Shown here: piece by piece, positions 1 through 64,000 of the stretch
Layout: every line of letters begins with the position of its first letter
Numbering within the stretch: position 1 is the first letter of the stretch
Notes under the pieces: generated by a model
The model's input: the letters and a program-made list of their open reading frames with translations, nothing else
The model's database searches: none
Told to the model about the DNA's origin: nothing
Assembly (NCBI GenBank): GCA_017552965.1
Contig: JAFZNQ010000009.1
Span: 1-64,000 of the forward strand
Length of the DNA stretch: 64,000 bases
From: Abditibacteriota bacterium
Lineage (GTDB): Bacteria > Armatimonadota > UBA5829
Direction of reading: 5' to 3'
Translations under genes and position numbers: made by a program

Positions 1-1
1 G

Positions 2-256
2 GGCACCTACGCTATGACGGACTTCAAGAAGCCCGCCTCCAATACTTATCTGGAGAGCTATTCAGTGACTCTTTCCAACCACAAGGAGGAAGAGGTCACA
101 GTGGACGTGTACGAGCGGGTGTGGGGCGACTGGTCCGTGACTGCCTCCAGTGTGGAGCACAAGAAGATCGACGCCCAGACCATCACCTTCCCGGTGAAGA
201 TCCCGGCCGACTCTTCAGTGACCCTCACCTATACCATCAGGACCAAATACAATTAG
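2..256 (+). CDS. C-terminal fragment of a DUF4139-type protein (5' end outside window)
   Basis: The reading frame is open from base 2, so the gene begins before the window and the ATG at 14 is probably internal. The visible 84 residues form a beta-rich tail: a stretch on asparagine-histidine (LSNHKEEEVTV), then VWGDWSVTASS, then a closing strand ending LTYTIRTKYN. This resembles the C-terminal end of DUF4139 (MuiA-like) domains, which close with a valine/threonine-rich strand and a tyrosine near the end. The function of that family is poorly known. The gene is closed by a strong terminator eight bases after its stop. The call rests on a short fragment only. Confidence 0.6.
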   Translation, partial: GTYAMTDFKKPASNTYLESYSVTLSNHKEEEVTVDVYERVWGDWSVTASSVEHKKIDAQTITFPVKIPADSSVTLTYTIRTKYN

Positions 257-263
257 ACACAGG

Positions 264-293
264 GCCGCAGCCTGACGGCTGCGGCATTTTTTT
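264..293 (+). terminator. Rho-independent terminator
   Basis: A perfect 9-bp stem (264-272 with 277-285) closes a 4-base TGAC loop and is followed by seven T. It lies 8 bases after the stop of the DUF4139-type gene and ends only three bases before the next start codon. Confidence 0.92.
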
Positions 294-296
294 ACT

Positions 297-1418
297 ATGA
301 ATACGAGACAAAGAATCAAAGCCATATTGAACATGGAAAGGTGCGACAGGCTGCCGGTGGTCCATTTTTCCTACTGGCAGCAGACCGTGGACAAATGGGC
401 CGGGGAGGGATATATCCCCCGGGAGATAGCGGATACCGGCGACTACAGCCTGATATTCGATACAGTCAACAAGCAGTTGGGCTGGGATCAGGATTTCGGC
501 AATTCCGTGTGCTTCTTTAATATGGGCCTTGCGCCCTGGTTCACTCCCGGTGTGGTAAAGGAGTTCCCCGACGGTTCGCAGCACGTCATGAACGGCGCCG
601 GAGTCACCGTCCTTCAGAAGCCGGACACTGTCTCCATACCCAAGGAGATCGACCATTTGCTGAAGGACAGGGCCAGCTACGAAGAGCATTTTCGTCACAG
701 GATAGAGTTTTCCATGGAGCGCTACGGAGCAAATCCGGCTCTTGTGGCCATTGTGGAGGACCCGGACAGAGATTTTCATCTCGGTCTCCATGCGGGCAGT
801 ATATACGGCACTCTGCGGGACTGGATCGGAGTAGTGGGCATATCCTATATGATGGTGGACGACCCCGAGCTGCTGAGAGAGATCATCGACGCCTTTGCCG
901 ACATGCAATACAGGTGTGTGGAATACACTCTGGAGCATGTGACTGACAAGTTTGACGCGGGCTCCATGTGGGAAGATATATGCTTCAAAAACGGACCTCT
1001 TATCCGCCCGGAGCTTTTCAGAGAGTGGTGCGCTCCTCATTACGCCCGACTGAGCTCCCTGTTTCATAAGCATGGCATCCGCAACATTTATCTGGATTGC
1101 GACGGCTGCATAGACAAACTGGTCCCCATATGGGTGGACAACGGCGTCAACGTCATGTTTCCCATAGAGGTGGGGACCTGGGGCGGCTCCTACGCCCGCT
1201 TCAGGGAGATGTGCGGCACCCGGGTCCGGGGCGTAGGGGGCATGGACAAGCGGGTATTTGCCTATGACAGAAAGGCCATAGACGATGAGATCGAGCGGCT
1301 GAAGCCCATTATAGCCCTGGGCGGCTTTATTCCCTGTCCGGACCACAGGATAGCTCCGGACGCCAAATACGAGAACGTGCAGTATTACGTGGACAAGATG
1401 CACGAGCTTGTCTTCTGA
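297..1418 (+). CDS. Uroporphyrinogen decarboxylase family protein
   Basis: This 373-residue protein opens like many URO-D superfamily members (NTRQRIKAILNMERCDRLPVV) and ends with the family-typical GGFIPCPDHRIAPD segment followed by NVQYYVDKM. The superfamily contains heme-pathway HemE and the corrinoid methyltransferases MtaA/MtbA/CmuA. The divergent sequence and absence of heme genes nearby favour a methyltransferase-like or unknown role rather than HemE. No corrinoid protein lies next to it. The ATG is only three bases after a terminator T-run and no Shine-Dalgarno sequence is visible, so the start has no independent support apart from the family-like N-terminus. A hairpin at 1430-1447 separates it from the convergent gene. 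Confidence 0.85.
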   Translation: MNTRQRIKAILNMERCDRLPVVHFSYWQQTVDKWAGEGYIPREIADTGDYSLIFDTVNKQLGWDQDFGNSVCFFNMGLAPWFTPGVVKEFPDGSQHVMNGAGVTVLQKPDTVSIPKEIDHLLKDRASYEEHFRHRIEFSMERYGANPALVAIVEDPDRDFHLGLHAGSIYGTLRDWIGVVGISYMMVDDPELLREIIDAFADMQYRCVEYTLEHVTDKFDAGSMWEDICFKNGPLIRPELFREWCAPHYARLSSLFHKHGIRNIYLDCDGCIDKLVPIWVDNGVNVMFPIEVGTWGGSYARFREMCGTRVRGVGGMDKRVFAYDRKAIDDEIERLKPIIALGGFIPCPDHRIAPDAKYENVQYYVDKMHELVF

Positions 1419-1429
1419 TATACGTGCGG

Positions 1430-1447
1430 CCCTGACGCAAGTCAGGG
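1430..1447. terminator. Hairpin between convergent genes
   Basis: A perfect 7-bp stem with a GCAA tetraloop lies between two genes that end toward each other (stops at 1418 and 1460). The T-tract is poor on both sides, so it may be a weak bidirectional terminator or an mRNA 3' end stabiliser. Confidence 0.6.
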
Positions 1448-1459
1448 TCGCTCGTTTGT

Positions 1460-3955
1460 CTATTCCGCGAAGATCTCCGTTACCTCATGCTCTTTGCAGG
1501 TCTTCGATCTGATCCCTTCTTCCGAGGTCTCAAAGTCGGGGGAGACGTCCTCCTGTCCCCACACGTACAGCCGGTCGCCTTCCACCCATATATGGACGGG
1601 GCCGTTTTTCATGTTCAGGTTGGAGACGCCGCCGTCCCTGAGGATGACTGCCATGGGCTTTCCTTCGCTGAGCCATAAGTTGTTCAGCCACATACAGCTG
1701 TCGATGACGTTGGCGCAGCCGAATATGGAAGGCACTACGCCCTCGGGCCTGATCTCGCCGCCGTTGTTGTAGCTCTCGGCAAATTCGCCTGCCTCCGTGA
1801 TGTCTCTCAGGGTGCTTTCGGCGATAAGTACGGCGTCGTCAAACCTGCCGCACCAATACAGGCCCCTCATAAGCAGCTGTCTCGAAGGGTGTTTGGAAAA
1901 GTTTTCCAGCAGCAGAGGTCTTGTCCGTTCCAGCTTTTCGTCAAACAGGGCAAGAAGGCTCTTTTTCTCAGGTTCGCCCAGTATGTCATAGGCCAGAGAC
2001 AGGGCCACCAGAGTCCAGGTATTGTGGGCGCCCATGGGCTCGGATCTGTATACTCTGTGAGCGTCGCCGCCTCTTTCCTTCCAGAACCATTTCACCATGT
2101 CTTCATAGAGCCGGGAGCGCATGTCGGTGAAATATGCCGTATCCCCGTTTTTCAGCGCATTGCATATCTTCATCATATATCCCATGTCCGTGAGAGCGTG
2201 AGTCACGAATTCTATGTCTTTTTCGGCGGGGTCCGTCAGGTCCTTGTATATCCATCTGGGGTCCCGGCTCTTCCATTCGAGGATCTTTTTCATGCCGGGA
2301 TACAGCTCCGCCAGCTTTTCTTTGTCGCCTGTGAGAGAGTAGAGTATCCATGCGCTCTGGCAATGCCTTGAGGGCAGCCCCTCTCCGCCTATGGAGCCCT
2401 GTTCGTCTGCCAGGGATATGATGCCTGCCAGAGAGTCCCAGGCTTCATCGGGCATGACGTATGCGGCAAACTGTACCGCTATCACCGATTCCCACTGGGC
2501 AGAGGCTCTGGCTGCAGGGTGCCCTTCGGACCAGAGAGAGGGCTTGCCGCAGGCAAACTGCACGTGGTCATATCCGTTTTCTGGCTGCGGTGGGAGTAGG
2601 TCCTGCATGAGGAAGGTCCAGGCCTTGTAGTACATCCTCTCGTATCGTTCCTCCGACGTGAAGCCGTTGATTTCGTCCTCCGGCAGCTCGGGCATGCGTG
2701 TGAGTCCAAAGCTTTGGGGCATGGGGACTCCGGAGAGCAGCTCGTCCCACTCTTCGACTCTGTTTTCGAGTGATGCGTTCAGAATGTCGGTGCGGCAATA
2801 GCTGCGGGCTTTGTCGATCAGCTCGTCTGTGACCTGTCCTCCGGGAACGAAAAGGGCGGAGGTATTGATCATGTCTCCCTGCCTGACATCGCCGAACCTG
2901 ACGGTCCAGAAGGTCCCGTCTTCGCCGGAGGAGGGCTTGCCGGAGAGATAATCGGTGAGGTCGTCATAGAGCACCGGCCGCGCGTCTCCGCTGAAGCCCA
3001 CAATGAGGGAATATGCGGGGTGCCTGAGTATCAGATAGCCTTCGCCGGGGATGATGCTGCCCTTGCTCCAGGCTCCCTGCAGCTGCAGATCGCTGCCTGC
3101 TGCCGTGACTATGGTCCTCTGGACCACCGTATCCGCGTCGGCAAACCAGGTGGTCTGTCTCAGGGAAGTGTGTCTCGTGTCGGACACACAGGCCGTGGTG
3201 ATCTGGCTGGGCTGCCAGAACAGGGTGGTCTTTTCAAAGGCTTCGGCTCCGGGGGCGATGCTGCCGAGGGTCAGGTCACTTACGTCTATTTTGCAGCCCG
3301 GCTTGCCTATGGTGAAGAGCCTCAGATAGATCTTTTTGCCGCCTGTGTCGGGTAAGTATTTTCTCAGGTCGAATACAAAGAGGCCTTTTTCGTGACAGCC
3401 TGCGTTTATATCGACGTCATGCTCCCCCTCCAGGCCGGCCTTGATGCCCCATTGGACGTCGTCATCGCCTTCGATGTTCAGAAATACCAGAGGAGTCCGG
3501 GAGAGATCTGCCTGGATGGGCTCGCTCTCGATAAAGCCGTATTTTTCCTTTTGCTGGGTGATATGGATGACTGCGCCCTCTATGACGCCGGCGGAGCCCG
3601 TGTCCCGCCATTTCAGACGGGTGAGGTCCACGCTGTCCTTTGACAGTACAGCATCCTGCCCTATATCCGCAGCTACAGGCTTCCAGCTCCAGATGTCAGG
3701 GACCCGTTCGGGATACTCTCCGTAAAAATAGCCCGCATTGAGGACAGAGCTGGCCATAGCCCCCTCGGAAAGGTGGGGGACCAGCGCTCCCGTGTGGGAT
3801 ATGCCTGTGGGGTTCAGGACTATCCGGCTCATGGGGATGGAGAGCCATCGGGGCCGGGTCACCTTTTCCTTCAGATCGCTGTCTGTGACGGCAAATAACC
3901 CTGAGGCCAGGCCCGAGAGCAATAATGCCTGTAAAAAGAAGATAAGCAGTTTCAT
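1460..3955 (-). CDS. Secreted putative six-hairpin (alpha/alpha-barrel) glycosidase-like protein
   Basis: An 831-residue protein with a type I signal peptide (hydrophobic core about residues 4-20, likely cleavage after LFA). Residues 30 to about 400 are beta-rich. From about 430 the sequence becomes helical with repeated Trp/Tyr-rich hairpins (SRHCQSAWILYSLTGD, AHNTWTLVALSLAYDI, LLMRGLYWCGRFDDA), a layout common in six-hairpin glycosidases where an N-terminal beta-sandwich precedes an alpha/alpha barrel. No CAZy family is recognisable by eye, and catalytic acids cannot be assigned. It is a single-gene unit with its own promoter (TTGATA, 17-base spacer, TACAAT at 3988-4016 on the minus strand). 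A role in breaking down an external glycan is inferred from the fold and export signal. Confidence 0.6.
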   Translation of the reverse strand: MKLLIFFLQALLLSGLASGLFAVTDSDLKEKVTRPRWLSIPMSRIVLNPTGISHTGALVPHLSEGAMASSVLNAGYFYGEYPERVPDIWSWKPVAADIGQDAVLSKDSVDLTRLKWRDTGSAGVIEGAVIHITQQKEKYGFIESEPIQADLSRTPLVFLNIEGDDDVQWGIKAGLEGEHDVDINAGCHEKGLFVFDLRKYLPDTGGKKIYLRLFTIGKPGCKIDVSDLTLGSIAPGAEAFEKTTLFWQPSQITTACVSDTRHTSLRQTTWFADADTVVQRTIVTAAGSDLQLQGAWSKGSIIPGEGYLILRHPAYSLIVGFSGDARPVLYDDLTDYLSGKPSSGEDGTFWTVRFGDVRQGDMINTSALFVPGGQVTDELIDKARSYCRTDILNASLENRVEEWDELLSGVPMPQSFGLTRMPELPEDEINGFTSEERYERMYYKAWTFLMQDLLPPQPENGYDHVQFACGKPSLWSEGHPAARASAQWESVIAVQFAAYVMPDEAWDSLAGIISLADEQGSIGGEGLPSRHCQSAWILYSLTGDKEKLAELYPGMKKILEWKSRDPRWIYKDLTDPAEKDIEFVTHALTDMGYMMKICNALKNGDTAYFTDMRSRLYEDMVKWFWKERGGDAHRVYRSEPMGAHNTWTLVALSLAYDILGEPEKKSLLALFDEKLERTRPLLLENFSKHPSRQLLMRGLYWCGRFDDAVLIAESTLRDITEAGEFAESYNNGGEIRPEGVVPSIFGCANVIDSCMWLNNLWLSEGKPMAVILRDGGVSNLNMKNGPVHIWVEGDRLYVWGQEDVSPDFETSEEGIRSKTCKEHEVTEIFAE

Positions 3956-3987
3956 GGGATTCTCCGGGAAGGTCTTATGTCATTTCT

Positions 3988-4016
3988 ATTGTACACTTTT
4001 TGCCCGTGGTTATCAA
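3988..4016 (-). promoter_or_regulatory. Promoter of the secreted glycosidase-like gene
   Basis: On the minus strand a TTGATA -35 box (4011-4016) and a TACAAT -10 box (3988-3993) are separated by exactly 17 bases. They lie 33 bases upstream of the ATG of the 1460-3955 gene. Confidence 0.75.
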
Positions 4017-4046
4017 ATCTCTCCGCCGGATTTGACCTGCAGATAA

Positions 4047-4076
4047 TTGCCTGATACAAGGCCGATATGTTATAAT
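4047..4076 (+). promoter_or_regulatory. Promoter of the yjbQ-mreBCD-fol operon
   Basis: A TTGCCT -35 box (4047-4052), 18-base spacer and a perfect TATAAT (4071-4076) preceded by TGT, forming an extended -10. Transcription would start about 20 bases before the yjbQ ATG. Confidence 0.85.
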
Positions 4077-4105
4077 AATATTGTATACTATACCGGAGAA
4101 TGTCC

Positions 4106-4519
4106 ATGAAATCATACACCAAATACCTTTGGTTCAATACCCCAAATAAGCGCGAGCTCGTCAATATCACCGGAGAATGCGAGGACTTTTTGTACGAAAG
4201 CGGAGTCAAAGAAGGCTTTATGCTGGTGTCCGCCATGCATATCACTGCCGGAGTGTGGATCAACGACAACGAGCCCGGCATCCTGGCAGACGCCATGGAT
4301 ATGCTGGAAAGACTGGCTCCCGAAGGCCCCGATTACAGGCATCACAGAACCGGCGAGGTCAACGGACACGCTCACCTCAAGAACCTGCTTACCCACAATC
4401 AGGTGATACTGCCCATTACCGACGGCGAGCTGGACTTCGGTCCCTGGCAGACTGTATTTTATGCCGAGTTTGACGGGCAGAGAAGAAAAAGAGTCCTTCT
4501 GAAGATCATCGGTGAATAG
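4106..4519 (+). CDS. yjbQ: YjbQ family protein (UPF0047)
   Basis: A 137-residue member of the YjbQ/UPF0047 family, small trimeric proteins some of which show weak thiamine-phosphate synthase activity; the true role is unsettled. Family landmarks are present: [18 protein letters not shown] near the middle, [18 protein letters not shown] with conserved histidines, and the C-terminal [21 protein letters not shown]. An in-frame ATG also exists at 4100, but GGAG at 4095-4098 is only one base from it and is seven bases from the ATG at 4106, so 4106 is the better start. It is the first gene of a seven-gene operon and is followed after three bases by mreB. Confidence 0.9.
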
Positions 4520-4522
4520 ATC

Positions 4523-5587
4523 ATGATGAATTATCTGACCAGGCTCATAGGGAGGTTTTCGCGAAATATCGGCGTCGATCTGGGGACCGCCAATACCCTT
4601 GTCCACGTCAAGGGCAAGGGGATATTGCTCAATGAGCCTTCCCTTATCGCCATAGACGCCGACACCCGCCAGGTCCTGGCAGTAGGCAACGAAGCCAAGA
4701 CCATGTACGGCAGGACCCCGGGCTCCATCATAGCCAACAGACCCCTCAAGAGCGGTGTCATAGCTGATTATGATCAGACTCTGGAGATGCTCAAGTATTT
4801 TATCCGCCGTGTCAGCGCCTCCAGCGGCTTTTTCCCCGCAGTGTGCATCGGTATCCCTTCGGGTGTGACCGAGGTGGAGGAAAGAGCTGTGCGCGAGGCT
4901 GCGATCCATGCCGGAGCCAGCGAGGCCTTCACCATCGAAGAGCCTCACGCTGCGGCTCTCGGCGCCGGATTGCCCGTGGACGAGGCCAACGGCAGCATGA
5001 TACTTGATATAGGCGGAGGCACCAGCGAGGCCGCGGTCATGTCCCTGGGAGGCGTGGTGGCCAGCAGATCCGTGCGCACTGCAGGCGACAAGCTGGACGA
5101 CGATATCCTGGAGTATATGAAAAAGGAGATGGGGCTTCTCATCGGAGCCAAGACCGCCGAGGATATCAAAAAGAACATCTGCTCCGCTTTTCCTCTGGAA
5201 AACGAACTCAAATATGAGGCTAAAGGCCGTGACATAGTCACCGGCCTGCCCCGCTCGGTGACAGTCAGAAGCGAAGCCGTAAGAGAATGCTGCATGGAGC
5301 ACTTCAGGGAGATAGTGGATACAGTCAGGCTCACTCTGGAGGTGACTCCCCCCGAGCTGGCTGCGGATATCATGGAAAACGGTCTGTATATGGCCGGTGG
5401 CGGAGCTTATATCAAGGGGCTCAACAAGCTGATCAGCAAGGAGCTGAGCATCCCCGTGTATATAGCCAACGACCCTCTGAATTGCGTGGTCATGGGCGCC
5501 GCTATTGCTATCGAAGAAATGGACCGCTCGCCGGTTTTGAAAAAGGTACTGTCCAACTCTTCCTACAGAGCAGACAGACTGAGCTGA
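4523..5587 (+). CDS. mreB: Rod shape-determining protein MreB
   Basis: This 354-residue actin homologue forms membrane-bound filaments that steer the elongasome for sidewall peptidoglycan synthesis. Actin-fold motifs are clear: phosphate-1 loop IGVDLGTANTLV near residue 16, phosphate-2 region LDIGGGTSEAAVMSLGG near 155, and the C-terminal adenosine motif MAGGGAYIKGL. An N-terminal stretch rich in Leu/Ile/Arg (NYLTRLIGRFSRN) could be the membrane-binding amphipathic helix. Length is typical. Two consecutive ATGs (4523 and 4526) are possible starts. Its TGA stop overlaps the mreC ATG by one base (TGATG), so the two are probably translationally coupled. Confidence 0.97.
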   Translation: MMNYLTRLIGRFSRNIGVDLGTANTLVHVKGKGILLNEPSLIAIDADTRQVLAVGNEAKTMYGRTPGSIIANRPLKSGVIADYDQTLEMLKYFIRRVSASSGFFPAVCIGIPSGVTEVEERAVREAAIHAGASEAFTIEEPHAAALGAGLPVDEANGSMILDIGGGTSEAAVMSLGGVVASRSVRTAGDKLDDDILEYMKKEMGLLIGAKTAEDIKKNICSAFPLENELKYEAKGRDIVTGLPRSVTVRSEAVRECCMEHFREIVDTVRLTLEVTPPELAADIMENGLYMAGGGAYIKGLNKLISKELSIPVYIANDPLNCVVMGAAIAIEEMDRSPVLKKVLSNSSYRADRLS

Positions 5588-6399
5588 TGAACGTAAAAGC
5601 TCCGGCGGTATATATAGTCGTATTTATCGTGCTTCTTGCAGCGGGCAGAGCTCTTATCCTGTCCGACGGCAGCCGTATGTCGGCCGTATCCAACGCTTTG
5701 GGCGTCATGTTTCAGCCGGCGAGATCCGCTCAGAAGTATGTGCGGGGCTCCTTTGAGGGCCTCAGACTATATTGCTCCTCCAAGGCGTCTCTTGCAAAAA
5801 AAGTGGCGAGACTTGAAGAGGAGAACCGCAGACTGAAGGACCGCGCAGCCACCGACCGGTATTACAAGAAGCGCGTGACCGATCTGGAAGAGCTGCTGGA
5901 GATCAAAAGCTTTACTGCCTTTGACACAGTGTCTGCAGACGTGATGTATCATTCCGCCAGCTCCTGGTTCCACACCTTCACCGTCAACGCCGGCACAGAG
6001 GACGGAGTGTCCAGAGGAGACGCAGTCTTCAACTCTTCCGGCCTTATAGGACAGGTGGTGGAGACAGGCAAAAACATGTCGGTGGTGTCTTCCATCACAG
6101 AGGGCGGCAGCTCCGTGGGCGGGATGATCGACCGGTCCGGGACCCGTGGCCTCGTCCAGGGCAGCTATTCCGGCTATCTGTACCTCAACTATCTCCCCTC
6201 CGACGCTGACGTCAAAAAGGGCGACTTGTGCTCCTCCAGCGGCGACGGCAGGCTTATCCCTCCCGGCATTCCCATAGGAAAGGTGGTCTCGGTCTCCCCG
6301 GACAAGACTACCGATACCAAGATAGCAAAGGTGCGGCCGTTCGTTCGTGTGGACCGGCTCCGGAGCGTGCTGATAGCGGTGCATGAGCATGAAAGATAA
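5587..6399 (+). CDS. mreC: Rod shape-determining protein MreC
   Basis: The 270-residue protein has one N-terminal membrane segment (about residues 6-24), a coiled coil (about 65-105, KKVARLEEENRRLKD) and then the two beta-barrel domains that in MreC sit in the periplasm and link MreB to PBP2 and RodA. The motifs VNAGTEDGVSRGDAV and GLIGQVVETGKNMSVV are characteristic. The frame is open far upstream, but the start at 5587 is chosen because it overlaps the mreB stop and gives the normal MreC N-terminus. Starting earlier would run through mreB. The last 17 bases overlap mreD. Confidence 0.95.
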   Translation: MNVKAPAVYIVVFIVLLAAGRALILSDGSRMSAVSNALGVMFQPARSAQKYVRGSFEGLRLYCSSKASLAKKVARLEEENRRLKDRAATDRYYKKRVTDLEELLEIKSFTAFDTVSADVMYHSASSWFHTFTVNAGTEDGVSRGDAVFNSSGLIGQVVETGKNMSVVSSITEGGSSVGGMIDRSGTRGLVQGSYSGYLYLNYLPSDADVKKGDLCSSSGDGRLIPPGIPIGKVVSVSPDKTTDTKIAKVRPFVRVDRLRSVLIAVHEHER

Positions 6400-6868
6400 A
6401 AGGCTCGGCTATATAGTCTGCCTGGTGGCAGTGTTTCTTCTGCAAAGGCTGCTGGGCGTCAGCTGGCGATCTGTATATCCCGACCTGCAGCTGGTGGTGC
6501 TTATCTTTATCTGCGTCAGGATGGATTCGGTCTTCGGCATCCTGTTCGGTATGTTGTCAGGACTGCTGAACTATACTGCCAGCGGCACCGGCTTCGGAGC
6601 CCTGCTGGTGGCAGGCTGCGCCGCCGGCTTTCTGGCCTCCAACCCTGCCAGGCTGCTGTCCCGCAGCAGCGGCATCACAGTCCTGGTGTCCGTGATATGG
6701 ATCACCTGCGTCTACAATGCCATACTCTATTTGTTCGCTCCCAGAGATATTACCGATCTTGCGGTGCTTACAGGCATGCAGGTCCTGGCCAATGCGGCTG
6801 CCGCGCTGGTCATATGGGGCCTCATGTTCCTCTTCGGCGGAAGGTCTGCCGTGTACGTAAAAGCATGA
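6383..6868 (+). CDS. mreD: Rod shape-determining protein MreD
   Basis: A 161-residue polytopic membrane protein with about five hydrophobic segments, in the canonical position after mreC. Weak sequence conservation is normal for MreD, so position, size (about 160-170 residues) and topology carry the call. It overlaps mreC by 17 bases, and its TGA overlaps the ATG of the next gene (ATGA). An alternative in-frame ATG lies six bases downstream at 6389. Confidence 0.92.
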   Translation: MSMKDKRLGYIVCLVAVFLLQRLLGVSWRSVYPDLQLVVLIFICVRMDSVFGILFGMLSGLLNYTASGTGFGALLVAGCAAGFLASNPARLLSRSSGITVLVSVIWITCVYNAILYLFAPRDITDLAVLTGMQVLANAAAALVIWGLMFLFGGRSAVYVKA

Positions 6869-7503
6869 AAACAGTGATAGTTACAGGCGCCTCGGGCAAG
6901 CTGGGGCCGGTGGTGCGCAGTCTGTTTGAGGAAAAAGGATGGCAGGTGCTCTCTCAGTACAATACCTGCTCCTGCGCCGGCAGGTCTATCCCGGCTGATT
7001 TCAGAGTCATGAGCGCAGACTCTTTTGTCCGCAGGTGCCATGACATGACAGGTGACGCCGACTTGCTGGTCAACTGCTTTTCTTCCTACGAGGCGAGCTC
7101 TATTGCCCACAGCACCTGGGAGACTTTTTCCGGAGAGCTCTTTCTCAATGCCTGGCAGCCCTTTGATCTCTGTCGCTCCTTCTTCTCTCTGAATCCCGGC
7201 TCCTGCGCGGTCAACGTGCTGGACACCCGGATCACTGGCTCGGACCCGGAGCATTTTGAATACCATATGTCCAAATCCCTTCTCCGGGACCTGACGGTGG
7301 AGCTGGCCCGGGCGTACGCTCCCTTGCACAGGGTAAACGCCGTGGCTCCCGGACTTACGGAGACGGGCAGCGGCAGGGCTCTTCCCCTGCAAAGACCCGG
7401 GACCTATGAGGATATTGCCCGGGCTATCCTGTATCTTGCAGAGGCGGAATATACTACCGGGCAGATAGTTTTCGTTGACGGAGGCAGACATATAAGAGGC
7501 TGA
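6865..7503 (+). CDS. Short-chain dehydrogenase, FolM/pteridine-reductase-like
   Basis: This 212-residue Rossmann-fold SDR has the cofactor motif TGASGKLG at residues 7-14 and the catalytic YHMSK (Tyr and Lys four apart) followed by the NAVAPG motif. The usual NAG motif is replaced by NCFSS. The neighbours are folB/folX-like and folE. In E. coli FolM (a dihydromonapterin reductase) is an SDR working with FolX and FolE, so a pterin reductase is the likeliest role. The start at 6865 is set by the ATGA overlap with mreD and because the Rossmann strand MKTVIVTG begins there. Specificity is inferred from context; a generic SDR cannot be excluded. Confidence 0.78.
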   Translation: MKTVIVTGASGKLGPVVRSLFEEKGWQVLSQYNTCSCAGRSIPADFRVMSADSFVRRCHDMTGDADLLVNCFSSYEASSIAHSTWETFSGELFLNAWQPFDLCRSFFSLNPGSCAVNVLDTRITGSDPEHFEYHMSKSLLRDLTVELARAYAPLHRVNAVAPGLTETGSGRALPLQRPGTYEDIARAILYLAEAEYTTGQIVFVDGGRHIRG

Positions 7504-7505
7504 AT

Positions 7506-7856
7506 ATGGACAAGATACATCTCACCGGTATTACCGCCGATTGTATTATAGGAGTATTCCCCGAAGAGCGCGCCCGGCCCAGGACCGTGGTGGCGAGCCT
7601 GTCTCTGTGCGCCGATCTGTCCCGGGCTGCCGCCTCCGACGACATACGGGATACCATAGACTATTTTGGTCTGTGCGTCCGCATCAGGCAATATATGGGC
7701 GCTTCTTCCTTCATGCTCCTGGAAAGCCTTGCCGAGGGGATAGCCCGGATAGCTCTGGATGAGGGAGCCTGCGGAGTCAGGATATGGGTCAGTAAGCCCG
7801 GGGCCATGGAAGGCGCAGATGCCAGAATAGAGATCACGAGAGGCAATTATGAATAG
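7506..7856 (+). CDS. Dihydroneopterin aldolase / epimerase family (FolB or FolX)
   Basis: A 116-residue T-fold enzyme. FolB converts 7,8-dihydroneopterin to 6-hydroxymethyl-dihydropterin; FolX epimerises dihydroneopterin triphosphate. Residues matching the FolB catalytic set are visible: Glu in [10 protein letters not shown], Tyr in IDYFGL, and Lys in the [11 protein letters not shown] segment. The start is two bases after the SDR stop and the end overlaps folE by eight bases. A folP gene lies elsewhere in the window, so a folate-pathway FolB is needed, but the FolM-like partner next door would also fit FolX. The two cannot be separated by eye. Confidence 0.85.
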
Positions 7857-8409
7857 AGAAAGGATAGCCGAGCTGGTTCGGCAGATACTCGTAGAAATAG
7901 GAGAGGACCCCTCCAGGGAGGGACTTTTGGCTACGCCGGAAAGAGTGGCCAAAAGCTATGAATTCCTGTTTCAGGGCTACGACAAGGACCCCGAGGCCAT
8001 TATCAACAGCGCCAGATTTTCTCAGGAAAACGACAACATGATCGTGGTCCGGGATATAGAGATCTACAGCATGTGCGAGCACCATATGCTGCCGTTTTTC
8101 GGCAAGTGTCACGTAGGCTATATATCCAAGGGCAAAGTGCTGGGGGTGAGCAAGATAGCCCGCATAGTGGACCTCTATGCCCGACGTCTCCAGATACAGG
8201 AAAATCTCACACGTCAGATCGCAGAGGAGATACTCAGCTCCATAGACGCTATGGGGGTGGGAGTGGTCATTGAGGCTCAGCATCTGTGCATGATGATGAG
8301 AGGGGTGGAAAAGCAGAATTCGCAAATGACCACCTCCTGCATGCTGGGTATTTTCAGGAAGAACCAGTCCACCAGAAACGAATTTCTTTCACTCATCCGA
8401 AACAAATGA
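7849..8409 (+). CDS. folE: GTP cyclohydrolase I
   Basis: This 186-residue enzyme converts GTP to 7,8-dihydroneopterin triphosphate, the first step to folate and other pterins. The zinc site is intact: Cys and His in [10 protein letters not shown] and the later Cys in HLCMMMRGV. The [24 protein letters not shown] block and [11 protein letters not shown] are typical of the type IA enzyme, so this is not the FolE2 form. It is the last gene of the mre-fol operon and overlaps the preceding gene by eight bases. No clear terminator hairpin follows before the next promoter at 8467. Confidence 0.96.
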
Positions 8410-8466
8410 TAAGTCGTCTGCCGTCTTACATTATGTATATCGGTCGATGATTTATTATTAAAAATA

Positions 8467-8475
8467 TGTTATAAT
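8467..8475 (+). promoter_or_regulatory. Extended -10 promoter of the ABC transporter operon
   Basis: TGT followed by a perfect TATAAT at 8470-8475 in an AT-rich gap. No good -35 box is seen, which is usual when the TG extension is present. Confidence 0.75.
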
Positions 8476-8530
8476 ATTACTGTATCTCTCGGATACCGTA
8501 AACGTGATTTATTATTCAGGAGGTGTTGAT

Positions 8531-9451
8531 GTGGCACTTGCCATCAGCGTAAAAGACTTCTGCAAAAAATATGAAGACAGAAGAGATAACAAGAATGCGG
8601 TGGAGAATATCAGCTTTGAAGTAGAGCAGGGCGAGATCTTCGGTTATATCGGCCCCAACGGAGCCGGCAAGACTACTACCATCAAGACTCTGCTGGGGCT
8701 TCTGCACCCCACTTCGGGAGAGATCACTCTCCTGGGCAGGAAGCTGGGCGACGTGGAGATCAAGGCGCGTATTTCCTATCTCCCTGAAAACCCGTATTTT
8801 TACGAGCATATGTCGGCTTATGAGATCCTGGATTTTTATGCTCAGCTTTTCAAGATACCCGCTGCAGACAGAAAGAAGAAGATCCCGGAGCTGATAGACA
8901 GAGTCGGACTCAGCAAGGACGACGCAAAAAGGACTCTGAAAGAGTATTCCAAGGGTATGCTCCAGAGAGTAGGTATAGCGCAGACTCTTCTCAACGACCC
9001 CGAGCTGCTCTTTTTGGATGAGCCCACCTCCGGACTGGACCCCATAGCTCACAAGGACATCCAGGACATCATTCTGGACATGAAGAAGGCCGGCAAGACC
9101 GTGTTCATGTCTTCCCATCAGCTGTCCGATGTGGAGAGAGTGTGCGACAAGGTGGCCATCATCAACAAGGGACACGTGGTGACCTGCGGCGCCATGGAAG
9201 AGCTGCTGCAGGCCGGTATCACCGTGGTATCCTTTGACAACGGCAACGACGAGCTCAGGAATGCAGTCCGTCCTCTGTGCGACCACCTGTCCGAAGACGG
9301 TCACAGGACTCACGCTTACGTGAAGGAATACAAGGACGTGTATACCGTCATAGATCTCGTGCAGAAGAACAATGCCAGTCTGGTATCCGTGGTCCCTCAG
9401 AAGCAGTCCCTCGAAGATTTGTTCGTTGAAATAGTACGGGGAGGTAAATAA
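8531..9451 (+). CDS. ABC transporter ATP-binding protein (ABC-2 type)
   Basis: A 306-residue cytoplasmic ATPase. Walker A is GPNGAGKTTT near residue 40, the signature loop reads YSKGMLQRVGIA, Walker B is LLFLDEPTSGLD and the switch His is in SSHQLSDVE. This arrangement is standard for ABC-2 type exporters of the CcmA/drug or polysaccharide group. The frame is open from a GTG at 8504, but a strong AGGAGGT at 8518-8524 lies six bases before the GTG at 8531, making 8531 the real start. It is followed without a gap by its permease. The substrate is unknown. Confidence 0.93.
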   Translation: MALAISVKDFCKKYEDRRDNKNAVENISFEVEQGEIFGYIGPNGAGKTTTIKTLLGLLHPTSGEITLLGRKLGDVEIKARISYLPENPYFYEHMSAYEILDFYAQLFKIPAADRKKKIPELIDRVGLSKDDAKRTLKEYSKGMLQRVGIAQTLLNDPELLFLDEPTSGLDPIAHKDIQDIILDMKKAGKTVFMSSHQLSDVERVCDKVAIINKGHVVTCGAMEELLQAGITVVSFDNGNDELRNAVRPLCDHLSEDGHRTHAYVKEYKDVYTVIDLVQKNNASLVSVVPQKQSLEDLFVEIVRGGK

Positions 9452-10324
9452 ATGATTTCCTGGATAATAGCAAAAACCACCTTTGGTGATGCCATGCGTC
9501 AAAAGACCCTGCAGATATTCCTGATCGTGGCTCTGGCGCTGATCATCATGTCCTTTGCTTTTGCAAATACTCTGACGTTTACCACTCAAAGCGCTACCGG
9601 CGACCTGTCCTTTATCAAGAACTTCGGTCTGGGAATGATCACCCTTGCCGGCATCCTCATATGCGTTATGACCGGCGTGTATATGATACCCAGAGAAGTG
9701 GAGCGCAAGACTATATATACCATCCTGTCCAAGCCTGTCAACAGGTGGGAATTCATCCTGGGCAAGATGATAGGCTGCTGGCTCACTCTTGCCGCCGCCG
9801 TGGGTCTCATGGGCGTCATATTCGTATTGATCGTCACCTGCAAGGCCATGCTGCTTTCCGGCAGCAACGCCGCCTCCAGCACCGCTGTGGCGGCCGGACT
9901 CAAGGATGCTGCTGCGGGAGCGCATATTCAGATATTTGACATCAACATGGTGTACGGCGTGATCCTGGCCTATCTTCAGTCGGCGCTGCTCTCCAGCGTG
10001 ATCATCATGTTTTCGGTGATAGTGACTCCTACCGTCAACTTTTTCCTGGGTATCGGCGTGTATATAGTCGGCTCTCTCATCACCATCATAGAGACCCTGA
10101 AGAACACTGCCACCGACCTGTCGCCCGTGATCAAGTTCCTGTACAACGTGTTTTATATGATCATACCCAACTTTGATCTTTACAACGTGACGAACACGCT
10201 GCTGCACCCCAACGCCAATCCCGTGACCTGGGGTTATATCGGATATCTGCTCATCTATTCGCTGTTTTATTCCCTGATGGCTACTCTGATAGCGATCATC
10301 GTGTTTTACAACAAGGAAGTGTAA
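9452..10324 (+). CDS. ABC-2 type transporter permease
   Basis: A 290-residue membrane protein with about six transmembrane segments. The cytosolic coupling segment MIPREVERKTIYTILSKPV followed by RWEFILGKMIG is typical of ABC-2 permeases that pair with CcmA-like ATPases. The start directly abuts the ATPase stop (TAAATG), preceded by GAGG. Together with the ATPase and the following TPR protein it forms a three-gene unit. The cargo cannot be read from the sequence. Confidence 0.92.
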   Translation: MISWIIAKTTFGDAMRQKTLQIFLIVALALIIMSFAFANTLTFTTQSATGDLSFIKNFGLGMITLAGILICVMTGVYMIPREVERKTIYTILSKPVNRWEFILGKMIGCWLTLAAAVGLMGVIFVLIVTCKAMLLSGSNAASSTAVAAGLKDAAAGAHIQIFDINMVYGVILAYLQSALLSSVIIMFSVIVTPTVNFFLGIGVYIVGSLITIIETLKNTATDLSPVIKFLYNVFYMIIPNFDLYNVTNTLLHPNANPVTWGYIGYLLIYSLFYSLMATLIAIIVFYNKEV

Positions 10325-10330
10325 TGACCC

Positions 10331-11935
10331 ATGAAATCAGATAATAGCAAAAAACTTCTCGTAGCAGGAGTGATACTGTGTCTGGTTCTCAGCGCTGTCA
10401 TTGCACACAAGGTCCGCCCCTTATACGGCATGATGGGCGGCAACAGCATCGATCTGTCTCTTGCGGTGGATATCAAGAACGCCAGAGAAGAGATCAAGAT
10501 GATCGAAGAACAGCTGAAGACAGCCGCAGATGACACAGACAAGATCAAAGCCCTGACAGACAAGAAGTCCGAGCTGGAACAGAAGATCATCGACAACACC
10601 AAGCGTCAGGAAGAGATGAACAGTCTCCTGCTGCAGATGCCCGGTCAGTTCATGTTCGCTATGTTTTCCGGCTTCAAGGACGTGATCTCCGGCGCTCTGT
10701 GGGTGAGAGCAGACGAGTTTTTCCACAGCGGCAATTATGAGCAGATCATCCCGCTGGTGAGACTGGTCACATGGCTCGACCCTCATAATATCGACGTGTT
10801 CAACACGGGCGCCTGGCATATGGACTACAACTTCACCGACTCCTCCGAAAAGTCGGACAAGAGAAACATAGCTCTGTCCGTTCAGCTTCTCAAGGAAGGC
10901 ATCGCCAAGAACCCCGACAGGTGGGACCTGTATTTCGAGCTTGGCTGGGTGCACTACCAGAAAAAGCTGGAGGATTATGAGAATGCTGCCAAATACATGA
11001 AGATGGCCACCCAGCATGACGGATACGACTCCAACACCGGTAAAAGGATCCCCCGGCCTGAGTTCGTCGAAAGAATGCTGGCCCACGCTTATGAGCAGTG
11101 CGGCGATATAGACAGCGCTATCAGAGAATGGCAGGTAGCCTATGCCCGCTCGGAGACCCTCCTGAAAAACAAGGACACCTCTATGGACTGGTCAGCCGGT
11201 ACCGAGAGAGAGCTGATGGTCATCAACAAGAACCTCTCTCTGATGTATCTGCGCAAGGCCTGGCGTTACGGTGATATGACTGCCTACAAAAAAGGCATCG
11301 AGCTGGCCAAAAAGACCGACCATGCCGCCTGGGCAGTGGAAGGCGCCGAGAAGGACTACAATGCCAGACTGGCATCGGGAGCTCCCTTCGGTGATGCGTC
11401 CAAGCCCGTGGATGCCGGCTTTACGGCCACTTACAAAAAGGTGAAGCCCGGTGTTCTCAATTTCAGCGGTACCATCAATATGATTCCGGTAGCTGAATAC
11501 AAGGGGCTCTCCTCCGAGTGCTTTACCAAATTTTATGCCGACGCCTCTGCAAAGGGCGAACAGTGGAGAGATACCTGCCGCGTGTTCTGGAGATTGTCCG
11601 ACGAATACTACGTGGACAATCTGGCCGAAGGCTCCTGGGAAAGAAATCCCAATGAGACCCTTATGTGGGACAGCCTCTACGTCAAGAACGGCAAGTTCTC
11701 CGAGACGGTGGACTTTTCACGCAAGGAAGACAAGGCTTTTTATCCCTTTGCAGCCCAGAAGTACAAGCTGGTCTTTTGGTTCGTGCCCCGCGGCAGCTGC
11801 TGCCCCGAATTCGTTCAGGACAGGATAGGCTGGAACGGCGAAGCTCTGACCGGCAGCAATTTGAAGCGTAATTTTGTGGGAGACAAAAACGCGGTCGTCA
11901 TAGAATACGACCTTGACAAGAGCGATATATTCTGA
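10331..11935 (+). CDS. Membrane-anchored coiled-coil/TPR protein of the ABC operon
   Basis: A 534-residue protein with one N-terminal membrane helix (about residues 8-26), a coiled coil (about 48-95) rich in Glu/Lys, then helical TPR-like repeats (WDLYFELGWVHYQ, ENAAKYMKMATQ, FVERMLAHAYEQCGDI) to about residue 350, and a beta-rich C-terminal domain of unknown type. It starts six bases after the permease gene and is probably its partner, perhaps as an extracytoplasmic scaffold. The segment ALWVRADEFFHSGNYEQIIP is distinctive and could serve as a search handle for relatives. The ffs promoter overlaps its last codons. Confidence 0.7.
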   Translation: MKSDNSKKLLVAGVILCLVLSAVIAHKVRPLYGMMGGNSIDLSLAVDIKNAREEIKMIEEQLKTAADDTDKIKALTDKKSELEQKIIDNTKRQEEMNSLLLQMPGQFMFAMFSGFKDVISGALWVRADEFFHSGNYEQIIPLVRLVTWLDPHNIDVFNTGAWHMDYNFTDSSEKSDKRNIALSVQLLKEGIAKNPDRWDLYFELGWVHYQKKLEDYENAAKYMKMATQHDGYDSNTGKRIPRPEFVERMLAHAYEQCGDIDSAIREWQVAYARSETLLKNKDTSMDWSAGTERELMVINKNLSLMYLRKAWRYGDMTAYKKGIELAKKTDHAAWAVEGAEKDYNARLASGAPFGDASKPVDAGFTATYKKVKPGVLNFSGTINMIPVAEYKGLSSECFTKFYADASAKGEQWRDTCRVFWRLSDEYYVDNLAEGSWERNPNETLMWDSLYVKNGKFSETVDFSRKEDKAFYPFAAQKYKLVFWFVPRGSCCPEFVQDRIGWNGEALTGSNLKRNFVGDKNAVVIEYDLDKSDIF

Positions 11936-11941
11936 TAAAAT
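11913..11941 (+). promoter_or_regulatory. Promoter of the SRP RNA gene
   Basis: A consensus TTGACA (11913-11918), 17-base spacer and TGATAAAAT extended -10 (TAAAAT at 11936-11941). It overlaps the stop codon of the upstream TPR gene and predicts a transcript start at about 11948, just before the RNA's terminal helix. Confidence 0.85.
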
Positions 11942-11954
11942 AGAAGAGTATTAG

Positions 11955-12083
11955 AGTTTGTGGCTAATATCTGACGGAATCCTACGGTGGTCTGATTTGC
12001 GAACCTCGTCAGGACAGAGATGGAGCAGCGATAAGCAAAAAACGCATGCGATAGGAAGCTCCGTCAGATATTAGCCACAAACT
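11955..12083 (+). ncRNA. ffs: Signal recognition particle RNA, small bacterial (4.5S) type
   Basis: This RNA binds Ffh in the particle that brings membrane and secretory proteins to the Sec machinery. The ends form a perfect 24-bp helix (11955-11978 with 12060-12083). Inside, TCCTA/TAGGA and TTTGC/GCAAA pair and lead to the conserved apical domain: GCGAACC, then GTCAGG (12008-12013), stem ACA, GNRA tetraloop GAGA (12017-12020), TGG, AGCAGC (12024-12029) and GATAAGC. That order matches the helix-8 consensus. The tetraloop is GAGA instead of the commoner GGAA. There is no Alu domain. A consensus promoter sits just upstream and hflX begins ten bases after the helix. Confidence 0.9.
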
Positions 12084-12093
12084 ATTTTGATAT

Positions 12094-13341
12094 ATGGTTA
12101 TAAATAACGCCGTGCTGGCTGTCAGCGATCTGGCTACGGATTACGACTCCGAGCACAACTCACTGGAGATGCGTCTCCTCTGCGAAAGCGCGGGGGTCAC
12201 AGTGCTGGACGAGTACCATTTCAAGCGCAGGAATCCCGATCCCGAGTCATACATGGGCTCGGGCAATGCGGAGTCTCTCAAGTGGTTATGCGCAGAGCTG
12301 GGCGCCGATCTGGTCATTTTTTCCGAGGATCTCTCTCCCAATCAGATACGCTATCTGGAAAACGTCACGGACACCAGAGTGGTGGACAGGACCCAGCTGA
12401 TACTGGATATATTTGCCTTGCGCGCTCATTCCAATGAGGGCAAGCTGCAGGTGGAGCTGGCTCAGCTGCAGTATCTGCTGCCCAGACTCACCGGCAAGGG
12501 CGTAGAGATGTCCCGGATCAGCGGCGGAGCCGGCGTCGCCGCCAGAGGTCCCGGTGAGACCAAGCTGGAGACTGACAGACGGCGTATCAGGCAGAGGATA
12601 GGGGCCCTGAAAAAGAAGATAGCCGATATCTCCGACAAGCGTTCGGTCTCATCCCAGCAGCGGAAGGGGCTTCACATCCCGTCAGCCTGTCTGGTGGGCT
12701 ACACCAGCGCCGGCAAGTCCACTCTGATCAATCTGCTGTCCGGCTCTCTTGTCCTCACAGACCAAATGCTGTTTTCCACTCTGGACAACACCTGCAGAAG
12801 GGCTTCTGTTCCCGGCGGCTCGGATTTTCTCATCACCGATACGGTGGGATTTATTTCCCGGCTCCCATACAGTGTCATAGCAGCCTTCAGGGCTACCATC
12901 AGCGAAGCTCTGGACTGTGATTTTCTGATCCACGTGGCTGACGCCTCCGACAGAGCCTTTTCCCATCATATCCAATCAGTCCGGGATATACTTGCCGACA
13001 TGGGAGCAGGGGACAAGCCTGTGATCACAGTGTTCAACAAGTGGGATCTGGTGCAGGATAAGGACTTCGTCCTCAGGCTGCGGGACCGTACTCCGGATTC
13101 TGTAGTCATATCCGCAGAGACCGGCTACGGGCTGGATGAGCTGTATCTTCGGATCACAGACACCATCAACGCACTGTTTGTGCCGGTCCGCGTGCTCATA
13201 CCCTACGAATGCGGCAAGATGCTGTCGCTGCTCCACAGCAAGGGTCTTGTGTCCAGAGAAGAGCATCTGGATTACGGGACTTATGCGGAGGCCCGGCTGC
13301 CCAGGTCGGTGGCCACTGTATTTCAGGATTATCAGGTGTAA
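12094..13341 (+). CDS. hflX: Ribosome-associated GTPase HflX
   Basis: A 415-residue GTPase that splits stalled or hibernating 70S ribosomes. The N-terminal domain carries RRNPDPESYMGSGNAESL, then the HflX linker GKLQVELAQLQYLLPRL and ARGPGETKLETDRRRIR near residues 150-170. G1 is GYTSAGKST, G3 is DTVGF and G4 is NKWD. The ATG gives the normal family N-terminus but has no Shine-Dalgarno sequence and lies ten bases after the SRP RNA helix. No separate promoter is visible, so the gene is probably read through from ffs. It heads a three-gene run with the alpha/beta hydrolase and tatD. Confidence 0.95.
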   Translation: MVINNAVLAVSDLATDYDSEHNSLEMRLLCESAGVTVLDEYHFKRRNPDPESYMGSGNAESLKWLCAELGADLVIFSEDLSPNQIRYLENVTDTRVVDRTQLILDIFALRAHSNEGKLQVELAQLQYLLPRLTGKGVEMSRISGGAGVAARGPGETKLETDRRRIRQRIGALKKKIADISDKRSVSSQQRKGLHIPSACLVGYTSAGKSTLINLLSGSLVLTDQMLFSTLDNTCRRASVPGGSDFLITDTVGFISRLPYSVIAAFRATISEALDCDFLIHVADASDRAFSHHIQSVRDILADMGAGDKPVITVFNKWDLVQDKDFVLRLRDRTPDSVVISAETGYGLDELYLRITDTINALFVPVRVLIPYECGKMLSLLHSKGLVSREEHLDYGTYAEARLPRSVATVFQDYQV

Positions 13342-13343
13342 CT

Positions 13344-14060
13344 ATGGTATGTACCTTGAAGAAGAACAAAGTGTATTATACAGACGAAGGCAAGGGACCG
13401 GCTGTGCTGTTTCTTCCCGGCCCCGATGCCCGTCCCCGGGTATGGCACCATCAGGTGTCGGAATTGTCGGGCTCCTTCAGGGTGCTCAGGCTGGATTTTT
13501 CGGGCATTGATGCAGGAGCTGCCACCCTCCACGATCTCATCGCGATCATAGACGAGTTTACCCTGTTCAAGGAGCTCCGGCAGGTGTTTGTTGCCGGGTG
13601 CGGAGTAGGGGGCTATCTGGCCTGCGCCTACGCTCTGAGGCATCCGGGTATGACCAACGGCGTCATCGTTTCTTCTGTGTGCTGCATGGGCTCCGTCACA
13701 GACACCATCAGGTACTACCTGCCCGAATACCAAAGTCCCAAAAACTCCTTTCTCAGGACTATTGACGGTCTGCTGGGGAAAAAGGACCGGTCTTACTTCT
13801 TGTACAGGCTCTATTCGCTGCTGAAAAACGAGCAATACCTGCTTACGGAGATGTCATCTCTTATGATGCCTCTTCTCATCATAAACGGTGAAAAAGAGAG
13901 CGAAGAGGTCCACCGGCTCTCCGCCGCCCTTGCCGCCGCCGGCGAGGGGATCACTATGGAGGTCATAGAAGGAGCGGACAAACTTCCCAATGAGGAGCAG
14001 CCGGATCGCTACAACATGCTGGTGGAGGATTTTATCCACAGCAATATTTCTCCTTTATAA
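13344..14060 (+). CDS. Alpha/beta-hydrolase fold protein with an altered catalytic triad
   Basis: A 238-residue alpha/beta hydrolase: LFLPGPDARPRVW oxyanion region, VFVAGCGVGGYLA nucleophile elbow, and a terminal EGADKLPNEEQP segment. In active relatives the elbow is GxSxG and the last segment is GAGHLPNEEQP, so here the Ser is Cys and the His is Lys. It may be a non-catalytic relative or use different chemistry. The frame is open from 13209 inside hflX, but the ATG at 13344 follows the hflX stop by two bases and matches the family N-terminus. It ends two bases before tatD. Confidence 0.8.
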   Translation: MVCTLKKNKVYYTDEGKGPAVLFLPGPDARPRVWHHQVSELSGSFRVLRLDFSGIDAGAATLHDLIAIIDEFTLFKELRQVFVAGCGVGGYLACAYALRHPGMTNGVIVSSVCCMGSVTDTIRYYLPEYQSPKNSFLRTIDGLLGKKDRSYFLYRLYSLLKNEQYLLTEMSSLMMPLLIINGEKESEEVHRLSAALAAAGEGITMEVIEGADKLPNEEQPDRYNMLVEDFIHSNISPL

Positions 14061-14062
14061 TC

Positions 14063-14824
14063 ATGACAGACACACACGCGCATCTCAATGACGAACGCTT
14101 TGCAGGGGATCTGGCAGACACTATCGCAAGAGCTGCCGAAAAAGGCGTAGGCAGTATCCTCGTATGCGGCTGGGATATACCCTCCGGCCGTCAAGCGGCG
14201 GATATGGCCGCCGCCTATCCCTCCGTGTATGCTGCGGCGGGGGTCCATCCTCACGACTCGGAGAGCTGGAGCCCCGAGGCTGCAGAGGATATCAGAGAGC
14301 TCTCTGCCAAAGGCAGGATAGTGGCCGTTGGGGAGATAGGTCTGGATTACTACTACGATCTGGAGTTCAGGGAGTCTCAGCTCGTCTGCTTCAGGGAGCA
14401 GCTGAAGCTCTCTCTGGAGCTGGACCTGCCCGTATCCATCCACTCCCGCTGCGCCATGGAGGACACCATCGGAGCATTGAGAGAATATCCCGGAGTGAGA
14501 GGCGTGCTGCATTGCTTCTCCGGGACCATGGAGCAAATGAGCGACTTGCTTGATATGGGGCTCTATATAGGCGCAGCCGGCCCCGTGACCTTTAAGAGCT
14601 CTGAGGACCTGAGGAGCGTCATCAGATACGTGCCGGCGGACAGGCTGCTCCTGGAGACAGACTGCCCTTATATGGCACCCGCGCCTCTGCGAGGGCGGCG
14701 CAATGAGCCTTGGATGGTGTGTCACGTACTCGAGAAAATGGCCGGGCTTCTGAATATGGAGCCCGCTGACCTGGAGGCTCTCACAGACGACAATGCCCGC
14801 AGACTGTTTGGCCTTCGCGGATAG
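14063..14824 (+). CDS. tatD: TatD family metal-dependent DNase
   Basis: A 253-residue TIM-barrel hydrolase of the TatD family (3'-5' exonuclease on single-stranded DNA/RNA in characterised members). Metal ligands are in place: THAH at residues 4-7, Glu in VAVGEIGLDYYY, His in SIHSR, His in HCFSG, and Asp in LLETDCPYMAP. The C-terminal NEPWMV and NARRLFGL motifs are typical. Length is normal. It starts two bases after the hydrolase gene and closes the hflX run; no terminator hairpin is obvious before the next promoter. Confidence 0.95.
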   Translation: MTDTHAHLNDERFAGDLADTIARAAEKGVGSILVCGWDIPSGRQAADMAAAYPSVYAAAGVHPHDSESWSPEAAEDIRELSAKGRIVAVGEIGLDYYYDLEFRESQLVCFREQLKLSLELDLPVSIHSRCAMEDTIGALREYPGVRGVLHCFSGTMEQMSDLLDMGLYIGAAGPVTFKSSEDLRSVIRYVPADRLLLETDCPYMAPAPLRGRRNEPWMVCHVLEKMAGLLNMEPADLEALTDDNARRLFGLRG

Positions 14825-14842
14825 CATTCGGCCCGGGTGTTG

Positions 14843-14851
14843 TGATATAAT
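14843..14851 (+). promoter_or_regulatory. Extended -10 promoter of the phosphate transport pair
   Basis: TGA followed by perfect TATAAT at 14846-14851, 32 bases before the PiT start codon. No convincing -35 box. Confidence 0.72.
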
Positions 14852-14883
14852 AAGAAAGGCAGAGACTCAAGATCGGAGTATAT

Positions 14884-15963
14884 ATGGACCCTTTTTTTAT
14901 CTACGTTATCATCATCGTCGCGGTAGCGCTGGCCTTTGATTATGTCAACGGTTTTCACGATGCGGCCAATGCAGTATCCACGGTCATAGCCACCCGGGTA
15001 TTATCTCCGGGCGTGGCGGTGGTATATGCCGCTGCTCTGAACTTTGCCGCAGCCTTCTGGGGCAATCACGCCGTATCCGGCACCTTTGCAAAAGGTATCG
15101 TCAACAATGACGAGATAGGCAGGCTGCTCACGGCAGCAGGCCGCGGCGGCAGCTCCGAGGTGTTTTTTGCTTCCATAGTGCTCTGCGCTCTGCTGGGCGC
15201 CATAATATGGAATATAGTCACCTGGCTCATGGGGCTTCCCTCCAGTTCCTCTCACGCCCTGATAGGCGGATTTATCGGCTCCGTGCTTACGGGCTGCATG
15301 ATCATTCTCCACACGATACACGGCGTCATATATTGGCTGAAGATAGCCCAGATATGCGCGTTTATAGTCATCGCTCCCTGCGCCGGTATGTTTTTGGGCT
15401 ATTTTCTGATGATCTTCATGATGTGGATACTCAGAAGGCAGGGGCCCTTTACGGTGGACAAGCTCTTCAGAAAGATCCAGCTTTTATCCTCCGGCGCATA
15501 CAGCTTTTCCCACGGCTCCAATGACGCCCAGAAGACTATGGGCATCATATTGTTTTTGCTCATATCTGCCGGCAAGCTGCCCGCAGACGTGGGTCCGGAC
15601 AATATATGGTATGACCTGATCATGTTCGGCTGCTTCGGCTGTATCGCCGCAGGCACCCTCAGCGGCGGCTGGAAAATAGTGAAGACCATGGGGCTGAATA
15701 TCACCAAGCTGAAGCCCGTCAACGGCTTTTGCGCCGAGGTCAGCGGCGCTATCAGCATCCTGACTGCTTCGCATCTGGGCATTCCAGTCAGCACCACACA
15801 CGTCATTACGGGCGCCATCGTGGGCGTAGGCTCCGTCCGGAGGTTTTCGGCAGTCAGATGGGGCGTGGCAGGCAGGATCGTATGGGCATGGGTAGTCACC
15901 ATCCCCGCTGCCGCCATAGTGGGAGCGCTGGCCTTTGTGATAGTCTGGCCAATCGTATTTTAG
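14884..15963 (+). CDS. PiT family inorganic phosphate transporter
   Basis: This 359-residue permease carries the duplicated PHO4 signature, first DYVNGFHDAANAVSTVIATRV near residue 19 and then SFSHGSNDAQKTMGII near 215. About ten transmembrane segments are visible. PiT proteins move metal-phosphate with cations at low affinity. GGAG at 14875-14878 sets the ATG. It is followed eight bases later by a DUF47 gene, the usual regulatory or accessory partner of PiT transporters. Confidence 0.95.
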   Translation: MDPFFIYVIIIVAVALAFDYVNGFHDAANAVSTVIATRVLSPGVAVVYAAALNFAAAFWGNHAVSGTFAKGIVNNDEIGRLLTAAGRGGSSEVFFASIVLCALLGAIIWNIVTWLMGLPSSSSHALIGGFIGSVLTGCMIILHTIHGVIYWLKIAQICAFIVIAPCAGMFLGYFLMIFMMWILRRQGPFTVDKLFRKIQLLSSGAYSFSHGSNDAQKTMGIILFLLISAGKLPADVGPDNIWYDLIMFGCFGCIAAGTLSGGWKIVKTMGLNITKLKPVNGFCAEVSGAISILTASHLGIPVSTTHVITGAIVGVGSVRRFSAVRWGVAGRIVWAWVVTIPAAAIVGALAFVIVWPIVF

Positions 15964-15971
15964 GAGGAAAT

Positions 15972-16598
15972 ATGGCTTTTAGTTTGATACCCAAGGACGA
16001 CACGTTTTATGAGATGTTCTATCAGCAGATGGACATAGCATTCAAGGCAAGCTCGCTGCTGTTGGACGTCCTGCGCAACTTCTCGGATCAGGAGACCAGG
16101 ATACGAGCCATCAAGGATCTGGAAAACAAGGGCGACGAGCTGGGACACGGGGTCATCGATCGTCTGAATACCACCTTTATCACCCCCATAGACAGGGAAG
16201 ACGTGCTGGATATCTCCACCAAGGCGGACGATATCACAGACCTCATAGACGAGACAGCTGCCTCTCTGGTGCTCTACAACGTGGAAAACATCAGGATCGA
16301 AGCCGTGAGCATCACCGAGGTATTGGTGAATTGCTGCGAAAAATGCCGTGATCTGGTGCGCCTTATGGTGAATATCAGGGATATAGAGCCTATGAGGGCC
16401 TGCTGGATAGAGGTGAACCGTCTGGAAAACGTGGCCGACGGCATACACAAGGCTGCTGTCTCCCGCCTCTTCAAGGAAGAGAGCGATCCCATCGAGGTCA
16501 TCAAGTGGGACAAGATCTACAACTCTTTGGAAGCCTGCATAGATCTGTGCGAGGATCTGGCGGCGAGCGTGGAGACTGTCGCCACCAAACATATATAA
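15972..16598 (+). CDS. DUF47 family (PhoU-like) phosphate transport regulator
   Basis: A 208-residue all-helical protein of the DUF47/TIGR00153 family, related to PhoU. Typical features are the FYEMFYQQMDIAF opening, IKDLENKGDELGH with the acidic metal-binding region, and PIDREDVLDISTKADDITDLID. It sits directly after the PiT gene, a conserved pairing in which the DUF47 protein is thought to control or stabilise the transporter. AGGAGG at 15962-15967 selects the ATG at 15972 although the frame is open far upstream inside the PiT gene. Confidence 0.93.
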   Translation: MAFSLIPKDDTFYEMFYQQMDIAFKASSLLLDVLRNFSDQETRIRAIKDLENKGDELGHGVIDRLNTTFITPIDREDVLDISTKADDITDLIDETAASLVLYNVENIRIEAVSITEVLVNCCEKCRDLVRLMVNIRDIEPMRACWIEVNRLENVADGIHKAAVSRLFKEESDPIEVIKWDKIYNSLEACIDLCEDLAASVETVATKHI

Positions 16599-16601
16599 GG
16601 A

Positions 16602-16630
16602 TTGCATTTTCGCCGTTAAAGTGATATAAT
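16602..16630 (+). promoter_or_regulatory. Promoter of tRNA-Arg
   Basis: TTGCAT (16602-16607), 17-base spacer, TGATATAAT extended -10 ending at 16630. The mature tRNA 5' end is only nine bases further, so the 5' leader would be a few bases long. Confidence 0.85.
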
Positions 16631-16639
16631 CATAGTAGT

Positions 16640-16712
16640 GGCCGATTAGCTCAGGGGATAGAGCGTCTCCGTCCTAAGGAGAGCGTCGGGGGTTCGATTC
16701 CCTCATCGGTCA
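16640..16712 (+). tRNA. tRNA-Arg (anticodon CCU)
   Basis: A complete 73-base cloverleaf. The acceptor stem GGCCGAT pairs with ATCGGTC, the D-arm reads AGCTCAGGGGATAGAGC, the anticodon stem TCTCC/GGAGA encloses the loop GTCCTAA (anticodon CCT), and the T-arm contains GTTCGATT. The discriminator is A. CCA is not encoded; the tRNA is followed by C and a run of seven or more T (16714-16720) that could end transcription. It reads AGG codons, which are frequent in this window. Confidence 0.95.
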
Positions 16713-16735
16713 CTTTTTTTGTGTGAGGTAAGCGT

Positions 16736-18931
16736 GTGAACGACATATCTTTTGACAAGCTGAACGAGAGGCAATACGAGGCCGTCACTGACACCGAGGG
16801 CCCGGTGCTGGTGCTTGCGGGCGCCGGTTCCGGCAAGACCCGTGTCCTGACTACCCGTATCGCTTATATTGTCAGCAAGGAGAAAGCCAAGCCCTACAAC
16901 ATACTGGCTGTCACGTTCACCAAAAAGGCCGCAGGAGAGATCCTCGGCCGTCTTGTCACTTATCTGGGGGAAACTGCCGGACATATATGGGCCGGCACCT
17001 TTCATTCCATATGCGTGCGCATACTGAGGGAATACGGTCAATACGAAAATATCGACAGGCGCTTCTCCATATACGACGATTATGATCAGGCCAAGCTCAT
17101 CAAGGACATCGTGGAACGCCTGGGCTATGACCAAAAAAAATACGTGCCGAAATACGTGCTGCCCCGGATATCCAGAGCCAAGGAGCAGATGGTCCTGTCC
17201 GAGGATTATATATCCCGTCTGGGGGGCAAGGATGCGGCTCAGATCAGCAGGATCTACGGAGAATACACCAAAGCCCTGCGCAAAAACAACGCCTTTGATT
17301 TTGACGACCTGATATTTCAGGCTGTCAGGCTCCTGGAAAACCATCCGGAGGTCAGGGAGCATTATCAGAACAAATTCAGATACATCCACGTGGACGAGTA
17401 TCAGGACATCAACTATTCCCAATACAGGCTGGTGTCTCTGCTGGCCGGCAAGTGGAACAATCTGTTTTGCGTGGGGGACGACGACCAGTCCATATACGGC
17501 TGGCGGGGCGCCGACGTGAGCATCATCCTCCGCTTTGAGGAGGATCACCCCAATTGCAGGATATACAAGCTGGAGCAGAATTACAGATCCTCGGGCAACA
17601 TAGTCAAGGCAGCGGATGCGGTGATCCGGCGGCTCTCGGACAGGAATGACAAGCAGATCTGGACTGCCAATGAAGACGGGCAGCATCTTATGCTCATAGA
17701 GGCTTCCGACGGTGAAAACGAGGCGGTGCAGGTGTGCAACGCCATATGCGACAGCATGAGGCGCAACAACGCTTCCTACGGCGACTATGCCATCCTCTAC
17801 AGGGCCAATCACATGAGCAGGGCTCTGGAGCATCAGCTGCGAAAAAACGGCATGAGATACACCATTGTCGGCAGCACCCGTTTTTACGAGAGAGAAGAGA
17901 TAAAGGATATCCTGGCCTATCTGAAGGCCATCAACAATCCCTACGATGACGTCAGCCTGCTCAGGATCATCAACAAGCCTGCGCGCAGTATAGGCGACAA
18001 GACAGTTGACCAGCTGAGGAGCCTGGCAGAATCAAAGGGAGTGTCGGTGTATGAGAGCTTCAAATATCTGGCAGACTCGGACCTCTTCAGGGAGAGGCAA
18101 AAGACCACTATCACCCGGTTTGCTCTTCTCATAGACAAGTTTATCAGAGAAGCCTCATCCTGTCCCGTGAGCCAGCTGGTCCGGACCGTCTATGAAGAGT
18201 CAGGCATGAAGGCCGCTCTGGATCTGGAAGAGCCCGACGATGCCTACAGAAAGCCCGAGGCAGGCTCAAAAAAGGACAACATCCGTGAGTTCATCAGCTT
18301 TGCGGATGAATACACCAGAGATTATGAGGATCCGGATCTCACCGGCTTTCTGGAGCAGATCAGCCTGTCTGCAGACATCGATTCCTACGATGACGGCGCC
18401 GATGCCATATCTCTCATGACCGTGCACTCAGCCAAAGGGCTGGAATTCCCCTACGTGTATATCATAGGCCTCGAAGAGGGGATATTCCCCCATGAGCGCA
18501 GCCTCAACGATTCTTCCCAGCTCAGCGAAGAGAGGAGGCTCATGTATGTGGCAATGACCAGAGCCCAAAAGGAGCTCACTCTGTCCCGGGCCGAATTCCG
18601 CATCAACAACGGCGAAGCAAGGCGGCGGGACAAGTCTTCCTTTTTGGAGGATATCCCCGACCGGTTCTTTGGAATCGAAGGAGGCGGGACCGACCACAAA
18701 AAGCCATCCCTCTCGGAAGTGAAGGACAAGATCTCGGGCAGAGACCTGCCGGTAAAAAAACAAAAGAGCTTTCGGGCCGGCTGCAAGGTGATGCACCCAC
18801 GGTTCGGCAAAGGGCTCGTTATCAATTGTCAGGGTGAAGGCGAGCGTGAGGTAGCGACGGTGGTATTTGACGACAACAAGGTCGGCATCAAGAAAATACT
18901 TACCCATGCGGTCCACATGGACAAAATATAG
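16736..18931 (+). CDS. pcrA: ATP-dependent DNA helicase PcrA/UvrD
   Basis: A 731-residue superfamily 1A 3'-5' helicase for repair and clearing of replication blocks. All motifs are visible in order: Q-motif LNERQYEAV, Walker A AGAGSGKTRV, FTKKAAGE, AGTFHS, Walker B VDEYQDIN, motif III GDDDQSIYGWRGAD, LEQNYRSS, TVHSAKGLEFPYV and VAMTRAQKEL. The C-terminal segment KVMHPRFGKGLVI resembles the PcrA Tudor-like domain that contacts RNA polymerase. A GTG start at 16736 follows GAGGT by six bases. A 13-bp hairpin follows the stop. Confidence 0.95.
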   Translation: MNDISFDKLNERQYEAVTDTEGPVLVLAGAGSGKTRVLTTRIAYIVSKEKAKPYNILAVTFTKKAAGEILGRLVTYLGETAGHIWAGTFHSICVRILREYGQYENIDRRFSIYDDYDQAKLIKDIVERLGYDQKKYVPKYVLPRISRAKEQMVLSEDYISRLGGKDAAQISRIYGEYTKALRKNNAFDFDDLIFQAVRLLENHPEVREHYQNKFRYIHVDEYQDINYSQYRLVSLLAGKWNNLFCVGDDDQSIYGWRGADVSIILRFEEDHPNCRIYKLEQNYRSSGNIVKAADAVIRRLSDRNDKQIWTANEDGQHLMLIEASDGENEAVQVCNAICDSMRRNNASYGDYAILYRANHMSRALEHQLRKNGMRYTIVGSTRFYEREEIKDILAYLKAINNPYDDVSLLRIINKPARSIGDKTVDQLRSLAESKGVSVYESFKYLADSDLFRERQKTTITRFALLIDKFIREASSCPVSQLVRTVYEESGMKAALDLEEPDDAYRKPEAGSKKDNIREFISFADEYTRDYEDPDLTGFLEQISLSADIDSYDDGADAISLMTVHSAKGLEFPYVYIIGLEEGIFPHERSLNDSSQLSEERRLMYVAMTRAQKELTLSRAEFRINNGEARRRDKSSFLEDIPDRFFGIEGGGTDHKKPSLSEVKDKISGRDLPVKKQKSFRAGCKVMHPRFGKGLVINCQGEGEREVATVVFDDNKVGIKKILTHAVHMDKI

Positions 18932-18937
18932 ACAATA

Positions 18938-18969
18938 AGGCGGCTGTGATCATGTTATCACAGCCGCCT
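18938..18969. terminator. Bidirectional terminator hairpin
   Basis: A perfect 13-bp inverted repeat (18938-18950 with 18957-18969) between the convergent pcrA and fucosidase genes. It is followed by GCGGTTTATTT on the plus strand and TATTGTC on the minus strand. Confidence 0.85.
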
Positions 18970-18974
18970 GCGGT

Positions 18975-20255
18975 TTATTTGAGGAATATCTCCACTACGG
19001 GGATCTCAGTGTTGGGCTTCAGTATAGGTATCCTGAATACGCGCTTGTCCAGATGGGCGCCTCCGGCGGGCAGGGAGCCTATACCCACCTCAGATGCGTC
19101 GTGGAGGAACTGAGCGTATTCCACCTTCTTTTCATCCAGTCCTTCTATGGAGAAATAACCCATGAAGGGATAATTCACCAGGTGGACGTAGAGTCTGTTT
19201 TTCTCCGGGTTGTAGGTGGTCAGAGCCCCGTCGGACACCTTGATGTCAAAGGGAGTCTGAGTACATCCGTATATGGAGCGGCTGTTGGAGTGCATCCATT
19301 TGCCTATGCCCTGCAGCCTCTCCACAGCTCTGTAATCAAATTCGCCGCGGCCGGTGGGTCCTACGTTCAGCAGCAGGTTGCCGCCCTTGCCCACGGTGTC
19401 GATGAGCATGGAGATCAGCTGTCTCACTGACTTCCAGCTGCTTTCGTCTCTGTGGTATCCCCAGGAGCCGGAGAAGGTCTGGCAGGCTTCCCACACCACC
19501 TTTTGGCCGTCCACCGTGATCCACTCAAAGGGCTGATACTGCTCGGGGGTGACGATGTCTCCGGAGCCGGGCAGATCCAGTCTGTCATCCAGGATCACCT
19601 CGGGCATCAGCTCCCGGATCATCTCAAGGAGCTTTTCGCTTTGCCAGTCGTCGCGTCCCTTGCCTATAAATCCGTCATGGGAGGGATAGCTGAAATCGAA
19701 CCACATGATGTCTATCTTGCCAAAGCGGGTGAGCAGCTCTCTGACCTGTCCGTGGAGGTATTCCCTGTATCTGGACATATCCCTGTTTTCATTGAGCTTT
19801 GCTCTGTCGGGATGGTCTCTCAGGGCGTGCACGTCATCGATGATATAATCGGAATGGTGCCAGTCTATGAGGGAATGATAAAAGCCCGTCTTCAGGCCCC
19901 GGCCCTTGTAGGCGTCCACCATCATCTTAAGTATATCCTTGCCGTAGGGAGTGTTGGTACACTTATAATCCGTCAGATCGCTGTCCCAGAGGCAAAAGCC
20001 CTCGTGATGCTTGGTGGTGATGACAAAATACCTCATGCCTGCATTCCAGGCCAGGTCTGCCCACAGCTCGGGGTCGTAGAGATCGGGATCGAAATGCTTG
20101 AAGTACTTTTCGTACTGCTCGTTGGTCATCTTTTCGATCTGCTTGACCCATTCGTGTCTTGCGGGCAGGGCGTAGAGTCCCCAATGGATAAACATGCCGA
20201 AGCGGTCATGAGTAAACCATTTTGTATTGCCCTTGGTAGGCTTTACGTCGTACAT
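18975..20255 (-). CDS. Alpha-L-fucosidase, GH29
   Basis: A 426-residue GH29 enzyme that removes terminal alpha-L-fucose by a retaining mechanism. Family landmarks: FGMFIHWGLYALPARHEW near residue 19, the TTKHHEGFCLWDS motif with the paired histidines, IDIMWFDFSYP containing the expected nucleophile Asp, and NLLLNVGPTGRGEFD. There is no signal peptide, so it should act in the cytoplasm on imported oligosaccharides. It is last in a three-gene minus-strand operon after two secreted beta-helix proteins. An AAGGAGC ribosome site overlaps the stop of the gene upstream. Confidence 0.94.
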   Translation of the reverse strand: MYDVKPTKGNTKWFTHDRFGMFIHWGLYALPARHEWVKQIEKMTNEQYEKYFKHFDPDLYDPELWADLAWNAGMRYFVITTKHHEGFCLWDSDLTDYKCTNTPYGKDILKMMVDAYKGRGLKTGFYHSLIDWHHSDYIIDDVHALRDHPDRAKLNENRDMSRYREYLHGQVRELLTRFGKIDIMWFDFSYPSHDGFIGKGRDDWQSEKLLEMIRELMPEVILDDRLDLPGSGDIVTPEQYQPFEWITVDGQKVVWEACQTFSGSWGYHRDESSWKSVRQLISMLIDTVGKGGNLLLNVGPTGRGEFDYRAVERLQGIGKWMHSNSRSIYGCTQTPFDIKVSDGALTTYNPEKNRLYVHLVNYPFMGYFSIEGLDEKKVEYAQFLHDASEVGIGSLPAGGAHLDKRVFRIPILKPNTEIPVVEIFLK

Positions 20256-20265
20256 AATGTGCTCC

Positions 20266-21678
20266 TTATTCTGTTTTGATGATATTGCTCGTAAAGAGAT
20301 GCTTGACTTTTTGCTGTGACCCGGGATAAAAGGTCTTGTTTTGGCCTATGACTGTCAGTCCGTCTATGAACATATTTTCCACAGAGGCGTTGTCGTTCAT
20401 TCTGAACAGGGCGTTGCCGGGCATGGAGCCTGCCACCTGGAAATTGCGTATCACCAGATGGTCAATGGTGTCCGCGATATCAAAATAGGTGTGGGTCTTC
20501 CTGTCGTCATATACGTACAGGTCTTCTATGGTCAGCATTTTGATGTGGGTGGGATTGTTGGCGTCAGACGGCAGAGACCTCATGTAGTGTCCGCCTGTGG
20601 TCACTATATAGTGAGGCTCGTCTCCGTGATAGTGGATGTTGCGGAGGACCAGATCGTCTATGTTGCCTCCCAGCTTGAAGAGAAAAGGCTTCATATAGTC
20701 GTATTCGATGGAGGTGCAGTGCAGATCCACCGTGTCTATGACGATGTTCCTGTAATTGCCGCCGGTGCCCTCGAACCAGGGATTGATGATGAAGCCGAAG
20801 CCCTTGAAGGTGCCGGTCACGTTTTTGATGAGCACTCTGTCCAGCTCTCCTTTACCCTGACACAGCAATCTGATGCCCTGATCGGCGTTGTTCAGATGTA
20901 CTCCGTCTATCATGACGTCGGTGATGGAGGACACTCCGTCTCTTTCGTCAGGAGCTATGGCTATGAAGTCGTCGCCGGAGGTGCCGGTCATATTGGTGAT
21001 ATTCAAAAAGCGGCCCGGTCCGAAGAAATGAAAGCCATCCTGATTGTTGGCGTGCATGTAGTCGTCGAGAATGATGTTGATGTTCTCCACGTTGACGAAT
21101 TCATAGTTGGCAATGAGGGCGGTAAAGGTGCGCTGATTCCTGATGGTCATATCCTTCATCAGCAGGTTTTCCACACCGTAGAGCTCGAAGGCCATGACCC
21201 ATTTTGAGGGGATATAGTCCGAGTCGTTCTGCTTGTATATGCTCAGCTCGTCTTCGGGGCAGGGCACGTCGTGCTTTTGCCCCTTGGCGTTGTGATTCCA
21301 GGTGCCGCCTATGAGGCTGATGTTTTTGTCTCTCGCTTCCGGGCTCGAATTGAAGGATGCGTGCTTGTTGCGGATGATGGCGCAGTTGCTGTCGTCCTTC
21401 AAAAAGAAGCCGCAGGCCGGGTTCACGCACTCGATGGTGGTATTGGGCCATACGGTCAGGCCGGTGACCAGAGCGGCTCCGTCCATGACCAGCTTCAGGG
21501 GAGCGCCGTCGGAGGCCATATCCAGCAGAGCCTGCAGGGCAGCGGTGTCATCCGTGCCTCCGCCCTTCACCACGTCCGAATCGAGACGGGCGTATTTGCT
21601 GGCATAATATACGCTGTTCCTGGCGCAAAGGGGCAGTGACAGGATGAAGAGTATCAGTATGGCAATGCACAGTCTCAT
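20266..21678 (-). CDS. Secreted right-handed beta-helix protein, GH28/pectate-lyase-like (copy 2)
   Basis: A 470-residue protein with a signal peptide (core residues 3-17, cleavage near LCA) and long ladders of Val/Ile/Asn-rich turns typical of right-handed beta helices (VENINIILDD, VMIDGVHLNN, VLIKNVTGT). The N-terminal VKGGGTDDTAALQALLD is the pectate-lyase-3/GH28 entry motif. NQDG and SGDDFIAIAP resemble the GH28 catalytic NxD and DD segments, but the GHG motif is not seen. It could be a glycosidase, lyase or epimerase. Its ATG abuts the TAA of its close paralogue upstream. Confidence 0.75.
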   Translation of the reverse strand: MRLCIAILILFILSLPLCARNSVYYASKYARLDSDVVKGGGTDDTAALQALLDMASDGAPLKLVMDGAALVTGLTVWPNTTIECVNPACGFFLKDDSNCAIIRNKHASFNSSPEARDKNISLIGGTWNHNAKGQKHDVPCPEDELSIYKQNDSDYIPSKWVMAFELYGVENLLMKDMTIRNQRTFTALIANYEFVNVENINIILDDYMHANNQDGFHFFGPGRFLNITNMTGTSGDDFIAIAPDERDGVSSITDVMIDGVHLNNADQGIRLLCQGKGELDRVLIKNVTGTFKGFGFIINPWFEGTGGNYRNIVIDTVDLHCTSIEYDYMKPFLFKLGGNIDDLVLRNIHYHGDEPHYIVTTGGHYMRSLPSDANNPTHIKMLTIEDLYVYDDRKTHTYFDIADTIDHLVIRNFQVAGSMPGNALFRMNDNASVENMFIDGLTVIGQNKTFYPGSQQKVKHLFTSNIIKTE

Positions 21679-23094
21679 TTATTTGTCCTCGATATTGATA
21701 TTGTTTTCCACCAGCTTTTTGACGTTGCCCCTGATATTGGGACCGTATATGTCGGTGAGACCCCGGGAGTAAAAGCCGTTGATGATGAGGCGCTCTATGT
21801 CGGCTCCCTTTTCAGCAGTGATAAAGCTGCCTCCGGAGACCTCTTTGTTGACCACTATATTTTTCAGCAGCAGATTTCGGACGGGGACCGGGTCTCCCAT
21901 AAAGGCGATATAGTCCTGCACGTTGGGGTCATCCTGGATATACACGTTTTCCATGGTGAGATTGTTGATCCGGGTAGCCGAGGGACCCACGAATCCCGAT
22001 CTGACCTCCAGCAGGTGGTGGGGATTGTCGCCCTTGTAGTGTATGTTTTTCAGGATCATGCTCTCTATATTGCCACCCAGGCTGAACAGGAACCTGGACC
22101 CGGGATAGCGGTCTTTGGTGCATTCGAGAGCCACGGTGTCTATGACTATATCCCTGTAGCACCCGCCCTTTTTGGACTCGAACCAGGGGTTGATATAGAA
22201 GCCAAAGCTCCTGTAGGTTCCGGTGACGTTCTTGATCAGGACCCGTTCGAGAGTGCCTTCCTCTCTGCACAGCAGCCGTATCCCCTGATCCGAATCGTTC
22301 AGGTGGACGCCGTCTATCATGACGTCTGTGATGGAGGAGACCCGGTCCCTCTCATCGGGAGCCACGGCGATAAAATCGTCTCCCGCGGTGCCGGATATAT
22401 TGCGTATATTCAAAAACTGTCCGGGCCCGAAGAAATGAAAGCCGTCCTGATTGTTGCCGAATATGTAGTCATTGAGGACTATGTTGACGTTTTCCACGTT
22501 GACGAATTTGAAATTCGCTATGAGAGCGGTGAAGGTGCGCTGATTCATGATGGTCATATCCTTCATCAGCAGATTTTCCACTCCGTAGAGCTCGAAGGCC
22601 ATGACCCATTTGGTGGGCATATAATCCTCATCTCTGACCTTGTATATGCCTACTTCGTCTTCGGGGCAGGGCACGTCATGCTTTTGCCCTTTGGCATTGT
22701 GGTTCCAGGTGCCGCCTATGAGGCTGATGTTTTTGTCTCTCGCCTCAGGGTCGGCGTAGAAGTCGGCGTGCCTGTTGCGGATGATGGCGCAGTTGCAGCC
22801 GTCCTTCAAAAAGAAGCCGCAGCTCTGATTCACGCACTCTATGGTGGTGTTGGGCCATACGGTCAGACCTGTAATGAGCGCCGCTCCGTCCATGATGAGC
22901 TTGACGGGGGTGCCGTCGGAGGCCTTGTCCAGCAGGGCCTGCAAAGCAGCGGTGTCATCCGTGCCTCCGCCCTTGACCACGTCCGAATCGAGCCTGGCGT
23001 AGTCGCTGGCTGTAAATATCCTGGCAGGTCCGGCAAAGGCGGCTGCGGAAAGCAGCAAAAGGGTCAGGGTCAGCATCAATAACATAGCTTTCAA
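21679..23094 (-). CDS. Secreted right-handed beta-helix protein, GH28/pectate-lyase-like (copy 1)
   Basis: A 471-residue paralogue of the next gene, co-linear with it along the whole length and nearly identical in long blocks (ARLDSDVVKGGGTDDTAALQ, LIGGTWNHNAKGQKHDVPCP). The signal peptide spans roughly residues 1-21 (cleavage near AFA). The NQDG and AGDDFIAVAPDERD motifs are retained as in copy 2. The C-terminal third differs most, which suggests a change in binding or specificity after duplication. The start appears to be TTG at 23094, six bases after GAGG; an ATG three codons later lacks good spacing. It is first in the operon. Confidence 0.75.
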   Translation of the reverse strand: MKAMLLMLTLTLLLLSAAAFAGPARIFTASDYARLDSDVVKGGGTDDTAALQALLDKASDGTPVKLIMDGAALITGLTVWPNTTIECVNQSCGFFLKDGCNCAIIRNRHADFYADPEARDKNISLIGGTWNHNAKGQKHDVPCPEDEVGIYKVRDEDYMPTKWVMAFELYGVENLLMKDMTIMNQRTFTALIANFKFVNVENVNIVLNDYIFGNNQDGFHFFGPGQFLNIRNISGTAGDDFIAVAPDERDRVSSITDVMIDGVHLNDSDQGIRLLCREEGTLERVLIKNVTGTYRSFGFYINPWFESKKGGCYRDIVIDTVALECTKDRYPGSRFLFSLGGNIESMILKNIHYKGDNPHHLLEVRSGFVGPSATRINNLTMENVYIQDDPNVQDYIAFMGDPVPVRNLLLKNIVVNKEVSGGSFITAEKGADIERLIINGFYSRGLTDIYGPNIRGNVKKLVENNINIEDK

Positions 23095-23156
23095 TTCTCA
23101 CCTCGGTTTACAGAATGAATGCCGGCAGGGCGCCGGCCGATAGTTAGCTCTATTTC

Positions 23157-23165
23157 ATTATAGCA
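23157..23165 (-). promoter_or_regulatory. Extended -10 promoter of the beta-helix/fucosidase operon
   Basis: On the minus strand TGC precedes a perfect TATAAT (23157-23162), about 60 bases upstream of the first gene's TTG start. No clear -35 box. Confidence 0.72.
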
Positions 23166-23286
23166 TACAGAGCCCCCGTCGTCGCCATATACGGGCAGAA
23201 ATAATGTATTTCCCGCGATAATTTACTCTTTGTCAGGTATCCCGGCAGGCTTTGCCCCTCTGCGGGTAGATTCTTTTGGCCGGGTC

Positions 23287-23295
23287 TGTTATAAT
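23287..23295 (+). promoter_or_regulatory. Extended -10 promoter of the GH38 gene
   Basis: TGT followed by perfect TATAAT (23290-23295), 56 bases before the GH38 ATG. Confidence 0.75.
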
Positions 23296-23351
23296 GTGTA
23301 TAGACAAGGCCCCGGAGGCCGGTCATATTTTGGATCACGCAAGGAACCGAC

Positions 23352-25817
23352 ATGAAGAAAAAGGTATATCTTATCGCCAACGCCCACATAGATCCCGTAT
23401 GGCAATGGGAATGGGAGGAGGGAGTGGCTGCCACCATTTCCACCTTCAGGACCGCTGCCGATCTGTGCGACGAATTTGACAACTTTATTTTTTGCCACAA
23501 CGAAGCAGTATTGTATAAATGGGTAGAGGAATATGAGCCCCATTTGTTCCGCAGGATACAGGATCTGGTCAAACAGGGCCGATGGAAGATCATCGGCGGC
23601 TGGTATCTGCAGCCGGACTGCAACATGCCCTGCGGGGAGTCATTTGTGCGTCAGATACTGCTGGGACGCAGATATTTTGACGACAAATTCGGAGCCCGTC
23701 CCACCACAGCTCTCAATTTCGATCCCTTCGGGCACACCAGAGGTCTGGTCCAGATACTGAAAAAGAGCGGTTACGACAGCTACGTATGCACCCGTCCCTC
23801 TTCATCCCAGCTGGGCAAAAAGGATTCGGAGGCGGATTTTGACTGGATCGGCTTTGACGGCTCCCGGATCAGAGTGAGAAAGGCGACAAGCTATGGCTCG
23901 GGTCTCGGCCACGCCGTTGACAAGATCAGGGCTGAAGTTTCTCTCTATGAGGCAGACGACCATATAGTAGTTCTCTGGGGGGTAGGGGACCATGGCGGAG
24001 GCCCGTCCAGACAGGACATCAGGGCCATTAACGAGTTCATCGCTGCCGGTGAGTGCGACGCCCGGCACTCCTGGTTCGAGGAATTCTTTGAGGCTACCGG
24101 AGACCTGCAGGTCCCCGAGTGGAGCAGGGATATGAATCAGTTTGCCGTAGGCTGCTATACCAGTATCATCAGGATCAAGCAAAAGCACAGAGAGCTGGAA
24201 AATCAGCTGTATTCCACCGAAAAGATGCTCAGCGCAGCCTATGCCGCCGGACTTATGGATTATCCCGCTGCCGACCTGCTGCAGGTGCAGGAGGATCTGT
24301 GTTTTCTGGAATTCCACGACTCGCTGCCCGGGTCGTCCATACAGGCGGTGGAGGAAATGTGCCTCAGACTGGCCGATCACGCACTGGAGATCCTGTCCCG
24401 TCTGAAGGCCAGGGCCTTCTTCGTCCTTTCCGCAGGGGAGAAAAAAGCTGCCGACGGCGATATTCCCGTACTGGTCTACAATCCCCATCCCGTCAAGCTC
24501 AACTGTCAGATCACCTGCGAGATGATGCTGGCAGACCAGAACTGGACTGACGGGGAGTTCACAGCTATCCACGTGTACAAGGACGGACGGCCCGTGCCCT
24601 GTCAGAATATCAGGGAAGCGGGCAACATCAATCTGGACTGGCGGAAGAACGTGGCCTTTGAGGCGGAGCTGGAGCCTTTTTCCGTCACCCGATATGACTG
24701 CAAGCCCGTGCTGGAGCCCAAAAAGGAAGTCGTGCCTGTGTATGACAACGGTATGATAGTCTTTGACAACGGCGCCCTGCACGCGGAGATAAACACCCGC
24801 ACCGGACTGATGGATTCCTACAGGATAAACGGCAGGGAATACCTGCGGCGCAACGCCTTTGAGCCCCTGGTCATGGACGACAACGACGATCCCTGGGGCA
24901 TGACCGTGGAGTCTTTCAGAGACCTCATAGGCAGATTTACCCTTATGAGCGACAACAGGTCCACCCTGTTTTCGGGCGTCCGGAAAGGCGTCCTGCCTGC
25001 TGTCAGGACCGTGGAGGACGGGGACGTGCGGACTGTGGTGGAGGCTTGCCTGGAATACGGCGACTCGGCTATATGCATGACCTATTATCTGCCCAAAAAG
25101 GGCACCCAGACAGAGGTGCATCTGCGGGTCTATTGGAATGAGAAGAACAAGTGTCTGAAGCTCAGTATCCCCACCTTGGATACCGACAGATACGTGGGTC
25201 AGACTGCCTTCGGAAAATACGACCTGAAAAAAGACGGACGCGAAACGGTGGCTCAGAGATGGACGGCAGCCCTGTCTTCCCGGGGCGACGCTGTCACTCT
25301 CATCAACGACAGCACCTACGGCTCTGATTATACGGACGAGGACGGCATCAGGATCACTCTGCTGCGCTCTGCCAGCTATACCGGGCATCCCATAAAGGAC
25401 AGGCCTATCTCTCCTCAGGACCGCTTTACCCACAAGATCGATCAGGGAGAGCGGAATTTCCGCTTCTGGCTCAACGCCGGCGATGCATCCGAGCGCATGG
25501 AGCTGATAGACAGAGAAGCCGCCTTTGTGTCCGAAAAGCCCTTTGCTTTGTCCTTCTTCCCTTCGGGCGAAGGGGAAAAGCCTGCCGGATTCATGACTCT
25601 GTCCGACAGTCCCGTGGTGCTCTCCTGCGCCAAAAAGGCCGACAAAGGGGAGGGGATCGTGGTCAGGCTCTGTAATCCCTGTGAAAACCCGGTCTCCTGC
25701 CGGCTCACCATGGAGTGCTTCGGTCTCGGCGAGACTCTCAAATTCGAGCCTTTTGAGGTCAGGACCTTTGTAGCTGAAAAAGGCTCACTGAGAGAGACAA
25801 ACATGATAGAAGAATAG
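23352..25817 (+). CDS. Alpha-mannosidase, GH38
   Basis: An 821-residue retaining, zinc-dependent alpha-mannosidase. The first ligand motif is ANAHIDPVWQWEWEEG at residues 9-24, the nucleophile Asp lies in NFDPFGHTRG, and later conserved blocks are WGVGDHGGGPSR and EFHDSLPGSS. The C-terminal half is beta-rich, as in the family. There is no signal peptide, so it acts inside the cell. AAGGA precedes the ATG. It is a single-gene unit with its own promoter and a strong terminator, divergent from the fucosidase operon. Together they suggest use of fucose- and mannose-containing host or plant glycans. Confidence 0.93.
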   Translation: MKKKVYLIANAHIDPVWQWEWEEGVAATISTFRTAADLCDEFDNFIFCHNEAVLYKWVEEYEPHLFRRIQDLVKQGRWKIIGGWYLQPDCNMPCGESFVRQILLGRRYFDDKFGARPTTALNFDPFGHTRGLVQILKKSGYDSYVCTRPSSSQLGKKDSEADFDWIGFDGSRIRVRKATSYGSGLGHAVDKIRAEVSLYEADDHIVVLWGVGDHGGGPSRQDIRAINEFIAAGECDARHSWFEEFFEATGDLQVPEWSRDMNQFAVGCYTSIIRIKQKHRELENQLYSTEKMLSAAYAAGLMDYPAADLLQVQEDLCFLEFHDSLPGSSIQAVEEMCLRLADHALEILSRLKARAFFVLSAGEKKAADGDIPVLVYNPHPVKLNCQITCEMMLADQNWTDGEFTAIHVYKDGRPVPCQNIREAGNINLDWRKNVAFEAELEPFSVTRYDCKPVLEPKKEVVPVYDNGMIVFDNGALHAEINTRTGLMDSYRINGREYLRRNAFEPLVMDDNDDPWGMTVESFRDLIGRFTLMSDNRSTLFSGVRKGVLPAVRTVEDGDVRTVVEACLEYGDSAICMTYYLPKKGTQTEVHLRVYWNEKNKCLKLSIPTLDTDRYVGQTAFGKYDLKKDGRETVAQRWTAALSSRGDAVTLINDSTYGSDYTDEDGIRITLLRSASYTGHPIKDRPISPQDRFTHKIDQGERNFRFWLNAGDASERMELIDREAAFVSEKPFALSFFPSGEGEKPAGFMTLSDSPVVLSCAKKADKGEGIVVRLCNPCENPVSCRLTMECFGLGETLKFEPFEVRTFVAEKGSLRETNMIEE

Positions 25818-25823
25818 ATACGT

Positions 25824-25853
25824 GAGGGCGAAGGCTTTTTCGCCCTCTTTTTT
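25824..25853 (+). terminator. Rho-independent terminator after GH38
   Basis: Perfect 9-bp stem (25824-25832 with 25839-25847) followed by six T, seven bases after the GH38 stop. Confidence 0.93.
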
Positions 25854-25854
25854 A

Positions 25855-25883
25855 TTGCGCGGCGCTTCGTGAAATGGTATAAT
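25855..25883 (+). promoter_or_regulatory. Promoter of the tamB-like gene
   Basis: TTGCGC (25855-25860), 17-base spacer, TGGTATAAT extended -10 (TATAAT 25878-25883). The -35 begins two bases after the preceding terminator. Confidence 0.82.
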
Positions 25884-25912
25884 AAATATATAAGCTGCCA
25901 AAGAAGTCTGCG

Positions 25913-28900
25913 ATGTTCAAATTCAGTCAATACAAAGCGCACCTGCTTTTTGTCATACTGCCGGTCATCTTCATTCTGTCCATGATCGTCACCTTTTTGG
26001 TGAGAGTGTCTCTGGACGTGTGCCGGAATTCAGCCGTATGGGTGTCACGGATAGCCTCCGAATACCTGGATACGGAAGTCCGTGTCGACAAGCTGAGCCT
26101 GGTGTGGCTTGACCGGGTATATCTCCGGGACATCACTTTGTATGAGCAGCATTCCGACCGGATCCTCCTCACGTCTTCTCAGGTCACCGTTAATCTGTCA
26201 CCTGCCGCCATATTTTCCGGCAATTATATCAGCAGTATCCAGTCCGTGACTGCAGAAGGTATATCCGGCAGCGTAAGGCGCCTTAAGGACGGCTCTTCCA
26301 ACATTGACTTTCTGATACACCGTCCCCAAAAGAAGGAAAAGAGCGATCGTCTCAGGACTGTGATCTACGTGCGGAACGCAGACGTTGCGGTCTCGGATGA
26401 GATCACGGGCATGAAGGAGCATTTTACCCGTCTTTCTTCCCGCGTCAATATGCAAAGGCCCGATTCGGTGTCGGTGAATTCCAGGCTGGATATGGAATGC
26501 GCCCGGAACCTGTTCGTGGTATTTCAGACCGATACTCTCACCGGCAGGTATTCTCTGGACACCAATATAGGGTCTCTCGATCTTTCCCGTCTTGCTCCTC
26601 TGTATCCTTCCGGCGCCACCCGTGTCTCCGGCAGCGTGAAGGGCTATGCAGGCGTCTCAGGCAGGCTTGCAAAGCTGTCCGAGCCCGAGCGCGTTTCCTG
26701 CAGCCTCAAGATCGCCAATGCGGGAGGCGCTTATTCCGGATATTCCCTGGAGGGACTGTCCGGGTATCTCCAATGCAGGAACACCCGTTCCGTGGTCTAT
26801 CTGAACGGCGCTGTCAACGGTATCCCCTTTACAGCCAAGGGCACCGGTCTTTCTGTCAGCCGGGATCTGTTCAGACCTGCCCTGGAAATGTCCGTTTCTC
26901 TGAGAAAGGTGTCCCTCGCCGGTGTCAAAAGCCATATCCCCGCTCTTGCAGCCCTGAAAAGCCTGCCCTCTCTCGGCGGCGAAATGGATATGTCCCTTGT
27001 GCTCAAGGGGACCCTGCAGGACCCGACAGTCAGAGTCAGGACCAGGATAAGGAACGGCTCCTTTGCCGACTACCGGTTCAGAGACAGCATGGTGTATCTG
27101 GAATACGGCCACAGCACCGTGAACACGGAGATCAAGCTGAAGCTTGATGATTCGTCTGTGTGGCTGTGCGGGACCTGCGGAGGAGTAAGTCTCTCCCGTT
27201 TTGACCCCTCAAAGACCCGTCTGGCCCTGAGAGGCAATCTGGTGTGCAATGACGTGTCGGACTATCTGCCCGACAACCCCTACGGCATCAGCGGCAAGGT
27301 CATGTCCGAGTATTATGTGACCGGCTCTCTGACAGATCCCCGGGCAGTGGCCAACCTGAGCGCTCTCCGGTCCGGCTTTTTTGTGAACAAGCAGGAGATC
27401 AGGGACGTGGAGCTCAGCACTGCCGTGTCCTATGACAAGGCCCGGGGGATCACATTTGACAGGCTCATCATCAAAAACTTTCTTGACGCCAATATCATGC
27501 TCTCCGCCGAGATAAAGGACCCTTCCCACATCACCGGCAGGGCCTACGTCTCCGAGCTGCAGCTGTCCAGACTGATGGCCTTTTTGGGCAAGAGCGACGT
27601 GGATATCAGGGGCGATCTGGCCTTTGTGGGAGGCTACAAGCTCCGCTCCGGTCAGGTGTATCTCAACGGTGAGTGCGAGCTGTATGATTTCAGCTACAAC
27701 ACCTACAAGATAGATTATCTCAATTGCCTGTTTGATGCTTCGCGGGATCTGGTCACTGTGAAGAATATGGCTCTTCTTGCCGTGCCTTCTCAGGTGGGCT
27801 TTTCCGGTATCATAAGAGATCCCCTCAGCTCCAGACCCACCTTCAAGGGTGATTTTGCCATCCAGAATGCCGACGCACTCACTGTGTGCAGGATCTTTGA
27901 CTATACCATGACTACGCCTATGGAGGGGGTTGTAAACGGGACCCTTGCCATCAATGGTATGCTCGATATGTCCGGGAACCAATTCCGCTTCCGGGACCTG
28001 TCCGGCGCAGGCAGTCTGGATTTCAACGACCTGATGATAGACAAGTATCCCTTTGACTATCTGCACGTTGACGCCCTCGTATCCGACAACACTGTGTATT
28101 TCAATGATATCGACGGGCGGGCCTCCGTGTTCAACGCCATTGACGACAACAAATTCACCCGCGTGACCGGTAACGGCTATATCGACCTGAAGGACTATGG
28201 CGTAAAGGGCGACCTCCTGGTGTCCGACGTGAATATATCCGACTTCAGGGGCTATTTCAGCGACTATGTGAACGCCTCCGGACTGTGTGATCTGACTGTG
28301 TCAGTCGACGGATATATGAACAGCCTCAACGTCACCTGCAACGGCGCCTTCAGAAGGGTCACCTTCAACGGCAAAAACTATTCCAACGTGACACTCTCGG
28401 CGTCTCTCCTGCATTCCGAATCCGTCGCTCTGGATCTCTTTATGGAAAAAGACCCCGAGACGCTCCACCTCTATGCCGAGGATTACAATATCAGGACCCG
28501 GTCCGTGGGCCGGGCAGGCCTCAACGCCGACAACATATCTGCCATTGAGCTTCTGGAGCTGTATTCCATGTCTCCTCTGGGAGTCAAGGACGAGTCCAGA
28601 AAGTTCCTGAGCTATCTGCCTTCTCTCACAGGAGGGGATATCAACGCGGAGCTGGAGATAAACGGCAGCATAGACAGCCTGTCCGGAAAGGGTTCTCTAA
28701 CGGGTACCGATATCATCTGCGGCTCCGAGCATATGCAGAATATGAATCTGGAGCTGGAGATGGACAAGGGCGTCATCAATATGCCCGATCTGACCCTGGA
28801 GTTCCCGGACATATACATCACAGCCGATGCATATCCTTTGTATGACAAGGACAAGAGGACTAACACCAATCTCAGCGTCATCAATCTGCCCGTATCCCGG

Positions 28901-30622
28901 GTGTCCAATTATACCTCTGTGAAGAATCTGGACGGTCTGCTGACCGTTGACGCTCTGATAGAGGGCCGTATCACTTCTCCTTCGATCTCGGCATCCCTGG
29001 ACCTGCAGCACCCTTCCTACAACGGCATAAGGGTGGACCGCATCTCTGCGGGCAAGATAGTGCTGGACGGCGACAAGCTGGATTTTTCCAAGGGGCTCAA
29101 GCTGCTGATAGGCGACTACTCCGCAGTGGTATACGGGTCTGTGCCCTGGGACAGCGAGACCATGCGCCCGGACCGGGACGGCGAGCTGGACATTCATTTT
29201 GACATGGACAGGCAGAACCTGGCTTTTGCCGACACCCTCTATGCCTCCAATAGTACAAAGCCCTCCGACGGTATATTTGACTCTCACATCAGCGTCACAG
29301 GCTCCATAGCAAAGCCTGTCATCGAAGGATATGTGAATATAGAAGAAGGCACGGTGTGTCCCGCCGGGACCCTGACCCTGAACAATATCAACGGCAACGT
29401 GACCCTGTCCAACAACGGAGGAACTGAGCCGCTGCTGATCACCTTCAGAGACTGCAGCTTCTCGGACGACCAGGGCAAGCCCAACGCCTGCGTCATTACA
29501 GACGGCAGCTATATCAGGGTGGCCTCACTCCAGGACTCCGAGATGGATATCAGCTGCATCTTCGACGACTATCATTTGGACGCGGGGGGCATCACCTCTT
29601 ATCAGGAAAAGATCAGAGGCACCATAAACGGCACTCTGACCGCCTCCGGGTCCCTGTCTGCCCCTCTGATCACAGACAACGGGACTCCTGTCACCGTGGA
29701 CAAGCTGTATTGCTCCGTGGCCAAGCTTTCCCAGAAAACAGAGGAAGATACGGATATGGACGACAGCATCAAGGCAGCCCGGGAAAACACCGAGCTGATG
29801 GGCTTTGCCGGTCCTCCGCCTGCTCCCCGGCCTGCCAGGTCCTTCGACCCTGTCTTTGACATCAATCTCAGGGCAGACAACTGCGACATCAGGCCTCCCA
29901 TGACCAAGATCAGCTGTGACACTTCAGCCACCATCAAAGGCACTCTCTCAGATCCGGACATAGCTGCCGACGGCGTAGTCCGGTCCGGCAGGGTGCTCCT
30001 GCACGTGGCAAGGCTGAGGATCAACAAGGGCTCCAACGTCAGATTTACCTACGCAGATCACACTCCCGACGCCATTCTGGACGCCTCTGCCTTCACAGAC
30101 GTGAGGACCACGGACAAGCTGGGCATAAACAACAGCTACAGAGTCACCGTCAACCTGTCCGGCAGCATAAAGAATATGAACATGGAAATGACCAGCGATC
30201 CCGAAGGACTCAATGAGACGGAGATACTGTCGGCTATAGGCAAGTTCGGTATCAGCAAGAACGGTCTGACCGGCAATTCCTATGAATTCAATCCGGTGAA
30301 TATGGCCGCATCCGTAGGCATTTCCACCATCATGTCGCCTATAGAGGACTTTTTCGTGGACACCATGGGCGTTGACGTGCTTTCCTTTGACTATATGGAC
30401 AAGGAGTACGCCCTTGTGAATATAGAGAAGACCTTTGGCAAAAGATACTTTATATCCTTCTACCAGAACTTCCTCAACACAAACAGCTCCTCATCCCATA
30501 CCGGCATCTCCAAGTGGGAGCTCAAGGCCGGCGCCAAGCTGTTCAACAAATACAGGCTCACTCTGGGTACCAACGACAATCATGAAGTCAAGGCCGAGAT
30601 CAGCTTTGGGATGAGCTTCTGA
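25913..30622 (+). CDS. TamB-like AsmA-superfamily envelope protein
   Basis: A 1569-residue protein with one N-terminal membrane helix (about residues 12-32), then a very long series of beta-strand repeats of the AsmA/TamB type and a C-terminal TamB (DUF490) domain. Landmarks: AIFSGNYISSIQSVTAEGISG early on, VEGYVNIEEGTV-like repeats late, and a final block ending ALVNIEKTFGKRYFISFYQN and a beta-barrel-like tail. Members bridge inner and outer membrane and are implicated in lipid transport and outer-membrane biogenesis, so this is the best sign of a diderm envelope here. No TamA/BamA gene is adjacent. The ATG has only weak Shine-Dalgarno support. Confidence 0.88.
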   Translation: MFKFSQYKAHLLFVILPVIFILSMIVTFLVRVSLDVCRNSAVWVSRIASEYLDTEVRVDKLSLVWLDRVYLRDITLYEQHSDRILLTSSQVTVNLSPAAIFSGNYISSIQSVTAEGISGSVRRLKDGSSNIDFLIHRPQKKEKSDRLRTVIYVRNADVAVSDEITGMKEHFTRLSSRVNMQRPDSVSVNSRLDMECARNLFVVFQTDTLTGRYSLDTNIGSLDLSRLAPLYPSGATRVSGSVKGYAGVSGRLAKLSEPERVSCSLKIANAGGAYSGYSLEGLSGYLQCRNTRSVVYLNGAVNGIPFTAKGTGLSVSRDLFRPALEMSVSLRKVSLAGVKSHIPALAALKSLPSLGGEMDMSLVLKGTLQDPTVRVRTRIRNGSFADYRFRDSMVYLEYGHSTVNTEIKLKLDDSSVWLCGTCGGVSLSRFDPSKTRLALRGNLVCNDVSDYLPDNPYGISGKVMSEYYVTGSLTDPRAVANLSALRSGFFVNKQEIRDVELSTAVSYDKARGITFDRLIIKNFLDANIMLSAEIKDPSHITGRAYVSELQLSRLMAFLGKSDVDIRGDLAFVGGYKLRSGQVYLNGECELYDFSYNTYKIDYLNCLFDASRDLVTVKNMALLAVPSQVGFSGIIRDPLSSRPTFKGDFAIQNADALTVCRIFDYTMTTPMEGVVNGTLAINGMLDMSGNQFRFRDLSGAGSLDFNDLMIDKYPFDYLHVDALVSDNTVYFNDIDGRASVFNAIDDNKFTRVTGNGYIDLKDYGVKGDLLVSDVNISDFRGYFSDYVNASGLCDLTVSVDGYMNSLNVTCNGAFRRVTFNGKNYSNVTLSASLLHSESVALDLFMEKDPETLHLYAEDYNIRTRSVGRAGLNADNISAIELLELYSMSPLGVKDESRKFLSYLPSLTGGDINAELEINGSIDSLSGKGSLTGTDIICGSEHMQNMNLELEMDKGVINMPDLTLEFPDIYITADAYPLYDKDKRTNTNLSVINLPVSRVSNYTSVKNLDGLLTVDALIEGRITSPSISASLDLQHPSYNGIRVDRISAGKIVLDGDKLDFSKGLKLLIGDYSAVVYGSVPWDSETMRPDRDGELDIHFDMDRQNLAFADTLYASNSTKPSDGIFDSHISVTGSIAKPVIEGYVNIEEGTVCPAGTLTLNNINGNVTLSNNGGTEPLLITFRDCSFSDDQGKPNACVITDGSYIRVASLQDSEMDISCIFDDYHLDAGGITSYQEKIRGTINGTLTASGSLSAPLITDNGTPVTVDKLYCSVAKLSQKTEEDTDMDDSIKAARENTELMGFAGPPPAPRPARSFDPVFDINLRADNCDIRPPMTKISCDTSATIKGTLSDPDIAADGVVRSGRVLLHVARLRINKGSNVRFTYADHTPDAILDASAFTDVRTTDKLGINNSYRVTVNLSGSIKNMNMEMTSDPEGLNETEILSAIGKFGISKNGLTGNSYEFNPVNMAASVGISTIMSPIEDFFVDTMGVDVLSFDYMDKEYALVNIEKTFGKRYFISFYQNFLNTNSSSSHTGISKWELKAGAKLFNKYRLTLGTNDNHEVKAEISFGMSF

Positions 30623-30912
30623 TGAAGAGCGCTGCTGTCGTAGCCGTCAATCTGCTGGCCCTCTGCGCCGTCATCAAAGCCGCTTCGCTGCCCATCCCGG
30701 CGGCGGCAGCCCTGATCCTGACCTGCGCTTTTGTATGCGGTCTCATTCAGCGGTTTTGGCTAAAGAGAGACGGCGTCGAAACGGGTCTGGCCATCCTGAC
30801 GGGGCCTCTGGTGATGTACAGGACCAAGCCTTTTTTGGGCTTTTGTCTCATGCTCTGCGCCGGGGTCATCTTTGCGCTCGGCATGAAGCTTCTCAGCTCC
30901 AAAGCCAAATGA
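30622..30912 (+). CDS. Small polytopic membrane protein, unknown function
   Basis: This 96-residue protein has three or four hydrophobic segments (about residues 4-20, 24-43, 54-64 and 70-89) separated by a short basic stretch (RFWLKRDG). No family is recognised. Its ATG overlaps the tamB-like TGA by one base (TGATG), so translation is probably coupled and a role alongside the TamB-like protein is plausible but unproven. Confidence 0.65.
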   Translation: MKSAAVVAVNLLALCAVIKAASLPIPAAAALILTCAFVCGLIQRFWLKRDGVETGLAILTGPLVMYRTKPFLGFCLMLCAGVIFALGMKLLSSKAK

Positions 30913-30918
30913 TCCTGA

Positions 30919-30947
30919 TTGACATCCGCATCCTTTTGTGATATCAT
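30919..30947 (+). promoter_or_regulatory. Promoter of the aconitase gene
   Basis: Consensus TTGACA (30919-30924), 17-base spacer, TGATATCAT extended -10 (30942-30947). Confidence 0.85.
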
Positions 30948-30985
30948 AACATTTGTGTCTATGACTAAGAATAAGAGGGGATAAA

Positions 30986-32920
30986 ATGGGTTATACAATA
31001 GCCGAAAAAATCATCAAAGACCACCTTATCAGCGGAGAAATGATACCCGGCAAGGAAATTGCCGTCAGAATAGATAATACCCTGACTCAGGACGCCACCG
31101 GCACTATGGCATACCTGCAATTTGAGGCCATTGGGATACCGAGAGTCAAGACCAGGCGGTCAGTCAGCTTTGTGGATCACAACACGTTGCAGAGCGGATT
31201 CGAGAACGCGGACGACCATGCTTTTCTGCAGTCCGTGGCCGACAAATACGGCATATGGTTTTCCCGGCCGGGCAACGGCATCTGCCACCAGGTAGAGCTG
31301 GAGCGTTTTGCGGTGCCGGGAGAGACTCTGCTGGGCTCTGACAGTCACACTCCCACAGCCGGAGGCCTGGGTATGTTTGCCATGGGAGCCGGAGGTCTGG
31401 ACGTAGCCGCGGCTATGGCCGGAGAGCCCTTCTATCTCCCCATGCCCGGCATAGTAAACGTGGTCCTTACCGGCGCTCTCAGACCCTGGGTGTCCGCAAA
31501 GGACGTGATACTATGCGTGCTGCAAAAGCTCACCGTAAAAGGCGGGGTAGGGAAGGTGATAGAGTATTCCGGAGAAGGAGTAGCCTCTCTGTCTGTCCCC
31601 GAAAGAGCCACCATCACCAATATGGGTGCCGAGCTGGGCGCTACCACCTCCATTTTCCCTGCCGACGAAACGGCTCGCAAGTTCCTGAAGGCTCAGGGCA
31701 GAGAGTCTGACTACAGGCCGCTCTTTGCCGATGAAGACGCCTGTTATCAGGAGACCATAGAGATAGACCTTTCGGAGCAGGAGCCCCTGATAGCCTGTCC
31801 TCATATGCCCGACATAGTGAAAAAGGTCTCCGAGCTGGAAGGCCTGCCCGTGGATCAGGTCTGTATAGGCAGCTGTACCAACGGCTCTCTCCGGGACGTA
31901 TTCGTGGCGGCCAACGCCATATGCGGCAGGACAGTGGCACCCAATACCAGTCTCACCATATCTCCCGGCTCCAAGCAGGTGCTGGAAATGATCACTCTGG
32001 ACGGGACTTTAAACAAGCTCGTCACGGCTGGAGCCAGGATCCTGGAATCCACCTGCGGGCCCTGTATAGGCATGGGCCAGTCCCCCAGGACCAACGCTGT
32101 GTCCGTCAGGACCTTCAACCGCAATTTTGAAGGCAGGAGCGGCACCAAGTCTGCCCAGGTCTATCTGGCCAGCCCCGAGACAGCTATAGCTGCAGCCGTT
32201 TTTGGCAAGCTCACAGACCCGAGAAAGCTGGGAGAATATCCCGTGTTCGTACAGCCCGCAGAATTTTTGGTGAATGACAACTGTATCCTGCGGCCCTCGG
32301 ACGATGGGGCAGGGGTGGAGATAGTCCGCGGTCCCAACATCAAGCCTCTCCCGGTGAACAACGGCTTCCGGGGCACCCTCGCTGCGCCTGTGGCCCTTAA
32401 GGCAGGGGACAACGTGACCACCGACCATATCATGCCCGCAGGCTCCAAGATACTGCCTCTCAGGTCCAACATACCCGCCATCAGCGAATACGTGTTCAAT
32501 ATGCTGGACAAGGATTTCGTCCCCAGGATCAAGTCTCTCGGCTCCGGGATCATCGTGGCCGGCGAAAACTACGGTCAGGGATCTTCCAGAGAACATGCGG
32601 CCCTGGCGCCCATGTATCTGGGCGTAAAGGCAGTCATTGCCAAAAGCTTTGCCCGCATTCACAGACAAAATCTGGTGAACTTCGGCATTATACCGCTCTT
32701 ATTCGAAGACGCGGCTGATTATGACAGGCTGCAGCTCCTCGAAGAGTTGACCTTTGAGGATATAGACGGTCAGCTGTCCCGGGGGAACACAGTCACTCTG
32801 GGCCTCTCCGACGGAAGCGCCATGACTCTCAGGCATGACATGTCCGACAGAGAAGTCGCCACAGTCATAAACGGCGGCAGGCTCAACTCCATCAAGCAGA
32901 AGTATGCTGCAAAGAGCTGA
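30986..32920 (+). CDS. Aconitate hydratase (single-chain, Aquifex-type)
   Basis: A 644-residue iron-sulfur dehydratase that interconverts citrate and isocitrate. [4Fe-4S] cysteines are visible in CIGSCTNGSLRD and STCGPCIGMG, and the active-site loop near the C-terminus is NYGQGSSREHAAL. Both the LeuC-like catalytic part and the LeuD-like swivelling part (from about residue 470) are in one chain, and the total is much shorter than AcnA/AcnB (about 850-890). That matches the TIGR01342 type also seen in anaerobes. A homoaconitase or isopropylmalate isomerase role cannot be excluded. AGAGGGG precedes the ATG. Confidence 0.92.
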   Translation: MGYTIAEKIIKDHLISGEMIPGKEIAVRIDNTLTQDATGTMAYLQFEAIGIPRVKTRRSVSFVDHNTLQSGFENADDHAFLQSVADKYGIWFSRPGNGICHQVELERFAVPGETLLGSDSHTPTAGGLGMFAMGAGGLDVAAAMAGEPFYLPMPGIVNVVLTGALRPWVSAKDVILCVLQKLTVKGGVGKVIEYSGEGVASLSVPERATITNMGAELGATTSIFPADETARKFLKAQGRESDYRPLFADEDACYQETIEIDLSEQEPLIACPHMPDIVKKVSELEGLPVDQVCIGSCTNGSLRDVFVAANAICGRTVAPNTSLTISPGSKQVLEMITLDGTLNKLVTAGARILESTCGPCIGMGQSPRTNAVSVRTFNRNFEGRSGTKSAQVYLASPETAIAAAVFGKLTDPRKLGEYPVFVQPAEFLVNDNCILRPSDDGAGVEIVRGPNIKPLPVNNGFRGTLAAPVALKAGDNVTTDHIMPAGSKILPLRSNIPAISEYVFNMLDKDFVPRIKSLGSGIIVAGENYGQGSSREHAALAPMYLGVKAVIAKSFARIHRQNLVNFGIIPLLFEDAADYDRLQLLEELTFEDIDGQLSRGNTVTLGLSDGSAMTLRHDMSDREVATVINGGRLNSIKQKYAAKS

Positions 32921-32929
32921 ACTCATGCC

Positions 32930-32958
32930 TTGCAAATGCACACCAAAAGTGTTATAAT
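32930..32958 (+). promoter_or_regulatory. Promoter of the branched-chain aminotransferase gene
   Basis: TTGCAA (32930-32935), 17-base spacer, TGTTATAAT extended -10 (TATAAT 32953-32958). Confidence 0.85.
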
Positions 32959-32998
32959 TTAATAGAAAGATATTATCATAATTGTATCGGGGTTTTTT

Positions 32999-33868
32999 AT
33001 GGATAAATACGTATTTCTGAATAACGATTTCGTTACCAATGACAAAGCGGTCCTTTCCATATATGATCACGGCTTCATGTACGGAGACGGCATTTTTGAA
33101 GGCATCAGAGTCTACGGCGGCATTATTTTCAAGTGCAGGGAGCACGTGGCCCGTCTGTACAGAGGTCTGAAGGCTCTGGCTATAGCCATGCCTTTCGGCG
33201 AAGAGGAGTTTGCCGAAAAAATGAAAAAGCTGGTGGAGCTCAACGAGGTCAACGACGCCTATCTGAGAGTCACTGTCTCCAGAGGCGTGTCCCTGGGTCT
33301 GGATCCCAAAAAGATCACTACGCCTCCCACCATAGTCATTTCCACGGACAAGCTGTCCCTGTATCCTCAGTCCGCCTATGAGAACGGTCTCACGGCAGTC
33401 ACGGTATCCACCAGGATAGGCAATCCTCAGGTGGTGGAAAACAGGATAAAGGCCACCGGCAAGTATCTCATCAACATACAAGCCAAGCTGGAGGCCAACA
33501 TGGTCGGCGCAGGCGAAGGTCTGATGCTCACAGAGCAGGGCTACGTGGGAGAATGCACCGGTGACAACATATTTTTCGTCAAGAACGGCAAGATCTTTAC
33601 TCCCGCCGCATTTCTGGGCATTCTGGAAGGCATCACCAGGAGCGTTGCCATCGAAGTAGCAGGCAAGCTGGGATACGAGGTGCAGGAAGGCATCTACACC
33701 AGATTTGATCTGTATACCGCCGACGAAGTGTTCCTGACCGGCACCGCTGCGGAAGTCATTCCTCTGGCCGAGCTGGACCACAGAGTCATCAACGAAGGCA
33801 AGCCGGGCGAGATCACCAAGAAGATGATCGCAGGCTTCAGACAGTACGTCAAGGATTACAGATATTAG
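32999..33868 (+). CDS. ilvE: Branched-chain amino acid aminotransferase (class IV)
   Basis: A 289-residue fold-type IV PLP enzyme that makes valine, leucine and isoleucine from their 2-oxo acids. Typical blocks: YDHGFMYGDGIFEGIRVY, the Schiff-base lysine in NRIKATGKYLINIQAK, the ECTGDNIFFVKNG segment and DEVFLTGTAAEVIP. D-amino-acid transaminase and aminodeoxychorismate lyase are relatives; the overall pattern fits BCAT best. GGGG ends six bases before the ATG. It is a single-gene unit bounded by its own promoter and terminator. Confidence 0.9.
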   Translation: MDKYVFLNNDFVTNDKAVLSIYDHGFMYGDGIFEGIRVYGGIIFKCREHVARLYRGLKALAIAMPFGEEEFAEKMKKLVELNEVNDAYLRVTVSRGVSLGLDPKKITTPPTIVISTDKLSLYPQSAYENGLTAVTVSTRIGNPQVVENRIKATGKYLINIQAKLEANMVGAGEGLMLTEQGYVGECTGDNIFFVKNGKIFTPAAFLGILEGITRSVAIEVAGKLGYEVQEGIYTRFDLYTADEVFLTGTAAEVIPLAELDHRVINEGKPGEITKKMIAGFRQYVKDYRY

Positions 33869-33877
33869 GATCATACC

Positions 33878-33903
33878 GCGCCGGCCCGGCAGCCGGCGCT
33901 TTT
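33878..33903 (+). terminator. Rho-independent terminator after ilvE
   Basis: Perfect 8-bp GC-only stem (33878-33885 with 33892-33899) and four T, ten bases after the stop. Confidence 0.85.
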
Positions 33904-33954
33904 ATACACACACGCTGGTTAACATAACTGTTATTATACTGCGTTGCATCTCTC

Positions 33955-33983
33955 AAAATAAAAGGAGGAACTTGCGTTCCCCC
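33955..33983 (-). terminator. Minus-strand terminator of the receiver operon
   Basis: On the minus strand an 8-bp stem with one G-T pair and a GCAA loop (33964-33983) is followed by TTTTATTTT, three bases after the stop of the small membrane protein. Confidence 0.85.
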
Positions 33984-33986
33984 GCC

Positions 33987-34235
33987 TTAGTTACCGGCCT
34001 GTACCGAGTCGATGGCTTCCTCGAGCTCGTAGAGTGTCTTCTTCGCCTGCTCGATGATATCCTTGACCTCCTGGGTCTTTTTGTGGGTCTTGTCCGGCAT
34101 GATAGCCAGCTGCTCCTTTTTGGTCAGGATCTTCTTTCCGAGCTTCAGCTTCTTGGTCTTGACGAGCACTGTGATCGTCACAGCCGCTGCGCCCAGCACC
34201 GCTCCCGTGAGCAAACAGATCTCTTTGGTATTCAT
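33987..34235 (-). CDS. Small membrane-anchored coiled-coil protein
   Basis: An 82-residue protein with one N-terminal membrane helix (about residues 6-24), a strongly basic linker (KTKKLKLGKK) and a charged helix (TQEVKDIIEQAKKTLYELEEAID) likely to form a coiled coil. It somewhat recalls YtxH-type proteins but no family is certain. The frame stays open upstream, but AGAGGA at 34241-34246 selects the ATG at 34235. It follows the receiver gene by 16 bases and ends at a terminator, so the two form an operon. Confidence 0.7.
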   Translation of the reverse strand: MNTKEICLLTGAVLGAAAVTITVLVKTKKLKLGKKILTKKEQLAIMPDKTHKKTQEVKDIIEQAKKTLYELEEAIDSVQAGN

Positions 34236-34251
34236 ACTATTCCTCTGCCTG

Positions 34252-34665
34252 TTACAGGTTGTAGCGTCTTTCTGCGCCTTCGCCCACGTCGGTGCGCTTG
34301 GCTTCAAATATCCTCTTTATCTGAGAAAGTGTCTCGGTAGGATTGAAAGGCTTGATCATGTAGCAGCTCACGCCTGCCTGCCAGCCCACAAATACGTCGT
34401 CGTCATTGTCCTTGGCCGTAAGAATGATCACCGGGATATTTCTAGTAGCCGGATATCTTCTCAGAGTCTGCAGGACTTCAAAGCCGTCAAGATAAGGCAT
34501 CATTATATCAAGTATCAGCAGGTCCGGTCTCTCGGAGACTACCAGGTTCAGAGCCTGCTTGCCGTCCGTGGCCTTCACTACCTCGTATTTTGCTTTTTCG
34601 AGAGTCTTCTCTATCAGACCAAGTATGTTTTCGTCGTCGTCAACAATAAGTATCTTCTTTGCCAT
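34252..34665 (-). CDS. Stand-alone response regulator receiver protein
   Basis: A 137-residue single receiver domain with no DNA-binding or enzymatic output domain. The acidic cluster DDD is at residues 9-11, the phospho-acceptor Asp is residue 53 in LLILDIMMP, the conserved Thr is in IILTAKD and Lys in MIKPFNP. The C-terminal tail (KRTDVGEGAERRYNL) is short. No histidine kinase is adjacent, so it is an orphan of CheY/PatA type. It is co-transcribed with a small membrane coiled-coil protein that could be its target. Confidence 0.9.
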   Translation of the reverse strand: MAKKILIVDDDENILGLIEKTLEKAKYEVVKATDGKQALNLVVSERPDLLILDIMMPYLDGFEVLQTLRRYPATRNIPVIILTAKDNDDDVFVGWQAGVSCYMIKPFNPTETLSQIKRIFEAKRTDVGEGAERRYNL

Positions 34666-34695
34666 ACGAATCCTCCGTCAGTATCTCATAATTTA

Positions 34696-34704
34696 ATTAT
34701 ATCA
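34696..34704 (-). promoter_or_regulatory. Extended -10 promoter of the receiver operon
   Basis: Minus-strand TGATATAAT (TATAAT 34696-34701), 31 bases upstream of the receiver start. It is divergent from the folP promoter in the same AT-rich gap. Confidence 0.72.
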
Positions 34705-34709
34705 ATTAT

Positions 34710-34738
34710 TTGCCAATAATTCTATATTATGATAAAAT
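34710..34738 (+). promoter_or_regulatory. Promoter of folP-DUF362
   Basis: TTGCCA (34710-34715), 17-base spacer, TGATAAAAT extended -10 (TAAAAT 34733-34738). Confidence 0.8.
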
Positions 34739-34776
34739 ATTTAAGTGACTACACTTATTAATTCCGGGGTATATAT

Positions 34777-35559
34777 ATGCAGCTGATGGCTATCCTGAAT
34801 CTCACTCCCGATTCGTTTTCCGACGGAGGTCTGTTCAACACCCCCGAAAAGGCTGCCGAAAGATGTGATCACTTCGTCAGATGCGGAGCTCATATCATAG
34901 ACGTGGGCGCCGAATCCACCGCTCCCGGCTCTGCTCGGGTCAGCGCTGCCGAGGAGATGAGACGTCTCGATGAGGTATTGCCCTCGGTCATAGCTTCGGT
35001 CCCCCTCCCCTTTTCCGTGGACACCTACAAAGCGGAGGTGGCAGCTCACGCTCTTGACCTTGGCGCCGCATACGTCAACGACGTGGGAGGCTTTGCCCTG
35101 TCCGACGGTATGCTGGAATTAATTGTCGAGCGCAGGCCGTATTATATATGTGGCCATATATTCGGAGATTCTCTCCATGAGGACGGTCCCGGACACTCTC
35201 CGGACGTCATAGCCGACGCCCTCCGGCGCAAGGCGGATATACTGACGGAAAAAGGCTTTCCTCCAGAAAGACTGATACTGGATCCGGGCTTTGGCTTCGG
35301 CAAAAACATCGCCGAAAACGTAGCCCTGTTCAAAAATATCGACGTGATCAGGAGCCTGGGCTTCCCCGTGTGCTGCGGTGTGTCCCGCAAAAGGCTTATC
35401 AAGCACTTCAGCGGCGGCTCCCCCGCCGAGCTGCTGGGGGGCTCCATTGCCGCCTGCATCCTGCTTGCGGCAAAGGATATAGATATCATCAGAGCCCACG
35501 ACGTTGCCGAAACGGCTGCGGCCCTGAGGCTCTTTGACGTATTAGGAAAGGAATCATGA
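34777..35559 (+). CDS. folP: Dihydropteroate synthase
   Basis: A 260-residue TIM-barrel enzyme joining p-aminobenzoate to 6-hydroxymethyl-dihydropterin diphosphate. Motifs in order: NLTPDSFSDGG near residue 8, the pterin loop VGAESTAPGS (Ala replaces the commoner Gly before Glu), VNDVGG, LDPGFGFGK, GVSRKRLI and IRAHDV. It lacks the usual N-terminal extension of about 15 residues, so the protein begins almost at the first strand. The stop overlaps the DUF362 ATG (ATGA). Together with folE and folB/X at 7.5-8.4 kb it gives most of the pterin branch of folate synthesis. Confidence 0.93.
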   Translation: MQLMAILNLTPDSFSDGGLFNTPEKAAERCDHFVRCGAHIIDVGAESTAPGSARVSAAEEMRRLDEVLPSVIASVPLPFSVDTYKAEVAAHALDLGAAYVNDVGGFALSDGMLELIVERRPYYICGHIFGDSLHEDGPGHSPDVIADALRRKADILTEKGFPPERLILDPGFGFGKNIAENVALFKNIDVIRSLGFPVCCGVSRKRLIKHFSGGSPAELLGGSIAACILLAAKDIDIIRAHDVAETAAALRLFDVLGKES

Positions 35560-36635
35560 AATCAAAGGTAGCGATCATCAAGACAGACCCCCGCACTGTG
35601 CTGGAGGACATAGACCGGCTTTGCGGTATGGCAGACATAGAGGCGGCTCTGGACAAAGGCTCCGCCACCATCCTGAAGGACAATATCAGCTGGCATCTGC
35701 CCATGCCCGGCGCCAACACCACCCCCTGGCAGCTGGAGGGCACCATACTCGCCCTGCAAAACAGAGGCTACCGGGATATCGTGGCAGTTGAAAACAAGAC
35801 CGTTGTCACCAGACCCACCTTCGGTGAAAAGAACAACAAGTTCGACGTGGTCTATGACAAATACGATATCCCCGTCAGATTCAACTTCAAAGAAGAGGAC
35901 ATGAAATGGATCCGCATAGAGCCCAAGGCCAAAATGCAGGTCCTGGACAAAATATATCCCGACGGGATCTATATCCCCGACTTATTCGTGGGCAAGAACA
36001 TCATCCATCTGCCCACTGTTAAGTGTCACATATACGCTACCACCACCGGGTCCATGAAAAACGCCTTCGGCGGCCTGCTGAATACCAACCGTCATATGAC
36101 CCATTCCTGGATCCATGAGACTCTGGTGGATCTTCTGAACATACAAAAGCAGATCCATTCGGGCATCTTTGCAGTCATGGATGGGACCACCGCAGGCAAC
36201 GGTCCGGGGCCCAGGACTCTCATACCTGTCCGCACCGATTATATACTGGCCTCCTCGGATCAGGTGGCAATAGACGCAGTGGCCGCCAAACTCATGGGCT
36301 TTGATCCCATGAGCCTCAAATATATCGCTCTGGCCCACGAGCAGGGCCTGGGCTGCGGCAGACCAGAGGACATCGAGCTGGTGGGAGAAGACGTCTCCGG
36401 GGTCAACCTGCATTTTCACGTGGGCAACAACCTGGCCAGCTCCTGCGGGAACGTGTGCTGGTTCGGCCCTCTGAAGGGCATTCAGAACATGTTTTTCAGG
36501 ACGCCGCTGGTCCATTGCTTCATTGCCGCTTCGGATATATACCACGACAAATACTGGTGGCCCAAATACGGACAGGCCATATACGAACGATGGTGCAGGG
36601 AAAGCCCCTGGGGACAGCTGTTCACCGGGTATTAG
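35556..36635 (+). CDS. DUF362 domain protein
   Basis: A 359-residue protein of the DUF362 type, a family often found with iron-sulfur proteins but of unknown function. Recognisable segments are NISWHLPMPGANTTPWQLEGTI-like N-terminus, NIIHLPTVKCHIYATTTGSMKN-like middle and DQVAIDAVAAKLMGFDP. There is no added ferredoxin domain, and only a few scattered cysteines (SSCGNVCW). The start overlaps the folP stop by four bases, so it is co-translated with folP. A direct link to folate chemistry is only suggested by this arrangement. Confidence 0.85.
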   Translation: MKSKVAIIKTDPRTVLEDIDRLCGMADIEAALDKGSATILKDNISWHLPMPGANTTPWQLEGTILALQNRGYRDIVAVENKTVVTRPTFGEKNNKFDVVYDKYDIPVRFNFKEEDMKWIRIEPKAKMQVLDKIYPDGIYIPDLFVGKNIIHLPTVKCHIYATTTGSMKNAFGGLLNTNRHMTHSWIHETLVDLLNIQKQIHSGIFAVMDGTTAGNGPGPRTLIPVRTDYILASSDQVAIDAVAAKLMGFDPMSLKYIALAHEQGLGCGRPEDIELVGEDVSGVNLHFHVGNNLASSCGNVCWFGPLKGIQNMFFRTPLVHCFIAASDIYHDKYWWPKYGQAIYERWCRESPWGQLFTGY

Positions 36636-36678
36636 GCGCCCGCCCTCCCCTCTTCCGCAGGCAAAAGGCGGGGAAATA

Positions 36679-36687
36679 TGATATAAT
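36679..36687 (+). promoter_or_regulatory. Extended -10 promoter of the hslV-to-MraY-like operon
   Basis: TGA followed by perfect TATAAT (36682-36687), 27 bases before hslV. Further overlapping TATAAT-like steps follow immediately. No clear -35 box. Confidence 0.75.
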
Positions 36688-36714
36688 ATAATATAGAAAA
36701 TCAAAGGGTAAAAT

Positions 36715-37254
36715 ATGGATAACAGATTGCATGCAACCACTATAATCGCCGTAAAGAAAGGTCATACCACAGCCATTGCAGGCGACGGTCAGGTGACTCT
36801 GGGAAATACGGTCTTCAAGGCCTCGGCCCGCAAAATACGCCGCATATTTGACGACAGGATCATGGTAGGCTTTGCCGGCTCCGTGGCCGACGCTCAGACC
36901 CTGTGCGACAAATTCGAATCCAAGGTCCGGGAGTCCAACGGCATATTGAAGAGAGCAGTCATAGAGTTCGCCAAGGAATGGCGCTCCGACAAGATCCTTC
37001 GCAACTTTGAGGCTATGATGATAGTAGCGGACAAGGATTATCTGCTGGTGTTGTCCGGCAACGGCGAGGTGCTGGAGCCGGATGAGGGTATCGCTGCCAT
37101 AGGCAGCGGAGGTATGTATGCCGCTGCGGCAGCAAAGGCGCTGGTGCGCAACACGGAGCTGGATCCTCTGACCATAGTGCAGGAATCCATGAAGGCGGCA
37201 GCTGACATCTGCATCTATACCAACCACAATATCATATCCGACGTATTGGAGTAA
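36715..37254 (+). CDS. hslV: ATP-dependent protease subunit HslV
   Basis: A 179-residue threonine peptidase, the proteolytic chamber of the HslUV (ClpQY) complex. The catalytic threonine follows a seven-residue propeptide (MDNRLHA-TTIIAV). AGDGQVTLG, VGFAGSVADA and AAIGSGGMYA are hallmark segments. AAAGGG ends six bases before the ATG. The hslU partner begins three bases after the stop. This is the first gene of an apparent nine-gene operon. Confidence 0.96.
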   Translation: MDNRLHATTIIAVKKGHTTAIAGDGQVTLGNTVFKASARKIRRIFDDRIMVGFAGSVADAQTLCDKFESKVRESNGILKRAVIEFAKEWRSDKILRNFEAMMIVADKDYLLVLSGNGEVLEPDEGIAAIGSGGMYAAAAAKALVRNTELDPLTIVQESMKAAADICIYTNHNIISDVLE

Positions 37255-37257
37255 TAC

Positions 37258-38703
37258 ATGTCTCTCATCAATTATATGACCCCAAAAGAAATAGTGGCGG
37301 AGCTTGACCGGTACATAGTGGGACAGGAGTCTGCCAAGAAGGCTGTGGCTATCGCTCTGCGCAACAGATACAGAAGGTCTCTGGTCCCCGAGTCCATGCG
37401 CGAGGAGATCATACCCAAAAACATACTGATGATAGGTCCCACCGGCTGCGGCAAGACAGAGATCGCGCGCCGGCTGGCCAAGCTGGCAAAGGCCCCCTTT
37501 ATAAAGGTGGAGGCCACCAAGTTCACCGAGGTAGGCTACGTGGGACGCGACGTGGATTCCATGGTCCGCGACCTGGTAGCCAGATCCGTGTCCATGGTGG
37601 AGGCCGAAAAGATCGAGGAAGTGAGACCCGCTGCCGAAAAGCGGGCGCTGGAGAAGATCCTTGACGTGCTGGAGCCCCCCTTCAGGAGAAACGAGACCAA
37701 CGCGCAGATACCCGTCAATATTTTTGAGGGCCTGCAGTCGGCCATGGGGACCATATTCCCCAACACATCCGGTCAGGAGCGGGAGGAGCCTGATCCTCAG
37801 GATCAGCAGGCCAGCGCCAGAAAGGAGCGTATCAGAGACAGACTGAGAGAAAAGCTGCTCTCGGGAGCCATGGATAACGACGAGATCACCATAGAGACCT
37901 TGGTCCCCCAGCAGTCTCCCTTCAACTTCATGGGAGGCAACGGCATGGAGGAGATGGGCATCGAATTGGGCGGCATGTTCAACAACATGATGCCCAAGCG
38001 CAAAAAAAAGATCACCGTCACCATTCGCGAAGCCAGAGACATCCTCACCAAGGAAGAAGCCAAGGGGATGATCGATCAGGACGCTCTGTCCCGGGAAGCG
38101 GTGGTCCGCGCCGAGAATCACGGCATCATCTTTATCGATGAGATGGACAAGATCTCCGGCAAGGACGGCACTTCGGGGCCCTCCGTCTCCAGAGAAGGCG
38201 TACAGAGAGACATCCTGCCCATCATCGAAGGCTCCTCCGTCAACACCAAGTACGGTCAGGTGTCTACCAATCACATATTGTTTATAGCTGCCGGCGCCTT
38301 TCACGTGTCGAAGCCTTCCGATCTCATTCCCGAGCTTCAGGGCCGTCTCCCCATCAGGGTAGAGCTGGTGAGCCTGACCAGGGAAGATTTTGTCCGGATC
38401 CTCACGGAGCCCAGGAATGCCCTCATCAAGCAATACGTCGCTCTTATGCGCACCGAGGGTGTGGAGCTGGATTTCACCCAGGACGGCATAGAAGAGATCG
38501 CATCCATGGCTGCCGACGCCAATTCCACCATGGAAAACATAGGCGCCCGCAGGCTGCACACCATATTGGAAAAGCTGCTGGAGGACATTTCCTATACCTC
38601 CGCCTCCGACGGCGTCTATCGCTACACCATCGACGCCGACTACGTCAGGGAAAGACTGGGCAAGATAGTGTCCGACGACGATCTGAACAAATACATTCTG
38701 TAG
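37258..38703 (+). CDS. hslU: ATP-dependent protease ATPase subunit HslU
   Basis: A 481-residue AAA+ unfoldase that feeds substrates to HslV. Walker A is GPTGCGKTE near residue 62, followed by the pore motif GYVGRDVDSM; Walker B is IIFIDEMDKI; then REGVQRDILPIIEG and the arginine-containing sensor region PELQGRLPIRVEL. The variable I-domain is present (about residues 110-250) with a Met/Gly-rich middle. The C-terminal end DDLNKYIL matches the HslV-activating tail of the family. Length is normal. Confidence 0.97.
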   Translation: MSLINYMTPKEIVAELDRYIVGQESAKKAVAIALRNRYRRSLVPESMREEIIPKNILMIGPTGCGKTEIARRLAKLAKAPFIKVEATKFTEVGYVGRDVDSMVRDLVARSVSMVEAEKIEEVRPAAEKRALEKILDVLEPPFRRNETNAQIPVNIFEGLQSAMGTIFPNTSGQEREEPDPQDQQASARKERIRDRLREKLLSGAMDNDEITIETLVPQQSPFNFMGGNGMEEMGIELGGMFNNMMPKRKKKITVTIREARDILTKEEAKGMIDQDALSREAVVRAENHGIIFIDEMDKISGKDGTSGPSVSREGVQRDILPIIEGSSVNTKYGQVSTNHILFIAAGAFHVSKPSDLIPELQGRLPIRVELVSLTREDFVRILTEPRNALIKQYVALMRTEGVELDFTQDGIEEIASMAADANSTMENIGARRLHTILEKLLEDISYTSASDGVYRYTIDADYVRERLGKIVSDDDLNKYIL

Positions 38704-38710
38704 GTGAGAT

Positions 38711-40165
38711 ATGAAGAGACTATTTATCATTCTTGTATTGGCTGCGCTGGCAGTTGCCTCCTATGGCGACGTGGATCCTCAGCAGATACAGCAAAAAGCA
38801 GCGGAAGATCCCGCTGCCGCAATAGCGGATTGTCAGGCTGCTCTGGCCGAAGATCCCGGGAGCATCAACGCCAGGAAATGGCTGGCTTATCTCTGCTACA
38901 ACACGGGCAAATATCAGGAAGCTCTGGACGCTGCTTCTGTCGAGAGCCCCACTGACCCTACCCTGCCCAATTACGCAGGGCTCTCCTGTGTGGCTCTGGG
39001 CCGGTATCAGGATGCTGTCAGATATTTTGACACGGCCATCATACTCGACAAGGATTGGTACGAGCCCTACAACAATAAGGGCATCGCTTATGATGCTCTG
39101 GGCAATTATCCCGCCGCAAAGAACGCCTTTTTGTCTGCCTACAATCTGCAGGCAAAGGAAGCCGATATGGCCAAAAAGAGCGTGGAAGTATATATCAACT
39201 ACGCCCGGTCTCTGGCCAATCTGCAGGACTACAAAGGCGCGCTCAAAATATACGGCTACGCCGAAAAGCTCAGCCCCGACAATCCCGAGATCATGTATCA
39301 CAAGGCGGACACTATGTTCAGGCAGGGCGACTATGCCGGCAGTATAGATGCCTACAAGAAGATCAACGCCAAAAAGGCCGACGACCCGAGAGCCCTCAAG
39401 GGCATTGCGAACTGCTATCTGATGCAAAACAAGACCGCAGAGGCTCTGGGCTATTATGACAAGGCTCTGGCAGCGGCTCCAGATTATGAGAGCTCCTTCA
39501 ACGCGGGCCTTGCCTGCCGTAAGGCAGGACAGTTCGGCAATGCGGTCAAGTATTTCACTACCGCCATACAATTGAAGGCAGACGACGTGGACGCCCTCAA
39601 CGAGCTGGGCTGGGCCGAATTCAAATCCGGCAGCAATGACAACGCCATAGCCCACATCAAGGCTGCCCTGGACCTGAAGCCGGACTATATGCCCGCTATG
39701 CTCAACATGGCCTCTCTCTATTCCGGGCTGAATGACGGAGAAAACGCCTATGCAGCCTGGTCCCTGATAGTCATGCGGGAGCCCGCCAATGCAGCCTACA
39801 GGATCAATCTGGGGAACGAATGCCACAACACGGGCAGATACACCGAAGCAGTGGAGCAGTTCCAGGAAGCCATCAGGCTCGATCCCAAAGTCAAGGGAGC
39901 ATATTATGGTCTGGGCACCTCCTGCATAGCCCTAGCCGTGAACAACAACAATAACACCGCATCCCTGAACAGAGCTCTGGAGGCCTTTGCAAAGGCCCTT
40001 GAGCTGGATCCGGACAACTCCAATATATACGCCAATCAGGCTGTGGCCTATCAGTATCTGGGCAAATATCCCGAAGCCATCGCCGCCAACGAAAAGGCTC
40101 TGAAGCTCAACCCTTCCAACGCGGTGGCAGCCAAAAATCTCGAGAATTTGAAGAAGACCAATTAA
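38711..40165 (+). CDS. Exported TPR-repeat protein
   Basis: A 484-residue protein with a signal peptide (core about residues 4-16, likely cleaved near ASYG) and TPR repeats over almost the whole mature length; typical units include ALGRYQDAVRYFDTAIILDKD and NTGRYTEAVEQFQEAIRLDP. The repeats imply a protein-binding scaffold in the periplasm, though no partner is named by sequence. It lies seven bases after hslU and one base before nadK, inside the long operon. Confidence 0.85.
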   Translation: MKRLFIILVLAALAVASYGDVDPQQIQQKAAEDPAAAIADCQAALAEDPGSINARKWLAYLCYNTGKYQEALDAASVESPTDPTLPNYAGLSCVALGRYQDAVRYFDTAIILDKDWYEPYNNKGIAYDALGNYPAAKNAFLSAYNLQAKEADMAKKSVEVYINYARSLANLQDYKGALKIYGYAEKLSPDNPEIMYHKADTMFRQGDYAGSIDAYKKINAKKADDPRALKGIANCYLMQNKTAEALGYYDKALAAAPDYESSFNAGLACRKAGQFGNAVKYFTTAIQLKADDVDALNELGWAEFKSGSNDNAIAHIKAALDLKPDYMPAMLNMASLYSGLNDGENAYAAWSLIVMREPANAAYRINLGNECHNTGRYTEAVEQFQEAIRLDPKVKGAYYGLGTSCIALAVNNNNNTASLNRALEAFAKALELDPDNSNIYANQAVAYQYLGKYPEAIAANEKALKLNPSNAVAAKNLENLKKTN

Positions 40166-40166
40166 G

Positions 40167-41000
40167 ATGAAGCTCCGAAAAGTCGGCATCATAGCAAATT
40201 CCAGCAAGCAAAAAGCGCAGGATATGGTGGATGAGCTGCGCAGCTATCTGGATGAAAAAGGCATCGCCAGCAATTTCTTCGAGACCTACACTTCCAGCGC
40301 CGATGCCATGGAAGGCACGGACCTGATGATAGTTTTGGGCGGAGACGGCACCATACTCAACTACGCTCGTCTGTACGGCCGTTTGCAAATACCGATCCTC
40401 GGTATCAATTTCGGTACTCTCGGCTTTATCGCAGAGATCCAGCCCGAGGATTACAGGGAAGCCCTTGATCAGCTGATAGAGGGCGGCGGCATGCTGTCCA
40501 AAAGGATAGTGCTCCACGTGGTTGTGGAGAGGAGCGACAAGTCGCGGCTGGAGTTTTTTGGTCTCAACGATCTGGTCATCAGCCACAAAAACGTGCTGAG
40601 GATGCTGTCTCTCGACGCCTATATCAACGGCAACTATCTGGTGAGCTACAACGGGGACGGCCTTATAGTATCCGGCCCCACCGGCAGCACAGCCTACAAT
40701 TTGTCCGCAGGCGGCCCGGTGCTCCATCCTGAGGTCAACGCCTTGCTCCTGACGCCTATTTGCCCCCACACTCTGGGAGAACGGCCTCTGGTCATACCCG
40801 GCTCCGAAAGCATCAGGATCCGACTTGCCGGTGAAAAAAGGCAGGATGCTATGGTCAGCGTTGACGGGCAGGCGAATACGGATATCTCGTCCGACGATAC
40901 TGTATATATCGGAGTGGCCGATTATACCGTCGATTTCGTTCTTCTGCACAAATCGGACTTCTATTCCAAGCTGCGGACCAGACTGTTTTGGGGCAGATGA
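40167..41000 (+). CDS. nadK: NAD kinase
   Basis: A 277-residue enzyme that phosphorylates NAD to NADP. The GGDGT motif is at residues 58-62, followed by GINFGTLGF, the N-D (here GLNDLVI) motif and the glycine-rich GPTGSTAYNLSAGGP. Length is typical. The ATG lies one base after the TPR gene stop, and its own TGA overlaps the recN ATG. The nadK-recN pair is conserved in many Gram-positive bacteria. Confidence 0.95.
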   Translation: MKLRKVGIIANSSKQKAQDMVDELRSYLDEKGIASNFFETYTSSADAMEGTDLMIVLGGDGTILNYARLYGRLQIPILGINFGTLGFIAEIQPEDYREALDQLIEGGGMLSKRIVLHVVVERSDKSRLEFFGLNDLVISHKNVLRMLSLDAYINGNYLVSYNGDGLIVSGPTGSTAYNLSAGGPVLHPEVNALLLTPICPHTLGERPLVIPGSESIRIRLAGEKRQDAMVSVDGQANTDISSDDTVYIGVADYTVDFVLLHKSDFYSKLRTRLFWGR

Positions 41001-42649
41001 CCATGATAGTGTATATGAACGTGGAGAACTTTGCCCTTATTGACAGGGCGGAAGTCTTCCCGGGTCCCGGTCTCAACGTGTTCACCGGAGAGACCGGCGC
41101 CGGCAAATCGCTCATAGTCGACGCTATCAGCTTTGTGTGCGGAGGTCGTCTCGGCTCGTCCCTGGCAAAGGACAAGACGAAAAACGTGTCGGCAGAGCTC
41201 ATACTGGATATGTCCGGATACAAGGGGGACTCACCTGCCCTGCAATATGCAGATGAAGAAATGCAGCTCCTGCTCTCGAGGACCTGCCTTCCTTCCGGCA
41301 AGTCCGTTTACAGGATCAACGGCTCGGCAGTCACTCAGGCAGAGATCAGGACCGTCACCGACAGCATCATAGATATCCACGGACAGAACGAGCACCAGAC
41401 TCTCCTGACCGGAGGCGCTCAGCTGCGTATCATCGACTCTCTCTCACCGGACAACGAACCCCTTCTAGCTGGCATCGCAAAGTCTCTCCGGACAGCCAAA
41501 GAGCTCCGGGACGCCCTGGAAAGTCAGCAGGCACGCAGAGAGGAGATCAGGGATCTCGCTGAGCTCTATGAGTTTCAGATGAAGGAGATAGACTCGGCAG
41601 AGCTGAAGGAAGACGAGCTGGAGCAGCTGGAAGCGGAGCTCCAAAAGCTCAAAAATACCGACAGGATCATGTCTCTGGTGAGTGAGGCTCACAGCTGCCT
41701 GTCCCGGGACAACGGCGTCTCCGAATTGCTTTCCCTGAGTCAGCGGGCCGTGTCGGACGCCTCGGGCTGGGACCCGTCGCTGGCGGAAACGGCCGCAGCC
41801 CTGTCCGAAGCCTTGTCTGTGGCAGACGACTGCGCCGGAGAGCTGTCTGCGTATATGGACACCCTGGACCTTGACGAGAGACGTCTGGACTACCTGTTTG
41901 AGAGGATTGAGCTCATCAAAAAGCTCTGCAAAAAATACGGCGGCTCCTATGAGAGCGTGATGGCCACCAGGCAAAAGATCGGCGACAAGCTGTCCCTCAT
42001 GTCCGATCCCGAGAGCAGCGACGCCGCTCTCAGGGCCGGCATAGCCGAGGCCGAGAGCAGGCTCGGCAGCCTGTGCGCCTCTCTGTCCGACAGCCGGCGC
42101 AAATGCGCAGAGGGATTCCAGAAGCGCGTCATGGACAACCTTGCGGAGCTGGGCATGGAGAACACGCTTTTCGAGGCGCGTTTTACTCCCCACTCCCCTA
42201 CTCCCAGAGGCGCTGAATCCGTGGATTTTTATATCAGCCCCAACAAGGGCGCAGAGCCTACGCCCCTTGCGAAGACCGCCTCCGGAGGAGAGCTCTCCAG
42301 GATATCTCTGGCCATCATGCTGGCTGCCAGAGAATCCGGCGTGCCCGTATTGATCTTTGATGAGATCGACGCGGGTATCGGCGGCGTAACCAGTGAAAAC
42401 GTTGGAAAAAGGCTGCGTGAGCTGTCAAAGGACGCTCAGATCCTGTGCGTGACCCACCTCACTCAGATCGCCGCCAAGGGAGATGCTCATTTTTGCGTCA
42501 GCAAATCCTTTTCCGACACGGCTACCAATATCAGCGTCGCGAAGCTGGACTCTTCCGGTCGGGTAAAGGAAATATCCAGAATGTTCGGCGACACCCAAAG
42601 CGCTGTGGCTATAAAGCATGCAAAGGAATTATTGAACCTTGAAGATTAG
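40997..42649 (+). CDS. recN: DNA repair protein RecN
   Basis: A 550-residue SMC-like ATPase acting early in double-strand break repair. Walker A is FTGETGAGKSLIVDA near residue 25, the DIHGQNEHQTLL motif follows, then a coiled-coil region (about 150-360), the signature KTASGGELSRISLAIML and Walker B VLIFDEIDAGIGG, ending with QILCVTHLTQIAAKGD. The frame is open from a TTG at 40988, but the ATG at 40997 overlaps the nadK stop. It overlaps steA by 11 bases. Confidence 0.95.
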   Translation: MTMIVYMNVENFALIDRAEVFPGPGLNVFTGETGAGKSLIVDAISFVCGGRLGSSLAKDKTKNVSAELILDMSGYKGDSPALQYADEEMQLLLSRTCLPSGKSVYRINGSAVTQAEIRTVTDSIIDIHGQNEHQTLLTGGAQLRIIDSLSPDNEPLLAGIAKSLRTAKELRDALESQQARREEIRDLAELYEFQMKEIDSAELKEDELEQLEAELQKLKNTDRIMSLVSEAHSCLSRDNGVSELLSLSQRAVSDASGWDPSLAETAAALSEALSVADDCAGELSAYMDTLDLDERRLDYLFERIELIKKLCKKYGGSYESVMATRQKIGDKLSLMSDPESSDAALRAGIAEAESRLGSLCASLSDSRRKCAEGFQKRVMDNLAELGMENTLFEARFTPHSPTPRGAESVDFYISPNKGAEPTPLAKTASGGELSRISLAIMLAARESGVPVLIFDEIDAGIGGVTSENVGKRLRELSKDAQILCVTHLTQIAAKGDAHFCVSKSFSDTATNISVAKLDSSGRVKEISRMFGDTQSAVAIKHAKELLNLED

Positions 42650-43775
42650 CGGAACACTGAGGCTTGACAAAAGGACCAAACGCCTTGCCAAACGCCTTAA
42701 AAAGAATGAGATCGCTCTCATAGATCACACGGATCTGGATTCCACGGCAGCTCTTATGCTGGTGGAAGCCCAGGCCGCCTGCATCATCAACGTCGCCAGA
42801 TCTTCTTCGGGCCGGTATCCCAATCTGGGTCCCCTGAAGCTCCTGGAGCACGATATTCCCCTCATCGACAACGCCGATCCCGCAGCCTTCGATATCCTGC
42901 ATGAGGGCGACAAGGTAGTAGTTGACAACGGGAGCGTGTACAGGGACGGAGAGCTGGTGGTCCGCGGCGAGCTTCTGACCAAAGAGGCTGTGGACAAACA
43001 GCTGGAGGATGCCGCTCAGAATCTGGGCGCCGAGCTGGAAGCCTTTATCAACAACACTCTCAACTATATGTCCAATGAGACCAATCTGATCCTGTATCCC
43101 TCCAAGCTGCCGGATCTGGAGACCAGCTTTACCAACAGGCACTGTCTGGTGGTCATCAGAGGCGAGAACTACAAGGAAGATCTGAAGACCATCCGTTCTT
43201 ATATCCATGATATGAAGCCTGTACTCATAGGCGTGGACGGAGGCGCCGACGCTCTTATAGAGCTGGGGTTCAAGCCGGATATCATAGTGGGCGACATGGA
43301 TTCGGTCACAGACAACGCTCTGCTCACCGTAAAGGAAATAGTCGTGCACGCCTACACCAACGGCAAGGCTCCCGGTCTGGAAAGGACCGACAAGCTGGGC
43401 CTCAAGCCCTTCGTATGCCCCATCACGGGCACCAGTGAGGATCTGGCCCTGCTCATCGCCTATGAAAAGGGCGCCAGTCTGATCACAGCCGTGGGCACTC
43501 ATTCGGATATGATAGATTTTCTCGACAAAGGCAGAAACGGCATGAGCAGCACTTTTCTCACGCGTCTGAAGGTAGGTCATCGTCTCGTGGACGCCAAGGG
43601 AGTCAGCAAGCTCTACGTCCACAGGCCTTCCACCAATTACGTGGGTCTCATAGTCCTTGCGGCTATCATAGCCTTGTTTACGGTGATCGCCATAGCTCCC
43701 AACAGCATTGACTATATGCAGGGCCTGTATCACAACCTGTATTCCTTTTTCCTGAACATCACTATCCGTCCATAA
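42639..43775 (+). CDS. steA: SteA-like cytokinetic-ring / cell-separation protein
   Basis: A 378-residue protein like corynebacterial SteA (DUF in older databases), which with SteB controls daughter-cell separation. It opens with ISGTLRLDKRTKRLAKRL and IALIDHTDLDSTAA, contains a thiamin-pyrophosphokinase-like part (VDGGADALIELGFKPDIIVG near residue 200) and ends with a membrane helix (about 331-350) and a short periplasmic tail. The start is TTG at 42639, inside the end of recN, because it gives the family N-terminus; AAGGA is 13 bases upstream. The order nadK-recN-steA-mctB/steB matches mycobacteria. Confidence 0.88.
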   Translation: MKISGTLRLDKRTKRLAKRLKKNEIALIDHTDLDSTAALMLVEAQAACIINVARSSSGRYPNLGPLKLLEHDIPLIDNADPAAFDILHEGDKVVVDNGSVYRDGELVVRGELLTKEAVDKQLEDAAQNLGAELEAFINNTLNYMSNETNLILYPSKLPDLETSFTNRHCLVVIRGENYKEDLKTIRSYIHDMKPVLIGVDGGADALIELGFKPDIIVGDMDSVTDNALLTVKEIVVHAYTNGKAPGLERTDKLGLKPFVCPITGTSEDLALLIAYEKGASLITAVGTHSDMIDFLDKGRNGMSSTFLTRLKVGHRLVDAKGVSKLYVHRPSTNYVGLIVLAAIIALFTVIAIAPNSIDYMQGLYHNLYSFFLNITIRP

Positions 43776-43787
43776 GGAGATATTTTC

Positions 43788-44663
43788 TTGATAGATCTGA
43801 AATTTCACGTATATTCCATAGCAGGAATTTTCCTGGCTCTTGCCATAGGGATGATCATAGGAAATGCCATGAACAGAGATACCAATCTCACTGCGGAAAA
43901 CAGCAAGATCATGAAAAGGTATGCCGACACTGTCAATATACTGAAAAAGCAGCTGGACGACTCACAGCTGCAGAAGCAGCAAAATATAAGGCAGATGGAC
44001 GCAGACGAGGCCTTTATCGCCTCCGTAGCGGAGAAGCTCAACAGGGACAGCCTGACAGGCCGCAATATCACTCTGGTGTCCTTTGGCAAAAACGAGAATG
44101 TGACCGCCGGTCTCAAAAAGAATATCGAGCAAGCCGGAGGCGCGGTGATCAATACGGTCGTCATCAAAAACTCCTTTATCAATAAGCCCCGCACCGAAGC
44201 GACGGACAAGCTCCTTGCGGAAACCGGTCAGGGAGTCATCGAAGATACCCGGCAGCTGCAGGCCAAGATCTACGGCCTGCTGGCAAAGCTGATATCGGAG
44301 CCGGGCAGCGAGGAGCTCTTCAAGGCTTTTTCCAAAAGCAAGATAGTTACGATGACGGGCGACTTCAGCGCGCCTTGTGATTCGGCCGTACTGATAATCG
44401 ATTCCACCAGGGACATATTCAAGGACCCCGATTCTGTCACCAGGCTGGCCTCCAGCCTCAAAAACGCCGGAGTCTTCGCAGCCGGAGCCGACTCCTCCGG
44501 CAAAACCGACACTCTGTCTGTCTGGGACAACGAGCAGATCCCCTATGCAGACAATGCCGACTCTGCTCTCGGAGCCTATTCTGTGGTCAGGATACTGGCA
44601 GATAAGCAGGGCATATACGGCCTGAACGGCAAGACGGGCCGCACCTTTCCCGATACGGAGTAA
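43788..44663 (+). CDS. MctB/SteB family membrane protein ('copper transporter' family)
   Basis: A 291-residue protein of the DUF3186 family, named for mycobacterial MctB but including SteB, the partner of SteA. The diagnostic N-terminus is IDLKFHVYSIAGIFLALAIG, a membrane helix followed by a coiled coil (about residues 35-75) and an alpha/beta domain. The start is TTG at 43788, supported by AAGGAG eight bases upstream. It follows steA directly. Given that neighbour, a cell-separation or envelope role is more likely than copper transport. Confidence 0.85.
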   Translation: MIDLKFHVYSIAGIFLALAIGMIIGNAMNRDTNLTAENSKIMKRYADTVNILKKQLDDSQLQKQQNIRQMDADEAFIASVAEKLNRDSLTGRNITLVSFGKNENVTAGLKKNIEQAGGAVINTVVIKNSFINKPRTEATDKLLAETGQGVIEDTRQLQAKIYGLLAKLISEPGSEELFKAFSKSKIVTMTGDFSAPCDSAVLIIDSTRDIFKDPDSVTRLASSLKNAGVFAAGADSSGKTDTLSVWDNEQIPYADNADSALGAYSVVRILADKQGIYGLNGKTGRTFPDTE

Positions 44664-44666
44664 GCC

Positions 44667-45368
44667 ATGGACAACGACGTGCTTGTTGTATTGCCGGCAT
44701 ACAATGAGGCAGATATCATAGCCGACACCATTGACAGCCTGCTCCTGCGATTCGATCCCAGACAGATCCTGGTGATAGACGACGGCAGCACTGACGGCAC
44801 TCCCCAGATAGCGTCGGCAAGAGGGGTCAGCGTCATATCCTTTGAAGAAAACAGAGGCAAGGGCGAAGCCATGAATCACGCCTGGCAGACTGTGCCCAGC
44901 AGTATATATCTGTTCGTGGACGCCGACCTGGGCACCGACGCAGGCAGGATGAGCGAGCTGCTGGAGCCTGTGGTAAACGGCTTTGCGGATATGTCTATAG
45001 CCGATCTCTCCGTGCACAAAAAGACCAGAGGCGGCTTTGGTCTCGTGAAGCTCCTTGCCTCCTGGGCTCTGGAGCATTATACAGGCTATTCTGCCGCCTG
45101 TCCCCTGTCCGGTCAGCGGGCTATCAGGCGCTATCTCATAGAAGATATAGGCGGCTTTGCATCGGGTTACGGCATAGAGCTGGATCTGACTATCTCCGCT
45201 CTGTGCAAAAAATACAAGCTGATCGAGGTGCCCATCAGCAACGTGGCGCATCGATTCACCGGCCGAAACCTGGCAGGCTTTATACACCGGGGCAGACAAT
45301 TCGTGCATCTGGTCAGGACTATATATCAATACAGACACAAATGGATGAGGTTCAAAAATGAAGCTTAG
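44667..45368 (+). CDS. Glycosyltransferase family 2
   Basis: A 233-residue GT-A fold transferase: VLPAYNEADIIADTI opening, VIDDGSTDGT, and the DxD metal motif in FVDADLGTD. The middle has no membrane segments, so it is cytoplasmic or membrane-associated. It probably passes a sugar to a lipid or nucleotide-linked acceptor made with its neighbours. It starts three bases after the mctB-like gene and overlaps the MraY-like gene by 11 bases. The sugar donor and acceptor cannot be read from sequence. Confidence 0.9.
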   Translation: MDNDVLVVLPAYNEADIIADTIDSLLLRFDPRQILVIDDGSTDGTPQIASARGVSVISFEENRGKGEAMNHAWQTVPSSIYLFVDADLGTDAGRMSELLEPVVNGFADMSIADLSVHKKTRGGFGLVKLLASWALEHYTGYSAACPLSGQRAIRRYLIEDIGGFASGYGIELDLTISALCKKYKLIEVPISNVAHRFTGRNLAGFIHRGRQFVHLVRTIYQYRHKWMRFKNEA

Positions 45369-46185
45369 TATCCTTCCTCTTGTCATCAGCTATGCCCTGC
45401 TGATATTGTGGGGCGTATTCCTTTCAGTGTTATATCGCAAAGGCTTTCTCACCCGGGAGAATTTTCAGAAAAAGCCCGTATTCATTTCCTACGGCCTTTT
45501 GGCTTATCCCGCCTGTCTTACCGGTATGATAGTCTTGTATGCGGCGTCAAATACCGATATCCACAGCCTGCTCAATTACGCAGTCATCCTGTCCCTGGTG
45601 TGGATAGGCGGAGCGCTGGACGACTTGTTCGGCTCCGGGAACGCCCGGGGCTTCAGGGGGCATATAGGCGCCCTCGTCAGGGAAAAAAGGATCACCACCG
45701 GCCTTGTCAAGATCCTTTTCGGCCTGCTGGCAGGCGCAGCAGCCGCCTACTATTTCAACTCCGCTTCAATAGTCAAGGGAGTCGTGGCCTTTTTGCTGAT
45801 ACCGCTGTCGGCCAACACGGTCAACCTGCTGGATCTTCGTCCCGGAAGAGCCTTTGCGGCTTTTGCCGTCTGCGCTCTGGTGGTACTCATTGCGTGCAGC
45901 TTCAGGATATATGACTGGAATATATGCGGCATCATATTTGCGGTCACCTGCATAGCATATTACTGGGACAGAAAGGGAGACGCCATGATGGGTGACGCCT
46001 GGTCCAACGTACTGGGAGCCTTCTTGGGCATCCTGGTCATCATGAATATGCCTTTGTGGTTCGGGATAGTCTGCGTGATCCTCAATATAGCGCTGCAGAT
46101 ATACAGCGAGACCCATTCCATCACCCGTCTGATAGAAAAGCATCACTTTCTCAGGATCATCGATTCACTCACGGGCATCAGATAA
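45358..46185 (+). CDS. MraY/WecA-like polyprenyl-phosphate glycosyl-1-phosphate transferase homologue
   Basis: A 275-residue membrane protein with about eight transmembrane helices. It retains the family acid pair in GGALDDLFG, the NTVNLLDLRPGRA loop (in place of the usual N..NL.DG.DG) and GDAWSNVLGA with its Asp. These place it in the phospho-MurNAc-pentapeptide/GlcNAc-1-P transferase family, which loads a sugar phosphate onto undecaprenyl phosphate. It is shorter than MraY and its diverged loop argues for a different sugar or role. It is last in the nine-gene operon and is followed by a terminator. Confidence 0.8.
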   Translation: MKLSILPLVISYALLILWGVFLSVLYRKGFLTRENFQKKPVFISYGLLAYPACLTGMIVLYAASNTDIHSLLNYAVILSLVWIGGALDDLFGSGNARGFRGHIGALVREKRITTGLVKILFGLLAGAAAAYYFNSASIVKGVVAFLLIPLSANTVNLLDLRPGRAFAAFAVCALVVLIACSFRIYDWNICGIIFAVTCIAYYWDRKGDAMMGDAWSNVLGAFLGILVIMNMPLWFGIVCVILNIALQIYSETHSITRLIEKHHFLRIIDSLTGIR

Positions 46186-46214
46186 GGCCCTCTCAAATAC
46201 AGGGGCTATTTTTT
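46185..46214 (+). terminator. Terminator of the nine-gene operon
   Basis: A 7-bp stem with one mismatch (46185-46191 with 46201-46207) followed by A and six T, starting at the stop codon's edge. Confidence 0.65.
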
Positions 46215-46224
46215 GCCCCGGGAC

Positions 46225-46253
46225 TTGCATATACAGGATAATTGTGGTATAAT
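46225..46253 (+). promoter_or_regulatory. Promoter of tRNA-Cys
   Basis: TTGCAT (46225-46230), 17-base spacer, TGGTATAAT extended -10 (TATAAT 46248-46253), eleven bases before the tRNA. It has the same -35 hexamer as the tRNA-Arg promoter. Confidence 0.87.
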
Positions 46254-46264
46254 ACTACTGTCGG

Positions 46265-46335
<71 letters not shown>

Positions 46336-46339
46336 CCAA

Positions 46340-46370
46340 AAACAGAGTATTTATTATGCTCTGTTTTTTA
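46340..46370 (+). terminator. Terminator of tRNA-Cys
   Basis: An 8-bp stem (46340-46347 with 46359-46366) with a T-run, starting two bases after the encoded CCA. hydF begins 25 bases later, so hydF is either read through or has a promoter that was not recognised. Confidence 0.8.
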
Positions 46371-46394
46371 TTTTGTCAGGTTGGTAAAGGCTCT

Positions 46395-47579
46395 ATGAAA
46401 GACACACCTGTTTCCGAAAGAATACGCATAGCGTTTGCCGGCAGAAGAAACGCCGGCAAATCATCGCTGATCAATGCTTTTACCTCTCAGGAGGTATCCA
46501 TAGTATCCGACGTGCCCGGGACCACCACCGATCCCGTGAGCAAGACCATGGAGCTCTTTCCTCTGGGGCCCGTGGTGATCACGGATACCGCAGGTCTGGA
46601 TGATACAGGCGTGTTGGGAGAGCTTCGTACAGCCAAAACCGAAGGGATCATAGACAGATCCGACATGGTCTTCGTGGTCATTTCGTCCGAATTTTCGGAC
46701 CTGTCTCTGGAAAAAGAGCTGATGGCCCGTCTCCGCAAAGCCGGCACCGATCATATCGTGTGCATGACCAAAAGCGATCTCGGTCCCGGCAGAGAAGCCC
46801 TGCTGGAAAAGGAGCTGGAGACCCGGGTGTTTCCTGTGAGCTCCACCGAAGGCACAGGTATCGAGGAGCTGCGGATATACGCAGGGAAAATGCGCTCCGA
46901 GGGCAGCAAGCCCCGCACCATTCTGGAAGGCTTGTGCTCCCCGGGCAGCAAAGTGCTGATGATCACTCCCATAGACGAATCGGCTCCCAAAGGCAGGATG
47001 ATACTCCCTCAGGTGATGACTCTCCGGGACTCTATGGACAGGCATTGTATCTGCGCCTGCGTGCAGCCGCAGGAGTATCCCGAGGCCCTGGAGATATTCC
47101 GGCCGGATCTGTGTATCACCGACTCTCAGGCCTTTGCCTTTGTGGATCAGGCTACGCCGGAATCTTTGCGTCTCACCAGTTTTTCCATACTGATGGCCAG
47201 AGCCAAGGGTGATCTGTCCCTGTTTTACGAAGGCGCTCAGGCCATTGACAGCCTGACCGACCACAGCAGGATACTTATTGCCGAAGCCTGCACCCATCAC
47301 GTCCAGAAAAATGACATAGGCACCGGGCTCATCCCGGACAAGCTGCGAAAATATACCGGCAAGTCTCTGGTCTTCGAAAAATCCTCCGGAGCCGATTTCC
47401 CTTCGGATCTGTCGGACTACGATCTGGTGATCCATTGCGGCGGCTGCATGATCTCCGCGAGAGACATGCGTCTCAGGCAAAATAAGGCCCGGGACCGGGG
47501 CGTGCCCATGACCAATTACGGCGTCCTGCTGGCCAAGCTGGGCGGCATTCTGGAAAGGGCTGCCGGATGGCTTCTGTGA
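46395..47579 (+). CDS. hydF: [FeFe]-hydrogenase H-cluster maturation GTPase HydF
   Basis: A 394-residue scaffold that assembles the diiron subcluster made by HydE and HydG. The GTPase domain carries G1 GRRNAGKSS, PGTTTDPVSKTMELFPLGPV, G3 DTAGLDDTG and G4 TKSD. The C-terminal [4Fe-4S] site CTHH...HCGGC is intact, and the final NYGVLLAKLGGILERA is a HydF signature. The frame is open from 46356, but the ATG at 46395 after AAAGG gives the usual N-terminus. HydE, HydG and the hydrogenase are not in the window but should exist. It overlaps hemW by 13 bases. Confidence 0.95.
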   Translation: MKDTPVSERIRIAFAGRRNAGKSSLINAFTSQEVSIVSDVPGTTTDPVSKTMELFPLGPVVITDTAGLDDTGVLGELRTAKTEGIIDRSDMVFVVISSEFSDLSLEKELMARLRKAGTDHIVCMTKSDLGPGREALLEKELETRVFPVSSTEGTGIEELRIYAGKMRSEGSKPRTILEGLCSPGSKVLMITPIDESAPKGRMILPQVMTLRDSMDRHCICACVQPQEYPEALEIFRPDLCITDSQAFAFVDQATPESLRLTSFSILMARAKGDLSLFYEGAQAIDSLTDHSRILIAEACTHHVQKNDIGTGLIPDKLRKYTGKSLVFEKSSGADFPSDLSDYDLVIHCGGCMISARDMRLRQNKARDRGVPMTNYGVLLAKLGGILERAAGWLL

Positions 47580-48688
47580 CCGGGCCGGAAGCAGTATATG
47601 TCCATATACCCTTTTGCAGGTCAAAATGCTATTATTGCGATTTTGATTCCTATGCTCACTCCGAGGGATATATGGATGACTACGTCCGCGCCTTGCTGAA
47701 AGAGATAGACTGCTCCGGCGTATATGACGCGCCGGTCAGGTCCGTATATTTCGGAGGCGGCACTCCCACCCTGCTCTCTCCCGGGGCGCTGGCTGCCGTG
47801 CTTGAAGCTCTTTCTGACAAATTTGACCTGTCCTCCGATTGCGAGATCACTCTCGAGGCAAATCCGGGAACGGTGAACGCAGGATCGCTGTCTCTATTAT
47901 GGAAGGCCGGCTTCAATCGTCTGTCCCTGGGTATCCAAAGCCTTGACCCCGGTCTGCTCAGGTCTCTGGGCAGGATCCATACTCCCGGGGAAGCCCGGCT
48001 TGCCGCAGAGGCTGCCCTTAAGGCGGGGTTTTGTAATCTGAATCTGGACATTATGTACAGATTGCCCGGTCAGACCATGGAGATGCTGGAGCGGGACCTG
48101 ACAGGCATACTGGAGCTCTGTCCCCGGCACATATCTGCTTATGAGCTCACTATAGCGGAAGGCACACCCTTCGGTCTCAGAAGACAGGAGATCGAGCAGG
48201 AGATATTGACGGACGCCAAGGACGCGTCGGACTTTTTGTGGGGAGTACTCTCCGCAAACGGCTATGAGAGATACGAGGTGTCCAACTATTCTCTCCGGGG
48301 ATGCAGGTCCCGTCACAATCTGAATTATTGGCGCAGAGGCGAGTATTACGGCTTCGGAGCAGGCGCCTGGTCCTTCGTCGCAGGATCCAGAAACAAAAAC
48401 ATCAGCCCCATACCGGAATACATAAGGAGGGTCGGGACTTCGGGACAGGCTGTGGAATATACCGAAAGGCTGAAGCCTGAGGAAGAGCTTACAGAGCTTC
48501 TGATGCTGGGCCTCAGGACCACAGAAGGCGTCAGGCTGAAGTCGCTGAAACGGTACTCTCCGGAGGCAGACGCCATCCTCGCCCGGGCAGTCTCTCTCCC
48601 GGGGCTGCTGATAAACGACGGCGAAAGCCTGAGGTGTACCCGGCGGGGCCTGGACCTGCTGAACTATATATTGGAAACCATCTTATAA
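47567..48688 (+). CDS. hemW: HemW family radical-SAM protein
   Basis: A 373-residue protein of the HemW (HemN-like) group, heme-binding radical-SAM proteins thought to deliver heme to apoproteins. The cluster motif HIPFCRSKCYYCDF (CxxxCxxC) is at residues 13-26, then YFGGGTPTLLSP, EITLEANPGT and RLSLGIQSLDP. The C-terminal HemW part with NLNYWRRGEYYGFGAGAWS is present. The extra HemN-specific N-terminus is absent, so coproporphyrinogen oxidase activity is unlikely. It overlaps hydF by 13 bases and is followed after six bases by an unknown gene. Confidence 0.92.
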   Translation: MASVTGPEAVYVHIPFCRSKCYYCDFDSYAHSEGYMDDYVRALLKEIDCSGVYDAPVRSVYFGGGTPTLLSPGALAAVLEALSDKFDLSSDCEITLEANPGTVNAGSLSLLWKAGFNRLSLGIQSLDPGLLRSLGRIHTPGEARLAAEAALKAGFCNLNLDIMYRLPGQTMEMLERDLTGILELCPRHISAYELTIAEGTPFGLRRQEIEQEILTDAKDASDFLWGVLSANGYERYEVSNYSLRGCRSRHNLNYWRRGEYYGFGAGAWSFVAGSRNKNISPIPEYIRRVGTSGQAVEYTERLKPEEELTELLMLGLRTTEGVRLKSLKRYSPEADAILARAVSLPGLLINDGESLRCTRRGLDLLNYILETIL

Positions 48689-48694
48689 ATAATT

Positions 48695-49921
48695 ATGAAG
48701 ATATCACAGAAAAAAGCGCTGTCAAAATACATACCCATTCTGATCGCCTTGATGGCGATCGCAGCCATAGCAGGCTTTGTGGCTCCGGAATACGAGAATA
48801 TCAAAGCCAGGATGTCTGCCATCAGTCCCTCTTCGGATACGGCCTATGACCCCAGTAATCTCTGGACTACGGCTCCCTTCCCCTCCGACAAAGTATTTGT
48901 GGCCGTCTCCAGGATCAATGGGATGGGAAAGATCAAATCCATCGCTCCTTCCGACTGCGGCATCTCCGTGACCGATGCCAAGGGCAATATCAGAAACATC
49001 AATCCTCTGGGTATCATCCTCAGCGAATACAAGGAAGACGAGGACAGCACGACCACCTTCGGACCGGGAGGGACGGTGGTCTCTTTTGAAAATGAAAAAC
49101 GCTTTGTGGTCAGGTCGGAAAAACGATCCCATACGGTCAGGACTGCCGGAGTGGTGAACACGGTCACCGTGGTGCCGGAGACTCCCGAGGATCCCGGGCT
49201 CTTTGCCATAGGCACCAACGCCAAGCGGCTTTGGCTGGTGCGCATCACCCCAAAGGGCTATCGTTATTCCAAGAAAAGGCTGCCGGGAGCTCCCGTCTTC
49301 AGCTGCTTTATGGACGGCAAGCTGTATATGCTGTGCGCAAACAACACCTGCATTTTCAGCTGGGACCCCGCCACAGACAAGACTCATATAGTCAATCTGC
49401 CCGAAGGCTTTTTTGACGATTGCGCCCTGTCAAGGATCTCGGATCTGGGCTTTATGCGCGAGGGTGAAAACGATCTGGTGATCATAGACAAGTCCGGCAA
49501 GACCGGCTTTGTCAGAAAATCTCCGGACAACGAGCTGAACGAGTACTTTACCTCACCCATGGGACGCTATCTGGCCATCATAGGCATCAGCACCATCGAA
49601 AGCCATGGCAAGAGCCTGAATGACGGCTATTCTGCCATTATCGATCTCACCATTGGCAAAAAGATCTGGGAGACTGAATATCTCATCAATTCCGAGAGGC
49701 TGATAGGAGTGCTGGAAGACGGGGATGCCCTGTGCTACGACCCTGCCGGCTATACTATCAGCAGAAAGTCCGGTGATATGCACAGCTCCGAGAAGCTCCT
49801 CACACTCCCCTGCCCCGTGAGCACTCTGGTCAGAAACAACAACAGTATGTACATCTTATGCGGGGGAGAATTGTGGATCATCAGACAGATCGCCGAGGGG
49901 AAAGGTCCTGCTGTTGAATGA
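48695..49921 (+). CDS. Membrane-anchored protein of unknown function, beta-propeller-like
   Basis: A 408-residue protein with a basic N-terminus and one membrane helix (about residues 13-30), then a beta-rich extracytoplasmic domain with repeated Gly/Trp/Asp turns (KLYMLCANNTCIFSWDP, DLVIIDKSGKTGFVR) that look like propeller blades. No family was recognised. It lies six bases after hemW and is probably co-transcribed with hydF-hemW. The uppP promoter overlaps its 3' end. A function should not be assumed from position. Confidence 0.55.
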   Translation: MKISQKKALSKYIPILIALMAIAAIAGFVAPEYENIKARMSAISPSSDTAYDPSNLWTTAPFPSDKVFVAVSRINGMGKIKSIAPSDCGISVTDAKGNIRNINPLGIILSEYKEDEDSTTTFGPGGTVVSFENEKRFVVRSEKRSHTVRTAGVVNTVTVVPETPEDPGLFAIGTNAKRLWLVRITPKGYRYSKKRLPGAPVFSCFMDGKLYMLCANNTCIFSWDPATDKTHIVNLPEGFFDDCALSRISDLGFMREGENDLVIIDKSGKTGFVRKSPDNELNEYFTSPMGRYLAIIGISTIESHGKSLNDGYSAIIDLTIGKKIWETEYLINSERLIGVLEDGDALCYDPAGYTISRKSGDMHSSEKLLTLPCPVSTLVRNNNSMYILCGGELWIIRQIAEGKGPAVE

Positions 49922-49942
49922 TATTTCCTGATGTGGTATAAT
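49914..49942 (+). promoter_or_regulatory. Promoter of uppP-SGNH operon
   Basis: TTGAAT (49914-49919, inside the last codons of the gene upstream), 17-base spacer, TGGTATAAT extended -10 (TATAAT 49937-49942). Confidence 0.85.
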
Positions 49943-49968
49943 AGCAATAACGGATACGGGGGCGTATA

Positions 49969-50883
49969 TTGAAAAACATATTATTATTTGCGCTGGTTTG
50001 TACGCTGTTTCTTTCCACGGGCTGCTTTGCCGCGGAGAAAGAGACACCCATGAACAATGTCCAGGCTGGCATCATAGGCGTAGTCGAAGGAGTCACCGAG
50101 TATCTGCCGGTCAGCTCCACGGGACACATCATGCTGACTCAGCGGCTGCTCGGTATAGACATGGAGGGCCAGCAACGGGAAAAAGCTGCGGACGCCTACG
50201 CCGTGTGCATCCAGCTGGGCGCTATCATCGCTGTTCTGGGTCTCTATCCCGGCAGGTTCAAAAGCATCCTGCTGGGCATCATGGGCAAGGACAAGGCAGG
50301 CCGCAGACTGCTCATGAACCTGCTTATCGCCATCCTGCCGGCGGCCGTGGCAGGTCTAATATTTCACAATCTCATCCAAAAATACCTGTTCGGCCTGTGG
50401 CCCATTGTGATAGCCTGGTTTGCCGGAGGCTTGCTGATGCTCATCATCAGTCCCCGCACTTCTCCCGACGTAGTCACAGGCAAGGAGCTTGACGAGATGG
50501 ACCCCATATCCGCACTCTGGATAGGCGTCATTCAATGCATAGCCATGTGGCCCGGCGTAAGCCGCAGCTTCAGCACCATCATAGGCGGCATATTTACGGG
50601 CTACAGTGTCAAAGCCAGTGTGGAATTCAGCTTTTTGCTGGGTGTGATCACTCTCGGAGCCGCCACACTGTACGAAGGGCACAAATACATCGGCGACGTG
50701 TTTGACATATACGGCTGGCTCCCTCCGGTGCTGGGCTGCGCCATAGCTTTTGTATCGGCGGTCATATCCATCAAATGGCTGGTAAACTATCTGAACAATC
50801 ACGGCATGCAGCTTTTTGGCTGGTACAGAATAGGCATAGCCTTCCTGTCTGTGTGTCTGATGATTTTCGGCGTAATGAAATAA
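49969..50883 (+). CDS. uppP: Undecaprenyl-diphosphate phosphatase UppP (BacA)
   Basis: A polytopic enzyme that recycles the C55 lipid carrier by dephosphorylating undecaprenyl diphosphate. The catalytic regions GVVEGVTEYLPVSSTGHIML and PGVSRSFSTI are intact and about eight membrane segments follow. The TTG at 49969, eight bases after a G-rich stretch, gives 304 residues and adds a signal-peptide-like segment (ILLFALVCTLFLSTGCFA) before the usual N-terminus. An ATG at 50050 gives a conventional 277-residue UppP. The first start fits the promoter distance better, but either is possible. Two SGNH genes follow. Confidence 0.92.
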   Translation: MKNILLFALVCTLFLSTGCFAAEKETPMNNVQAGIIGVVEGVTEYLPVSSTGHIMLTQRLLGIDMEGQQREKAADAYAVCIQLGAIIAVLGLYPGRFKSILLGIMGKDKAGRRLLMNLLIAILPAAVAGLIFHNLIQKYLFGLWPIVIAWFAGGLLMLIISPRTSPDVVTGKELDEMDPISALWIGVIQCIAMWPGVSRSFSTIIGGIFTGYSVKASVEFSFLLGVITLGAATLYEGHKYIGDVFDIYGWLPPVLGCAIAFVSAVISIKWLVNYLNNHGMQLFGWYRIGIAFLSVCLMIFGVMK

Positions 50884-50898
50884 TTGGAGGCATTTTTC

Positions 50899-52053
50899 AT
50901 GAAAAGACTCTGTGTATTGATCCTGACGCTGTTGAGCGTGTCTCTGTTTGCCCAGGCTCCCGAGACCCTCACCGGCGATCAGCTGGCAAAAGGACTGGTC
51001 AATCTGGGCAACACCAGGAATCTGCAGACCGTGTTTTTCAACGCGGATCATGGCAAAGAGATCAGCTGCGCTGTGATAGGCAGCCAGATAGCCGCAGGCT
51101 CCGGCTCTTCCAGCTGGAACAGCAACTGGATAGGCATTGTCAGCAAGGCCATCTACAAAAAGCATCCCTATATCAATCTGAAGGTCAACGACTGCTCCAT
51201 GTATATGAGCGATCCGGAGCAGGGAGCCATGCTGCTGCCCGCGCTGCTTAAGAGCGACCCTCTGGATCTGGCTTTTGCCGCCTATTCCGAGACCGACGAA
51301 TATTCGAAGGCCGCCTGCGAGGGCATCATCAGACAGCTGCTTGCCCGGGGCTCTGCGATCATTTGGATTCTGCCTCCGGACAGGGAGGCAGCTCGTGAGC
51401 AGACCGAGCTCATCAAGCATTACGGCATCGTGGGAGTGGATGCGCTGAAGGCCGTGGAAGACTCCATAGACTCAGGTCTCATCGATCCGGAGACGGATTT
51501 CTTCAACGAAAAGCATCAGCCCACCGACCTCTTCTACTCTTACGTAGCTCAGATCATCACCGACAAGCTGATAGATCACAGCGTAAAGAGCGGAAAGAAA
51601 TACGTGATGCCCGAACCCTTGGTCAGCGACCTGTTTGAGTACACGTCTTTTGTCAGCCCCGCCCGGACCCGCCCTCTCTCAAGCAATGGCTTCAGACTGA
51701 GGACCGAGCCAAACACCTGGGGCGCCTACAATCAGTACAGAAAAATGTGGGTGGCCAATGAGCCCGGCAGCGCCATGACCTGTCAGGCAGAGGGCACCTA
51801 TATAGACATAGTCATCAAAAAGCGGGCCACTGACGGCGGCTTTATCGAGGTCAGCGTTGACGGAGGAGAGCCTGTCATGGTGGATTGCTCCTATCCCGAC
51901 GGCTGGGACACCTGGAACAGATACAACGTAGCCTCCGGCCTGAAGCCGGGCCTCCATGAGGTCACCCTTACCGTGTCCGAAGAGATACCCCAGGGTTCTA
52001 CCGACACCTACGTCCAGGTGTGCGGCTTGATGACGGGAGGTATAGAGAAATGA
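50899..52053 (+). CDS. Secreted SGNH-fold protein, probably catalytically impaired
   Basis: A 384-residue exported protein (signal peptide core about residues 3-17, cleavage near FAQA) with an N-terminal SGNH-like domain and a C-terminal beta-sandwich. It is a paralogue of the next gene. Where the neighbour has IGGSVTEGAG and SVNDW, this copy has IGSQIAAGSG and SETDE; where the neighbour has DSVHPTDFG, it has NEKHQPTDLF. The catalytic Ser, Asn and Asp therefore appear lost and only His remains. Ligand binding without hydrolysis is likely. GGAGG eight bases before the ATG sets the start. Confidence 0.75.
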   Translation: MKRLCVLILTLLSVSLFAQAPETLTGDQLAKGLVNLGNTRNLQTVFFNADHGKEISCAVIGSQIAAGSGSSSWNSNWIGIVSKAIYKKHPYINLKVNDCSMYMSDPEQGAMLLPALLKSDPLDLAFAAYSETDEYSKAACEGIIRQLLARGSAIIWILPPDREAAREQTELIKHYGIVGVDALKAVEDSIDSGLIDPETDFFNEKHQPTDLFYSYVAQIITDKLIDHSVKSGKKYVMPEPLVSDLFEYTSFVSPARTRPLSSNGFRLRTEPNTWGAYNQYRKMWVANEPGSAMTCQAEGTYIDIVIKKRATDGGFIEVSVDGGEPVMVDCSYPDGWDTWNRYNVASGLKPGLHEVTLTVSEEIPQGSTDTYVQVCGLMTGGIEK

Positions 52054-53237
52054 AGCTGTTTATAGCTATCTGCCTGCTGACCTTTTTCCTGTCGGCGCAT
52101 GCTTATGCCGATATCCTCACCCGGCAGGAGCTGTCCGACGGCATCATCAACAAGGGTGATTACACCAGGCTTTGGAAGGTGATGGAAAAGGCTGCGTCCG
52201 GCGAACCCATATTGTTCTGTGTGATAGGCGGCTCCGTCACCGAAGGCGCCGGAGCTACCAGCTGGGAGACCGCCTGGGGCAACCATGCTTATAAGTGGTG
52301 GAGGAAGAACTTCCCCGGTACAAACATCACCTACAAAAACATAGCCATAGGCGCCACAGGCTCGGATTTCGGAGCCTATCGCCTCCCCTATCATCTGGCG
52401 CTGTTTACCCCCGACGTGGTCTGCGTGGAATATTCGGTCAACGACTGGGGAGAAATGGGCAACATAGGCTATGAGGGCGTCATCCGGCAGTGCCTGTCTC
52501 TGCCCAACCGGCCTGCGGTGGTATGCGTATGCCATATGAACCTGCAAGGGGTCAACAATCAGGAACACCATATCAAGGTGATCAAATACTATGACCTGCC
52601 TGCTGTCAGCATCAAAAACGCCGTATGGGACAACTGCGAAGCAGGCGCAAGGGACGTAAAGGAGATCATTGCCGACTCGGTCCATCCCACTGACTTCGGC
52701 CATGCCATGCTGGCCGAATTGGTGGCCAAAGATATCTTTGACAAGGCCAAAAAGACAAAGCCCGTAAAAATATCCCGGGTGGCTCACGAGACCCTGCCCG
52801 AGCCTCTGGTGACCGACGCGCTGCAATACACCAAATACTATTATCCTGCCTTTGTCAGGGCAAAGACGTCCGGCTGGAAGCAGAGGACCGAGAAGACAGA
52901 GATCATCAGCGCCAGGGACGTATACGGCTCCGACTGGATATCCGCACATCCCGGCAGTACTCTGGAATTCACTGTGACCGGCTCGGTCATATCCGTCTGC
53001 TATCAGCGCTATACACATGGCGGCGGGACCATCACCTGCTATATTGACGGCAAAGAGATCAAGACTCTCGACTGCGACTTTAGCGGAGGCTGGGGAGATT
53101 ATTGGGCCACGGATTATCTGGCCACGGATCTGGACAACACGGAGCACACTGTCACCTTTGTGTCGGGGCCCAATGCTCACGGCGGCTCCGACCACACCGC
53201 GGTCCTGACCTCGGTCATGACCGGAGGCGCAAAATAA
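52050..53237 (+). CDS. Secreted SGNH/GDSL-type hydrolase (putative carbohydrate esterase)
   Basis: A 395-residue exported protein (signal peptide cleaved near AYA). Block I is CVIGGSVTEGAGA with the nucleophile Ser, block III is YSVNDWGEM with the oxyanion Asn, and block V is DSVHPTDFGHAM with the Asp-His pair, so the catalytic set is complete. A C-terminal beta-sandwich (from about residue 255) may bind sugar. SGNH enzymes of this type often remove acetyl groups from polysaccharides. The ATG overlaps the preceding TGA (ATGA), with GGGAGG nine bases upstream. A long terminator follows. Confidence 0.85.
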   Translation: MKLFIAICLLTFFLSAHAYADILTRQELSDGIINKGDYTRLWKVMEKAASGEPILFCVIGGSVTEGAGATSWETAWGNHAYKWWRKNFPGTNITYKNIAIGATGSDFGAYRLPYHLALFTPDVVCVEYSVNDWGEMGNIGYEGVIRQCLSLPNRPAVVCVCHMNLQGVNNQEHHIKVIKYYDLPAVSIKNAVWDNCEAGARDVKEIIADSVHPTDFGHAMLAELVAKDIFDKAKKTKPVKISRVAHETLPEPLVTDALQYTKYYYPAFVRAKTSGWKQRTEKTEIISARDVYGSDWISAHPGSTLEFTVTGSVISVCYQRYTHGGGTITCYIDGKEIKTLDCDFSGGWGDYWATDYLATDLDNTEHTVTFVSGPNAHGGSDHTAVLTSVMTGGAK

Positions 53238-53244
53238 ACGTCTG

Positions 53245-53292
53245 AAGGCAAGCTGCCCGCGGGGCTTTTCCCGTGAGGCTCTTGCCTTTTTG
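53245..53292 (+). terminator. Long terminator of the SGNH operon
   Basis: Outer stem 53245-53252 with 53281-53288, an inner C/G-rich stem, then TTTTTT. The 3' arm contains the -35 hexamer of the next promoter. Confidence 0.85.
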
Positions 53293-53310
53293 CCGTTTAT
53301 TTGATATTAT
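53282..53310 (+). promoter_or_regulatory. Promoter of ppdK
   Basis: TTGCCT (53282-53287), 17-base spacer, TGATATTAT extended -10 (TATTAT 53305-53310). The -35 box lies within the preceding terminator stem. Confidence 0.82.
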
Positions 53311-53367
53311 ATAAGTGTATATACTTTACTTTGCGTATGCATACATTAATTCGGAGGAATGACTCTT

Positions 53368-56025
53368 ATGAGTAAAAAGCGTGTTTACCTTTTCAGAGAA
53401 GGTAACGCAACCATGCGAGACCTGCTGGGCGGCAAAGGTGCCAATCTTGCCGAGATGACCAATATCGGCTTGCCCGTACCTCCAGGCTTTACCATTACCA
53501 CAGAAACCTGTAACGACTACACCAAGCTGGGCAAGCTTCCCGACGGATTGTGGGAAGAAGTCATGGCGGCTCTCAAGGACGTTGAGGGCGCTATGGGCCG
53601 CAAGCTGGGCGACCCTGCAAATCCTCTGCTGGTGTCCGTCCGCTCCGGAGCCAAGTTTTCCATGCCCGGCATGATGGATACCGTTCTCAATCTGGGCCTC
53701 AATGACGAGACCTTGAAGGGCGTTATTTCCAATGGCGGCACCGAAAGATTTGCCTACGACTCCTACAGACGTTTCATCATGATGTTTTCCGACATCATCT
53801 TCTCGCCCGATTATCCCAAGTTGGCCAAGTCAAACTTTGAAGACATTTTTGACACCATCAAGGAAAAGGTGGGAGCCAAGTTTGATACCGAGGTGGATGC
53901 GGAAGGTCTCAAGGAGCTGGTAGTCCTGTACAAGCAGTATTTCAAGGACTGCACCGGCATGGATTTTCCTACCGATGTGTTTGAGCAGCTCAAGTACGCC
54001 ATCGAAGCCGTATTCAGAAGCTGGAACAACGAGAGAGCCATCATCTACAGAAACAGAGAAAAGATCTCCCACGACCTGGGCACCGCTGTCAACGTGCAGA
54101 CCATGGTCTTTGGCAACATGGGTGATGACTGCGGCACCGGCGTGGCCTTTACCAGAAACGCCGCTACCGGCGAGAGAAAGCTCTTCGGCGAGTTCCTGAG
54201 AAACGCTCAGGGCGAAGACGTAGTCGCCGGCGTAAGGACTCCTTCCGAGATCAGCCAGCTCAAGGACGAGTTCCCTGCCATATTTGACGAATTTGTCAAG
54301 CATGCCACCACTCTGGAAGATCATTACAGAGACATGCAGGACATAGAATTCACCATTCAGAAGGGCAAGCTGTTCATCCTGCAGTGCCGCAACGGTAAGA
54401 GGACCGGCGTGGCCGCCGTAAAGATCGCCATCGACATGGTCAACGAAGGCCGGATCAGCAAGGAAGAGGCCCTGCTCCGCGTGGAGCCCGTGGCTCTCGA
54501 GCAGCTGCTCCACCCCAGGATCAATATACCCAAGTCTGTGAAGCCCATAGCCACCGGCCTGAACGCCGGACCCGGCGGAGCCAGCGGTATCATCGCCCTG
54601 AACTCCGAGAAGGCTGCCGAGCTGAATGCCGCCGGCAAGAACGTCATTCTTGTCCGCAAGGAGACCAACCCCGACGACCTGTCCGGCATGCTGGCTTCCA
54701 AGGGCGTTCTCACCTCTCTGGGCGGACGCACCTCTCACGCTGCTCTGATAGCCAGACAGTACGGTATCCCCACCGTCTGCGGCTGCTCCGCAGTGAAGAT
54801 CAACGATGAAGAAGGCACCGTCACCATCGGCGACCTGGTCCTGAAGGAAGGCGTGGACGTCATCTCCATCGACGGTACAAAGGGCGACGTGTTCACTGGC
54901 GAATACAAGACCGAGCCCGTATCCATGACCGGTGATTTCGGCACCTTTATGAAGTGGGCCGACGAATACAGAAAGCTGGGCATCAGAGCCAACGCCGACA
55001 ACCCCGAGCATGCTGCCGAAGCAGTCAGACTGGGCGCCGAAGGCATCGGTCTCTGCCGCACCGAGCATATGTTCCTGGGCGACAGAGCCGCCTTGGTCCA
55101 GAAGATGATCCTGGCCGATGATGATGACACCCGCCAGAAGGCGCTGGACAACCTGATGCCTCTCCAGAAGGGAGACTTTTACGGCATGTTCAAGGCCATG
55201 GAAGGCAGACCCATCACCGTTCGTCTCATCGATCCTCCTCTCCACGAGTTCCTTCCCGACCACACCGAGCTGTCCGTGGAAGTTGCCGTGATGAAGGCCA
55301 CCGATCCCAACAACCCCGAGCTGCCCGAGAAGGAAGCTCTTCTGAAGAAGGTCAACGAGTATGCCGAGGCCAACCCCATGCTGGGTCTCCGCGGCTGCAG
55401 ACTGTCCATCTACTTCCCCGGCATAGTCAATATGCAGGTCGGCGCTATCATCGGCGCAGCCTGTGACATAGTCAAGGAAGGCGGCGAGGCTCATCCCGAG
55501 ATCATGGTCCCGCTGGTAGGCAGCGTCTCCGAGCTGACTTACATCAAGAAGCAGCTCATCGAAGTTGCCGAGCAGACCATCAAGGAAGCCGGAGTCAAGG
55601 TGGACTACAAGATCGGTACCATGATCGAGATCCCCAGAGCTGCTCTGACTGCCGACGAGGTGGCCAAGGAAGCCGATTTCTTCTCCTTCGGTACCAACGA
55701 CCTGACTCAGATGACCTATGGTCTGTCCAGAGACGACGCAGCCAAGTTCCTGCCTCTGTACATCTCCAAGCAGATCTACAAGACAGATCCTACCGACACC
55801 ATCGATCAGATCGGCGTAGGCAAGCTGATGGATATCTGCGTAAAGGCTGCCAAGAGCGTCAAGCCCAACATCAAGCTGGGTATCTGCGGCGAGCACGGCG
55901 GCGAGCCCGACTCCGTAAAGTTCTGCCACAAGGTAGGCCTGACTTACGTGTCCTGCTCTCCCAAGAGGATCCCTGTTGCCAGACTGGCTGCCGCTCAGGC
56001 TGCTATCGAGGAAAAGAAAGCTTAG
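53368..56025 (+). CDS. ppdK: Pyruvate, phosphate dikinase
   Basis: An 885-residue enzyme interconverting pyruvate, ATP and phosphate with PEP, AMP and diphosphate; in anaerobes it often works in glycolysis with PPi. The nucleotide-binding domain (GGKGANLAEMTNIGLPVPPGF) comes first, the phosphohistidine is in GGRTSHAALIAR near residue 450, and the PEP-binding barrel ends with FGTNDLTQMTYG and the active-site Cys in GICGEHGGEP. GGAGGA at 53353-53358 is nine bases from the ATG at 53368 and touches the ATG at 53359, so 53368 is the better start. Strong promoter and terminator fit high expression. Confidence 0.96.
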   Translation: MSKKRVYLFREGNATMRDLLGGKGANLAEMTNIGLPVPPGFTITTETCNDYTKLGKLPDGLWEEVMAALKDVEGAMGRKLGDPANPLLVSVRSGAKFSMPGMMDTVLNLGLNDETLKGVISNGGTERFAYDSYRRFIMMFSDIIFSPDYPKLAKSNFEDIFDTIKEKVGAKFDTEVDAEGLKELVVLYKQYFKDCTGMDFPTDVFEQLKYAIEAVFRSWNNERAIIYRNREKISHDLGTAVNVQTMVFGNMGDDCGTGVAFTRNAATGERKLFGEFLRNAQGEDVVAGVRTPSEISQLKDEFPAIFDEFVKHATTLEDHYRDMQDIEFTIQKGKLFILQCRNGKRTGVAAVKIAIDMVNEGRISKEEALLRVEPVALEQLLHPRINIPKSVKPIATGLNAGPGGASGIIALNSEKAAELNAAGKNVILVRKETNPDDLSGMLASKGVLTSLGGRTSHAALIARQYGIPTVCGCSAVKINDEEGTVTIGDLVLKEGVDVISIDGTKGDVFTGEYKTEPVSMTGDFGTFMKWADEYRKLGIRANADNPEHAAEAVRLGAEGIGLCRTEHMFLGDRAALVQKMILADDDDTRQKALDNLMPLQKGDFYGMFKAMEGRPITVRLIDPPLHEFLPDHTELSVEVAVMKATDPNNPELPEKEALLKKVNEYAEANPMLGLRGCRLSIYFPGIVNMQVGAIIGAACDIVKEGGEAHPEIMVPLVGSVSELTYIKKQLIEVAEQTIKEAGVKVDYKIGTMIEIPRAALTADEVAKEADFFSFGTNDLTQMTYGLSRDDAAKFLPLYISKQIYKTDPTDTIDQIGVGKLMDICVKAAKSVKPNIKLGICGEHGGEPDSVKFCHKVGLTYVSCSPKRIPVARLAAAQAAIEEKKA

Positions 56026-56042
56026 CTTTCTCTGAAACTATC

Positions 56043-56077
56043 AAACAGCAGATCAGACATGATCTGCTGTTTTTTTT
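56043..56077 (+). terminator. Strong terminator after ppdK
   Basis: A perfect 13-bp stem (56043-56055 with 56060-56072), 4-base GACA loop and an uninterrupted T-run to 56077, 17 bases after the stop. Confidence 0.95.
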
Positions 56078-56117
56078 ATGTAGAATAATGGGGTCAAGTT
56101 GCGTGTAAGGGATACCG

Positions 56118-58457
56118 TCAGGAGTCTTCTGTTTTGCTCACAGACAATCTCAGGGAGGAGTTGGCCGGCACGGTGACTCCTATCCCCTTTTCCAGCTCTT
56201 CGGACGAATACACGCGGGACGTACCAGATTCGGTCACCATATATCTCCCCTGCTCCAAATGCTTCAGAGACAGCGATACACTTCTCTTTTTACCGGTCTT
56301 GTTTATGAGCAGCATGTCTCTGTGTATTCTCACCTCGCCAGAGAAAAAGGCAGCGTCCGGACAGACTGCCGTGACCATGTCATCGGAGACTGAGTGGAGC
56401 CCGTGCAGCATGACGTTTTCGATCATTATGGGACCGCCCATATACTGGGCATAGCTGTCAGCCTGGGGAATGAGCTCCAGAGGGATATATTTGTACAGGG
56501 CATCTTTTTCGGGATGATGAGCTCCGTAGGCATAGAGATGCCTCCTGTCTGCCAGCACCAGCATGGACTCCAGAGCGGGCACAGACCTGTAACGGAGCAG
56601 CCGGCAAGCCAGATACAGAGGCTCCATGGTCTCCAGAGAGCTGACGCACACATAGTCAAACTCCCCCAGATACGAGGCGTGGGCAAAGCCTGTCTCCCGG
56701 CCGTTTTCGTCCCTCAGATGGTATGCGAGCAGGAGCAAAATGACGTGGTCTTCGGCTTTGTCCAGATAACTCTCGTTTCCGGTGATCTCATACATTTTTA
56801 CGTTGGCAGCTGCGGCAAAGCCAAAGCCGTTTGGCTTGGGTATCTCGCAGAGGGTATAAAACAGAGACGGTCTGTCCAAAAAGCCGTTGATGCGTTCGAG
56901 CTGTTTTGCCGCGCTGTCAAACAGGTCCTTGCCTCCCGTCTCTTCGTATTGCAGCAGGGACAACAGGCAAAACACGGAGTTGGTCCCGGGATATTCCGTA
57001 TGACTGCCCCGGACCTGCTCCGACACGGTAAAGGCGGTCTCTTTGGTGAGTCTGTACCAGGTCCTGTCCTTGTCATTCCAGTGCTCACCCAGTGAGAGAT
57101 TGGCGTCCAGCAGATATTTGCGTCCGTAGTCCATCAGACCCTCAAACACCTGCCTGACCCCCTTGTCGCCCGTGAGCTTCGCTATATTATACAGGCTCCA
57201 GGCCCCCATATCATATATGCTCCACATGCTGGACCAGTGTATATCATATCCCGCTTCCCGGGTCCAGAACTCATTGAAAAAGCCCTCGCTGCCGTGAGAA
57301 GCCCACCCCGGGAAATCTATATCCTTCAGTCTCCCGAGATAAAAATCATAGGCCTGACTGTTTTCTGTGGCCCGGGCGTAATACAGGAGGCCTGCAAGGA
57401 CAGATGCGGAGCCTGTGCTCACCACGTTTCCCGGTCCGTGGGACATGGTATCCTTCACCGGAGCGGAATACCAGCCCTTGCCTGCGACGTATCTGTCGCC
57501 TGCATTCTCCGTATCCGTGTCCCCAAACTCCCGAAGCTGCGCTTCTCCACTGCTATCCCAATCCCCGGGGGAACGGGAGACGCTGCCGGGACGGGCTGCC
57601 ATATCCAATGCGGGAGAAAGATACTGCTTTTCAAAGGCGTATATATCCTCTGCTCTCCGGGCATATAATGCAAACCTCAGCCGGTGTTTATCTCCTGCAG
57701 CAAAGGAAGTGGTCTCAGGGTAATATCTGAATGGGATATCCGGGAACATGTCCGGCATATGCTTGTAATTCCAGTAATAGTGCTTCATCCCGGGATCGCT
57801 GTTGGGGTCCATGGAGGACAGACGGAAAGTCACATGCTCCTTTTCTTCGTCAAACACGAAGTATTTGCCGTCTCCGTCGGAGAGCTGTGTATCGTCATAT
57901 ATCAAAAGTCCGACCTTGCCGGCAGCCGAGCCGAAAAAGGTCCATATCAGAGGATACCCCCGGTTGACCAACACGGGATCGGATGAAGGCGCGAGAGCGT
58001 TGATGTAGTGGATGTGAGCATCGGGAGAGCCGCTCCCCGGCATGGAGCTCCAGACGGCACGGGGGCAGGAAGCAGCCTCTCTGTCTCTGTCAAAGGCATA
58101 GCCCAGCTCCCAATTAAGCATATCCAGCGGCTGGCTCTTGTCATAATAGCACCGGCCTTCATAATCTATACGAGCTCCCCGCGAGTCGCATTGTCCGGAA
58201 AACCTTATGCCTGTGATGCTGCCCTGACGAAACGGCTCTGCCCGGGTAACATATAAAGGCTCTCCGTCCAGCATCAGCAGGGCGCCTTTGTCCGGAGCCA
58301 CACAGGGGGCTCCGTCCAGCTCCATGGGTCCGACCTTATATACGCCATCCTGCCTTGTAAAAGAGATGGATGAATGTCCGCTGCCGATACGCAGCGAGTC
58401 CGAAGCAGCAAGGCACAGAGGCAGCATCAGCAACAGAAGAGCAGCGAAAGCCCTCAT
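56118..58457 (-). CDS. Secreted protein of unknown family, probable glycan-active
   Basis: A 779-residue exported protein (signal core about residues 4-17, cleavage near CLA). Residues 20 to about 290 are beta-rich and the middle from about 330 is helical with Trp/Tyr/Gly-rich hairpins (SASVLAGLLYYARATENSQ, WSIYDMGAWSLYNIAKLTGD) as in alpha/alpha-barrel sugar enzymes; the end returns to beta structure. No family or catalytic residues could be named. It is last in a four-gene minus operon and its ATG overlaps the stop of the GH42-like gene (ATGA), so the two proteins very likely work together. Confidence 0.55.
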   Translation of the reverse strand: MRAFAALLLLMLPLCLAASDSLRIGSGHSSISFTRQDGVYKVGPMELDGAPCVAPDKGALLMLDGEPLYVTRAEPFRQGSITGIRFSGQCDSRGARIDYEGRCYYDKSQPLDMLNWELGYAFDRDREAASCPRAVWSSMPGSGSPDAHIHYINALAPSSDPVLVNRGYPLIWTFFGSAAGKVGLLIYDDTQLSDGDGKYFVFDEEKEHVTFRLSSMDPNSDPGMKHYYWNYKHMPDMFPDIPFRYYPETTSFAAGDKHRLRFALYARRAEDIYAFEKQYLSPALDMAARPGSVSRSPGDWDSSGEAQLREFGDTDTENAGDRYVAGKGWYSAPVKDTMSHGPGNVVSTGSASVLAGLLYYARATENSQAYDFYLGRLKDIDFPGWASHGSEGFFNEFWTREAGYDIHWSSMWSIYDMGAWSLYNIAKLTGDKGVRQVFEGLMDYGRKYLLDANLSLGEHWNDKDRTWYRLTKETAFTVSEQVRGSHTEYPGTNSVFCLLSLLQYEETGGKDLFDSAAKQLERINGFLDRPSLFYTLCEIPKPNGFGFAAAANVKMYEITGNESYLDKAEDHVILLLLAYHLRDENGRETGFAHASYLGEFDYVCVSSLETMEPLYLACRLLRYRSVPALESMLVLADRRHLYAYGAHHPEKDALYKYIPLELIPQADSYAQYMGGPIMIENVMLHGLHSVSDDMVTAVCPDAAFFSGEVRIHRDMLLINKTGKKRSVSLSLKHLEQGRYMVTESGTSRVYSSEELEKGIGVTVPANSSLRLSVSKTEDS

Positions 58458-61168
58458 CTTCCTTCTTCTTTTATCTTCAGAACGGACCGGTCTGTGACGA
58501 AGCTGCGTTTGGCCGCCGCGGCGTCTCTGAAGCTGTCGTCAGGCTGTCGGACGTCCCGGGTCCTGGCAGCCCTGTTTTCGGGGGTGTTCATGCTCTCGGC
58601 GAGCTTTTTTACAAACAGCTTCATTTCCCGGCGCTGGGTCTCAAATACAATGCCGTCGCATTCGAAGTCCTCCCAGGTTGCTCCGGGAACACCGCCGGCT
58701 TCATACAGGGCCTTCCACCAGGGAAATACCGCCGTGAGACAGTGCATCATCACTCCCTTTGCCGGCTCCGGCAGATTGTAGGTCACGTCATAATCATATC
58801 CGTATCTGTCATTGACGGCTATGTCCCTCATGTGGTCAAACTGAGGCAGCTGTATGGGTATGATACCCTGACTGACTCCGAGGGTGGTCAGATAGGTGAT
58901 CTCATCCGGCGTATACGGCATAGTCACGTAGTCGGAGTGAAACTTCACCGTGTCCGACTGCTGCAACGCCTCGGCAATGACGGCAGCCCTGCGCTGACTG
59001 TAATACACGTGTCTGATATGAGGATTCGGACTCTCGGGGTCCAGACCGCTGACCAGATAATTGCCGCCCTCTGTGCGGATGCATATGGCTGCGCCGGGTA
59101 TCTGCTTTCGCACCTCCCGGAGCGTATCGCTGTAGTTCTGCACTCTCACCAGGGATCTGAACAGGTCAAAGTCCTCCATGGCAGGCGTCCAGTCATGAAA
59201 GATACGGGACCTGTCATAGTATTCGTATTGGTGTCCGAACCTGTTGGGCGTGGCGTCCTTTTCGGGGTCTATGTCATCAAAGGAGGCGTAGGCGGAGCCC
59301 CAGGCGTCGTTCAGCCGGCTGATGGAGACGTATTTGCTTCTGAGCCAGTTCCTGAAGGCTGTAAGCGTGGCAGCGCCGATAGGATATCTGATGTTGATAT
59401 CCATACGCATCCAGCCTCTGGTGTCCTCCACGTCAAAGGGTACTGCGCCGTCCTCGGTCTGAAAATAGAGATCTCCCCACCTTTTGAACTGATACATCCA
59501 CAGAGCGCTGTTGGCAGCAGGCAGCAAGGGCTCGTCGTAGGATATCTCCATAAAGCTGGACCTCTCCAGAGTGGCGTGGGAGCCTGTGAGCCAGTTGTAC
59601 ACCTCCTCCACGGAAAAACGGTTGAAGGGATATTGACCCCAGCCGTTGACCATAAAGCCTTCTTCCCTTGCGATATCCAGAAAATACTTCATGGCGTCTC
59701 CGTTCTGATTGCATTCTTCGGTAGGCTGGCTGTATATATACGGCCCCTTGATAAAGTCATAGAGCCAGGGCATGGCCGTCAGTCCCAGCACGTTGACGCC
59801 GCACTCCTTCATGACCCTCATGTTTTGCCATATGTGTTTTTCGGGATACGGAGTATGGTGGACGTGATTGCGCATGTCAGCCATGTTCTGGGTGTATATC
59901 ACCGGATATCTGACCTCGTCTTTCACCAGCTGGTATTTGTGGTCGGGCAGGTAGTTCACCGAAAGAGAGGAGTCTGACACCGAGACAGGTATCTGGACGC
60001 CGGCTGTCTTCATGGCTTCGTCGGTGAGCTTCACGGTGATATATTTGGCCCAGGGCGCCATCTGCAGATATATAGTGCCCTTTATATTGCCGCGGGCGTC
60101 TCTTTCGCAGCGCTCCGTGTCTCCGAATATCACCATGCTGCTCATGAACTCTTCGAAATAATGGAGCCACCGCGGGATCTTGTTGAAGGCTGCCGGGTCT
60201 TTGGCCGATTCGTCCCGGTCCGAATAGAGTGTGACGATATCCTTTACGGGAGTGATGACCCGCTCCTCTGACACGGTAAAGGGCTGCTCAAAATATGCCA
60301 TGCCTTTTCCGGACCATTGGTTCAGCAGAGGCTCGTCTATATCCCTGTACCATCGATAGATAAAGTTCAGCCTGACCTTGTATTCTCCTGGATACAGACC
60401 CAGATTCTGAGGCGTCTTTCCGTCCGCCTCTCCCCGGCAGCTGTTGAAGGAAAACCACACGTCCTGGGATTCGCCGGGATACAGATATTTGTCTATCCTG
60501 CCGTATTTGTTGTACAGGTCCCCCACCGGCTCCCACTTACCCTCATTTGTCAGTCGGTACAGCTCGGCCATATAACACCAGCCGCCCCACCCTTCCGGGT
60601 CCAGTATGGTGTCTCCGTTGTTGGTAAAGGAGTATCTGAACCACACTATATCTCCGGCCTCTATGGTGCCTGACCGCAAAAAGGGCCTGCGTTTGAAATT
60701 GGGATATTTGCCGGGGTCGTCGGAGAGGTCCGGCATCATGATGTTGCGGACGCCGGGCAGGAGATCTGCGGTCATAGTACCGAGAAACCGGGGCCTGACG
60801 CTCAGCTTGCCGGGAATATTCAGGTCAAAGAAGGTGCCCGGGTGCTTTTTCTCGAAGCAGTTGACAGACAATGCGGTCCTGCCCCTGAGACCTATGGGAC
60901 TGATGGAATAATCGATGGGGACCACAGAGTAAGCCCGGCATTTTTTCGGCGCGGATATATTGACAGATGCGCCTCCAAAGGAAAAGGATGTATGAGTCAC
61001 AGGCCCGTCCACCGACAGAGTACCGGCGCGCTTGGCATATCTGGAGAGCGGATCGTATATGAGACCGCCGTAGTCGTGAATGGGATATTTGTCCACGGGA
61101 GCGGGCCCGGCAGCCCGGACGCCCGCCCCCAGTATGAGTAAGATCGCTGCGAATAAAAGATACTTCAT
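58454..61168 (-). CDS. Secreted GH42-like TIM-barrel glycosidase
   Basis: A 904-residue exported protein (signal peptide about residues 1-19, cleavage near VRA). After a beta-rich N-terminal half of roughly 400 residues, the C-terminal half resembles GH42-type beta-galactosidase barrels: LTAFRNWLRSKYVSISRLND followed by AWGSAYASFDDID is close to the family FxxWLxxKYgsixxLNxAW motif, and SSFMEISYDEPLLP could hold an acid residue. The donor sugar is unknown. There is no obvious Shine-Dalgarno site. It lies 18 bases after the metallophosphatase copy and overlaps the following gene by four bases. Confidence 0.6.
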   Translation of the reverse strand: MKYLLFAAILLILGAGVRAAGPAPVDKYPIHDYGGLIYDPLSRYAKRAGTLSVDGPVTHTSFSFGGASVNISAPKKCRAYSVVPIDYSISPIGLRGRTALSVNCFEKKHPGTFFDLNIPGKLSVRPRFLGTMTADLLPGVRNIMMPDLSDDPGKYPNFKRRPFLRSGTIEAGDIVWFRYSFTNNGDTILDPEGWGGWCYMAELYRLTNEGKWEPVGDLYNKYGRIDKYLYPGESQDVWFSFNSCRGEADGKTPQNLGLYPGEYKVRLNFIYRWYRDIDEPLLNQWSGKGMAYFEQPFTVSEERVITPVKDIVTLYSDRDESAKDPAAFNKIPRWLHYFEEFMSSMVIFGDTERCERDARGNIKGTIYLQMAPWAKYITVKLTDEAMKTAGVQIPVSVSDSSLSVNYLPDHKYQLVKDEVRYPVIYTQNMADMRNHVHHTPYPEKHIWQNMRVMKECGVNVLGLTAMPWLYDFIKGPYIYSQPTEECNQNGDAMKYFLDIAREEGFMVNGWGQYPFNRFSVEEVYNWLTGSHATLERSSFMEISYDEPLLPAANSALWMYQFKRWGDLYFQTEDGAVPFDVEDTRGWMRMDINIRYPIGAATLTAFRNWLRSKYVSISRLNDAWGSAYASFDDIDPEKDATPNRFGHQYEYYDRSRIFHDWTPAMEDFDLFRSLVRVQNYSDTLREVRKQIPGAAICIRTEGGNYLVSGLDPESPNPHIRHVYYSQRRAAVIAEALQQSDTVKFHSDYVTMPYTPDEITYLTTLGVSQGIIPIQLPQFDHMRDIAVNDRYGYDYDVTYNLPEPAKGVMMHCLTAVFPWWKALYEAGGVPGATWEDFECDGIVFETQRREMKLFVKKLAESMNTPENRAARTRDVRQPDDSFRDAAAAKRSFVTDRSVLKIKEEGR

Positions 61169-61186
61169 AGTATATGTGAGTGTCTG

Positions 61187-62173
61187 CTAATAGTGAAATT
61201 GTCTGTCGGCTCCTGCGCCGATACGCTTCATGTATATCATGCGGCTGTCGGTATTAATGGTGACTACGTCGAATACCACTTCGTTTATAGTCCCTCTGGG
61301 ACGAAGGGGCTGTCTGGGGTCCCAATAGGAAGCCTGCCCCTCGCCTGCGTCGCATGTGGTGGCGATCACAGGATAACCGACCTCGCTGTATATATTGAAA
61401 TCGGTGTGGTTGTGTCCGCAGAACACGCCTATAAAGTCGGCCCTGGTCTTGCCATAGAGGCTGTCCAGCACTGCTTTTACCCTTTTGCCGTCTTCATGCA
61501 TTCCCGGAGGCCTGATGCCCTTGGAGGCTTCGCCGCCTCTCAGGAATATATGCTCCACCAACACCACGTGCCAGCCTGCAGGCGCAGATTTGATCTGCTT
61601 TTTGAGGTAGTCCAGCTGATCCTTTTCCACGAAGATAGAGTATTCGTCGCCGGTATCCAGGAATATATGTCTGATCTTCGACTTTTTGTTGTCCCAGACA
61701 AAATACATGTGGTCGCCGTTGGTAAAGCTCTTCCCGGAATACTTTCTTACCAGGGATATAAAATCGATATCGGGTATCTTTTCATGTCCCTGATAATTGG
61801 TGTCGTGATTGCCTCTCAGTATGATGGGATCGGTGAAAGGAAACAGAGACACGTATTTTTCCATGACCTCCAGACCGGAGGCGGCAGTTCCGTGGGCGGT
61901 CATGTAGTCGCCGTCCATGATCACCTGATCGATGCCGGTCTGCGCCATGACTTCACGGATGACGAGGGGGGACATAAATGAGTTGTTGGGCACGTGCAGG
62001 TCGGTGATAAAAATAAAGGTCTCGCCGTGCCCCGCAGCCTTTTTCATATCTGCCTTTATATCCGCTATCTTCCCGGGAAGATAGTTCTTCCAGTATTCGG
62101 GCAATTCCTGGGCAAACGAACAGGCCGAGATCATCACCGAGATGAGCATGGACCACAAAAGGATCTTCATCAT
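61187..62173 (-). CDS. Calcineurin-like metallophosphatase, possible lipoprotein (copy 2)
   Basis: A 328-residue member of the calcineurin-like phosphoesterase family. Metal ligands are present: FITDLHVP (DxH), GDY, RGNHDTN, a His in VLVEHIF and the CGHNHTDF pair. The N-terminus ends ISACSFAQ, compatible with a lipobox, so it may be lipid-anchored. It is strongly similar along its whole length to the next gene. AAGGAGC precedes the tandem ATGs, and an extended -10 promoter (TGCTATAAT) sits in the gap. The substrate may be a phosphorylated sugar, a nucleotide or a phosphodiester. Confidence 0.85.
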   Translation of the reverse strand: MMKILLWSMLISVMISACSFAQELPEYWKNYLPGKIADIKADMKKAAGHGETFIFITDLHVPNNSFMSPLVIREVMAQTGIDQVIMDGDYMTAHGTAASGLEVMEKYVSLFPFTDPIILRGNHDTNYQGHEKIPDIDFISLVRKYSGKSFTNGDHMYFVWDNKKSKIRHIFLDTGDEYSIFVEKDQLDYLKKQIKSAPAGWHVVLVEHIFLRGGEASKGIRPPGMHEDGKRVKAVLDSLYGKTRADFIGVFCGHNHTDFNIYSEVGYPVIATTCDAGEGQASYWDPRQPLRPRGTINEVVFDVVTINTDSRMIYMKRIGAGADRQFHY

Positions 62174-62245
62174 ATACTTTAGCTCCTTGTTATCTGTCCG
62201 GCGGAGCGGACTCTCCTGCCGGACGACATAGTTTTTAACAATTCA

Positions 62246-62254
62246 ATTATAGCA
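62246..62254 (-). promoter_or_regulatory. Extended -10 promoter inside the minus operon
   Basis: Minus-strand TGC plus perfect TATAAT (62246-62251). It could make transcription of the 61187-56118 genes partly independent of the first gene. Confidence 0.72.
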
Positions 62255-62272
62255 CTTTTTTCGGGATAATGG

Positions 62273-63259
62273 TCAATAGCGGAACTGTCTGTCGACTCCG
62301 GCTCCTATCCTCTTCATATATATCATCCGGCTGTCGGTATCTATGGTGACCACGTCAAAGGCCGACTCGTGAATGGTGCCCCGGGGCCTCAGAGGCTGCC
62401 GGGGGTCCCAATAGGAGGCCTGTATCTCCCCCGAGTCACAGGTGGTGGCTATGATGGGATAGCCCGCCTCGCTGTACATATGAAAATCCGTGTGGTTGTG
62501 TCCGCAGAACACCCCTATGATATCGGCCCGGGTCTTGCCGTACAGGCGGTCAAGCACCGCCTTTACCCTCCTGCCATCTTCATACAGACCGGGCGCGACA
62601 ATCCCCTTTGCAGCTTCCTGTCCCCTGAGAAATATATGCAGGAATACTGCCGCGTGCCAGCCCTTGGGAGCCGACTTTATCTGCTGCTCCAGATAGCGGA
62701 GCTGATCCTCTTCCACGAACTTGTTGTTGTCGTCTCCCGTGTCCAGAAATATATGCCTGATCCGGGAGCGTTTGTCGTCCAGAGCAAAATACATCCTGTC
62801 GCCGTTGGTGTAGCTCCGGCGGGAATACTTTCTGACCAGAGACAAAAACTGCTCGTCCGTGACAGCCTGATAGCCCACGTAATTGGTGTCGTGATTGCCT
62901 CTCAGGACCACAGGATCGGTAAAAGAAAAGAGTGACAGATATTTTTCCATGGTCTCAAGGCCTGTTTTTGCAGTGGCGTGAGCATTCATATAATCCCCTG
63001 CCATTATCACCCAGTCAATGCCTGTCCGGTCCATGACTTCTCTGATGAGAGACGGAGACATCATGGAGTTGTGAGGAACGTGTATATCGGTAATGAATAC
63101 AAAGGTCTCGCCGTGTCCCGCAGCTTTTTTCATATCGGCTCTGATCTCGGCGACTCTGCCGGGCAGATAGTCCGCCCAATAGCCTGGCAGCTCTGCGGCG
63201 GCCGAGAGATATGAGAGGAGTGTGAGGACAGCGGCTGCAGCAATGGATCTGGTGATCAT
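62273..63259 (-). CDS. Secreted calcineurin-like metallophosphatase (copy 1)
   Basis: A 328-residue paralogue of the gene that follows it. The motif set is the same: FITDIHVP, GDYMNAHA, RGNHDTNYVG, His in FLHIF and CGHNHTDF. Its signal peptide ends LSAAAE, suited to type I cleavage, so unlike copy 2 it should be released rather than lipid-anchored. The PRQPLRPRGTI segment near the C-terminus is shared and could serve as a family marker. GGAG lies before the ATG and a TTGACT-18-TATAAT promoter lies upstream. The substrate is unknown. Confidence 0.85.
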   Translation of the reverse strand: MITRSIAAAAVLTLLSYLSAAAELPGYWADYLPGRVAEIRADMKKAAGHGETFVFITDIHVPHNSMMSPSLIREVMDRTGIDWVIMAGDYMNAHATAKTGLETMEKYLSLFSFTDPVVLRGNHDTNYVGYQAVTDEQFLSLVRKYSRRSYTNGDRMYFALDDKRSRIRHIFLDTGDDNNKFVEEDQLRYLEQQIKSAPKGWHAAVFLHIFLRGQEAAKGIVAPGLYEDGRRVKAVLDRLYGKTRADIIGVFCGHNHTDFHMYSEAGYPIIATTCDSGEIQASYWDPRQPLRPRGTIHESAFDVVTIDTDSRMIYMKRIGAGVDRQFRY

Positions 63260-63288
63260 AGTGTTCTCCCTGGATCTTTGTCAGATTT

Positions 63289-63318
63289 ATTATAATGCCC
63301 GCGCAGACGAAAAGTCAA
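63289..63318 (-). promoter_or_regulatory. Promoter of the metallophosphatase/glycosidase operon
   Basis: Minus-strand TTGACT (63313-63318), 18-base spacer, TATAAT (63289-63294). This is one of the few promoters here without a TG extension. Confidence 0.75.
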
Positions 63319-63338
63319 ACCGGGACGGGGCTCCGCCG

Positions 63339-63367
63339 TTGACAAATCCCCTTATTAATAATATAAT
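63339..63367 (+). promoter_or_regulatory. Promoter of the PIG-L gene
   Basis: Full consensus TTGACA (63339-63344), 17-base spacer and TATAAT (63362-63367). Confidence 0.87.
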
Positions 63368-63396
63368 TATAGTGACAAGCTTTATAGTGAGGTGGC

Positions 63397-64000
63397 ATGA
63401 TGATAAAATATATACCCGATTCCAATGGTCTGGAGCCCTCTTGCGCCGAGAGCAAGACCACAGACCTGGCAGTGTCCGCCCATCAGGACGACATTGAGAT
63501 CATGGCGGCAAAGGGAGTCATAGACTGCTTTGGAAAGGACGACCGGTATTTCGGAGCCGTGATAGTCACTGACGGAGCCGGCAGCCCCAGAGACGATCTG
63601 TATGCTGACTACACCGATGACGATATGAAGACCATCAGGGTCAAGGAGCAGAAAAAAGCCGCCTACGTAGGTGAATATTCCTTCTGCGCCTTCTTGGGCT
63701 ATACCAGCGCCCAGGTCAAGGACCGGTCCCAAAAGGCCGCCACAGAGGAGCTCAGCCGCCTCATAGCCCAGGCGTCTCCCGAGTGCGTATATACCCACAA
63801 TATATTTGACAAACATCCCACTCACGTAGCGGTATCTCTGAGAGTCATCGAGGCCATCAACATGCTGCCTGTCTCCGCAAGGCCCAAAAAGCTGCTGGGC
63901 TGCGAGGTGTGGAGAAGTCTGGACTGGATATCCGACGACAAAAAGATCATCCTGGACGTTTCCTCTCACGAAAACATATCCAATGCCATACTGGGCGTCT
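63397..64000 (+). CDS. PIG-L family deacetylase (3' end beyond window)
   Basis: The first 201 codons are visible and open to the window edge. PIG-L enzymes are zinc-dependent N-deacetylases of GlcNAc-type groups. The metal motif is VSAHQDDIE (normally AHPDDE; Pro is Gln here), with YTHNIFDKHPTHVAVS supplying HxxH. The later GCEVWRSLDW also fits the family. No signal peptide is seen. The tandem ATGs at 63397 and 63400 follow GAGGT. It diverges from the secreted glycan locus, so cytoplasmic deacetylation of an imported amino sugar is a plausible job. Confidence 0.85.
   Translation, partial: MMIKYIPDSNGLEPSCAESKTTDLAVSAHQDDIEIMAAKGVIDCFGKDDRYFGAVIVTDGAGSPRDDLYADYTDDDMKTIRVKEQKKAAYVGEYSFCAFLGYTSAQVKDRSQKAATEELSRLIAQASPECVYTHNIFDKHPTHVAVSLRVIEAINMLPVSARPKKLLGCEVWRSLDWISDDKKIILDVSSHENISNAILGV

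Follow-up and report, generated by a model that had tools for sequence, protein, structure and literature searches.

Positions 11955 to 12083 of the forward strand of the window (the whole 64,000-nucleotide stretch of DNA analyzed here) very probably hold the only small bacterial SRP RNA gene (ffs) of this Abditibacteriota genome, with its own promoter and a product that forms a rod-shaped hairpin about 130 nt long; we place the probability of this reading at roughly 0.96. The small SRP RNA is a universal component of the apparatus by which membrane proteins are directed to the membrane. The ffs described here is a known kind of gene, and a real one, with an unusually diverged sequence. At the level of sequence analysis, we consider its family membership, single copy, ancestral position and structure to be established, together with the presence of Ffh and FtsY, and synteny combined with a clade-specific model built without the window settles its orthology with the ffs of relatives. 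An essential RNA that scores so close to the standard detection threshold could be overlooked by an annotation pipeline, and its identification would fill an annotation gap. The extent of the gene, 129 nt, is that spanned by the outermost bases of its closing helix. The features of the region are as follows.

10331 to 11935, + strand: upstream gene of 534 aa, TPR-like by eye; a homologue precedes ffs in another genus and in another family
11913 to 11941, + strand: sigma-70-type promoter, from a consensus scan
11955 to 12083, + strand: small SRP RNA gene (ffs), from RF00169 and R2 matches and conserved gene order
11955 to 11978, + strand: 5' arm of the perfect 24-bp closing helix, exact reverse complement of the 3' arm
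11980 to 11984, + strand: UCCUA of the lower SRP rod, pairing with UAGGA at 12052-12056 (pairing check and Rfam alignment)
11996 to 12000, + strand: UUUGC of the stem below the asymmetric loop, pairing with GCAAA at 12035-12039 (pairing check and model alignment)
12008 to 12029, + strand: apical domain GUCAGG-ACA-GAGA-UGG-AGCAGC, with invariant symmetric-loop halves and a changed cap
12060 to 12083, + strand: 3' arm of the closing helix, exact reverse complement of the 5' arm
12094 to 13341, + strand: hflX (TIGR03156, 403 bits), with its start codon 10 nt past the helix

An earlier, sequence-only reading of this DNA had proposed an SRP RNA gene at this position and suggested a search with Infernal. 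That search matched RF00169 to positions 11972-12069 at 40.5 bits against a gathering score of 40 (E = 3.2e-7, genome-wide search), and this small-SRP model was the best of the SRP clan for the element. Given that the RF00169 score was marginal, we built a second model, R2, from the SRP RNAs of 14 relatives of the phylum with the window left out. R2 matched positions 11968-12066 at 51.6 bits (E = 4.7e-12, window search), and the next-best match in the window reached 14.7 bits. The 65.9 bits that model R1 gave for the window were set aside as evidence, since the window is part of that model. The proposed identity is thus borne out by the RF00169 score, the relatives-only model and the synteny described below. 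No second ffs and no further RF00169 match was found in the genome (97% complete, in 138 contigs), which also answers the earlier reading's concern that another clear ffs might lie elsewhere; the gene is single-copy in a genome that has both Ffh and FtsY. As a separate observation, an imperfect 21-nt inverted repeat at 50252-50381 overlaps a 14.7-bit minus-strand match to the relatives' SRP model, probably by chance.

The element shares with RF00169, the family of E. coli 4.5S RNA, its length class, its single rod and its partners Ffh and FtsY, as well as the GUCAGG/AGCAGC symmetric loop, the GAAC/UAA asymmetric loop and a GNRA cap. It differs from that family in scoring just 0.5 bit over the cut-off, in its cap and in its uninterrupted closing helix. 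RF00169 scored above the cut-off in 55 of 60 relatives. With SRP RNAs from its own order and phylum (G003-G060), the window's ffs shares the upstream gene order and the family structure; their scores, however, are 44-76 bits, and other members of its own family score 64-76 bits, about 24-36 bits higher than the 40.5 seen here, which is the lowest among the family members over the cut-off. Across 15 sequences, the shared SRP structure showed 78 double changes, with 90.9% of cells paired compared with 36-42% when the alignment was slid, and this covariation was well above both controls.

The two ends of the RNA pair into a single rod that lacks an Alu domain. The 24-nt arms are spaced 81 nt apart and are joined by Watson-Crick pairs throughout, just as the sequence-only reading had described. 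They form the sole perfect inverted repeat of at least 18 nt within the window at spacings up to 400, and about 5e-6 such repeats are expected by chance in the whole genome. Folding, which had been suggested as a further check, gave a stable structure for 11953-12085, with a minimum free energy (MFE) of -58.9 kcal/mol and z = -8.4 against dinucleotide shuffles. The unconstrained MFE structure has a different apex and the mid-rod pairing is poor; imposing the SRP fold costs 0.2 kcal/mol relative to the MFE. In 39 other SRP RNAs of the phylum, the enclosing helix runs without interruption for at most 7-14 pairs, usually with G-U among them. The rod of relatives is broken by a UGAU/GGA internal loop at the base of the Rfam domain, whereas the window has a perfect helix instead, and the mid-rod GCAA...GUGUGC sequence of relatives is missing from the window's ffs. 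Stems of this kind can be perfected by template switching during replication, as has been documented (PMC8794818). The perfect helix may have arisen in this way between two imperfect arms, which makes it a candidate case of a stem perfected by that mechanism.

The apical domain consists of GUCAGG (12008-12013), ACA (12014-12016), GAGA (12017-12020), UGG (12021-12023) and AGCAGC (12024-12029). The conserved GUCAGG...AGCAGC core that had been pointed out is therefore present, and this symmetric internal loop, the Ffh site, is the same as in relatives. A GNRA tetraloop on a short stem is also present, given that GAGA fits GNRA and two of the three stem pairs are standard. The cap pairs read A-G, C-G and A-U, so that the A-G mismatch that had been read in the ACA/UGG stem is correct and leaves two pairs in the cap. 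Family members carry UCC-GGAA-GGA or UCC-GGGA-GGA where the window has ACA-GAGA-UGG. GAGA differs from GGGA by one base; the top cap pair has gone from C-G to A-U, with both sides changed, which is compensatory, and the lowest from U-A to A-G. The same A-G at the lowest pair occurs in one relative (G056). The pattern GUCAGG-N3-GAGA-N3-AGCAGC was found in 5 of 291 genomes of the phylum, the window's included, and the other four are confirmed SRP RNAs, three large (RF01854; G259, G261 and G275) and one small (G157). They have GAGA in common with the window, but their stem is fully paired as UCC/GGA or ACC/GGU. A GAGA tetraloop is also recorded for Methanopyrales (PMC2905702). The loop is GNRA-type and unlike the usual GGAA, as had been noted, but the emphasis placed on it does not hold: the GAGA loop is rare, not new, and neither it nor the A-G mismatch is unique. 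Separately, a large SRP RNA (RF01854, with an Alu domain) was seen in three genomes of the phylum (L225, L226 and L227), and the window's family has the small type, so that the phylum mixes the two.

The sequence-only reading had suggested that contacts with Ffh may differ, which was probably misdirected. The conserved loops of SRP RNA bind Ffh (PMC5115805), and these loops are kept here, whereas the GNRA cap contacts FtsY, for which GGAA and two adjacent C-G pairs form the core site (PMC11404819). Tetraloop changes can nevertheless affect the internal loop indirectly (PMC5115805). Because the cap has changed while the Ffh site has not, a functional difference is to be sought first with FtsY. 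Both protein partners are intact in the genome. Ffh scores 606.9 bits (cut-off, 473.2) and its M domain retains the RNA-binding stretch SRRRRIAAGSG; FtsY scores 345.2 bits (cut-off, 260.7). In E. coli FtsY, K399, R402, K405 and K406 make up the basic patch that contacts the tetraloop (PMC11404819). By alignment, with the E. coli numbering following our own count, FtsY of the window genome reads K, R, E and K at these positions. We propose that the promoter ahead of ffs would drive synthesis of an RNA of about 130 nt, folded into a hairpin rod that has the uninterrupted 24-bp helix as its base, and that the internal loops GUCAGG/AGCAGC and, below them, GAAC/UAA would bind the Ffh M domain. The GNRA loop at the tip would first capture the receptor FtsY; activation of the GTPase pair would follow, with delivery to the membrane of the ribosome and the membrane protein emerging from it.

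The promoter has TTGACA at 11913-11918, a 17-nt spacer and TAAAAT at 11936-11941 with TG ahead of it, which agrees with the extended -10 promoter called from the sequence earlier. It matches the consensus at 11 of 12 positions, where 0.5 such sites are expected in the shuffled region, and its -10 element ends 13 nt before the helix. The TG is part of the upstream gene's TGA stop codon. No conserved promoter was found upstream of relatives' ffs. At the other end, no terminator was found on the ffs strand between the helix and hflX, and given that hflX lies 10 nt downstream, the 3' end of ffs may come from processing; where transcription reads through into hflX, RNase III would perhaps cut at the 24-bp duplex, to which it would be suited, and so release the SRP RNA.

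The gene order in the window is ABC ATPase, permease, TPR gene, ffs and hflX. In a genome of the same family but another genus (G003) and in one of the same order but another family (G015), the order is ABC permease, TPR gene, ffs, dnaX and ybaB, with recR next in G003. The upstream gene itself had no NCBIfam match. Given that the order ABC permease-TPR-ffs is common to all three, the left flank is ancestral, which makes the element the orthologous ffs. On the right, the flank is rearranged, with hflX where relatives have dnaX-ybaB-recR, and dnaX of the window genome lies on a different contig.

These observations bear on two other explanations. The element could be a decaying ffs pseudogene, with the working gene in the unassembled part of a genome that is 97% complete in 138 contigs; the lowest RF00169 score among family members over the cut-off and the unusual cap are what such a copy might show. 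We consider this very unlikely, given that the element occupies the ancestral locus behind a near-consensus promoter, keeps the invariant symmetric-loop bases and carries a compensatory change instead of random decay, and a perfect 24-bp helix is hardly expected in a decaying copy. Less credible still, to the point of being almost negligible, is that the element serves hflX as a regulatory leader or hairpin and resembles SRP RNA by chance. The helix does end 10 nt ahead of the hflX start codon with no terminator found between them, but a chance likeness is at odds with the E value of 4.7e-12 from the relatives' SRP RNA model, relatives have ffs after the TPR gene where hflX is not present, and the genome yielded no other ffs.

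What is still unusual about this ffs is its rapid divergence in the lineage of the window genome, together with the finding of no ffs in two genomes of the same genus (G001, 91% complete; G002, 84% complete) using RF00169, R1, the apical pattern with 0 or 2 mismatches and the dnaX neighborhood. These searches gave only chance matches. The 2-mismatch apical matches in these genomes lie inside open frames of 133-751 codons, with no SRP-like fold and no Rfam match. An 18-bit match in G001 was rejected as ffs, being a bare 18-nt core from which the rod is absent. Both genomes also lack homologues of the upstream TPR gene and of hflX, and for this reason the absence is most simply read as a gap in the assembly or as loss of the entire locus; two independent assembly gaps are plausible. 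Ffh is intact in both (L062 in G001; L057 in G002), with 66% and 89% identity, respectively, to that of the window genome. It seems doubtful that the SRP RNA of the genus is in runaway change, with a remodeled cap, a lost mid-rod motif and a perfected helix here, an unrecognizable RNA or none in the two sister genomes, and canonical Ffh and FtsY. If these genomes truly were without a recognizable SRP RNA, the genus would offer a natural setting for testing the limits of RNA divergence under canonical proteins. The G+C content is about 27-38% in G001 (sampled loci; L154 and L062), 54% in the window and 54-61% in G002, and with G001 placed in the same genus despite this gap and its 66% Ffh identity, the genus is unusually wide.
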